Below are positions 1 through 35,950 of a stretch of 35,950 bases of DNA, one piece after another. Where the stretch lies: assembly GCA_017399035.1 (NCBI GenBank), contig JAFQEM010000030.1, forward strand, positions 1 through 35,950, written 5' to 3'. The notes beneath the pieces were generated by a model. The model was not told the origin of the DNA. It saw nothing but the letters and a program-made list of their open reading frames with translations, and ran no database searches. This stretch comes from Clostridia bacterium. GTDB lineage: Bacteria; Bacillota; Clostridia; Christensenellales; Borkfalkiaceae. Each line of letters opens with the position of its first letter. The stretch's first letter is position 1. A program made the translations under genes and the position numbers.

Positions 1-2958
1 GTTAAAAGAGAATTTTGAAAACTGCTCACGATAATCTGAAAGCGGATGCCCTGACAAATATATACCTAAAACGGTTTTTTCAAGCGCTAATTTTTCTTTT
101 GAAGAATATTCGCTCATATTTGGGTATTCTAATTCTAAACCCTCGTCTTCGTCTAAAATCGTACCGAAAAAACTTATTTGAATATCGTTTTTCTTTTTAT
201 TTGCAGAAGAAACCCTGTCCATATAATCGCCGTGAATTGCCATTAGACAACGGCGGTTTACGTTAAATAAATCAAACGCGCCCGATAAAATTAAACTTTC
301 AACCAAACGCTTGTTTATTCCGTAAGCAACCGTTCTGTTGATAAAATCTTCAAACGATTTAAAATCACCGTTTTCATTTCTCTCTTTTACAACTTGGTCA
401 ATTACGCCTTCGCCAACGTTTTTAAGACCAACCAAACCAAAACGTATTCCGCCGTCTTCACACTTGAAACTAGCGTTACTTTTGTTTATATCCGGCGGTA
501 AAACTTTTATGTTCTTGCTCTTTAAATATGAAAGATATTTTGAAAGTTCTTCTATTTTATCTATTCTGTTGTTAAGAAGTGAACAGAAAAATTCAACTTC
601 GTAATACTTCTTTAAGTATGCAGTTTGATAAGCAAGCACTGCGTAAGCCGCTGCGTGCGATTTGTTAAAAGCGTATCTTGCAAAAGGTTTCATATTGTCG
701 TAAACGCTTATTGCCACCTGTTCGGGAACACCACGCTTAATTGCGCCGTCAACGGGTTGACCCGTACTTTCGTTAATACCGCCGTAAACGAAAATTGACT
801 TTTGCGCTTCCATTATTTCAACCTTTTTCTTACCCATCGCCTTTCTAACGACGTCTGCGTGTCCAAAAGTAAATCCACCAAGGCTTTGACAAATTTGCAT
901 AACTTGTTCTTGATAAACCAAAATGCCGTAACTATTTTTCAAAATAGGTTCTAAAAGCGGATGGTCGTAAGTTATTTTGTCGGGGTTATGTTTATTTTTA
1001 ATGTAGTCGGGGATAGAATCCATAGGACCAGGGCGATAGAGTGATATACCTGCTATAATATCTTCAAAAGTGCTAGGTTTTAAGTCGCGCATAAAGCGTT
1101 TCATACCCGGACTTTCAAGTTGGAACACCCCGTCGGTTTCGCCTGCGCCGATAAGTTCGTAAGCCCCTTGGTCTTCGTAGCCTAATTTATGGAAGTCTAT
1201 ATCTATGCCGTGATTTTCTTTAACGTATTTACAAGCAAGTTGAACGTCGGTCAAAGTTCTTAAGCCCAAAAAGTCCATTTTGAGCATACCTAGAGCCTCA
1301 ACTTCAATCATATCAAATTGCGTCGTTATATCGTCTTCGTTGCGTTGCAAGGGAACGTTTTCCATAATAGGCTTTTCACAGATAACTACGCCTGCTGCGT
1401 GCATACCCGTTTGCCTTGGCAAGCCCTCAACCTTTATTGCCATATCTATAATTTTTTTCAACTTTTCGTCATTGTTATATAGTTCAATAAGGTCTGGCAC
1501 GCCGATATTTTCACCGTCTTTAGTTAAGTCTAAACCGAGCGACTGACGGATTGTTGCGCCCGTTTGCATAAGTTTTGTAATTTTGTTTATGCTTGCAAAA
1601 TCTTCTTCGTAAACTCTGCCTACGTCTTTGATTGCAGCCTTTGCAGCCATTGTACCGAAAGTTACTATTTGCGCAACCCTATCAGAGCCGTATTTATTTC
1701 TTACGTATTCAACTACTTCGCCACGGCGCGCATCAGAAATATCAACGTCAAAGTCGGGCATACTAACCCTTTCACGGTTAAGAAATCTTTCAAAAATAAG
1801 TTGATATTTTAGCGGTTCAACGTCGGTTATACCCACGGCGTAAGCAACGATACTAGATACGCCCGAACCACGCCCTGCGCCAACGGGAATATCTACGCTT
1901 CTTGCATAGTTGATAAAGTCCCAAACGATAAGATAATAGTCACAAAAGCCCATTGAACTTATAACGTCAAACTCATATTCAAATCTATCACGAATTTCTG
2001 GCGTGATAACGTCGTAACGTCTTTTTAAACCCTCTTCTGCCAAACGCCTTAAATATTCTTTAGACGTGCTACCGTCGTCGGGAACGTATTTTGGAATTAG
2101 TGAATTATCTCTTTGAGGTTCACCCTTTTTGTTGAGAGGAAACACTTCTTCTACAACTTTATCGGCAATTACTTTAGTGTTAGAAACTGCCTCGGGAATA
2201 TATGAAAAAAGACTTTCCATCTCTTCAGGCGATTTTAAATAAGACTGGTCGCTTTCCATCTTTAATCTAGTGGGGTCGCTTATAGTCTTTTTCATACTGA
2301 TACACATAACAACGTCTTGCATCTCGGCGTCTTCACGCTCTAGATAATGCACGTCGTTGGTGGCTACAAGTGGAACGGAAATCTCTTTTGAAAGTTTTAT
2401 AAGCAAAGGATTTATTCGCTTTTGGTCTGCCAAGCCGTGGTCTTGAATTTCAATATAAAAATCTTCGCCAAAAAACTCTTTTAACATAAGCGCAGTTTCT
2501 TTTGCGCCCTCGTAATCGTTACCCACAAGCCTTTTCGATACGCGACCTGCAAGACAAGCAGAAAGACAAATTAAACCCTCGCTGTGGTCTTTTAACGTTT
2601 TATAGTCTATTCTAGGTTTATAGTGAAAACCGTCAACGAAAGCGATTGAATCTAACTTAATTAAGTTTTTATATCCCTTTTTATTTTTGCAAAGTAAAAT
2701 AAGGTGGTCATAATCTTGCCTACCCGTTTTTTCAGTATAATCGTCGCAAACGTACATTTCGCAACCGATAATATATTTAATGCCCGCCTTTTTAGCCTCT
2801 TCAGCAAAATAGAGCGTGCCGTACATATTGCCGTGGTCAGTTATGGCAACCGTATCCATACCCTTTTTCTTTAGTGCGGGAAAAAGTTTATCTATTCTTG
2901 TTGCACCGTCTAACAAACTGTATTCGGTGTGTAAATGTAAATGTACGAAATCTGACAT
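1..2958 (-). CDS. dnaE: DNA polymerase III subunit alpha, DnaE-type (C-terminus cut by window edge)
   Basis: Replicative DNA polymerase catalytic subunit. The frame is open from an ATG at 2958 to the left edge, giving 986 residues; DnaE proteins usually run to about 1,150, so the C-terminal OB-fold/tail is outside. Seen in order: an N-terminal PHP domain opening with HLHTEYSLLDG, the palm signature GPGRGSG followed by PDFDVDI with Asp402 and Asp404, and MDFLGLRTL with Asp562. These match the three metal-binding aspartates of E. coli DnaE (401, 403, 555). A YLSGHPLSDY motif, typical of the helix-hairpin region, lies near the visible end. An AAAGGGG ribosome site precedes the start and whiA ends 10 nt upstream, so the two are co-transcribed. 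It is DnaE rather than PolC because the PHP domain is N-terminal and no inserted exonuclease domain is seen. Confidence 0.96.
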   Translation of the reverse strand, partial: MSDFVHLHLHTEYSLLDGATRIDKLFPALKKKGMDTVAITDHGNMYGTLYFAEEAKKAGIKYIIGCEMYVCDDYTEKTGRQDYDHLILLCKNKKGYKNLIKLDSIAFVDGFHYKPRIDYKTLKDHSEGLICLSACLAGRVSKRLVGNDYEGAKETALMLKEFFGEDFYIEIQDHGLADQKRINPLLIKLSKEISVPLVATNDVHYLEREDAEMQDVVMCISMKKTISDPTRLKMESDQSYLKSPEEMESLFSYIPEAVSNTKVIADKVVEEVFPLNKKGEPQRDNSLIPKYVPDDGSTSKEYLRRLAEEGLKRRYDVITPEIRDRFEYEFDVISSMGFCDYYLIVWDFINYARSVDIPVGAGRGSGVSSIVAYAVGITDVEPLKYQLIFERFLNRERVSMPDFDVDISDARRGEVVEYVRNKYGSDRVAQIVTFGTMAAKAAIKDVGRVYEEDFASINKITKLMQTGATIRQSLGLDLTKDGENIGVPDLIELYNNDEKLKKIIDMAIKVEGLPRQTGMHAAGVVICEKPIMENVPLQRNEDDITTQFDMIEVEALGMLKMDFLGLRTLTDVQLACKYVKENHGIDIDFHKLGYEDQGAYELIGAGETDGVFQLESPGMKRFMRDLKPSTFEDIIAGISLYRPGPMDSIPDYIKNKHNPDKITYDHPLLEPILKNSYGILVYQEQVMQICQSLGGFTFGHADVVRKAMGKKKVEIMEAQKSIFVYGGINESTGQPVDGAIKRGVPEQVAISVYDNMKPFARYAFNKSHAAAYAVLAYQTAYLKKYYEVEFFCSLLNNRIDKIEELSKYLSYLKSKNIKVLPPDINKSNASFKCEDGGIRFGLVGLKNVGEGVIDQVVKERNENGDFKSFEDFINRTVAYGINKRLVESLILSGAFDLFNVNRRCLMAIHGDYMDRVSSANKKKNDIQISFFGTILDEDEGLELEYPNMSEYSSKEKLALEKTVLGIYLSGHPLSDYREQFSKFSFN

Positions 2959-2968
2959 AGTGTCCCCT

Positions 2969-3913
2969 TTATAGTTCGTTTGCAATCGAAACTAATTTTC
3001 TCAATTTGTGGTTCAAGCAACTTTTAGTAACGTTCAATCTTTCAGCAAGTTCGGTTAAAGTATCGTCAGGATATTCTTTTCTTGCCACGGCAACTTTCAT
3101 ATCCGACTCTTTAAGTGAATCAAGCCCTATGGTTTGTTCTATTTTATCTATCGCCTCAATCTGTTTTGCAGACGCCTCTACCTGTTTTGTAACGTTACCT
3201 AAATCACAATTTTTTTGGCGATTAGAATTATTTGAAAGTTCGCGGTTTATTATTAGGTCGGTAAGTTTTAAAACTGCAATAGGCGTGGGCAAAAACGCCA
3301 AAAAATCTTTTATTTCTTCGGCGCTTTTAATATATACGATAAAACTCTCTCTGCGCCTTGTAATCTTTGTAAGCACGCCAAACTGCGCAAGTTTTTCACT
3401 TGTTTCAAGCGCAGGCGTATAGTGCGAAAAGGCAAGTTCTAAATGATAACCCGTGCTAGAATTTTGATTTTCCGTTGGCAGGGTGCAATTACCAGCCGAA
3501 ACGAAAAGCCCCCTAATAAACGCACGCAAACAACACTCTTTTTTAGTAAGTTCGCCGTAAAATTTAAGGTTTACCGCAAGGTCGCCTTCACTTTCAGTTA
3601 AAATTTCAAGCGCGCGCAATATCTCTTCAACTCGTTCACCGCTTATACTTAAAATAAACTTATCACGTTTGTTTAGCCTGTCCTCACTGACGGCAACTTC
3701 TCTCACGTCGTAATCAAACAAGTTTTTAAGATAGGTTATAACGTAGGACGCAAGTTCTTCACTTGGCAGTTTTATTTCTAACCCTAGTTGACCGTCTGTT
3801 TCATAAAGCGAACCAGACCCCCGCACAAGCCCTGCAACGAACGCCGTTCTGCAATGTTTTTCTTTTAAGTTTTTTGAAAATATTTCTCTTTTAACGTCGT
3901 CAATAAAACTCAT
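2969..3913 (-). CDS. whiA: DNA-binding protein WhiA
   Basis: WhiA regulates cell division and, in Streptomyces, sporulation septation; in Bacillota it influences division and chromosome segregation. The 314-aa protein has the family's usual length and layout: an N-terminal LAGLIDADG-homing-endonuclease-like fold without nuclease function (FVAGLVRGSGSLYE near residue 26; AFIRGLFVSAGN near 130), then a C-terminal helix-turn-helix ending in TLTELAERLNVTKSCLNHKLRKL. Its ATG shares one base with the stop of the PHP gene upstream (TAATG), and dnaE starts 10 nt after its stop, so it is in the middle of a tightly packed operon. In many clostridia rapZ and yvcK sit directly before whiA; here they are absent. 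Confidence 0.95.
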   Translation of the reverse strand: MSFIDDVKREIFSKNLKEKHCRTAFVAGLVRGSGSLYETDGQLGLEIKLPSEELASYVITYLKNLFDYDVREVAVSEDRLNKRDKFILSISGERVEEILRALEILTESEGDLAVNLKFYGELTKKECCLRAFIRGLFVSAGNCTLPTENQNSSTGYHLELAFSHYTPALETSEKLAQFGVLTKITRRRESFIVYIKSAEEIKDFLAFLPTPIAVLKLTDLIINRELSNNSNRQKNCDLGNVTKQVEASAKQIEAIDKIEQTIGLDSLKESDMKVAVARKEYPDDTLTELAERLNVTKSCLNHKLRKLVSIANEL

Positions 3914-4689
3914 TACCCTCTCTCCTTAAACGCCTTAAAACGCATTGAAGGTATTTTTCCATCAATATTGACAATTCTCTCTTTTGGAATATTTAACCTT
4001 TTTATTGTATCTAACGCAAGTTGAATTTCACCAACCCTAGAAGGTGAATGAGCGTCTGAACTCAAAATAAACTGCGCGCTTGTCTTTGCCAAAACGTCGC
4101 TAATTTCTTGGTCGGTTAAATGCACTTTTTTTGAATTTAGTTCTATATAAGTTCCATAATCAGACGCAACTTTTGCAACTTCAACGGCGTCTGCAAAACA
4201 ACAAAAATTCAAGTGGGTTATAACGTCTACGGGATTGTTTTTGATAACGTTTATAAAGGTTTTTGTGTTTACTTTTCTTACGCTTTGGGGAACTTTTTTG
4301 CTTTTAAGATAGGTATGCCACAAGTCGGGAACTGACAAGGTAAAAATGCTTTTAAACTTGTACATAACGAACTTGTGAATACCTGCCAAAAAAACGTCGA
4401 AATAGTCGTAATACTTTTCTTTCAAATCAACCGTTCCGTCTTCGCCGATTATATTTGACTCTATACCTAACAGAACTTTAACGCCCGTCTGCTCGGTTGC
4501 TTGGTCGCAAAGAGCGCGCATTTTTGGAACTTTTCTTGCAGTTAAACCGAACGCAGGGTGCGCAAAACCGTGGTCTGAAATTCCAAGTTCAATCAAACCC
4601 TTTTCTTTTGCCGAATTAGCATTGTCTATTATTTGCCCCTTGCCGTGACTGAATACGGTGTGCGTATGATAATCACAAGTAAGTATCAT
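3913..4689 (-). CDS. PHP-domain phosphoesterase
   Basis: Metal-dependent phosphoesterase of the PHP superfamily, 258 aa from the ATG at 4689. The frame extends upstream to 4788, but that part overlaps murB; the ATG at 4689 has a GGGGAG ribosome site and shares one base with the murB stop, so it is chosen. Metal-ligand motifs are visible: DYHTHTVFSHG at residues 6-16, ISDHGF at 37-42, a central ELNSKK and a C-terminal SSDAHS. This resembles the YcdX-like PHP proteins found between murB and rapZ/whiA in clostridial genomes. The substrate is unknown; position in a cell-wall/division operon suggests a housekeeping role but does not prove one. Confidence 0.88.
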   Translation of the reverse strand: MILTCDYHTHTVFSHGKGQIIDNANSAKEKGLIELGISDHGFAHPAFGLTARKVPKMRALCDQATEQTGVKVLLGIESNIIGEDGTVDLKEKYYDYFDVFLAGIHKFVMYKFKSIFTLSVPDLWHTYLKSKKVPQSVRKVNTKTFINVIKNNPVDVITHLNFCCFADAVEVAKVASDYGTYIELNSKKVHLTDQEISDVLAKTSAQFILSSDAHSPSRVGEIQLALDTIKRLNIPKERIVNIDGKIPSMRFKAFKERG

Positions 4690-5582
4690 TAAAACTCCCC
4701 TACGTATTCGACCTCCTCTGATAAAGTTACGCCGAATAGTTCGTTTATTTTTTCTTTTACTGTACGTATAAGTTGGTAAACGTCGCAAGCGGTTGCAGTG
4801 TTGTCGGTCAATATAAAATTACCGTGGCGCATTGATATTTGAGCCCCGCCTATCTTTAAGCCCTTTAAACATGCTTTATCAATAAGCAAGCCTGCCGATT
4901 GACCGATAGGATTTTTAAAAACCGAACCACAACTTTTACCTATAGGCTGAATACTTTTTCTAACCGAAGAATATCGCTTTACGTCTGCAATTATTTTTTC
5001 TCTTTCTCGCTTGGAAAAGTTGAAAGTTGCAGAAACAACCACTTCTTTTTTACCCAAAAACCTACTCTTTCTATAACCAAAAGCGCATTGATTTTTGTCG
5101 TATACTTTTATTTTACCCTGCTTTAAGGTTTCCACGGTAGTTATACAGTCGGATATACTGCGACCAAACGCGCCCGCATTCATTACCACTGCGCCACCCA
5201 CCGTTGCTGGGATACCCGCAAGTGGTTCTAAACCAGAAAGCCTGTGTTCTGTGGCAAACTTAATAACTGCGTCAAGATTTGCGCCTGCCATTGCTCGCAC
5301 TTGGTCACGCTTAAAAAACACGTCGCAAAGTCCACCAGTTTTTATTATCAAACCGTCGTAACCTTTATCCGAAACTAAAAGGTTTGTGCCGTTACCAAAA
5401 ACCTTGAACGGAATTTTAAAGCGTTTTGCCGTTTGCACCAAAAAATTTAGCGAATATAAACTGTCAACAACGGCAAGATATTTTGCATTTCCCCCCACAC
5501 CTAATGCGGTTATTTTTTTCATAGGTTGGTCAAAAGTTATCTTTGCGTGTGAAAACGCTAACAGTTCATCTTTGAAGCCCAT
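4689..5582 (-). CDS. murB: UDP-N-acetylmuramate dehydrogenase (UDP-N-acetylenolpyruvoylglucosamine reductase)
   Basis: Cytoplasmic flavoenzyme that reduces UDP-GlcNAc-enolpyruvate to UDP-MurNAc with NADPH, the second committed step of peptidoglycan synthesis. The 297-aa sequence shows the FAD-binding GNGTNLLVSD at residues 63-72, AGIPATVGGAVVMNAGAFG at about 122-140, the substrate-binding Tyr-Arg pair FGYRKSRF at 168-175 and the catalytic Ser220 in CGSVFKNP. The length fits the shorter Gram-positive MurB type. The ATG at 5582 has an AAGGAG ribosome site. It heads the murB-PHP-whiA-dnaE operon and has its own promoter-like sequence in the 46-nt gap to the preceding solute-binding-like gene. 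Confidence 0.96.
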   Translation of the reverse strand: MGFKDELLAFSHAKITFDQPMKKITALGVGGNAKYLAVVDSLYSLNFLVQTAKRFKIPFKVFGNGTNLLVSDKGYDGLIIKTGGLCDVFFKRDQVRAMAGANLDAVIKFATEHRLSGLEPLAGIPATVGGAVVMNAGAFGRSISDCITTVETLKQGKIKVYDKNQCAFGYRKSRFLGKKEVVVSATFNFSKREREKIIADVKRYSSVRKSIQPIGKSCGSVFKNPIGQSAGLLIDKACLKGLKIGGAQISMRHGNFILTDNTATACDVYQLIRTVKEKINELFGVTLSEEVEYVGEF

Positions 5583-5597
5583 ATAACTCCTTATATC

Positions 5598-5626
5598 ATT
5601 TTACTATATTTTAGTTTTTTTTTCAA
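5598..5626 (-). promoter_or_regulatory. Predicted sigma-A promoter of murB operon
   Basis: On the minus strand TTGAAA (5621-5626) and TAAAAT (5598-5603) are separated by exactly 17 nt, ending 15 nt upstream of the murB ATG. The -35 lies just after the stop of the upstream gene. The site is AT-rich, so a chance match is possible. Confidence 0.5.
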
Positions 5627-5628
5627 GG

Positions 5629-6627
5629 TTAAACGAGTAATTTTTTTATTTTATTTAAAGCGTCTTTTTCACCGCATACCGCCTGAATTGAAACGCTTTG
5701 TAATTCGTGTAAAATTTTAGCGTCTGTAAAGGCGGAAAGTGTGTAATTTGGTTTTGCCGATTGCATTGCTAAAAGGCAATCGTCTTGATAATCTACTTTA
5801 GTAAAATCAGAAAACATACCTATACTTGAAAGACTTTGTTGCGCCTTATCTTCTAAAAGAAATTGCAAAAAACTCTGCGCGTAAAACCGTTTGGTTTGGT
5901 CGGTAGAAGTTATAACGGCATATTGATATAAATCGTTAAATTCCGTTATAGCCACTGCGCCAAATTCGTACCCTCTATTTTTTAGTCTAAAAATATCTCG
6001 CTGTGTCGCTAGAAAAAAAGGGGTTTTGCCCTCAACGAACTTAACGTATGCATCCATAGGCTTTTTAACTTCTATATTTTTTGCAACTATACCTTGCATA
6101 GTTAGCGCGGTCAAAGGTTGGGTAAACTGACCTTGTGAAACAAGCAAGTTTTCAATCTCTTTAATATTATCAACGTTAGAAACTATGTTCGGGTTATATA
6201 TTAAAAAATATCCGCCCCTACACCAAGCAACGGCAAAACACTCTTCGCCTATCTTTCCGCCTTTGCTTACCCTATCTATATTTATTTGAGAAAATCCGCT
6301 CACGTCAACGCCTGTGCCGAACGATATTATATCTGGCAATTCACCGTTTTTAATGCTTTCTTTTACCCCTTCTTCCGTTTGATTTGTAACCATAAATAGT
6401 ACACCGTCGTTGTTTTTTTCATACCAACGCGCAATTTTTAATAAAAATTGTTTTCTTGAACCAACACCGCCCTCAAAACTGTCTACTTGCCAAATGCTTA
6501 TAACCCCTTTATAAGGGGTTGGGGTTGTGTCCATACCACCGTTTACTATTTTATTTTTACCCACGAACGCAGTAAATGTTATAGAGAATATTATTAAACA
6601 CCCGAATATTAGCCTTAATATTTTCAT
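5629..6627 (-). CDS. Secreted or membrane-anchored solute-binding-like protein
   Basis: A 332-aa protein with a hydrophobic N-terminal signal or anchor at residues 4-22 and no convincing lipobox, so it is probably released or held by an uncleaved anchor. After the signal the text reads like an ABC-type extracellular solute-binding protein (family 1 fold): a VISIWQVDSFEGG segment, a RKQFLLKIARWYEKNN helix, a GELPDIISFG segment typical of domain 1, and a C-terminal SFLQFLLEDKAQQSLSSIGMF segment resembling that family. No permease or ATPase genes lie nearby, so its ligand and partners are unknown. The ATG has no Shine-Dalgarno sequence and a TATACT lies only 6 nt upstream. It is preceded by a terminator at 6652-6686. 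Confidence 0.72.
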   Translation of the reverse strand: MKILRLIFGCLIIFSITFTAFVGKNKIVNGGMDTTPTPYKGVISIWQVDSFEGGVGSRKQFLLKIARWYEKNNDGVLFMVTNQTEEGVKESIKNGELPDIISFGTGVDVSGFSQINIDRVSKGGKIGEECFAVAWCRGGYFLIYNPNIVSNVDNIKEIENLLVSQGQFTQPLTALTMQGIVAKNIEVKKPMDAYVKFVEGKTPFFLATQRDIFRLKNRGYEFGAVAITEFNDLYQYAVITSTDQTKRFYAQSFLQFLLEDKAQQSLSSIGMFSDFTKVDYQDDCLLAMQSAKPNYTLSAFTDAKILHELQSVSIQAVCGEKDALNKIKKLLV

Positions 6628-6633
6628 AATAAA

Positions 6634-6639
6634 AGTATA
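6634..6639 (-). promoter_or_regulatory. Possible -10 element for a leaderless transcript
   Basis: TATACT on the minus strand ends 6 nt before the ATG at 6627. Transcription starting about 7 nt downstream would begin at or next to the start codon, and no ribosome site is visible between. No good -35 is found at 16-18 nt, so this is tentative. Confidence 0.35.
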
Positions 6640-6651
6640 TTCGACTTTAGA

Positions 6652-6686
6652 TAAAAAAAGGACTAACCAGAGCGGAAAGTCCTTTT
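6652..6686 (-). terminator. Rho-independent terminator after M16 peptidase
   Basis: Read on the minus strand, AAAGGACT pairs with AGTCCTTT (plus-strand arms 6678-6685 and 6657-6664) around a 13-nt loop, followed at once by a run of T. It lies 26 nt after the M16 peptidase stop and separates that operon from the solute-binding-like gene. Confidence 0.85.
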
Positions 6687-6711
6687 AAATTAAATTTAGT
6701 TTTTTAAGCCG

Positions 6712-7953
6712 TTAAATCTTTACTGCCGAACGCTTTGAACCAACCGATGCTGTTGACGCTTTTTCTATGTCAAACGATTGCTCTATTGCGCTTAAAACGT
6801 CTTTCAAACTGATTTTATCTATCTTTTTAAGGCGTTCTTTAACGTCAAATTGCTTATCTAGATACAAGAGATATTTGCCGTAAAGCATCATTTGTGATGC
6901 GGTGCTTTCTCTACCTAAAATAAATGCGCTTTTCATCTGTTCTTTACCGCGCAAAAATTCTTGTTCAGTAATCCCCTCTCTCTTAAACCTTTTAACTTCT
7001 TCAACTATTGCCTCTACGGCAAGGTCGCGCTGGGCGGTATTTACGCCTGCGTAAATTTCTAAAACGCCGTTATCTTTATATTGTGAAGAATAAGAATATA
7101 CGCTATACGCAAGACCTAATTCTTCTCTAATTTTTTGAAACAATCTACTGCTCATTCCACCGCCAAGAATAGTATTTGCAATGGCAAAAGCGTCGCTCAT
7201 TTCGTCGTGCATTGAAAAACCTTTCATTGCAAAGCCCAAGTGCGTTTGTTCAATCGGTTTACTCTTATATAAAAACTTACGTTCGCATAATTCAGTTTTT
7301 ATTTGGCTTGCGCTATTTTTAGTTTTGAATTTACTAGCAAAGTTCTCTTCAACAAACTTTTCCGCGCGTTCAACGTCAATATCGCCTGCAAGCGCAATTA
7401 CAACGTTATCTGCGGTATAATATTTATCCATATAGTCTAAAACGTCTTCTCGGGTAAAACGGCGAATATTTTTTGCAGGTCCTAAAATGGTTTGACCTAA
7501 ACCGCTTTTGCCGTAATAACTTTGCGCAAGCAAATCTAAACATAACTCTTCGGGCGTATCTTCGCTCATATTTATTTCTTCAATAACAACGCCTTTTTCT
7601 TTTTCTAATTCTTTTTTGTCAAAAACTGAATTAAAAAAGATGTCGGATAAAACTTCTAAAGAATTTTCTAAATGTTCGCCCGTAGACTTTGTATAATAAC
7701 ACGTCATTTCTTTTGAAGTAAAGGCGTTAATTTGCGCGCCTATTCTATCTATGTGGTCGGAAATTTCAAAGGCTGAACGCTTTTGAGTGCCTTTAAACAT
7801 AACGTGTTCAATATAGTGTGAAATTCCGTTTTCAGTTTCACTCTCGTTTGCGCTACCAGTTTTTACAAGTATTCCTGCAGATGCGGAAACAAAGCCGTTC
7901 ATCTTGTTGATAATCAGCCTTAATCCGTTGTCAAATTGCTTAAAATGAATCAT
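6712..7953 (-). CDS. M16-family zinc metallopeptidase (MlpA/YmxG-like)
   Basis: Pitrilysin/insulinase-family peptidase of 413 aa, related to mitochondrial processing peptidase and B. subtilis MlpA. The inverted zinc motif HxxEH is present as His46-Tyr-Ile-Glu49-His50, and the third ligand is Glu126 in VVIEEINMSEDTPEE, at the family's usual 76-residue spacing. The inactive C-terminal half carries GGGMSSRLFQKIREELGLAYSV-type sequence (from about residue 263), the substrate-binding R/Y region. The frame extends to 7986, but the ATG at 7953 has a good GGAGA ribosome site and matches the family N-terminus. It follows the deacetylase-fold gene by 22 nt, preserving the pnp-ylxY-mlpA order of Bacillus. 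Confidence 0.92.
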   Translation of the reverse strand: MIHFKQFDNGLRLIINKMNGFVSASAGILVKTGSANESETENGISHYIEHVMFKGTQKRSAFEISDHIDRIGAQINAFTSKEMTCYYTKSTGEHLENSLEVLSDIFFNSVFDKKELEKEKGVVIEEINMSEDTPEELCLDLLAQSYYGKSGLGQTILGPAKNIRRFTREDVLDYMDKYYTADNVVIALAGDIDVERAEKFVEENFASKFKTKNSASQIKTELCERKFLYKSKPIEQTHLGFAMKGFSMHDEMSDAFAIANTILGGGMSSRLFQKIREELGLAYSVYSYSSQYKDNGVLEIYAGVNTAQRDLAVEAIVEEVKRFKREGITEQEFLRGKEQMKSAFILGRESTASQMMLYGKYLLYLDKQFDVKERLKKIDKISLKDVLSAIEQSFDIEKASTASVGSKRSAVKI

Positions 7954-7975
7954 AATTTTCTCCGATATGTATACC

Positions 7976-8689
7976 CTATTCCGCAAGGCTATTGCTTACG
8001 GTTACAATATTAAACCCCATCAATTTATAATAGTCGATTATTCTAGGCAAAACTTCTAGAGTGTGTTGCTTGGGGTGCATCAAAATAAAATCGCCGTTTT
8101 CGGGATTTTTTGTGGCTCTATTAAAAAGTAAATCTTGATTTGAATCACGCCAGTCTATAGTGTCTTTAGACCACATTATAACTTTATAACCTAAACGTGA
8201 GGCAACCTCTAACGTGGTAACTGAAAAACTGCCTGACGGCGGGGCGAATAAGTTTGTTTGAACACCGCTCAAAGCCTTTACTATTGCGCCCGTAAGTTTA
8301 ATTTCTTCTTCATTTTCACGCTCGCTTAATTTTTTATGGTCTTTGTGAAAATAACCGTGATTTGCAAGTTCGTGCTCTTCATTTACTATTCTTAACAGCG
8401 TTTCACCGTTATCGTCTGCCCAACATCCACCCACAAAAAAAGTGGCTTTTACACCCTTTTGTTTAAGCAAATCAAGTATGCCGTTGACTACGGGCGTATT
8501 TTCATACACGTTGAACATTAAAGATACGTTTGCGTGTTCACGGTTGCCGTGATAAATTGCCTCAACACCGTTTCCACCGTAAATAGGCACGGCTCTCTCG
8601 GGAATAAAACTTACTGCCAACACCAACGAAAATAGGCAAACGAGTATTAAATTAGACGTTAAAGTTATCTTTCTGTTTAGTTTTTTCAT
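7976..8689 (-). CDS. Polysaccharide-deacetylase-fold protein, YlxY-type, probably catalytically dead
   Basis: NodB-homology protein of 237 aa with an N-terminal signal/anchor (residues 10-28), so it acts outside the membrane. The start ATG at 8689 has an AGGTG ribosome site; the frame extends to 8770 without support. Motif 1, normally TFDDGP with the catalytic base and a metal Asp, reads MFNVYEN: Asn60 and Val61 replace both aspartates. Motif 2 is kept (NHGYFH, His111 and His115), motif 3 has lost its Arg (FAPPSG instead of R-P-P-Y-G), and the late LMHPK His remains. Position between pnp and an M16 peptidase matches B. subtilis ylxY. It may be a binding or structural pseudoenzyme. It lies after a terminator and should have its own promoter. 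Confidence 0.85.
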   Translation of the reverse strand: MKKLNRKITLTSNLILVCLFSLVLAVSFIPERAVPIYGGNGVEAIYHGNREHANVSLMFNVYENTPVVNGILDLLKQKGVKATFFVGGCWADDNGETLLRIVNEEHELANHGYFHKDHKKLSERENEEEIKLTGAIVKALSGVQTNLFAPPSGSFSVTTLEVASRLGYKVIMWSKDTIDWRDSNQDLLFNRATKNPENGDFILMHPKQHTLEVLPRIIDYYKLMGFNIVTVSNSLAE

Positions 8690-8756
8690 TTTACGCACCT
8701 CTATGCATATTCTATGAATAAAGGGCGTGTTAAAATTACTTTTAACTCTTTTTGTT

Positions 8757-8789
8757 AAAAAAAGGCGCAACGGCGTTGCACCTTTTTTT
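8757..8789. terminator. Bidirectional Rho-independent terminator downstream of pnp
   Basis: Ten-base arms 8762-8771 and 8775-8784 form a stem around a 3-nt loop. Read on the minus strand the only imperfect pair is a U-G wobble, and the stem is followed by a run of seven T; the plus strand also has a T run. It ends the rpsO/pnp transcripts before the YlxY-type gene. The 67 bases between it and that gene contain a weak TAGAAT -10-like site but no clear -35. Confidence 0.8.
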
Positions 8790-8835
8790 ATTCGATTGTT
8801 TCAAAATTTGTTACCCTTAAAGATTAAGGGGAAAT

Positions 8836-9014
8836 GTTAATTAAACGGTTTAGAAACGAGTTAGGTTAGGCTCGCTCTTCATAAACGGGTTAGATGCAAG
8901 TTGGGCTAGGCTCGACTGCGCAAAAAGATGAGATAGAACGCCTGTTCATCGAAGTTTTTTGCGCTAGGCAGTTAACGACGCCAAACGCAGTATATAAGCC
9001 GTTTAATCGTTAAC
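8836..9014. other. Unexplained structured element overlapping the end of pnp
   Basis: A stretch of about 180 bases with far more self-complementarity than its surroundings. The ends pair: TTAAACGGTTTA (8841-8852) with TAAGCCGTTTAA (8995-9006), flanked by GTTAA/TTAAC. Inside is a strong hairpin, GCGCAAAAA against TTTTTTGCGC (8918-8964), extended by ACTG/CAGT and capped by GAAC-gcct-GTTC. There is also a 16-base direct repeat (8859-8874 and 8899-8914, 14 of 16 identical, 40 bases apart). The right arm lies over the pnp stop region. I recognise no RNA family. It may be a structured 3' region of pnp mRNA, a small RNA or a decayed mobile element. Confidence 0.45.
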
Positions 9015-11099
9015 GATTTCCAAAAGTTTAAGGTCTATACCCTTTTCACCGATTTTGATGATTTCAACCTTAACTTTGTCGCCGATATGAAGAACTTCTT
9101 CAACAGAGTTGATGCGTTTTTCACTCATTTTGCTGATGTGGATAAGACCGTCTTTACCCGGTGCTAATTCACAGAATGCGCCAACCTTGGGAAGAATTCT
9201 AACAACTTCGCTTATGAACATATCGCCAACTTCAGGGTCTTTAGCAATAGACATAATAATTGCTTTTGCTCTTTCTGCTTGTGCGCCGTCGCCAACGCAA
9301 GCGATATTTACTCTTCCGTCGTCGTCAATGTCAATCTTAACGCCAGTTTCTTCAATAATCTTGTTGATTACCTTACCTTGCTTACCAACTACGTCGCCGA
9401 TTTTTTCAGGGTCAATATAGAAAGAAATAATTCTCGGTGCGTATTTAGAAAGTTCTGCTCTAGGTTTATCTATTACTTCAAGCATTTTGCTCAAAATGTG
9501 TTGTCTGCCAACGTTTGCTTGAGCGATTGCCTTACGTAAAATTTGTTCGTCAATACCCTTGATTTTGATATCCATTTGGATTGCAGTTATACCCTTTTCA
9601 GTACCTGCAACCTTAAAGTCCATATCGCCAAGGAAGTCTTCTAAACCTTGAATATCTGAAAGGATTGAAACTTTGCCAGTTTCGGTGTCTTTGATAAGAC
9701 CCATTGCGATACCTGCTACAGGTGCTTTGATAGGTACGCCTGCATCCATAAGTGCCAAAGTTGAACCGCAAACGCTACCTTGTGAGGTTGAACCGTTTGA
9801 ACTCATAACTTCAGAAACGATTCTGATTGCGTAAGGGAATTCGTCTTCACTAGGAATAACGGGTTCTAAAGCACGTTCTGCAAGTGCGCCGTGACCGATT
9901 TCACGACGGCCAGGGCTTCTTAAAGGTTTAGCCTCGCCTGATGCGTAACCGGGCATATTGTATTGATGCATATATCTCTTTTCAGATTCGCCGTCAAGAC
10001 CTTCAAGTTTTTGCGCTTCTGAAAGCATACCCAAAGTACAAGTTGAAAGAACTTGAGTCATACCTCTGGTAAATACGCCTGAACCGTGAACTCTAGGAAG
10101 AACGCCTGCTTCACACCAAATTTTTCTAACTTCATCAAGTTTTCTACCGTCAGGACGAATACCTGTGTTGGTAATTTTTGCTCTTACCTTTTCTTTGGTC
10201 ATATAGTAAAGAGCGTCTTTAATTTCTCTTGCCTTGTCGGGGAAAATTTCTGCAAAGTGTTCAAGACAGTCTTTTTCAACCTTGTCTTGACCCGCTTGTC
10301 TTTCGTGGCGGTCAAAAGTATCTAAAGCGTCGTCAAGCATTTTATCTGCGTATTCTCTAACTGCGCTGTCAATTTCTTCAGGAATATGATAAAGTTCCAT
10401 TTCCTTTTTGGGTTTGCCGATTTCTTTAACGATTTCTTCTTGGAAAGCGCAAAGTTTTTTAATTTCTTCATGACCGAAAAGGATTGCGCCAACCATTTCG
10501 TCGTCAGAAATTTCGTTTGCACCAGCCTCAACCATCATAATAGCGTCTTTAGTACCTGCAAGGTTAAGCGTTAAAACACTCTTTGCACGTTGCGCTTCGT
10601 CGGGGTTAATAACGTATTCGCCGTCAACCATACCAACAACAACGCTACCAGTAGGACCAGCAAACGGAATATCTGAAATGCTGATTGCGATAGAACTGCC
10701 AAGCATTGCTAAAGGTTCAGGTTGGATATCGGGTTCAACCGAAAGAGCGGTTGCGATAACTATTACGTCGTTAAAAAGCCCTTTGGGGAAAAGCGGACGG
10801 ATAGGTCTGTCAATAAGCCTTGAAGTAAGAATTGCCTTATCTGACGCTCTGCCTTCTCTCTTTTTAAATCCGCCGGGGATTCTACCGATAGAATACATTT
10901 TTTCTTCAAAGTCAACACCCAAGGGGAAATAATCCATTCCGTCACGAGGGGATGCAGCCATAGTAACGTTTACCATAACCGCAGTTTCACCGCATCTGAC
11001 AATGCAAGAACCGTTAGTTTGTTCAGCGTATTTGCCCGTTTCAACGATAACTTCTTTGCCACCTACGGTAGTTTTAAATTCTCTGTAAGTTTCTGTCAT
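9003..11099 (-). CDS. pnp: Polyribonucleotide nucleotidyltransferase (PNPase)
   Basis: Phosphorolytic 3'-5' exoribonuclease that degrades mRNA and, with RNA helicase/RNase partners, forms the degradosome. The 698-aa length is standard. Two RNase PH domains are separated by an all-alpha linker (about 210-310); the second, active domain contains GRRPDGR-like TGIRPDGRKLDEVR and the phosphate/catalytic segment GVFTRGMTQVLS, with SNGSTSQGSVCGSTLALMDAGV-type sequence near 440. A KH domain with IGDVVGKQGKVINKI (about 565-580) and a C-terminal S1 domain starting EVGDMFISEVVRI complete the protein. The ATG at 11099 has an AGGAGAG site. rpsO lies upstream as in most bacteria, separated by a terminator and a TATAAT. 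Confidence 0.98.
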   Translation of the reverse strand: MTETYREFKTTVGGKEVIVETGKYAEQTNGSCIVRCGETAVMVNVTMAASPRDGMDYFPLGVDFEEKMYSIGRIPGGFKKREGRASDKAILTSRLIDRPIRPLFPKGLFNDVIVIATALSVEPDIQPEPLAMLGSSIAISISDIPFAGPTGSVVVGMVDGEYVINPDEAQRAKSVLTLNLAGTKDAIMMVEAGANEISDDEMVGAILFGHEEIKKLCAFQEEIVKEIGKPKKEMELYHIPEEIDSAVREYADKMLDDALDTFDRHERQAGQDKVEKDCLEHFAEIFPDKAREIKDALYYMTKEKVRAKITNTGIRPDGRKLDEVRKIWCEAGVLPRVHGSGVFTRGMTQVLSTCTLGMLSEAQKLEGLDGESEKRYMHQYNMPGYASGEAKPLRSPGRREIGHGALAERALEPVIPSEDEFPYAIRIVSEVMSSNGSTSQGSVCGSTLALMDAGVPIKAPVAGIAMGLIKDTETGKVSILSDIQGLEDFLGDMDFKVAGTEKGITAIQMDIKIKGIDEQILRKAIAQANVGRQHILSKMLEVIDKPRAELSKYAPRIISFYIDPEKIGDVVGKQGKVINKIIEETGVKIDIDDDGRVNIACVGDGAQAERAKAIIMSIAKDPEVGDMFISEVVRILPKVGAFCELAPGKDGLIHISKMSEKRINSVEEVLHIGDKVKVEIIKIGEKGIDLKLLEIVND

Positions 11100-11172
11100 T
11101 GTTCTCTCCTGTTACAACTCTTATTTTTAGGAACGGCACGCAACTCACGTAACCGCACTTAATTACCTTTTC

Positions 11173-11178
11173 ATTATA
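11173..11178 (-). promoter_or_regulatory. Likely -10 of pnp promoter
   Basis: A perfect TATAAT on the minus strand, 74 nt upstream of the pnp ATG and directly after the rpsO terminator stem. The region 17-18 nt further upstream falls in the terminator loop and is only T-rich, so the -35 is weak. The leader downstream is long enough to carry the autoregulatory structures common in pnp mRNAs, but none was resolved. Confidence 0.4.
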
Positions 11179-11180
11179 AG

Positions 11181-11213
11181 AAAAATCGGGCGACAAAAAA
11201 ATTTATGTCGCCC
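11181..11213 (-). terminator. Terminator between rpsO and pnp
   Basis: On the minus strand GGGCGACA pairs with TGTCGCCC (plus arms 11206-11213 and 11188-11195) around a 10-nt AT loop, followed by GATTTTTC. It sits 14 nt after the rpsO stop. Partial read-through into pnp is likely, as in other bacteria. Confidence 0.75.
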
Positions 11214-11227
11214 AGATACGTTTTTTC

Positions 11228-11491
11228 CTACTTTCTCAAATTTAAATCTGCAATAATCTTTCTATATCTTTCGATATCAATTTCTTGCAAATACTTTAAA
11301 AGACTGCGTCTTTCACCAACCATCTTCATAAGACCGCGTCTAGAATGATTGTCGTGCTTGTTGATTTGAAGATGCTCATTCAAATGGTTGATTCTTTCAG
11401 TGAGAAGTGCAATTTGAACTTCTGCTGAACCAGTGTCGCCCTCATGACGACCAAATTTTGCTATAATTTCTGCCTTTTTTGCCTTTTCCAT
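11228..11491 (-). CDS. rpsO: 30S ribosomal protein S15
   Basis: Small-subunit protein that binds 16S rRNA at the central-domain three-way junction and starts platform assembly. The 87-aa sequence carries the family signature: [22 protein letters not shown] (residues 13-34), the [32 protein letters not shown] core, and a final [14 protein letters not shown] full AGGAGGT ribosome site precedes the ATG. A strong promoter lies about 100 nt upstream, and the leader between them may bind S15 for autoregulation. Confidence 0.98.
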
Positions 11492-11587
11492 ATTCTTTTT
11501 ACCTCCTATAATTTATGGAATAATTCGCTCTAAACAAAGTTAAGGGTGGAGAACCGCTAAACCTTGCTTAAAGTATCAAGCCTATTT
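11492..11587 (-). promoter_or_regulatory. rpsO leader, possible S15 autoregulatory structure
   Basis: The transcript from the promoter at 11588-11616 has a leader of about 90 nt. It contains a hairpin in which CAAGGTT pairs with AACTTTG (one G-U), enclosing a small GGT-tctcc-ACC stem. S15 represses its own translation through leader structures in several bacterial groups, so this is the place to look. The fit to any described S15 leader class was not tested. Confidence 0.3.
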
Positions 11588-11616
11588 AGTATACCAAATT
11601 TAATCGGTTTTGTAAA
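11588..11616 (-). promoter_or_regulatory. Predicted sigma-A promoter of rpsO
   Basis: TTTACA (11611-11616) and TATACT (11588-11593) on the minus strand with exactly 17 nt between them. It lies between the GT2 stop and the rpsO leader, so rpsO is transcribed independently of the upstream genes. Confidence 0.75.
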
Positions 11617-11654
11617 CTGTTTTGTGCGCCGTTTATTTACTTTTTATTCGTAAA

Positions 11655-12683
11655 TTAGTTAAATTTGAAAATTTTTCTTACGATAACGTAAACAAACATA
11701 CAGAATTTGCAAACGAGTTTATTGTTTGAACCTGCAAGCCCAACGAACTTACGGCGACATTTTTTATAAGAAACTATGTCTTTTTGTTTAAAATCCGCCC
11801 ACAAAGCCTTCTTTTTTTCAAAACTTTCTTTAGTGTTTATTTTTATAAGATATATGCTGTTTATCGTCATCAAAATCGAGATGTGCGACAGTAAATATTT
11901 ATAGAGTTTAGGCGAAGTTTTCATTATTGAATTGATGTCGCACTCGTCTATAAGAATTTTGGTTACCCTTATATGCTGGTCAATTCTCTTCATAATAACG
12001 TCTTCTGCAACCGACTGGTCTGCTCTACCGATAAAATATCTATAAAAATCTACGTCTAAATAATAGAAAGTTTTTACTTTCATCAGCGGTTTACAAATAA
12101 AAACGTTATCCACGTAAAAAGTGTGTTTGGGAAGTTCAAAATTCATTTCTTTTAGAATTTCCGTCTTATAGAAAAGTGAGTGCATTGCAATAAATTTACC
12201 CACTTCAAAAGATTTACTTTCTTCAAAGTTAAAAATTCTGCCAACGGGAAATTCTTTGCGGTAATTTACAAACTTTTGAGTATTATCTTCAACGTGTTCA
12301 TAAACGTAATTACCTATAATTGCGTCGGGCGCAGTTTGGTCGTCAAACGAACGAATGAGCGACATAAGTTTAAAAAGCGCGTCTTCGTCTGCCCAGTCGT
12401 CTGAATCAACCACCTTAAAATATTTACCCGTAGCATTTTTAATCCCTACGGTAACGGCGTCGCCGTGCCCACCGTTTTCTTTGTGAATTGCCTTTATAAT
12501 CGAAGGATATTCAGATGCGTAACGGTCTGCAATTTCCGCCGTATTGTCCTTTGTAGAACCGTCGTTTACGATTAAAATTTCCGCCTCTTCACCCGCTTTA
12601 AGCAAGGAATTTATGCACTTATCCATATAAGCGGACGAGTTATAACAAGGTACTGCAAAAGATATAAGTTTTTTATTTTCCAT
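11655..12683 (-). CDS. Family 2 glycosyltransferase
   Basis: A 342-aa GT-A-fold glycosyltransferase that uses a nucleotide-sugar donor; acceptor unknown. Seen: the N-terminal ISFAVPCYNSSAYMDKCINSLL, the nucleotide-binding ILIVNDGSTKDNT (37-49), ENGGHGDAV at 69-77, and the metal-binding DSDDW at 93-97. The C-terminal third is basic and includes a hydrophobic patch (CKFCMFVYVIV) near the end, suggesting contact with the membrane. It is the kind of single GT2 often found scattered in clostridial chromosomes for cell-surface glycan work. It follows hemZ by 27 nt, with only a weak AAGG ribosome site, and may be co-transcribed with it. Confidence 0.85.
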   Translation of the reverse strand: MENKKLISFAVPCYNSSAYMDKCINSLLKAGEEAEILIVNDGSTKDNTAEIADRYASEYPSIIKAIHKENGGHGDAVTVGIKNATGKYFKVVDSDDWADEDALFKLMSLIRSFDDQTAPDAIIGNYVYEHVEDNTQKFVNYRKEFPVGRIFNFEESKSFEVGKFIAMHSLFYKTEILKEMNFELPKHTFYVDNVFICKPLMKVKTFYYLDVDFYRYFIGRADQSVAEDVIMKRIDQHIRVTKILIDECDINSIMKTSPKLYKYLLSHISILMTINSIYLIKINTKESFEKKKALWADFKQKDIVSYKKCRRKFVGLAGSNNKLVCKFCMFVYVIVRKIFKFN

Positions 12684-12710
12684 TTTAATTTTTACCTTTA
12701 TTTACTCACT

Positions 12711-14090
12711 CTAAACTAAAGAGCAAAAAAGTTTTTCCTTTTTATTTTTTATTTCTTCTAACTTATTTAAATAAGTTAAAACGTCTTTTGGTGAGGCAAC
12801 TCTTTCAATTCTCTCACCGCCAGAGAACACACGCTTGCTTATTGCGTTTGCACCGCAAGCAACGTTTTGTGCAATTTCTTCCATAACGTCGATATTATAA
12901 ACGCACGCTTTGTTTGGTTTAGTATACCCAACGTTTTCAAGGTTGCCTGCCATATATTTTTGTCTATAAAGATAATAGGGTGAATATCCGTTATCAGTAA
13001 GCGCGCCAAAAGCGTAGTCAACCATATCTGAAACTTCTTTACCCGAAAGCCTGTTTTCAGTTTCCGCAAGATAAGAACCCCTTTTGATGCACAACGTATG
13101 CACGGTTACGTTATCTGGGGAAAGTTCAATGGCTTTATCAACGCTTTGCTTAAACACGTTAAAATCTTCGCCCTCAAGCCCTGCGATTAAATCCATATTG
13201 ACAGAAAACATATCTTTTGCAAGATTATATTTTTCCACAAGTTGTTCAGCCGTGTGATTTCTGCCAAGTTTTTGCAAAGTTACGTTAGAAAAAGTTTGTG
13301 GGTTTATGCAAATTCTTGTTACGCCGTGCGCCTTTAACATTTTAAGATTACTTTTAGTAATAACGTCTGGTCTACCCGCCTCTACGGTATATTCTACGCC
13401 AGTGTTTATTTTGTCAATAGCGCATAGAATTTTTTCTAATCTTTCGTCAGATAGAGCGACGGGCGTTCCACCGCCGATATAGATACTACGTAATTTTTTT
13501 ATAAATTTTGCGCTAAAATTTATTTCATCAACAAGCGCATCAACGTAAGCGTCAACGTGCTTTTGCGCGCTCTTTATATCTGCACTTATGAACGAACAAT
13601 ATTTACATCTAGACGGACAAAAGGGAATAAAAACGAAAAAATCGGTGTTTTGGTCGTTTCGCTCGTAAATTCCTTTTTGTGTATCAATAACCCTTTTAGT
13701 TAGGGCAGTTTTTTCTTCACTAACTTTCATAACGTCAGTAAAAAACTCGGTAAATTCCCCGACTTTTTCTATCTGTTGATAAGCAAGTTTTGTGGGGCGT
13801 ATGCCCGTTAAAGCACCCCAAGGTAATTGTTGACCAGTTAGGCGTGAAAGCCCTTTATATAGAGAAAGTTTTGCAAACCTTTTAACAAGGCGTTTCTTCT
13901 CTATTTCCCCACCCTTAACGTCAACTAAATTACCGTAGGCGTAAACCTTGCCGTTAAGCGTTACCGTGTTGACGAATTTGTTTTCATTTTCACTGAAACG
14001 GTGGCGGATTTTGATGTCGTCTGCGCCGTCAAATAAATTTACTACCTCTTGTAATTCACTTTGTAAAAATTCTAAATTAGTATCAATCAT
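12711..14090 (-). CDS. hemZ: HemZ-type radical SAM protein (coproporphyrinogen dehydrogenase-like)
   Basis: Radical SAM enzyme of the HemN/HemZ group, linked to oxygen-independent coproporphyrinogen III oxidation, though many HemZ proteins occur in bacteria without full heme synthesis. The 459-aa protein starts at the ATG at 14090, overlapping the MBL gene by 8 nt; the frame extends to 14180 but would overlap 98 nt. The N-terminal HemZ-specific domain contains LPWGALTGIRPTKLAYQ, followed by the cluster motif FCPSRCKYCSF (Cys158, Cys162, Cys165), the GGGTP SAM motif, and the family's RICINPQTFSNVTLQKLGR. The C-terminus keeps YYLYRQKYMAGNLENVGY. It ends the secD-secF-recJ-relA-MBL cluster, as in many clostridia. 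Confidence 0.9.
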   Translation of the reverse strand: MIDTNLEFLQSELQEVVNLFDGADDIKIRHRFSENENKFVNTVTLNGKVYAYGNLVDVKGGEIEKKRLVKRFAKLSLYKGLSRLTGQQLPWGALTGIRPTKLAYQQIEKVGEFTEFFTDVMKVSEEKTALTKRVIDTQKGIYERNDQNTDFFVFIPFCPSRCKYCSFISADIKSAQKHVDAYVDALVDEINFSAKFIKKLRSIYIGGGTPVALSDERLEKILCAIDKINTGVEYTVEAGRPDVITKSNLKMLKAHGVTRICINPQTFSNVTLQKLGRNHTAEQLVEKYNLAKDMFSVNMDLIAGLEGEDFNVFKQSVDKAIELSPDNVTVHTLCIKRGSYLAETENRLSGKEVSDMVDYAFGALTDNGYSPYYLYRQKYMAGNLENVGYTKPNKACVYNIDVMEEIAQNVACGANAISKRVFSGGERIERVASPKDVLTYLNKLEEIKNKKEKLFCSLV

Positions 14091-14700
14091 AATCAGCAAA
14101 TACGTTATATTTTCTCTCGTGAGAGAGCGTTGTAAATTCTTCGTGCCCAGGGTAAACGGTATAATCACCCTCAAGAGCAAAAAGTTTTTTAACCGAATTT
14201 ATAAGGTCTGCCCTGTTGCCCGTGGGAAAATCCGTTCTTCCCACCGAACCTAAAAACAAAGTATCCCCAGTAAAGAGCATATCGCCAACTAAAAAGCAAA
14301 CCGACCCGTCGGTATGCCCAGGGGTTGCAATCACTTCAAAAGTTATGCCTGCAAGGTTAAGTTTTTCGCCGTCGGTAAAAGTGCCGTCAGCCGTCAACTC
14401 GTCAAACTTTCTGCCAAAGCGACAGCTCAAATTTCCATCACCACGCAACTTATTCTCGTCAACTGCGCTAACGTAAACCTTTGCGCCGTCGTCTTGTAAT
14501 TTTTTGGCGTTACCTGCGTGGTCAAAATGCGAGTGTGTGAGCAAAAGGTATTCTATTTTTATGCCCAACTGCTCTTCAACTTGCTTTACCTTTTTATAAT
14601 TCTCTCCGCCGTCGATAACAACCGCTTGTTTAGTTTGTTCGTTCACTAAAAAATAGGTATTTACACGCAGAGGTCCTGAACTTAAATGGTATAATTTCAT
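14083..14700 (-). CDS. MBL-fold hydrolase, glyoxalase II-like
   Basis: Metallo-beta-lactamase-fold hydrolase of 205 aa, shorter than true glyoxalase II and of the YcbL/YqgX type. All metal ligands are visible: THSHFDH (His56, His58, Asp60, His61), His129 in TPGHTDGS, Asp146 in FTGDTLF, and His186 in YPGHEEFT. It likely hydrolyses a thioester or related small substrate in the cytoplasm. The ATG at 14700 shares one base with the relA stop (TGATG); a TTG one codon upstream is in frame but less likely. Its 3' end overlaps hemZ by 8 nt. The relA-MBL-hemZ order is common in clostridia, usually with dtd between relA and the MBL gene. Confidence 0.9.
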   Translation of the reverse strand: MKLYHLSSGPLRVNTYFLVNEQTKQAVVIDGGENYKKVKQVEEQLGIKIEYLLLTHSHFDHAGNAKKLQDDGAKVYVSAVDENKLRGDGNLSCRFGRKFDELTADGTFTDGEKLNLAGITFEVIATPGHTDGSVCFLVGDMLFTGDTLFLGSVGRTDFPTGNRADLINSVKKLFALEGDYTVYPGHEEFTTLSHERKYNVFADYD

Positions 14701-16832
14701 CAATTAGCCGTCCTAAACACGTCAATAATTTTGGGTTCTTGACTCAACTTCTTTATAAGGTTATTAAGTTCGTCTTTTCCGTTAAGCCTTATATGGAAAT
14801 CGACGATTGCTTGATTCGTTTTAGGGTCAATTCTACCGTTTGTTGACACAATGTCAAGTTTAAGTTGCGCAACAACCGACGCAACGGTAGTAAGAACTTC
14901 AGTCTGCGTATTGCCGGTAACTTTAATACCTGCGTTATAAACGCTGTCAGCGGTTTCTGCCCAAGAAACTTCAATAATTCTATCGTCTTCAGTATGCTTT
15001 AAGTTTGGGCAATCTTTTCTGTGCACGGTTACGCCGTGTCCACGAGAGATAAACCCAACTATTTCGTCGCCCGGAACGGGGTTGCAACAACCTGCAAATC
15101 TAACCAAAAGCCCCGCCATTCCTTTAACTTTTACACTACCGTCGCCCTTTTTGCCAGTCTTAAAGAATTTGGTAACTTCTTGTTGGGGTTGGCTCTTTCT
15201 GTGATAGTCTATAAGTTTAACCACCACTTGATTGACCGAAACTGCACCGTAACCAACAGACGCAAACATTTCGTCTTGACCATTAAAAGACATTTTGGCG
15301 GATATTGCCATAAAAGCGTCTTCAGTCAATAATTCAGACATTGAGTACCCTCGGCGCTTGATTTCCGCGTCGAGCATAACCTTACCCGTTCTAACGTTTT
15401 CTTCTTTCATTTCACGCTTAAAGAACTGCTTAATCTTTACGCGCGCGCTAGAACTTTTTACTATTTTAAGCCAGTCCCACGAAGGACCTTTTGAACTTTG
15501 TGAAGTTACTATATCTACAACGTCGCCAACGCTTAAAACCGTGTTTAAGGGGACCATTTTGCCGTTCACTTTTGCGCCTACGCACTTATTGCCGACTGCA
15601 GAGTGAATGCTATAAGCAAAATCAAGTGGCGTTGCGTCTTTAGGCAAACTTATAACGTCGCCCTTTGGCGTAAACACCAAAACTTCCGAACTGTAAATAT
15701 CGCCTTTCAAAGAATTTAAAAACTCTTTGCTATCTTTAAGACCGCCCTGCCATTCCATAACTTCTCTTATCCAAGTAAGTCTTGTATCAAGGTCGTCTGC
15801 AATATTCTTTTTCTCTTTATATTTCCAGTGCGCAGCGATACCGTATTCAGCCGCGTGGTTCATTTCGTAAGTTCTAATTTGAATTTCAAAAACCTTACCG
15901 AAGTTGGTTGCTACCGTTGTGTGAAGTGAACGGTACATATTTGGTTTTGGCGTTGCTATATAGTCTTTAATTCTACCTGGAACTGGTTTCCAACGGTGGT
16001 GAATTTTGCCAAAAACTTCGTAACACTCGTCAACCGTGTTTACTATAATTCTAATTGCAACAAGGTCGTAAATTTGGTCGAGCGTTTTATTGCGCTCTTT
16101 CATTTTTCTATAAATGCTGTAAAGGTGCTTTCTTCTGCCGAAAACGTCTCCACTAATTTTAGATTCAGATAAAATATCTTTTACTTCTAAAACCACTTGG
16201 TCAACCATTTCTACGTTGGCTTTAAGGCTTTCTTCTATACTAGTAGACAGATATTCATAAAAATCAGGCTCAAGATATTTTAAGCAAAGGTCTTCTAACT
16301 CACACTTGATTTGCGATATGCCAAGTCTATGAGCAAGCGGTGCAAAAATCTCTAGCGTTTCACGCGCCATTCTTTGTTGACGCTCTTTAGATAAAAAGTT
16401 GAGCGAACGCATATTATGAAGTCTGTCTGCCAACTTGATTATTATAACCCTTATATCTTTCGCCATTGCAACGAAAATTTTACGGAAGTTTTCTGCCTGT
16501 TCTTCTTCTTTTGAGTGGAATTGAATTTTATCTAGTTTGGTAACGCCCACAACTAATTCTAAAACTTCTTCACCAAATTCTTTACGAATATCCCCTTCCG
16601 AAACGGCAGTATCTTCAATAACGTCGTGCAAAAAGGCTGCCGCAACGGTTGCTGCGTCAAGCCCAAGGTCGGTAAGAATACTCGCAACAGTACAAGGGTG
16701 AATAAAATATTCTTCACCCGATGCGCGTTTTTGGTTAGCGTGCGCCCTGCGTGCATACTCATAGGCACGTTTAAGCAGAGCGTAATCTTTACCGTTATAG
16801 GTGTTTTCAAGTCTTGTAAGAAGTTCTATCAT
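14700..16832 (-). CDS. relA: Bifunctional (p)ppGpp synthetase/hydrolase (RelA/SpoT, Rsh)
   Basis: Long stringent-response enzyme that makes (p)ppGpp from GTP/GDP and ATP and also degrades it. The 710-aa protein has an intact hydrolase HD domain (His45 in YFIHPCTVA; FLHDVIEDT with His69-Asp70 and Glu73-Asp74), so hydrolysis should work. The synthetase domain follows (FGRRKHLYSIYRKMKER, then IYDLVAIRIIV and YIATPKPNMYRSLHTTV), then a TGS domain (VLVFTPKGDVISLPKDAT), a zinc-finger-like region with GCCNPVPGDEIVGF and HRKDCPN, and a C-terminal ACT domain. It overlaps recJ by 4 nt (ATGA) and the MBL gene by 1 nt. The adenine phosphoribosyltransferase gene often found between recJ and relA is missing. 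Confidence 0.97.
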   Translation of the reverse strand: MIELLTRLENTYNGKDYALLKRAYEYARRAHANQKRASGEEYFIHPCTVASILTDLGLDAATVAAAFLHDVIEDTAVSEGDIRKEFGEEVLELVVGVTKLDKIQFHSKEEEQAENFRKIFVAMAKDIRVIIIKLADRLHNMRSLNFLSKERQQRMARETLEIFAPLAHRLGISQIKCELEDLCLKYLEPDFYEYLSTSIEESLKANVEMVDQVVLEVKDILSESKISGDVFGRRKHLYSIYRKMKERNKTLDQIYDLVAIRIIVNTVDECYEVFGKIHHRWKPVPGRIKDYIATPKPNMYRSLHTTVATNFGKVFEIQIRTYEMNHAAEYGIAAHWKYKEKKNIADDLDTRLTWIREVMEWQGGLKDSKEFLNSLKGDIYSSEVLVFTPKGDVISLPKDATPLDFAYSIHSAVGNKCVGAKVNGKMVPLNTVLSVGDVVDIVTSQSSKGPSWDWLKIVKSSSARVKIKQFFKREMKEENVRTGKVMLDAEIKRRGYSMSELLTEDAFMAISAKMSFNGQDEMFASVGYGAVSVNQVVVKLIDYHRKSQPQQEVTKFFKTGKKGDGSVKVKGMAGLLVRFAGCCNPVPGDEIVGFISRGHGVTVHRKDCPNLKHTEDDRIIEVSWAETADSVYNAGIKVTGNTQTEVLTTVASVVAQLKLDIVSTNGRIDPKTNQAIVDFHIRLNGKDELNNLIKKLSQEPKIIDVFRTAN

Positions 16833-18853
16833 ACGTTTACCTTTAACGAATAAATTTTACTATATAGTTGAGAATTTGTCAACGCGTTTTTCACTTTTTC
16901 ATTAAAAAGGAATCTTTTGCCGTCAACCGAAAAAATGCCAAGTTCTAAAAATACTCTAACTACAAACGTTGATTGCAGAGTGTTTTCAAAGGGTATATAT
17001 TTTTTACAAAAATCTACGGCGTTATTAAAATATTTTCCGTTAAGACTTATAAGTATAGCGTAAATTCGCTTAAAATCTTCTCTATCTATACTAATTTTGT
17101 CATAAAAAGGCTTAAAATCTACCTCTTTACCGTCAAGATATTTTAGCATCTCTACGTCTAATTTATACGGCAGATAATCTTCGCTGTCGTCAAAATGCGC
17201 AACTACGTTTTTAAGGTAACCTTTAAGCGACTCTCTATTTTTATAAGAGGACAAATTAGCCTCGAAAATAATGCTCTTCTGTACGTTTTGAGAAAGGGCG
17301 TAAACGTTTTTCTCGCCGTTAAAATCAAGAATTTCTATAGTTTTAGTTGTGAAAGAATAGTGCGGTGAACCTATTTTTAAGGGCATTGATTCTATTGCGT
17401 TTTCTCTGCAACTAAACAGCGGTCTACGGTTACCCACGCCACACGGTTCAAGCAATTCTATTTCTTTTGCAAATCTTATTGAAAAAGCCCCTTCAATTTC
17501 CCACTCAACGTAAACCTTTTGTTCGCCGTTTATATTTATTTTCGACTGCAAAACGTAATCGTTTAACGCAATTTTAAGAGCGTTGAAATTGTCTTTGCTT
17601 ACGGATACACCTGCCGCCTGCGAGTGTCCGCCAAAGGTGATTAAAAGGTCTTGAACGGAATTTATTGCGTCGTAAATATTAAACCCTTCAACACTTCTTG
17701 CCGACCCTTTATAATATCCGTCGCAACCAGCAAAAACAATCACGGGTTTAGCGTAATCTTCTACGAGTTTAGCGGCAACTATACCTATAAAACCCGTGCG
17801 CCAACCCTCGTCTGCAACCAAAATAATTTGGTCTTTTTGCAGACAATTATTTTCAATTTTAGCCTTTGCCTCTCTGTAAATTTTATCGCATTCTGCCTGT
17901 CTTGCAACGTTATACGCGCCAAGACGAGTTGCCAAGTCGAAAATTTTATTTTCGTCTTCTTCGGTAAAAAGTTTTAGGGCGGTTTCAGCATCACCCATTC
18001 TGCCACCCGCATTTACTCTAGGCGCAACGTTATACGCAAGCGTTTGAGCGGTAACTTGTTTATTTAAGTCGCCTATTAAATATTTAAAACACGAACGCAA
18101 GGTCTTTTTGTTGTTAAAAAGTTTTAACCCTTCAACCACAATATCTCTATTCTCTTCGACCAAATCCATACTGTCGGCAACGGTGGCAAGAGCAACAAAA
18201 TCTAAATACGTATCCGCTTTTTTACCAACCAAGGCGTAACCGAGTTTATAAGCAACACCAGCACCGCAAAGGCTAGCAAACGGATATTTTTGCCCAGAAA
18301 TTTTGGGGTTGATTTTTATGCAATTTGGCAAATTTTGCGGGGGTTCGTGATGGTCTGTAACTATAACGTCAATACCCCACTTTTTAAGTTCTTCAATCTT
18401 ATCGCCATCACTAATTCCACAGTCAACGGTAATTAGCAAATCTATTTTTTCAATTTGATTAAAATTAGAAACCGTGTCTAAATTCAAGCCGTAGTTATCT
18501 TCTCTTTCTGGAACGAATTTTCTTGCGTTAATTCCAAAATCTCTTAAGGCGTTATAAAGCACGGCGGTAGCGCAAATCCCGTCTGCATCATAGTCGCCGA
18601 AAATAAAAACGTTTTCTTTAAAATCTTTAGCGCGCGTAATTCTTTCAACAGCCTCTTTCATTCCGTCGAATAAATAAGGGTTATTAAAGCCGTTTTTACC
18701 TGCATTTAAAAAAGATTTTGCCTTTTGAACGGTGTCTATTCCACGGCAAAACAAAAGCCTTGCGGTATCGTATAAAATACCACATTCGGCTGAAATTGTG
18801 CTTATGACGAGCGACTCGCTTTCGCTCGGTAATTTGCCGTAAACTATTTTCAT
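16829..18853 (-). CDS. recJ: Single-stranded-DNA-specific exonuclease RecJ
   Basis: 5'-3' exonuclease on single-stranded DNA used in recombination and repair. Within 674 aa the DHH-family motifs are all present: FGDYDADGICA (Asp87, Asp89, Asp91), DCGIS with Asp144, TDHHEPP (Asp167, His168, His169), then the DHHA1 signature GGHSQAAGVS. PRVNAGGRMGDAETAL, a RecJ hallmark, lies near 280. The C-terminal third (after about 470) is an OB-fold and a divergent clostridial tail. It lies 74 nt after secF with a hairpin between, and its stop overlaps the relA start. Confidence 0.95.
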   Translation of the reverse strand: MKIVYGKLPSESESLVISTISAECGILYDTARLLFCRGIDTVQKAKSFLNAGKNGFNNPYLFDGMKEAVERITRAKDFKENVFIFGDYDADGICATAVLYNALRDFGINARKFVPEREDNYGLNLDTVSNFNQIEKIDLLITVDCGISDGDKIEELKKWGIDVIVTDHHEPPQNLPNCIKINPKISGQKYPFASLCGAGVAYKLGYALVGKKADTYLDFVALATVADSMDLVEENRDIVVEGLKLFNNKKTLRSCFKYLIGDLNKQVTAQTLAYNVAPRVNAGGRMGDAETALKLFTEEDENKIFDLATRLGAYNVARQAECDKIYREAKAKIENNCLQKDQIILVADEGWRTGFIGIVAAKLVEDYAKPVIVFAGCDGYYKGSARSVEGFNIYDAINSVQDLLITFGGHSQAAGVSVSKDNFNALKIALNDYVLQSKININGEQKVYVEWEIEGAFSIRFAKEIELLEPCGVGNRRPLFSCRENAIESMPLKIGSPHYSFTTKTIEILDFNGEKNVYALSQNVQKSIIFEANLSSYKNRESLKGYLKNVVAHFDDSEDYLPYKLDVEMLKYLDGKEVDFKPFYDKISIDREDFKRIYAILISLNGKYFNNAVDFCKKYIPFENTLQSTFVVRVFLELGIFSVDGKRFLFNEKVKNALTNSQLYSKIYSLKVNV

Positions 18854-18876
18854 TTTACTACCCTTTTAAATCGAAT

Positions 18877-18899
18877 AAGGCGGAAAGATATTCCGCCTT
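18877..18899. terminator. Hairpin between secF and recJ, weak terminator or processing site
   Basis: A perfect 9-bp stem, AAGGCGGAA and TTCCGCCTT, with a 5-nt loop. The downstream minus-strand sequence is ATTCGATTT, too poor in T for an efficient terminator. It may attenuate read-through from secDF into recJ or stabilise the secF 3' end. Confidence 0.5.
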
Positions 18900-18927
18900 A
18901 ACGTGCTTTAGATTTAATTAAAAGTGA

Positions 18928-19836
18928 TTATTTTTTATTCTTTTTGCAGTTCTTTATCAACGACCATATAAGTGGCGTTACGAAATAACTAGATGCGCAA
19001 GCGCATAGACCTGCAAGCAAAACTTGACCGCCAACTATAATCATATACGGCACGAAGAACACCGAAATTGCAACTGCGATAACTGCAAAAGCAATAGCAG
19101 TGAACAAATATTTTTTAATCTCGGTTGCCATAACCTTTTCGGTAATCACAACTGCGTCGGGTTTGCTTTCTGCAGAATTTTTATATTCTTCTCTAAACCT
19201 TGCACTAGTTGCCACCGATAAAACGCTTGCCGTTACGGTTGCAAGCGCAATGGATGCGCCCAACAAAGGATAAGCGGGTATTCTGGTTATTGCCATAATA
19301 GCAACGAACGCAAGCGCCGAAAGTATTGAAGAACCTATCATAGCCGTAGCGCCCGAAAGTTTTTCCATAATGAGTGCGTAAACGAAAGTTGCAACGACGC
19401 CTATTGAAAGCGCCAAAATCAACCAACCTGCATCAAATTTATCATTGCCGATAACGGTTGAATATTCTGCCGTTGCCTTCACCCCTGCGCAAGTTGTGTT
19501 TGCGTCAAGTTTATCTTGAATATGTTTTGCAAGTTTTACCGTGTCAATCTTTACGTCTTTGCTAAATTTATAAACAAGAATTTTACCCTCGTCTAAATCT
19601 TGAAAAGCGTATTTAGCAGATTTAACACCGTTCTTTTCAAAGTAGTCTTCAGTAGAAGAAAGAAGAACTGATTTTGCATCACCTGCGTTTTGTTCTATTG
19701 CAACGCGAAGTTCATATCCGTTTTTATAATCAATAGTTTGGTTAAATTGAAAAATACCTAAAAGGGTCATACCCACAACTAGAACCGCAAGCGTTATTAC
19801 TATAAAAAGTTTATTTTTCTTATTGAGCAAGTTCAT
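18928..19836 (-). CDS. secF: Protein translocase subunit SecF, divergent
   Basis: Inner-membrane partner of SecD that uses the proton gradient to help late translocation through SecYEG. The 302-aa protein has the six-segment SecF pattern: one N-terminal helix (12-31), a periplasmic-side domain to about 130, then five helices (about 137-157, 163-185, 188-210, 240-262, 268-292). The usual SecF motif GIDFTGG is degenerate here (TIDYKNG). The assignment rests mainly on topology and on lying 2 nt after secD. A C-terminal poly-Lys tail is present. The ribosome site GGAGG lies inside the end of secD, implying coupled translation. Confidence 0.83.
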   Translation of the reverse strand: MNLLNKKNKLFIVITLAVLVVGMTLLGIFQFNQTIDYKNGYELRVAIEQNAGDAKSVLLSSTEDYFEKNGVKSAKYAFQDLDEGKILVYKFSKDVKIDTVKLAKHIQDKLDANTTCAGVKATAEYSTVIGNDKFDAGWLILALSIGVVATFVYALIMEKLSGATAMIGSSILSALAFVAIMAITRIPAYPLLGASIALATVTASVLSVATSARFREEYKNSAESKPDAVVITEKVMATEIKKYLFTAIAFAVIAVAISVFFVPYMIIVGGQVLLAGLCACASSYFVTPLIWSLIKNCKKNKK

Positions 19837-19838
19837 AA

Positions 19839-21173
19839 TTACGCCTCCTTTTTAGCAGTTTCGGGTTCACGCTTAAAACTCAAAAACTTTTCTTTGTTTT
19901 TAACAAGTGGCATAATCAATGCGTTATACATTCTTGTAAACACTAAAGTTGAGATTAGTGAAACTACTGCGCCGATACCAAAAGTAATTGCAAAACATTG
20001 AACAACGCCTTTTGTGAAAGCGAAGAGCGCTAACGCAAACAAACCTGCAATTACGTTGATGTTGATGGTGGGAACGATTGCTTGCTTAAAGCCCTTGTTT
20101 ACTGCTGCTTTAACGGTTTTTTTGCTATTTACAAATTCTTCTTTAACACGTTTTGCAAGTATAACCATACCGATACCACAAAGCACGGTTGCAAAGCAAA
20201 TACCAACTACGCCACCCATATTGAGAACAATATTTGGTACGCCTATTAAAAGCCAACCTTCACCAAGAATAAAGAGCAAGGTTGAAAGAGCAACTATAAC
20301 GCCAAAACCTTTGTAATATAAAACTTCAATTATCATCAAAACTAATACTAGCGTGATGATTGCAACTGCGCATTTTAACGCAACGTCTTTACCGTAAGGT
20401 GAAGTAACTTTAGCCACGTCTTCAACTTCGTATTTATATTTAAGTCCGCCACTTTGCATTTGAAGAGCCATTTGCTTTGCTGCAGATGCAACTTCAGAAT
20501 ACAAAGGCATAACACGCTTTTTAGTAAAATAATCTTTGCTGATTTGGTCTTTAAATATTACGTTTTCTTCGCCCTCTTCAGTTTCGCCAAGAGTTATCTT
20601 TAAGAAATAAGTTGCGTCGGCCTCTATCAACTTAACAAGTTCGTCGTAAGCCTGTTTAGTAAACTCGATATCAATTTCGTAACTACCAGTTGTAACTTCG
20701 CCCTTATACTTTGCAGACTTTATAACCTGCATATCTTGCAAAATTTCCGTAAAAATATTGTCTTCACTAGTGCCACCGAAAAACTTAAGTTCGCCGTGCG
20801 CCATAACGACTTTCATATCCGATTCAAGCGTGTCGGTAGTTTTGGTTTCTATTCTAATTTTATAGTCTTCTACGCCCGCTTGAGTGCTTCTTATTGCTTT
20901 AACCGAATACGCACCATAACCGAGTTCGCCAAGTCTATATTCCAAAACGTCTAACACGGTGTTTATATTATCGTCAACTTCGTCTTCATTGTCCGACGCA
21001 AGTTTATAAGTATACGCCGTTCCACCAGCCAAGTCGTAATCTAAGTCTATAGCGCCTAATAGAGAATTATAATTTTTAACCCCTACAGGAAAGCGAATAA
21101 ACGTCATCACAAGCACGAACGCCACGATAACGCTTAATATAGACAATAAAGTTATTGATTTACCTTTGCTCAT
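19839..21173 (-). CDS. secD: Protein translocase subunit SecD
   Basis: Membrane subunit of the SecDF accessory translocase. The 444-aa sequence has an N-terminal helix (8-28), the SecD motif DYDLAGGTAY, a large extracytoplasmic P1-type region including VLEYRLGELGYGAYSVKAI near 77 and a GELKFFGG segment, then five clustered C-terminal helices (about 265-430). It is the first gene of a transcript with a near-consensus promoter, and a short hairpin (CGGAAG-gttttt-CTTCCG) lies just before its GGAGG ribosome site. Order secD-secF-recJ-relA matches clostridial genomes. Confidence 0.9.
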   Translation of the reverse strand: MSKGKSITLLSILSVIVAFVLVMTFIRFPVGVKNYNSLLGAIDLDYDLAGGTAYTYKLASDNEDEVDDNINTVLDVLEYRLGELGYGAYSVKAIRSTQAGVEDYKIRIETKTTDTLESDMKVVMAHGELKFFGGTSEDNIFTEILQDMQVIKSAKYKGEVTTGSYEIDIEFTKQAYDELVKLIEADATYFLKITLGETEEGEENVIFKDQISKDYFTKKRVMPLYSEVASAAKQMALQMQSGGLKYKYEVEDVAKVTSPYGKDVALKCAVAIITLVLVLMIIEVLYYKGFGVIVALSTLLFILGEGWLLIGVPNIVLNMGGVVGICFATVLCGIGMVILAKRVKEEFVNSKKTVKAAVNKGFKQAIVPTININVIAGLFALALFAFTKGVVQCFAITFGIGAVVSLISTLVFTRMYNALIMPLVKNKEKFLSFKREPETAKKEA

Positions 21174-21231
21174 CTCTGCCTCCGATACGGAAGAAAAACC
21201 TTCCGCTTATTTTAACAAGCCTATCCTAGAA

Positions 21232-21261
21232 ATTATACTACATTGAACGGCGTTTGGTCAA
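21232..21261 (-). promoter_or_regulatory. Predicted sigma-A promoter of secD operon
   Basis: TTGACC (21256-21261) and a perfect TATAAT (21232-21237) on the minus strand with an 18-nt spacer. The leader of about 50 nt carries a 6-bp hairpin close to the ribosome site that could modulate secD translation. Confidence 0.8.
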
Positions 21262-21374
21262 TAAAAAAACAAGTTTTGTTAATTTTTTATATTGTTTTTT
21301 TACATTTTTTTACAGTTTTAACCCAAGGCACGCTCATTTGCAGTTGTTTTTTGATTTGCGTTATAAATTAAAAT

Positions 21375-21407
21375 CAAGGAGCGACTGTTACGTTCCTTGA
21401 ATTTTTT
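21375..21407. terminator. Terminator downstream of zinc-ribbon protein gene
   Basis: Arms CAAGGAGCG (21375-21383) and CGTTCCTTG (21391-21399) form a 9-bp stem with one wobble. The plus strand is followed by AATTTTTTT; the minus strand, the direction of the gene it follows, by ATTTTAATTT. It separates the gene at 21437-22534 from the secD promoter. Confidence 0.65.
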
Positions 21408-21436
21408 TGTTTGAAAAGTTTTTTTAATTGCGCAAA

Positions 21437-22534
21437 TTAACCACCGTTCGCTATCAACAAAACCAGACCAACTACAAGCGCAATGCCCAACAAAACGGTA
21501 AGTATAACTTTCAACGGAGATATAGGCGTTTTGCCATACACCTTGCCGGTACTTCCGTTGACGAAAAAGTTATAGTTCTTTTTGTTAAACTGGTAATTGC
21601 CAACGTAGATAGGCAACATAACGTATTTATAAGTTACGTTAGAGTGCGTTGTTGAAACGTTTAGATAATCAACCTTATCGTAAGAATATTGCGACAATAT
21701 TTCCGAACGTAAGTCGCTATCGATTATTTTTTTTGCGTTATCCCAACACTCACTTAACTTGCTATCGTAATGATACGCCATAAACCCTAAAAGGTATTCT
21801 TCTTCATACACCTTGCCGTTATTCGTGTCGAACGGCGAAACTTTGTCAAGTTCTTTCTGCCCAAATCTAGAGCCCGCAGTTACCAACAAATCGTCGTAAT
21901 TATGATTAAACGTGCCACGTATATTGCGCCAAACGACGTAAGTTTGCGTGCGCCTATTTTTGCCCGAACCAACCGTTCTAGTATGCGTTTTGCCTATTCT
22001 GCCTTCGTAATAAGAAGTGGTTTTGCTATCAAAAGTAAAACAGGGTGCGTAAACGCCTTTCACGTTGTCCGTCTTTATGTTCTTTTTGAATTTTCTAGGG
22101 GCGTAAAAACGACGCTTTGCCCAAGTTTTGCTCAATTCAACCGCATTGTTTTCCCCTATCGAAAAAGGTATAAGCCCGTGCGGTTTTATGCCTGCTAACT
22201 CTTCTGTTAAGCGAACGTGCGAAGTTCCGCAAAACGGACAAAATCCTGCCGTTTCACCTTGTTTTAACACCACTTTTGCGCCACAATTATCACAGCCGAA
22301 AACAACCGCTTCTTCAGCAGTCCATTGTGGGGAATTAAAAAGCCCCTCTCTTAAATCGTTTTCTTCTGCAATTTTATTAGAGCCAAAACTCTTTTTAGTT
22401 CCGCAATGCGGACACAAAAGCGTTTGAGATTCAGGGTCAAACACCATATTTGACCCACAACCGTCACATTTAACCGTTTCGGTTTCCACCTCTGTTTCAG
22501 CCGTAACGCCCTGCACTCTCTCTTTTTCCGACAT
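21437..22534 (-). CDS. TFIIB-type zinc-ribbon membrane protein, YdjG-like
   Basis: A 365-aa protein with two N-terminal zinc ribbons (Cys23, 26, 41, 44 and Cys81, 84, 99, 102), a large middle domain containing KGVYAPCFTFDSKTTSYYEGRIG and a KYVMLPIYVGNY segment, and one C-terminal membrane helix (about 340-360). This layout matches proteins annotated TFIIB-type zinc ribbon-containing, including B. subtilis YdjG, which works with YdjH and the SPFH protein YdjI in a PspA-linked membrane-stress module. An SPFH/zinc-ribbon protein occurs about 3 kb away at 25127. It lies 11 nt after the DUF1858 gene and lacks a clear ribosome site, suggesting coupling. The function of the middle domain is unknown. 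Confidence 0.75.
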   Translation of the reverse strand: MSEKERVQGVTAETEVETETVKCDGCGSNMVFDPESQTLLCPHCGTKKSFGSNKIAEENDLREGLFNSPQWTAEEAVVFGCDNCGAKVVLKQGETAGFCPFCGTSHVRLTEELAGIKPHGLIPFSIGENNAVELSKTWAKRRFYAPRKFKKNIKTDNVKGVYAPCFTFDSKTTSYYEGRIGKTHTRTVGSGKNRRTQTYVVWRNIRGTFNHNYDDLLVTAGSRFGQKELDKVSPFDTNNGKVYEEEYLLGFMAYHYDSKLSECWDNAKKIIDSDLRSEILSQYSYDKVDYLNVSTTHSNVTYKYVMLPIYVGNYQFNKKNYNFFVNGSTGKVYGKTPISPLKVILTVLLGIALVVGLVLLIANGG

Positions 22535-22545
22535 AAACTTTTTTA

Positions 22546-22740
22546 TTAAAATTCGTTAAGTTCTTCTAGCATTTTTTCAAGGTCTGCGCCGTGAACGTCA
22601 GCCGCTTCACCAACAGTTTCACCGTGAGCAAGAGCGCAACCTAAACAATGCATACCGTGCGACATAAGAATATCGCCTGCCTTGGGGTTAAGTTGAATTG
22701 CCTCAAAAATAGTGGTATTTTCCGTAATTTTCTTTTCCAT
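22546..22740 (-). CDS. DUF1858 redox-disulfide domain protein
   Basis: A 64-aa cytoplasmic protein consisting of one DUF1858 domain, the type often annotated as hybrid-cluster-protein-associated redox disulfide domain. The conserved pair is Cys32 and Cys35 in MHCLGCALAHGETV, preceded by the usual ITENTTIFEAIQLNPKAGDIL stretch. Such proteins are common in anaerobes; their partners are poorly known, and no hybrid cluster protein is in this window. It has a consensus promoter and an AAGGAG ribosome site and begins the transcript that includes the zinc-ribbon membrane protein. Confidence 0.88.
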   Translation of the reverse strand: MEKKITENTTIFEAIQLNPKAGDILMSHGMHCLGCALAHGETVGEAADVHGADLEKMLEELNEF

Positions 22741-22774
22741 AATAAAACTCCTTTGCTTTTAATATTTATTTCCG

Positions 22775-22841
22775 CCAAAAAATAAACGGCAGAAATATCT
22801 TTCTACCGTTTTATTATATAATTATTTTAGGTTTAAGTCAA
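22775..22841 (-). promoter_or_regulatory. Consensus promoter with overlapping 5' hairpin, DUF1858 operon
   Basis: TTGACT (22836-22841), 17 nt, TATAAT (22813-22818) on the minus strand. Starting 1-2 nt after the -10 is an imperfect hairpin (AAACGGtAGAAA against TTTCTgCCGTTT) followed by ATTTTTT, before the ribosome site. The transcription start should fall inside the upstream arm. The sequence looks like an intrinsic terminator but may act as a 5' stabilising hairpin. Confidence 0.7.
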
Positions 22842-22944
22842 TTCTTTTTTGTAAACCGATAAATTTTTATCTTTGATATTATGCTAAAACTAGGCGTTAC
22901 GCAATGTAACCAAAGTTTTATAATTGACCGCTAAAAAAATTTAG

Positions 22945-23754
22945 TTAAAGTTTTACACCAGCGAATTTTCCCTTTCGGATAATTTGAACTTCGCTAAACC
23001 CACAACTTTTAACGTATTCAATGGTTTGATTGTAATTGCAGTCTAATAAGTTTTTATCGTGGCAATCAGACGTTATTATTATTTTTCCGCCAAACTCTTT
23101 CATCTTTTCTAAAATAAATCTTTGAGGATACGGCGTTGTTCTATATCCACGGGCTATTGCGCCGGTGTTAACTTCAAAAATACCTATTTTATCAGTCAAA
23201 TATTCCAAAGTTTCTAAAGCGTATTTTTGATACTCTTTGCTTTCGGTGTCGAACAAAAACGCTTTTTCTATATTCTTTGTAATAATATCAAAATGCCCAA
23301 CTATGTCAAAATTACCGTATTTAGGCAACAATGCAAGTTGATTATAATATTCTTTTGCAAAAAGCAATCCGTTTGAATTAAAATACTCGTCAATAACTTT
23401 TTGAACGACGTCTGCAGAACAGTCAAAACCAACGTATCTATCGTTCATTTTAAGATAATGCATAGAACCGATAAGGTATTCGTAACCCGCTTGAGAAACG
23501 TGTGAATACATATCTATTTCTAGTCCGCAATAAACTTCAATCTTTTCACTATATTTTTCTTTTAAACTATATATTTCTCTTTTGTATTCTTCCGTTCTGT
23601 CTAATATTGTTAAGTTTGAATAGTTAGTGGGTGAGTGTCCTGAAAAGCCTATTGCGTCAAAGCCTAACTCTATTGCCTTTAATATCATATCTTCCGGCTT
23701 ATCTTTGCCGTCGCAATAAACGGTGTGCGTATGTAAATTTTGCTTATACGTCAT
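22945..23754 (-). CDS. Histidinol-phosphatase-like PHP protein (HisK type)
   Basis: PHP-superfamily phosphatase of 269 aa. The start ATG at 23754 overlaps the lipoprotein stop by 4 nt (ATGA); the frame extends to 23814 without support. Metal motifs: QNLHTHTVYCDGK (His8, His10), FSGHSP (His40), CGLEIDMY, the central IVGHFDII, and the C-terminal ITSDCHDK. The overall pattern fits the HisK/YtvP histidinol-phosphatase family. No other histidine-biosynthesis gene is in the window, and many HisK-like proteins have other substrates, so the reaction is not certain. Confidence 0.82.
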   Translation of the reverse strand: MTYKQNLHTHTVYCDGKDKPEDMILKAIELGFDAIGFSGHSPTNYSNLTILDRTEEYKREIYSLKEKYSEKIEVYCGLEIDMYSHVSQAGYEYLIGSMHYLKMNDRYVGFDCSADVVQKVIDEYFNSNGLLFAKEYYNQLALLPKYGNFDIVGHFDIITKNIEKAFLFDTESKEYQKYALETLEYLTDKIGIFEVNTGAIARGYRTTPYPQRFILEKMKEFGGKIIITSDCHDKNLLDCNYNQTIEYVKSCGFSEVQIIRKGKFAGVKL

Positions 23755-24254
23755 AATTTTTCCATATCCTTTATACCCTGTGCATACCAGTCTTGCGTTT
23801 CGGGGTTTAACCATAATCCGTTTTGTCTTCTATATTCCATATCGTAAATATCGGCATAGTTTGAAGATATTGTTACGTAAAGTGTAACTTCTCTAACGAA
23901 AGGAATTTCTACCCTTTGACCGTCTTTCATTGTTGAAACAGTATAATTTGAATCGGTATAAAATTTAATGGTGTATTGACCTTCGGTAAGTTCGTTCATT
24001 ATGTATTGTAGTCTAGTCCATTCTTCGCCGTTGACAACAACTTTGGGCGTACTATTGTTGAATTTTGCAGACAAATGTATCGGGAAAAAGGTTGTCCACA
24101 ACAATTCGTTATATCCCCAAATATCTTGTAAAGTACAAGGTGCGCACTCTACTTTGTTGCTAAATTGAGATTTTTGTTCGTTACAGCCCGTAACCGTAAA
24201 CAGAGAAACAACAACTAAAACCAACGATAAAATTCTTAAAACTATTTTCTTCAT
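23751..24254 (-). CDS. Putative lipoprotein of unknown function
   Basis: A 167-aa protein with a clear lipoprotein signal: MKKIV start, hydrophobic stretch, and a VTGC lipobox with Cys24 as the lipidation site, so it should be anchored outside the membrane. The mature part has no motif I recognise; it is rich in Thr, Asn and aromatic residues and reads like a small beta-sheet domain (VTLYVTISSNYADIY). It is translated from an AAGGAG site very close to the predicted transcription start and is overlapped by the PHP gene, so the two form a two-gene operon. Why a lipoprotein should be coupled to a cytoplasmic phosphatase is unclear. Confidence 0.8.
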   Translation of the reverse strand: MKKIVLRILSLVLVVVSLFTVTGCNEQKSQFSNKVECAPCTLQDIWGYNELLWTTFFPIHLSAKFNNSTPKVVVNGEEWTRLQYIMNELTEGQYTIKFYTDSNYTVSTMKDGQRVEIPFVREVTLYVTISSNYADIYDMEYRRQNGLWLNPETQDWYAQGIKDMEKL

Positions 24255-24273
24255 AATTAAATCTCCTTTTTAC

Positions 24274-24302
24274 ATTATATATCGCAAATACAAATTTGTC
24301 AA
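24274..24302 (-). promoter_or_regulatory. Perfect consensus sigma-A promoter of lipoprotein-PHP operon
   Basis: TTGACA (24297-24302), 17 nt, TATAAT (24274-24279) on the minus strand, both hexamers perfect. The expected start lies only a few bases before the ribosome site, giving a 5' leader of about 14 nt. Confidence 0.85.
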
Positions 24303-24355
24303 CGCGTTAATATAAAATGTATAAATAATGATGGTATAGTAGTCTTAATCATCAC

Positions 24356-24422
24356 TTGACGACCGAACGTTGAGCGTTCTAACTAAACCATTCCATAACA
24401 AAAGTGGACGGCTTTTTGCCAT
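24356..24422. repeat. Direct repeat copy 1 (degraded tRNA-flank element)
   Basis: A 67-base segment almost identical (about 64 of 68 aligned positions) to copy 2 at 24512-24579, 156 bases away. It contains a GAACG-ttgag-CGTTC hairpin and the left arm of the long inverted repeat seen beside the tRNA, but here the right arm has decayed. About 30 bases further on (24450-24460) is GGTGATGAGAA, identical to the 3' end of the tRNA-Gly gene, suggesting this unit once included a second tRNA copy. Confidence 0.75.
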
Positions 24423-24511
24423 TGTTTTTTATCTGCAACGCTTAACTAGGGTGATGAGAAGCACCTACGCTTGCGCTACGGTGGTCTCGCCCGTCTTTGT
24501 TTGTCCGTCAT

Positions 24512-24579
24512 TTGACGACCGAACTTTGAGCGTTCTAACTAAACCATTCCATAACACAAGTGGATGGCCTTTTTGCCAT
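24512..24579. repeat. Direct repeat copy 2
   Basis: The copy next to the intact tRNA-Gly gene. It leads straight into the 20-bp inverted repeat at 24549-24594. The 24423-24511 stretch between the copies has no gene I can support. Confidence 0.75.
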
Positions 24580-24594
24580 CCACTTTTGTTATGG
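24549..24594 (-). repeat. 20-bp inverted repeat abutting tRNA-Gly CCA end
   Basis: Arms 24549-24568 and 24575-24594 are complementary at 19 of 20 positions around a 6-nt loop. On the minus strand the hairpin begins with the tRNA's own CCA and follows the mature 3' end without a gap. There is no T run after it, so it is not a standard terminator, though it could stop or protect the precursor. Confidence 0.8.
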
Positions 24595-24665
24595 AGCAGG
24601 TGATGAGAATCGAACTCACAACCACAGCTTGGGAAGCTGTTGTTTTGCCACTAAACTACACCTGC
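24592..24665 (-). tRNA. tRNA-Gly, anticodon CCC
   Basis: Read on the minus strand, a 71-nt tRNA plus encoded CCA. The acceptor stem is GCAGGTG paired with CACCTGC, the D-arm region GTTTAGTGGCAAAAC, the anticodon stem ACAGC/GCTGT around loop TTCCCAA (anticodon CCC, reading GGG glycine codons), and the T arm GTGAG-TTCGATT-CTCAT. The discriminator base is T. Upstream lie 122-bp tandem repeats rather than a recognised promoter; downstream is the 20-bp inverted repeat. Confidence 0.95.
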
Positions 24666-24673
24666 ACGTCAGA

Positions 24674-24980
24674 GCAAATTCCGCTCTAATGTATTTATGC
24701 TAGCGCATAAACACAAACTTCGCTACATTGCTCTTCCTTTTTCCCTAAAATCTTTTGTCCCAAAATCTTTTAGGGAGCCCTATTCTTTTCTTTATGCAAA
24801 TTCCGCTCTAATGTATTTATGCTAACGCATAAACACAAACTTCGCTACATTGCTCTTCCTTTTTCCCTAAAATCTTTTGTCCCAAAATCTTTTAGGGAGC
24901 CCTTTTCTTTTCTTTATGCAAATTCCGCTCTAATGTATTTATGCTAGCGCGTAAACTCAAACTTCGCTACGTTGCTATTT
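24674..24980. repeat. 122-bp tandem repeat, about 2.5 copies
   Basis: Units begin at 24674, 24796 and 24918, exactly 122 bases apart; the first two differ at only a few bases and the third stops after about 60. Each unit holds several inverted repeats: TTTATGC-tagc-GCATAAA, AATGTA/TACATT around it, and CCCTAAA/TTTAGGG. The nesting suggests a folded RNA or cruciform. No open reading frame is supported. The rest of this gap, 24981-25067, is AT-rich with nothing recognised. Confidence 0.9.
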
Positions 24981-25067
24981 ATCTAAATTATTCTAAAGTA
25001 CTAACTGAATTACTTAATTATTATACACAAAAAATTGTAAAAAGTAAACGCAAATTTAAGCAAAATA

Positions 25068-25096
25068 TTGATAAATTTTAATTTATGTGTTATAAT
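25068..25096 (+). promoter_or_regulatory. Predicted sigma-A promoter of SPFH gene
   Basis: Plus strand TTGATA (25068-25073), 17 nt, TATAAT (25091-25096), about 30 nt upstream of the ATG. This is the only plus-strand promoter with a matching gene in the window. Confidence 0.8.
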
Positions 25097-25126
25097 TTTA
25101 AAAAATTATGTTTGGAGAACCGTATT

Positions 25127-26182
25127 ATGGCTTTATTTTTAAGAATTCTTGAATGGTCTGATAATTCTAACGACACTTTAGTTTATAAATTACCACTTAA
25201 AAAAGGCGGTAGAGAAATCAACCACAAAAGTAAACTTATTGTTAGAGAATCTCAACAGGCAATATTTGTTCACAAAGGGCAAATTTGCGACATATTCCCC
25301 GCAGGTACTTACGACCTTAACACAGATATCTTCCCTATACTATCTAAACTTGCTGGTTGGAAATATGGTTTTCAAACACCTATTTCAGTAGACGTTTATT
25401 TTGTAAACACTAAACAATTTACTGGTAACAAATGGGGAACTGCTAACCCCATTATGATGCGCGACCCCGAATTTGGTGCGATTAGAGTTAAAGGTTTTGG
25501 CTCTTACGCTTTTAAGGTTGACGACGCAGGCGTGTTTATGAAAGAACTTTTTGGCACAAATTCCACTTTCTTAACCGAAGATATTACCGACTGGTTAAAA
25601 ACTATGCTTATCTCTGCGCTTACCGACGCTATAGGCGAAAGCAAAATCTCTGCGCTTGACCTTGCAGGTAATACTTTAGAATTTAACCAAATAGTAAAGG
25701 CAACTATACAAAACAAGTTTAAAGAAATAGGTTTGCTACTCACTAACCTTTTCATTGAAAATATGTCCGTTCCACAAGAAGTTGAAAAGGCTATTGACGA
25801 ACGCAGTAAACTTGGAATTTTGGGTGATAAAACTGACGTTATGATGAAAGTTGCGGCGGCAGAGGCAATGAAAGACGCTGCTAAAAACGAAGGTATGGGC
25901 GGTGCGTTTATGGGCGCAGGCGTTGGGCTTGGCGCAGGCGCAGGTATGGGTAGCATTTTTGCCGACGCTTTTAAGGGTGCAAGTTCTTCTACCCCCACCC
26001 CCGAAAAAGAAAAACCGCAAGCAGAAAAAACTTGTTCGCAATGTGGTGCAAAAATTAGCGCAAAAGCAAAGTTCTGCCCCGAATGCGGTGCAAAAGCACC
26101 TTCAAAAAAGTTCTGTTCTGAATGTGGCGCAGAACTTGGCGGTTCGGGTAAATTTTGCCCCGAGTGTGGCGCAAAACAATAA
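25127..26182 (+). CDS. SPFH-domain protein with C-terminal zinc ribbons, YdjI-like
   Basis: A 351-aa protein of the SPFH family often annotated virion core protein and including B. subtilis YdjI. The ATG at 25127 follows a GGAG site; the frame begins at 25085 but that part lies before the transcription start region. The SPFH domain covers roughly residues 20-230 (SKLIVRESQQAIFVHKGQ, AGTYDLNT, GSYAFKVDD). Next come an alpha-helical stretch and a Gly/Ala-rich segment (GAGVGLGAGAGMG), then two zinc ribbons made of repeated CSQCGAK/CPECGAK pairs. In B. subtilis YdjI works with YdjG and PspA at stressed membranes; a YdjG-like gene lies 3 kb away. Its terminator is shared with the convergent AEC gene. 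Confidence 0.85.
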   Translation: MALFLRILEWSDNSNDTLVYKLPLKKGGREINHKSKLIVRESQQAIFVHKGQICDIFPAGTYDLNTDIFPILSKLAGWKYGFQTPISVDVYFVNTKQFTGNKWGTANPIMMRDPEFGAIRVKGFGSYAFKVDDAGVFMKELFGTNSTFLTEDITDWLKTMLISALTDAIGESKISALDLAGNTLEFNQIVKATIQNKFKEIGLLLTNLFIENMSVPQEVEKAIDERSKLGILGDKTDVMMKVAAAEAMKDAAKNEGMGGAFMGAGVGLGAGAGMGSIFADAFKGASSSTPTPEKEKPQAEKTCSQCGAKISAKAKFCPECGAKAPSKKFCSECGAELGGSGKFCPECGAKQ

Positions 26183-26198
26183 AAATTCAAAATAGTTT

Positions 26199-26238
26199 AA
26201 AACGCTCTTTCAACGTAACGTGAAAGAGCGTTTTTTAT
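26199..26238. terminator. Bidirectional terminator between convergent genes
   Basis: AACGCTCTTTCA (26201-26212) pairs perfectly with TGAAAGAGCGTT (26221-26232) around an 8-nt loop. T runs follow on the plus strand and, more weakly, on the minus strand, so it serves both the SPFH gene and the AEC operon. Confidence 0.9.
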
Positions 26239-26242
26239 TAAC

Positions 26243-27211
26243 CTAAATTATTAAACACAAAAGTAAATATAAGAGCGGAATTGTAACAACGGATAAAACT
26301 GTGTTAAAAAGCGTATAAACCGTTCCGTTATCTGTGTCGCCGTTATACGCATCTGCAAGCGCAGTCGATAAAGCAGCGGTGGGCATTGCAAACGCAATAA
26401 ACATTGTCATAACCATATTTTCGTCAAGCCCAGCAAATCGGTAAAAAATTAAGGTTACCGCAACTGAAAACACGGGGATTAAAACGAGTTTTATAAACGC
26501 AACGTAATAATTCTTCCACGACGCAAACAGCGCGCTTAACTTTATTCCCGCCATCTTAATGCCAAGTATTGTCATAGAGAGCGGTGTAACTATTCCCTTA
26601 AAATAATCTGAATAACTTTGAATTTCAGGTAGATATTTCTTTACGCCGACTAGATTTAATATTATACCCAACACGAAAGAAATAAGCACGGGGTTAAGAA
26701 AAACCTTTTTTATATCTATAGTCTGCTTATCCCCCGAAACCAAATAAGTGCCAAGCGTATATATGAGAGTGTTATTAACGATATTTGCCACTACTAAATA
26801 CGTTACCACTTTACTTGACGCACCAAAAACTGCGGCGGCAAGGGGCAAACCTAAAAAACCGTTATTAGAAAATATTGCGCAAAAACGTTCCATTCCCTTT
26901 ACTTTTTTGTTCCAAAGCGCGTCGTTACTTTTATTGTCAGTTGCAAGCGCGCCAGACAAAAAGAAAAAGAATAAAGTAAGCACGGTAGATATAAGCGCCG
27001 ACCACAAAAGATTTAATGCAGTTTTGCCGTTTAAATCAACGCCAAGCGTACCCGAAAGGATAAGAAACGGCATGCCAACAAGCGTCAAAAGTTTTGAAAA
27101 TACGCCAGAGTGTTCGGATTTTAGACATTTACATTTAACTAAAACGTAACCTGGAACTGCAAGTAGAATAAAAATTATTACGTTTTTAAGCATAGGGAAA
27201 AAAGTGTTCAT
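26243..27211 (-). CDS. AEC-family transporter (auxin efflux carrier type)
   Basis: A 322-aa integral membrane protein of the AEC family, whose bacterial members move organic acids such as malate or malonate. Ten hydrophobic segments can be drawn, split by a charged loop near 90-110. Family features include FSNNGFLGLPLAAAVFG (about 114-130), the NVI-like ANIVNNTLIYTLG and the C-terminal half's AFAMPTAALSTALADAY. Its ATG is 1 nt after the stop of the ceramidase-like gene and has no ribosome site, so translation is probably coupled. The location suggests export or import of an acid linked to the neighbouring sugar pathway, an inference only. Confidence 0.87.
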   Translation of the reverse strand: MNTFFPMLKNVIIFILLAVPGYVLVKCKCLKSEHSGVFSKLLTLVGMPFLILSGTLGVDLNGKTALNLLWSALISTVLTLFFFFLSGALATDNKSNDALWNKKVKGMERFCAIFSNNGFLGLPLAAAVFGASSKVVTYLVVANIVNNTLIYTLGTYLVSGDKQTIDIKKVFLNPVLISFVLGIILNLVGVKKYLPEIQSYSDYFKGIVTPLSMTILGIKMAGIKLSALFASWKNYYVAFIKLVLIPVFSVAVTLIFYRFAGLDENMVMTMFIAFAMPTAALSTALADAYNGDTDNGTVYTLFNTVLSVVTIPLLYLLLCLII

Positions 27212-27212
27212 A

Positions 27213-28562
27213 TTATTTTTCTAGCAATTCTTTAAGAATTTTTTGACCTTCTTCGATAATTTTTTCGGCAACGCCCTCTTTAAAATTAGATGCCTTTGCC
27301 TCGTAACCACCCTCTTTATAAGCGTCTTTCATAGGGAAATAGCCTTCTTTTGCATTAGTATTGCAAGTGGGCAAAATAAGGTCGTATCCACTAGTTTCTT
27401 TAAGCCCTCTACCCACGCCGGTAAACGGTTCCCCTGGAATACCGAACATAGCAACCGAACCTATTCTAACCGCAGAAAAAAGCATAGGGAAAGTGTCGGG
27501 CGCATTTTCTAGCCTAACCTTTCTTGCGGAATCAGCAACAACGGTTGTTAGCATCATTGCCTTGAAAGGTATTTCATCATCTCGCCCAGCGTTGTGCAAA
27601 TCGTTATATTTATGAGCAAGTGGCATTTCTTCAGCAGTGGGCTTATTTGAAGGAATTTGCACGATTTTTTGCACGTAATCAATAGAATTTACAGGTATGT
27701 AGTTTACTTTATCAAAAACTTGAAGAACGGCGCCCGTTACTACCCTTGCCATATATTTTGTATGAGCATATCCACGAGAACAACCGTCAAAATCGTTAAA
27801 CATTCCGTTAAAGTCGCCAGAAGTTGGAAAAACTTTAACGTGGTTTACGTCACCTTGCGCGCCGTTAAAGAATATACATTTTACGTCGTCTAGCACTTTT
27901 TCAACAGTATGTCTAGTAAGAGTTGGCCAGTCGCCTGATATAAGTTCGCCACCAACGGTATCGGGGTGATTAGCAAAGTTTACCACAACTACCGAAGACG
28001 CATTTTCTCTATCAAAACGAAGAACGTTTACCCTTTCGTCAACTTCGCCTATAGGTTCTTTTATGTCGGGATTATTAACTCCAGGGTTAGTGCGAATTGA
28101 ACCGTCTTTCATTCTAAAACGACGGATAAAAGCAATGTTTGGCGCATTGCCTATTCCGTAACCAAGAACGGCGGGTTTTAAATCTGCAAGCGCGCATTTA
28201 GAAACTTCAATAAGTTTTTCACATAGCGTTTGTTTGTATTCGTTTATAAGCACGTCGTCAGTTTCTGGCAAGAGCATAGGTCCTGTGTGAGTGTGCGTAG
28301 AATGTATATAAATTGCATCCATAGGCACGTTTGTGTTTTTGCTTATTTCACTTCTATAAACGTCTAAAATAGGCTTAACCAAACCGCAGTGGTCTACGGC
28401 AATAAGCAAAACCTTTTTATCCCCACAAGAAATAGCAACGGCGTTTGCCTCTAAATCATCTAAAACGCCTTTTGCAAAACGGTCTACGTAATACCCTGCT
28501 ATGCGTATGCCCATAGGTGGATTTATTACTATGCGTGAAAAACCAACTTCTAACTTTTTCAT
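27213..28562 (-). CDS. Neutral/alkaline ceramidase-superfamily protein, distant paralog
   Basis: A 449-aa cytoplasmic protein (no signal peptide) of the neutral/alkaline ceramidase N-terminal-domain superfamily. The zinc pair is HTHTGP (His90, His92), with His199 in FANHPDT and Glu378 in GIPGEPF as the remaining ligands, and a Tyr-rich GYFPMKDAYKEGGYE segment. At the position of the ceramidase nucleophile Ser (Asn-Ala-Gly-Asp-x-Ser-Pro) the text reads GAQGDVNH, with Asn240, so the usual chemistry may be altered. It lacks the C-terminal immunoglobulin-like domain of true ceramidases. The AAGGAG ribosome site is 18 nt after the chromate-transporter pair. The substrate is unknown; lipid ceramide is unlikely inside the cell. 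Confidence 0.78.
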   Translation of the reverse strand: MKKLEVGFSRIVINPPMGIRIAGYYVDRFAKGVLDDLEANAVAISCGDKKVLLIAVDHCGLVKPILDVYRSEISKNTNVPMDAIYIHSTHTHTGPMLLPETDDVLINEYKQTLCEKLIEVSKCALADLKPAVLGYGIGNAPNIAFIRRFRMKDGSIRTNPGVNNPDIKEPIGEVDERVNVLRFDRENASSVVVVNFANHPDTVGGELISGDWPTLTRHTVEKVLDDVKCIFFNGAQGDVNHVKVFPTSGDFNGMFNDFDGCSRGYAHTKYMARVVTGAVLQVFDKVNYIPVNSIDYVQKIVQIPSNKPTAEEMPLAHKYNDLHNAGRDDEIPFKAMMLTTVVADSARKVRLENAPDTFPMLFSAVRIGSVAMFGIPGEPFTGVGRGLKETSGYDLILPTCNTNAKEGYFPMKDAYKEGGYEAKASNFKEGVAEKIIEEGQKILKELLEK

Positions 28563-28580
28563 TTTATTCTCCTTAAAAAA

Positions 28581-29186
28581 TTATACAATTACACCATATA
28601 ATAGCAAGCCAAACAATGCAGATATGATTATTAGCAATATAGGTGAAATTTTCTTTTTTGTTATTTTTTTATAAACCAAATGCGTAGTTGCAACTATTGC
28701 AAATATTATAAGCGCTTTCCAGTCAAAACTAAATGCGTCGTAAACGGTAGAAAGTGAAAACATAACGCTCAAAAACATTGTTACTGCCGTGCCTAAAATT
28801 AAGCCGACTACAACGGGGCGCAAACCTTCTAAAAAAGCCTTTACACCTGCAAAATGCAAAAGCCCCTTTATAACTGATGCCACTACTAAAATAATAACGA
28901 ACGACGGCAACACCACGCCAAGAGTTGCGCAAAATGCGCCAAGTAAACTAAACCCTATCCCCCCCAAGGTTGCGCCTTGAGTTGCGCCGATAAATGTTGC
29001 CATATTTATTGCAATAGGTCCTGGGGTAGATTCTGCAACGGCAATAAAGTTCATAACTTCTTCATAAGTCATCCAACCGTGAGAAATCACTTCGTCGGTA
29101 ACAAGTGGAATCATTGCGTAACCACCGCCGAAAGACACCGCGCCTATTTTAAGAAAAGTTAAAAACACTTCTAGGAGTAAAAGCAT
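28581..29186 (-). CDS. Chromate-transporter-family protein, half size (second of pair)
   Basis: A 201-aa membrane protein covering one chromate-transporter domain; long ChrA proteins contain two. Seen: FGGGYAMIPLV at 19-29, the signature AESTPGPIAINMATFIG at about 51-67, a GVVLPSFVIILVV helix, and a C-terminal hydrophobic half. Its ATG shares one base with the stop of the first half-gene (TAATG), so the two are made together and probably form a heterodimer. Members of this family occur widely in anaerobes with no chromate exposure; the real substrate here is unknown. Confidence 0.9.
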   Translation of the reverse strand: MLLLLEVFLTFLKIGAVSFGGGYAMIPLVTDEVISHGWMTYEEVMNFIAVAESTPGPIAINMATFIGATQGATLGGIGFSLLGAFCATLGVVLPSFVIILVVASVIKGLLHFAGVKAFLEGLRPVVVGLILGTAVTMFLSVMFSLSTVYDAFSFDWKALIIFAIVATTHLVYKKITKKKISPILLIIISALFGLLLYGVIV

Positions 29187-29806
29187 TATTCTCTACCCCC
29201 TTGTTTAGCGTCGTCTTTATCTTCAATTTTTTTCTTATTGCGGTTTTTAATATAACCTATTAAATAAACGGTAAGACCAACCACACCGCCTATAAGAATA
29301 TAGAAAATGCTAGAAAAATCTATTGCAAACGCAGAAAAACCCACTAAACATAATATAGTAAGTATAAGCATTATTAGATTTACGGGTGTTTTTTTTACGC
29401 CTTTTACCATTTTTAAGCCTGCAGATAATATTAAAAACACTACGCACGCCTGTATTCCACGGAAAGCATATTGCACCCAAACGAATTGCAAAAATTTATC
29501 AAAGACAAGTGAAATGCAAAATATAATGATAAATGACGGCAACACTACGCCAAGCGTTGCAAAAAGTGAACCTAAAACGCCCGCGTTTTTATAACCTATA
29601 TAGGTAGCGCTGTTTATTGCAATAGGTCCTGGGGTAGATTCTGCAATGGCAATAACGTCAATAAATTCTTCGTGCCCTATCCACTTTTTTTTCTCAACGA
29701 ACTCTCTTTCCATAATGGCAATCATAGCGTAACCACCACCGAAAGTGAACAGACCTATTTTAAAAAAGGCTAAAAATAATGCTAATGCTCTTTTAATTTT
29801 TTCCAT
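29186..29806 (-). CDS. Chromate-transporter-family protein, half size (first of pair)
   Basis: A 206-aa single-domain ChrA-family protein starting at the ATG at 29806; an in-frame TTG four codons upstream (29818) is possible but lies closer to the ribosome-site-like GGTTGGA. Motifs mirror its partner: FGGGYAMIAIMEREF, IAIAESTPGPIAINSATYIGY and GVVLPSFIIIF. The tail is charged (NRNKKKIEDKDD), probably cytoplasmic. It begins the four-gene operon ChrA-ChrA-ceramidase-like-AEC, which has a promoter at 29827-29856. Its link to the nearby sugar genes is unproven. Confidence 0.9.
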   Translation of the reverse strand: MEKIKRALALFLAFFKIGLFTFGGGYAMIAIMEREFVEKKKWIGHEEFIDVIAIAESTPGPIAINSATYIGYKNAGVLGSLFATLGVVLPSFIIIFCISLVFDKFLQFVWVQYAFRGIQACVVFLILSAGLKMVKGVKKTPVNLIMLILTILCLVGFSAFAIDFSSIFYILIGGVVGLTVYLIGYIKNRNKKKIEDKDDAKQGGRE

Positions 29807-29826
29807 AATTTTATCCAACCTTTTTT

Positions 29827-29856
29827 ATTATACATTTATTTTAAATATTATGCAAA
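29827..29856 (-). promoter_or_regulatory. Candidate promoter of ChrA-AEC operon
   Basis: TTTGCA (29851-29856), 18 nt, TATAAT (29827-29832) on the minus strand, 20 nt upstream of the ATG. The -10 is perfect, the -35 matches 4 of 6. Confidence 0.6.
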
Positions 29857-29883
29857 CTTTTTGCACTCTTTTATTGCGTCAAC

Positions 29884-29920
29884 AAAAATAAAAACACCGC
29901 CCAAACAATGAACGGTGTTT
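29884..29920 (-). terminator. Terminator after isomerase-like gene
   Basis: On the minus strand AACACCG pairs with CGGTGTT around a 13-nt loop, followed by TTTATTTTTG. It closes the ceramidase-like/kinase/isomerase transcript 16 nt after its last stop codon. Confidence 0.85.
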
Positions 29921-29936
29921 ATAAATTTAATAGTGA

Positions 29937-31280
29937 TTAAATAATTTCAATACCTGTGAGAGCGCAGAAATCTTTGATGATTGCCGTGTTGTCGCCATAA
30001 GAAATTATATAGTGTTGACCCATAACGTTTTGAGCAAAGTGTTCGGTGTCGGCAAGCAACACTTTAAGACCTGCAAGTTGCGGAGCGGGTTTATCCCAAC
30101 CGCATTCTTCCCAAGTTTCGGGGGTAGTGCCTTCGCCAGTTACCATATGCAAATAATATTTGCCATCGGTAAAGGTCAATCTGCACATTGTGAGAAGTCC
30201 CGTTTTAACCTTTGAAACGTTAAGCAAACTTTGTGATAATTCGCCAAACGCTGCAGGATAAACTGTGGTTTTTCCGTCAACGACTTCTACGGGAACGTAG
30301 TCAGGTACGCCAGCCAAAACGCCGTCTTCAAAATATTCATAGAACTCAAGATATGCGCCTATTTGACCAGTCAATTTATTTACCATAATTTGAGTTACGT
30401 TGCCCAAGCAATCGTTTTCAGGGATAGTGCAAAGTCCGTCTTCAGCAAGAAGAGTAAAGATAGGTGCGGGTGGGAAACCTAAAAGTTTCTTAAATCCGTC
30501 AACGTCTTTAAGAGAGATTGCGTTCAATCCCCTCTCATTGCAAATTTCTTTAACTGCAAGATAATATTTAGCAGCGTTTTGCATAGCCTCTTCGTCAGGG
30601 GTTTTTAAGAAGTTCCACTTCTTAATTCTTTCATCAATTACCTTTTGAACGTCTGCTTTAGCAATTTTGTCTGCTCTTTGAACAACTTCAAGCATATCAA
30701 AACATTCAATTTCCGTGCCAACCGCTTTCTTTAATGAAAGGCCGTCGAACATAGTTCCATAAAGTTGCATATCTCTATAACCAACTTGACCAACCCTTGC
30801 GGTACGCATTGCAGAATATGCGCTTGCTGCTTTAGCAAAAGTTAAAACCTTGTCAACGTTAGATGGTTTTTTAACGATATCATAAACGTATTTGAACTTT
30901 ATTCCCATATCTGAAAGAGCCTTTCTCAATGCAGAAGTACCTGCTTGGTCAGCAGTGGTAACCAAATGCCCGTCTTCATACCAACCGCAAAGCCCCCAAA
31001 GAACCATAGGTTTATCTTTGAACTTGTCTAAAACTTTAACTACTGCGTGAGAAGGTATCCAACCAGCAACGCAAAGAACCATAACGTCAAATTCTTTATC
31101 TGAAAAATATTTTACAGCGTTGTTGATATAAGTTTCTTCGTAATCGTCACGAATAGGATAGAAAGGATAAACTTCGGTTTCGTTAGTTTTAAGGCTTTCG
31201 CAAGCGGCTTTACACTTTCTTTCAATAACTTCTATCGGCGTGTTTACTTCGCCGAATCCAGCAAATGCAATTTTAATCAT
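29937..31280 (-). CDS. L-fucose/L-arabinose isomerase-like protein
   Basis: A 447-aa protein of the FucI/AraA superfamily, which interconverts aldoses and ketoses using a divalent metal. N-terminal Rossmann-like domain: KIAFAGFGEVN, then VLCVAGWIPSHAV (69-80) and a VLWGLCGW segment. Candidate metal ligands are Glu288 in IPENDCLGNVTQ, Glu312 in YLEFYEYFEDG and His423 in MGQHYIISYGD, in the order known for fucose/arabinose isomerases. It is shorter than FucI (about 590 aa) and AraA (about 500), which fits the divergent group of unknown sugar specificity. It overlaps the kinase by 4 nt (ATGA), strong evidence that its ketose product is the kinase substrate. Confidence 0.82.
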   Translation of the reverse strand: MIKIAFAGFGEVNTPIEVIERKCKAACESLKTNETEVYPFYPIRDDYEETYINNAVKYFSDKEFDVMVLCVAGWIPSHAVVKVLDKFKDKPMVLWGLCGWYEDGHLVTTADQAGTSALRKALSDMGIKFKYVYDIVKKPSNVDKVLTFAKAASAYSAMRTARVGQVGYRDMQLYGTMFDGLSLKKAVGTEIECFDMLEVVQRADKIAKADVQKVIDERIKKWNFLKTPDEEAMQNAAKYYLAVKEICNERGLNAISLKDVDGFKKLLGFPPAPIFTLLAEDGLCTIPENDCLGNVTQIMVNKLTGQIGAYLEFYEYFEDGVLAGVPDYVPVEVVDGKTTVYPAAFGELSQSLLNVSKVKTGLLTMCRLTFTDGKYYLHMVTGEGTTPETWEECGWDKPAPQLAGLKVLLADTEHFAQNVMGQHYIISYGDNTAIIKDFCALTGIEII

Positions 31281-32692
31281 TTAAATATCTCCATCAATTT
31301 TTTTTCTTTTTCTTTATAATCTGCGTAAACTTTTTCATACGCAGGGTTATCCACTTTATAAGATTTATCGGTGGCAACTATGCTTTGGGTGGCTTTTTGT
31401 TCGTTTTCAAAAACACCGATGCCTACGCCTGCAAAAATTGCGCTACCTAAACAAGCCGTTTCGTTTTGCTTTAAGGTAACTATCTCTTTACCTAAAACGC
31501 CCGACTTAATTTCGCACCAAAGTTTTGAGTTTGCGCCACCGCCCATTGAACGAATTTGGTCTAAAGATACGCCCATAAACTCAACGTATTCTTTAATCAT
31601 ATACGCAACAGATTCCATAATAGCGCGAACGAAGTGTCCCCTTTCGTGCTTTAATTCCACGCCAAAGAAAACGCCTTTTGCGTTAGGTTGATTTTCAGGC
31701 ATAACCGTTCCGCAAAGGTGCGGAAGAGCAATAAGCCCCTCACAACCAGCGGGAACTTTTTCTGCTATTTCGTTTAGTTCTTTATAGCCTAAACCTTCGC
31801 AAAGGTTACGCTTAAACCACTCTAAAACCGCGCCGGCAGTTGGTGCCCACATCAAAAGACAATAAACGCCGTGCCTTACGTAATAGATAGAAACTTTAAG
31901 CCCCTCGTAATAAGGTGGAAATTTTTCGGTAATTGCGCAAACAGCCAAAGCCGTGCCTGTGGTTTCACTCATAACGCCTTCTTTAACAACGCCTGCACCC
32001 GTTGCGCCTGCAATTTGGTCAAGCGCGCTAGTAACAACCGTTATTCCGTTATATTCACCAACCACTTCGCCACTCTCTTTAAGTTCGGGAAGTTGCGCTG
32101 TCGTTATGCCTAAATATTCAAGCATTTCGGGGATATATTCGCCCGTTCTTATATCCATAAGAAGTGAAGAAGAGTAGAGTGAACGTGATGCGGCAAACTT
32201 GCCTGTCAAACGATAAATTATATAGTCTTCTAAAAGCAAAAACTTATCTGCTTTAGCAAAAATTTCGGGTTTGTTATCTTTAATCCACTCAATTTTAGGC
32301 GCAGGATATCCGGCAGGAATTTCCGCTTGACCAGTAAGATTATAAATTTTTTCAAGCCCAAACTTTTCTTCCATACGCTTTGCTTGAACTTCTGCCCTGT
32401 TGTCAAGCCAAATAATGGCGTTCATAAGAGCGTTTCCGTTTTTATCAAGCACAATCATTGTTTCGCCTTGCGTGTCAAGAGCAAGAGCGTCAACCTTATA
32501 TTTGCAAGTAATTTTTGCAACCGTATCAGAAAAAACCTTAAAAAATTCTTCTGCGGGAAACTCTATAAATTCCCCTTCGGTTATAAGTTTATACTGTGCG
32601 GACTCTGATGCGAGAAGGTTGCCTTTTTCATCAAAAAGGCAAGCCTTTAACGCAGTTGTTCCAAAGTCTACGCCAAGTAGATTTTTACCCAT
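31277..32692 (-). CDS. FGGY-family carbohydrate kinase (xylulokinase-like)
   Basis: A 471-aa ATP-dependent sugar kinase. The N-terminal actin-fold phosphate loop is LLGVDFGTTALKACLFDEKG (5-24), WLDNRA lies at 95-100, the catalytic base is probably Asp225 in TSALDQIAGATGAG, and the C-terminal ATP site includes SMGGGANSKLW. The length and motifs are closest to xylulokinase-type members, but FGGY substrate calls need context; here the neighbour is a fucose/arabinose-isomerase-like protein, so the substrate is likely a pentulose or deoxy-hexulose. It starts 18 nt after the ceramidase-like gene with a GGAG site and ends inside the isomerase start. Confidence 0.88.
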   Translation of the reverse strand: MGKNLLGVDFGTTALKACLFDEKGNLLASESAQYKLITEGEFIEFPAEEFFKVFSDTVAKITCKYKVDALALDTQGETMIVLDKNGNALMNAIIWLDNRAEVQAKRMEEKFGLEKIYNLTGQAEIPAGYPAPKIEWIKDNKPEIFAKADKFLLLEDYIIYRLTGKFAASRSLYSSSLLMDIRTGEYIPEMLEYLGITTAQLPELKESGEVVGEYNGITVVTSALDQIAGATGAGVVKEGVMSETTGTALAVCAITEKFPPYYEGLKVSIYYVRHGVYCLLMWAPTAGAVLEWFKRNLCEGLGYKELNEIAEKVPAGCEGLIALPHLCGTVMPENQPNAKGVFFGVELKHERGHFVRAIMESVAYMIKEYVEFMGVSLDQIRSMGGGANSKLWCEIKSGVLGKEIVTLKQNETACLGSAIFAGVGIGVFENEQKATQSIVATDKSYKVDNPAYEKVYADYKEKEKKLMEIFK

Positions 32693-32710
32693 AGTAGTCA
32701 GTTCTCCAAA

Positions 32711-34219
32711 TTAAAACTTTTTATTGATGCGTTCTAACGTTTCGCGAACGAGAATATCGCCACCAACGTGACCAGTATATCCGCTACTTACGTAAGCAGA
32801 ATAGTGACTGCCTTGTTCTGCCTTTTTGGTAGGAAGATATCCGTCTGCACCGCAAGCAAGTTGGATAAGGAAAGTTTGTTTTGCTTTACTTCTTGCTCTA
32901 ATTTGGTTGCCGTAGTCAAGGAAGAGTTCAAACGGGTTAGTTGCAATAGCAATATCACCAAAACGAATGATATGAATTTCTTCTTTGAAAGTGTTTACTT
33001 TTTGTTGTAATTCATAACGAACAACCGTACCAGCGTAAACGTGCATTGCAGCGTTATCTGCGAAAGATATTCTTCTGCCACGATTCTTTTCAATGAATTT
33101 TTCTAACTTTTCAATGGCGTTTTCATAGTCTGCAATAGTTACCCTACGTAAAGGTAAGGTTATATCAAAGGTTTCGTGAACTAGCAAGCCTTCGTCTTTA
33201 AGGTCATCACCAAGTTCTTCAAACACGCTGATAATTTCGTTAGAAATTCTCTTACCAACGAGTTTAAGACCAGACACGTCGAACATAGAGGGGTCTGCTC
33301 TTCTTTCAACAATATAATCTCTCTTGATGTTGGGGTCGTCGATAGGTGTTTCTGGCTCTACCCAACGGATAATATCTCTTGGGCATTGGTCGCCTGCCGC
33401 AGAGCAAAGACCTAAAACTTGAATATGGTCGCCGTATTTAGCGCGCAAGTTTGCCTTAACCTTTCCCCAGTAGTCTGAAGATATGTAACTTCTGTGTTCA
33501 ACAACTTGCGCAGGGCAAGCAATGTTTGCGATAACGCCAGAGAGTTGCTTATTTTCGTCGTAAGTGTAGATAAGTTCTATACCGGAGTCGTTACCAGCCT
33601 CAAGTTCAACGAAGTTTGCCTTGTTGGTTTCGCCCCACATTTTAGCAGAACCGTCATCATAAACGGCACGGCGGTTCATACCAACTACTGCACGTCCGAA
33701 AGCGTTTTGATAGTAAGCAGGTTTTCTGTTGTTCCACGCTTCGGTAACGGCTTTGCAAATAGCGTTTACCAAAACTTCTAAACATTGTTTGGGTGAAAGA
33801 CATTCTTCATTGCTAACCAAAGGTTTATAAGCCATATCTTCAGGAATAATTTCTTTTAAATATTGCAAAGTATTTCTTGATGCTTGACCGTTTTTACCGC
33901 CTGCAACGTAACTTTTTCTTTCATAAACCATTGAAGTATGGCTGTGAATTGCGCTAACGATAATTTTATCTAACGGCAAATCTATTGTTCCTGCAAGTTT
34001 TTCTCTAACTGCATCCATTACGTTAGAACCGATTGCAACTATATCGCAAGCAGCGATAACCATTTGGTCGTCACCACTCTCTAAAGCGAAAGCAGTTACC
34101 GTAATGGGTGATTCAACTTCGTCGGTAATTCTTTCAAAGAATTGACCTGCAAGGCTAATTTTTGTTCCTTTTTTCGGGGTCATATCAACTTCTGACCAGC
34201 CGATTTTAATTTTTGACAT
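32711..34219 (-). CDS. Ceramidase-superfamily hydrolase with Cys at nucleophile position (paralog A)
   Basis: A 502-aa protein without signal peptide, similar to the neutral/alkaline ceramidase N-terminal domain. Ligand motifs: AIHSHTS (His92, His94) and Glu431 in NPFELF, with a Tyr-rich SHYSAYVSSG near 471-480. Two deviations stand out. The third zinc-ligand position, His-Pro in ceramidases, reads IACPAQ (Cys235), and the nucleophile position reads AAGDQCPRD (Cys279 for Ser). A predicted cysteine-dependent, zinc-assisted hydrolase acting on an amide, ester or lactone of a sugar fits the neighbours (kinase and isomerase downstream), but this is inference. AAGGAG ribosome site. About 80-85% identical to paralog B over the C-terminus. 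Confidence 0.78.
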   Translation of the reverse strand: MSKIKIGWSEVDMTPKKGTKISLAGQFFERITDEVESPITVTAFALESGDDQMVIAACDIVAIGSNVMDAVREKLAGTIDLPLDKIIVSAIHSHTSMVYERKSYVAGGKNGQASRNTLQYLKEIIPEDMAYKPLVSNEECLSPKQCLEVLVNAICKAVTEAWNNRKPAYYQNAFGRAVVGMNRRAVYDDGSAKMWGETNKANFVELEAGNDSGIELIYTYDENKQLSGVIANIACPAQVVEHRSYISSDYWGKVKANLRAKYGDHIQVLGLCSAAGDQCPRDIIRWVEPETPIDDPNIKRDYIVERRADPSMFDVSGLKLVGKRISNEIISVFEELGDDLKDEGLLVHETFDITLPLRRVTIADYENAIEKLEKFIEKNRGRRISFADNAAMHVYAGTVVRYELQQKVNTFKEEIHIIRFGDIAIATNPFELFLDYGNQIRARSKAKQTFLIQLACGADGYLPTKKAEQGSHYSAYVSSGYTGHVGGDILVRETLERINKKF

Positions 34220-34410
34220 AATTATTTCTCCTTTTCTTAATTACTAATTCTTAATTTTTAATATTATCAACTAATAGAATTTAATGTTTTGCTTGCAATT
34301 AAATGATTTAATAAAGGCTTTGCCTTTACTGCAAAACTGGCGTTTTGCGATTTCTAAATTGAAATACGGCGAAGATTTCCTTGTGTGCAAACAAAACGCA
34401 AACTTTTTGT

Positions 34411-34440
34411 ATTATATTCTAAACGGCACGACTATGTCGT
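34411..34440 (-). promoter_or_regulatory. Promoter-like element in repeat unit 1
   Basis: Minus strand ACGACA (34435-34440), 18 nt, TATAAT (34411-34416). The -10 is perfect; the -35 keeps only GACA. Directed toward paralog A, about 190 nt from its ATG. Confidence 0.4.
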
Positions 34441-34544
34441 AAAGGCGCTATCGCCCCTAAAACTTTTTCATTAAAATTCAAAAGTTTGCCGTTATTATGA
34501 AATACTGCGAAGATTTCCTTGTGTGCAAGCACATATTTCCTTGT

Positions 34545-34574
34545 ATTATACTCTAAACGGCACGACGTTGTCGC
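34545..34574 (-). promoter_or_regulatory. Promoter-like element in repeat unit 2
   Basis: Minus strand GCGACA (34569-34574), 18 nt, TATAAT (34545-34550), the same arrangement as in the neighbouring unit. A third TATAAT (34685-34690) lies in the partial unit but without the -35 part. Confidence 0.4.
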
Positions 34575-34730
34575 AAAGATACTAACGTATCAAAACTTTT
34601 TCGTTAAAAACTCAAAAGTTTGCCGTTATCGTGAAATACTGCGAAGATTTCCTTGTGTGCAAGCACCCAGATAAATCTTCTTGTATTATAACTCAAAAAT
34701 TTGAGTTTGTGACTTTTTTTATTAAATTTG

Positions 34731-35950
34731 TTAAAATTTAGCGTTTATTTTTTCTAATGTTTCGCGAACTAATATTTCCCCACCAACGTGTCCCGTTGTT
34801 CCTGAAGAAACGTATGCTGAATAGTGACTGCCTTTTTCTGCTGTTTCCGTGGGTAAATATCCACCGCAACCACAAGCAAGTTGGATAAGGAAAGTTTGTT
34901 TCGCCTTACTTCTTGCCCTTATTTGGTTACCGTAATCAAGGAATAGTTCATAAGGATTGGTTGCTATCGCTATATCGTCAAAACGAATTACGTGTATTTC
35001 TTCTTTGAACGTATTTATGGTTTGTTGCGCTACGTATCTATCAACTATCCCTGAATAGATATAGAGCCTTGCATTTTCTTCATAAGTTACTCTCTTTCCA
35101 CGATTGTTTGCTATAAACGTATCTATCCTATTCTTTGCATCTTCATATTCTTCAATAGTTACTCTACGAAGTGGGAATGACATATTGACCGTTTCGTGAA
35201 TTAAAACACCCTCGTCTTTCATTTTAGATAAATCTAGTTCTTCAAATACGCTAACTATTTCGTTAGAAATTCTCTTCCCCACGAGTTTAAGACCAGAAAT
35301 ATCATACATGGACGGGTCTTGTCTTCTCTCAACTGGATAAACGTGGTTAATGTTGGGGTCTTCTACTGGTGTTTCAGGCTCTACCCAACGTATTAAATCT
35401 CTTGGGCATTGGTCGCCTGCTGCAGAGCAAAGACCTAAAACAAAAATTCTTCTACCGAATTGCTTTTCGAGATTTTCTTTAACCTTTCCCCAGTAATCTG
35501 AAGATATAAAGTATCTTTGTTCAACAACTTGCGCTGGGCAAGCGATATTTGCTATTACGCCGTTTACTTGTTTATCTTTATCAAAGGTGTAGATAAGTTC
35601 TATACCGCTATCGTTTCCGCTTTCTAAATGGCTAAAGTTTGCCATATTAGTTTCGCCCCACATTCTTGCGGAGCCATCGTCATAAACCGCTCTACGGCAC
35701 ATACCTACGGGCGCGCGACCAAACGCGCATTGATAATATCCTTCCGTTCTATTTTCCCAAGCAAGTAAAACTGCTTCAGTTATCTTTTCGACAAGGAAAT
35801 TGAGTGCGTCTTCGGGGTCCATCGCATTTTCGCCACTCGTCTTTGAAAGGTAAGCCATATCTTCTGGAAGATTTTTCTTTAGGTAGTTTTCTTGAATAAC
35901 GTAACCTAACGTTCTAACCTGTTTATAAGTATATGAAGTGTGGGTATGTA
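34731..35950 (-). CDS. Ceramidase-superfamily hydrolase with Cys at nucleophile position (paralog B, N-terminus cut by window edge)
   Basis: The same family as the gene at 32711. The frame stays open from the stop at 34731 to the right edge (406 residues seen). The Met at 35858 is internal, because the upstream codons encode HTHTSYTYKQ, the zinc-binding pair found near residue 92 in paralog A. About 90 N-terminal residues are outside. Cys for His (IACPAQ) and Cys for Ser (AAGDQCPRD) are both conserved, as are NPYELF and GSHYSAYVSSG. The central part differs more than the C-terminus. It is upstream of paralog A on the same strand, so it may be the earlier gene of the same operon or have separate expression through the repeats between them. 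Confidence 0.82.
   Translation of the reverse strand, partial: HTHTSYTYKQVRTLGYVIQENYLKKNLPEDMAYLSKTSGENAMDPEDALNFLVEKITEAVLLAWENRTEGYYQCAFGRAPVGMCRRAVYDDGSARMWGETNMANFSHLESGNDSGIELIYTFDKDKQVNGVIANIACPAQVVEQRYFISSDYWGKVKENLEKQFGRRIFVLGLCSAAGDQCPRDLIRWVEPETPVEDPNINHVYPVERRQDPSMYDISGLKLVGKRISNEIVSVFEELDLSKMKDEGVLIHETVNMSFPLRRVTIEEYEDAKNRIDTFIANNRGKRVTYEENARLYIYSGIVDRYVAQQTINTFKEEIHVIRFDDIAIATNPYELFLDYGNQIRARSKAKQTFLIQLACGCGGYLPTETAEKGSHYSAYVSSGTTGHVGGEILVRETLEKINAKF

Follow-up and report, generated by a model that had tools for sequence, protein, structure and literature searches.

A recurring gene set of ceramidase-like hydrolase, isomerase and kinase in herbivore-gut bacteria points to an undescribed route for a modified sugar

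Introduction

The locus described here, from the genome of a member of the Clostridia, raises the question why proteins of the ceramidase superfamily should be encoded beside a sugar isomerase and an FGGY kinase, and whether these genes together serve the breakdown of a sugar. The window, i.e., the whole stretch of DNA that was analysed (35,950 nucleotides), is contig C29 of the source genome at full length. The recurrence of the gene set in herbivore-gut bacteria points, as far as sequences can tell, to an undescribed route for a modified sugar. No description of this gene set was found in titles and abstract openings of the literature, with subscription papers and bioRxiv thinly covered, which makes this weak evidence of absence.

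Results

Gene content and layout

The features of the locus are the following.

26243-27211, minus strand: AEC-type carrier, encoded at the end of the CerB unit (ORF listing; Mem_trans, 92.2 bits)
27213-28562, minus strand: CerB, second ceramidase-superfamily subfamily (ORF listing; Ceramidase_alk, 19.2 bits, cut-off 32.1)
28581-29186 and 29186-29818, minus strand: two half-ChrA genes (Pfam, 148.4 and 180.2 bits)
29856-29827, minus strand: promoter-like site between ISO and ChrA (consensus scan only)
29920-29892, minus strand: terminator-like hairpin of 12 pairs with T-rich tail, after the H-KIN-ISO unit (consensus scan only)
29937-31280, minus strand: ISO, probable isomerase of the AraA/FucI superfamily (Pfam, NCBIfam, residue columns)
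31277-32692, minus strand: KIN, FGGY kinase (FGGY_N 176.6 bits, FGGY_C 84.2 bits, both over the Pfam cut-off)
32711-34219, minus strand: H1, ceramidase-superfamily hydrolase of the H subfamily (profiles, residue columns)
34731-35948, minus strand: H2, H-subfamily hydrolase, open at the contig end (ORF listing, identity to a copy on contig C10)

The ORF listing, Pfam and the profile matches given below bear out the first-pass annotation, which had claimed two units on a single strand, with three ceramidase-superfamily proteins, an FGGY kinase overlapped by an isomerase, an AEC carrier and a pair of ChrA halves. The reading frames of ISO and KIN overlap by 4 nt, and the hairpin and promoter-like site between ISO and ChrA, both on the minus strand, indicate two transcription units; the consensus scans returned 14 terminator-like sites with 10.4 expected and 29 promoter-like sites with 23.3 expected. 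The frame of H2 starts at an HTH motif corresponding to residue 92 of H1, so that approximately 91 N-terminal residues of H2 are missing; over 405 aa it is 98% identical to the copy on contig C10 of its own genome.

The H subfamily and CerB

On their own, neither H1 nor H2 matched any Pfam family, and a single-sequence search of solved structures with H1 gave no match. The C10 paralog scores 31.8 bits alone and 32.3 bits with its neighbours against PF04734 (cut-off 32.1), and 11 of the 20 members of the H alignment, H1 not among them, match this family at E <= 0.01 (best 2e-7). Eleven proteins found with PF04734 score 14.9-145.2 bits with the H profile, which also matches the neutral ceramidase chains 4wgk (E 0.0016) and 2zws (E 0.013). 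Homology of relatives and profiles thus confirms that H is a member of the neutral-ceramidase superfamily.

In the alignment of 85 H sequences, His92, Asp249, Glu431 and Tyr461 are each kept in all 85 and His94 in 84; the computed HxH, Glu and Tyr columns are those that we take to be the metal-site ligands of ceramidases. The second zinc-histidine column, in contrast, holds Pro in 85/85 H sequences, whereas it holds His in all ten PF04734 proteins and all six CerB proteins. In the column of the serine nucleophile H has Cys in 81 sequences, Ser in 2 and Ala and Asn in 1 each, and this column also varies in the PF04734 reference set (Ser 5, Asn 4, Arg 1; n = 10). Judged by these columns, H is not a canonical ceramidase, since one zinc histidine is gone and the nucleophile is exchanged, and the zinc-activated nucleophile assumed for the family may therefore not transfer unchanged. 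The retention of HxH, Asp, Glu and Tyr nevertheless points to a working metal site, and the invariant Cys235 and Gln238 could be stand-ins for the lost groups.

CerB retains both zinc-histidine columns and has Asn in the nucleophile column (6/6); its single-sequence search against solved structures gave only three matches, all at chance level. Both H and CerB, at 450-500 aa and sited beside sugar isomerase or kinase genes, differ in these respects from the PF04734 ceramidases.

Isomerase and kinase

ISO matches AraA_central at 24.3 bits (cut-off 24) and Fucose_iso_C at 23.8 bits, below the cut-off of 29.3; 15 and 16 of the 16 members of its alignment, respectively, match these families at E <= 0.01. 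Its nearest NCBIfam model is the sulfoquinovose isomerase SftI (NF048012; 63.7 bits, far under the cut-off of 700); the scores against the AraA model (33.9 bits, cut-off 622) and the FucI model (26.1 bits, cut-off 850) are also far too low. The residues E288, E312 and H423 are invariant in 55 of 55 sequences, and their counterparts in eight remoter homologs, taken from loci of relatives, are E/Q, D/E and H; presumably these columns (Glu, Glu/Asp, His) are the metal ligands. The closest NCBIfam model of KIN is xylulokinase XylB (TIGR01312), at 283.6 bits, under the equivalog cut-off of 380.25.

Linkage of H, ISO and KIN across genomes

A recurrent link between ceramidase-like, isomerase and kinase genes, which the first-pass annotation had set as a test, was indeed observed. 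H occurs in 21 of 151 relatives, all of which carry ISO, within 10 kb of H in 19 genomes and on a different short contig in the other two (G012, G017); conversely, 21 of the 22 relatives with ISO possess H. In a class sample of 391 genomes ISO was present in 30, 28 of them with H; H without ISO was found in five genomes and ISO without H in two. At 80 named H loci, ISO is present in 57, each time within 6 kb and on the same strand, and KIN lies within 6 kb in 38; thirteen loci hold H, ISO, KIN, TIM, SIS, YjbQ and FSA somewhere in the locus. ISO is absent from 23 loci, and in 20 of these all five core genes are missing as well (contig ends truncate some of the loci); H therefore exists outside the gene set too. 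All five are likewise missing from 18 of the 57 ISO loci. At E <= 1e-80, KIN has a single match per genome in 32 of the 151 relatives, 30 of which have H or CerB. The gaps between H and KIN, measured between match ends, are 18-27 nt in seven genomes. For the uptake system, expected past the right edge of the window, the likely candidate is an MFS carrier, which lies directly upstream of H in loci of close relatives (L062, L065).

For the co-occurrence and distance counts, rows below 100 bits for H, 370 for ISO, 200 for CerB and 350 for YjbQ were dropped, which excludes the CerB match of G110 (117 bits); as an exception, a truncated YjbQ match in G017 (120 bits) is counted as present in the co-occurrence set only, and not in the distances. 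The distance set contains one H place per genome (two for the contig of the window), and further H copies in G000, G003, G006, G017, G019 and G043 fall outside it. In the class sample at most three H candidates per genome were scored, so that the H places are incomplete, and the ISO count excludes G267 (134.8 bits) and includes G391 (a cut piece, 261 bits). One set of family models was built from the very loci later searched with it.

CerB and the kinase core

The suggested tie of the second ceramidase-like protein to the kinase holds elsewhere: among the 151 relatives there are five genomes in which at most 100 nt separate CerB from KIN, and in four of these (G001, G011, G023, G025) CerB adjoins the kinase on the same strand, with gaps of -1 to 11 nt between match ends. 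None of these four has a strong H or ISO match. NagA-like and NagB-like genes share the run with CerB and KIN in G011, G023 and G025, not in G001; the one-strand order in G011 is CerB-KIN-RPE-FSA-YjbQ-TIM-SIS-glycerate kinase-NagA-like-NagB-like. KIN is present in 25 of the 30 genomes with CerB, and only two relatives (G000, G067) have CerB at a distance of 10 kb or less from H or ISO. From these arrangements, two front ends, H with ISO or CerB, seem to feed one kinase core.

In the genome of the window, SIS, TIM and YjbQ are carried on contig C23, and H, ISO and KIN on C29. FSA was not found in this genome or in eight others of its family that were searched, with all four positive controls detected; FSA is present in G011 and G039, which belong to the same genus. 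The expectation of an aldolase thus holds for fuller versions of the locus, which carry an FSA/TalC-type gene, but its location past the right edge is not established. The SIS, FSA, NagA-like and NagB-like proteins score below curated cut-offs: NagA-like proteins reach 144.6-153.9 against the NagA model (cut-off 225.65), and of the NagB-like proteins one reaches 32.1 against the NagB model (cut-off 236.9) and another gave no match at E <= 1e-8.

ChrA and AEC carriers

The ChrA halves exceed the Pfam cut-off, yet remain under the cut-offs of all three NCBIfam chromate models that they match. ChrA occurs in only one of the 80 H loci and in none within 6 kb of H; it was rejected as a regular partner of H, and the proposal that the ChrA and AEC carriers are regular parts of the pathway was not upheld. 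Contig C3 of G016 carries an SPFH-AEC-CerB-ChrA-ChrA block in the same order without H-KIN-ISO, and in G016 and G036 a ChrA pair lies in the same stretch as YjbQ-TIM-SIS. Both carriers appear weakly linked to the pathway.

Discussion

On balance, we lean towards a modular pathway of sugar catabolism in which H-KIN-ISO forms one of the front ends. A modified sugar would be imported, via an MFS carrier such as that of the close relatives, and H, presumably a cytoplasmic metal-dependent hydrolase as its family suggests, would strip an acyl group or open an internal amide or ester. ISO, given its family and kept metal-ligand columns, would convert the freed aldose to the ketose, which KIN, an FGGY kinase, would phosphorylate at a predicted site. 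The archaeal-type triosephosphate isomerase (TIM), the sugar-phosphate isomerase SIS and YjbQ, with an FSA-type aldolase in fuller versions, are linked to these genes and may pass the product to central metabolism. Elsewhere the place of H and ISO beside the same kinase is taken by CerB, in many cases together with NagA-like and NagB-like proteins, which suggests that the substrates are acylated sugars and include amino sugars; an acylated, perhaps amino, sugar is the candidate that fits best. Much more tentative is the proposal that Clostridia of herbivore guts have an undescribed modular system for the breakdown of acylated sugars, amino sugars among them. H and CerB would then be interchangeable entry amidases for one kinase core, and the site of H would be rewired, with Cys as its nucleophile and a metal centre that has three ligands or is completed by a Cys.

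It is unlikely, in our view, that ISO and KIN use an ordinary free pentose or deoxyhexose, with the hydrolases as dispensable passengers or serving another need. Such a reading would agree with xylulokinase as the nearest relative of KIN, with the 23 of 80 H loci where ISO is missing and with the MFS carriers and the regulators of the LacI or DeoR type at the loci, since operons for ordinary sugars typically have these too. It is difficult to reconcile with the presence of H in 21 of 22 relatives and 28 of 30 class-sample genomes with ISO, the tight spacing of H (seven genomes) and CerB (four) to KIN, and the large distance of ISO from the AraA and FucI cut-offs. That H is no longer a hydrolase, and acts as an epimerase, lyase or binding protein on the sugar itself, is quite improbable; the loss of the second zinc histidine in every H sequence and the exchange of Ser for Cys in 81 of 85 would be in line with this, but the retained His92, His94, Asp249, Glu431 and Tyr461 suggest a working metal site, and Cys235 and Gln238 could substitute for what was lost.

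A different doubt concerns the second unit. ChrA-ChrA-CerB-AEC may be an unrelated neighbour by accident, with H-KIN-ISO forming the pathway; this is a possibility of some weight, though we would not favour it, and it is compatible with the pathway proposed for H-KIN-ISO. The hairpin and promoter-like site that separate the units, the block of G016, the proximity of CerB to H or ISO in only G000 and G067, and the single H locus with ChrA all speak for it, whereas the four further genomes in which CerB directly adjoins the same kinase, the 25 of 30 CerB genomes with KIN and the ChrA pair near YjbQ-TIM-SIS in G016 and G036 speak against it.

The modular pathway that we favour resembles several known systems in part. 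The sulfo-TAL pathway for sulfoquinovose comprises the isomerase SftI and the transaldolase SftT; an FGGY kinase, YjbQ, TIM, SIS and a ceramidase-like hydrolase are not known to be parts of it. It shares with the present gene set SftI as the nearest model of ISO and, in fuller versions, an isomerase and an FSA-type protein in one operon, but ISO scores 63.7 bits where 700 are required and no FSA was found in the genome of the window. Sulfoquinovose, raised as substrate by the SftI match, was dropped on this score and the partner genes. Arabinose, fucose and xylose catabolism (AraA, FucI, XylB) resembles the locus in operon layout, in its FGGY kinase and probably in the superfamily of its isomerase, but differs in that all scores stay under the equivalog cut-offs and in the hydrolase as regular companion. 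Amino-sugar catabolism has a parallel in the NagA-like and NagB-like genes that, in relatives, accompany CerB together with the shared kinase core, although their scores are below the cut-offs and none was identified in the window. SrfJ, which we take to be a member of a glycosidase family, was rejected for that reason as a counterpart of H. SrfJ is described as a putative ceramidase of inositol gene clusters (PMC9430895).

If the proposed route is correct, a pathway and a chemistry would newly be assigned to the H and CerB subfamilies, to an SftI-like isomerase and to a lineage of YjbQ, in bacteria that in many cases originate from the guts of ruminants. With few genes and a predicted order of steps the test would be simple, and the substrate may be found among acyl sugars. 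A 'ceramidase' label on gut genes of this kind is probably no sign of sphingolipid turnover.

Gene Arrangement in the Window

Contig C29, which constitutes the entire window, belongs to a draft genome of 1.53 Mb that is 69% complete. ORF coordinates and Pfam matches bore out the gene content and arrangement described in the first-pass annotation. From high to low coordinates, the minus strand carries two copies of a ceramidase-superfamily hydrolase (H2, truncated at the contig end, and H1), an FGGY kinase (KIN), an AraA/FucI-superfamily isomerase (ISO), two ChrA halves, a protein of a second ceramidase-superfamily subfamily (CerB) and an AEC carrier. KIN and ISO overlap by 4 nt, and 117 nt separate ISO from the first half-ChrA gene. 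A terminator-like hairpin and a promoter-like site, consensus matches only, lie between the H-KIN-ISO and ChrA-CerB-AEC units. Features noted outside these genes include:

29920-29892, minus strand: terminator-like hairpin (consensus match only)
29856-29827, minus strand: promoter-like site (consensus match only)
25085-26182, plus strand: SPFH/Band-7 protein with zinc ribbons; a similar gene adjoins the AEC-CerB-ChrA block in genome G016
24595-24665, minus strand: tRNA gene

Linkage of the Hydrolase and the Isomerase

The proposal that ceramidase-like proteins, an isomerase and a kinase together form a new sugar-conjugate catabolic locus implied a recurrent hydrolase-isomerase link, and such a link was indeed found. 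Among 151 related genomes (minimum scores of 100 bits for H and 370 bits for ISO), H was present in 21 and ISO in 22, and 21 of the 22 ISO genomes possessed both (Fisher p 8e-25, for related and hence not independent genomes); in 19 of these 21 the two lie less than 10 kb apart. In 391 genomes sampled evenly from the window's class, ISO occurred in 30, H in 33 and both in 28. H and ISO share a contig and are less than 12 kb apart in 19 of the 30 ISO genomes (coordinates read by eye); G521 (L238), where a truncated H fragment adjoins ISO, would raise this to 20.

The named-genome set comprised the best 80 of 200 confirmed H relatives; some of these loci share a genome and some contigs also occur in the two sets above. 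Within 6 kb of H in these best 80 of 200 loci we found ISO on the same strand in 57, KIN in 38, YjbQ in 19, an FSA-type aldolase (FSA) in 16, an archaeal-type triosephosphate isomerase (TIM) in 15 and a SIS sugar-phosphate isomerase (SIS) in 14, and 13 loci contained all seven genes at any distance. Counting against the link, ISO was absent from 23 of the 80, 20 of which had none of KIN, TIM, SIS, YjbQ and FSA; the same five were all missing from 18 of the 57 ISO loci. The family models used for scoring were built from such loci, so members score high by construction, while Pfam and NCBIfam identities are independent. By hand count, record titles of these best 80 of 200 loci name ruminant gut in 49 cases and horse faeces in two.

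A Divergent Relative of Neutral Ceramidase

H1 by itself matched no Pfam family. PF04734 was matched by 11 of 20 aligned H members and detects the H copy on contig C10 of the same genome, and a profile of the 20 members matched neutral ceramidase structures (E 0.0016 and 0.013). In an alignment of 101 sequences (85 H, 6 CerB and 10 PF04734 proteins, the last drawn from nine genomes in the phylum), whose residue roles (zinc ligands, Ser) we take to be those of neutral ceramidase, H retains the HxH motif as well as the Asp, Glu and Tyr columns. The second zinc histidine column holds Pro in all 85 H sequences (motif CPxQ) and His in all 16 others; a one-residue deletion of this histidine would be an equal reading of the column. 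At the Ser position, 81 of the 85 H sequences have Cys and 6/6 CerB have Asn; the PF04734 reference set varies there too (Ser in 5/10). Because the second zinc histidine is replaced and the Ser column is mostly Cys, H is, as judged from this alignment, a neutral ceramidase relative that lacks two defining features, despite which it may work like an amidase.

Several H copies lie at or near the ends of contigs: those on C29, C21 and C24, and an H start fragment of 48 residues on C19. H2 (window 34731-35950) and the C10 copy share 95% DNA identity over 1199 nt; repeated H genes therefore probably broke the genome assembly.

The Kinase Core and CerB

KIN gave one match per genome at E <= 1e-80 in 32 of the 151 relatives, of which 30 possess H or CerB. 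CerB and KIN are less than 10 kb apart in eight of these relatives and less than 100 nt in five, one of which (G037) has them on opposite strands. In G001, G011, G023 and G025, which contain no strong H or ISO, CerB comes immediately after KIN on the same strand. NagA-like and NagB-like genes occur in the run of the last three, with none on the G001 stretch. The order in G011 is CerB, KIN, ribulose-phosphate 3-epimerase, FSA, YjbQ, TIM, SIS, glycerate kinase, NagA-like and NagB-like. NCBIfam cut-offs were passed by TIM (PRK04302 type), YjbQ, the epimerase and the glycerate kinase subfamily, and missed by FSA, SIS and the NagA-like and NagB-like proteins.

On contig C23 of the window's own genome, SIS, TIM and YjbQ are grouped with NodB-type and PIG-L deacetylase genes; this stretch (L184:7655-17366) holds SIS, NodB, TIM, YjbQ, an AEC-like carrier (by eye), PIG-L and NagB-like, mannitol-1-phosphate-dehydrogenase-like and PfkB-like genes. 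Sigma-factor-like and anti-sigma-like genes (by eye) share a stretch with YjbQ-TIM-SIS in two genomes (L241:6527-8034, L184:17659-18998).

Contig C3 of G016 repeats the window's gene order SPFH-AEC-CerB-ChrA-ChrA; about 4 kb beyond this block come YjbQ-TIM-NodB-SIS, in place of ISO-KIN-H. From this arrangement and the CerB-KIN adjacency in relatives it follows that the kinase core has a firm partner in CerB and only weak links to ChrA and AEC. The suggestion that these carriers are regular parts of the pathway was not supported.

Proposed Pathway

MFS genes, identified through their protein group, lie directly upstream of H in the close relatives G019 and G043, and at least one of four MFS groups occurs in 30 of the best 80 of 200 H loci. 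FSA is present in G011 and G039, of the window's genus. It was not found in nine genomes of the window's family, its own included, while all four positive controls had it, so that in this lineage the pathway may end without FSA, for example through xylulose-5-phosphate. In G332 a second SftI-like protein (L225:6946-8352; 98.6 bits to NF048012, cut-off 700) lies beside FSA and ISO.

Of the best 80 of 200 H loci, 22 include an amidohydrolase gene of the M20 or NagA-like type and 15 a CapA-type gene. A Gfo/Idh oxidoreductase and a class III aminotransferase are further members of at least one operon (L217). Because amidases, deacetylases, a deaminase-like protein and an aminotransferase recur, N-acyl or amino sugars are the favoured candidate substrates, on circumstantial evidence.

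The individual parts are of known kinds. Neither their combination nor the H active-site pattern was met in open-literature titles and the opening parts of abstracts, a limited test. We infer every reaction from gene families and linkage: most likely, the substrate would be imported and hydrolyzed by H, ISO would convert the aldose into a ketose, KIN would phosphorylate the ketose, and SIS, TIM and YjbQ, plus FSA where present, would convert the product. Any named substrate would deserve far less confidence than the general scheme of a sugar-catabolic pathway, towards which we lean slightly on balance.
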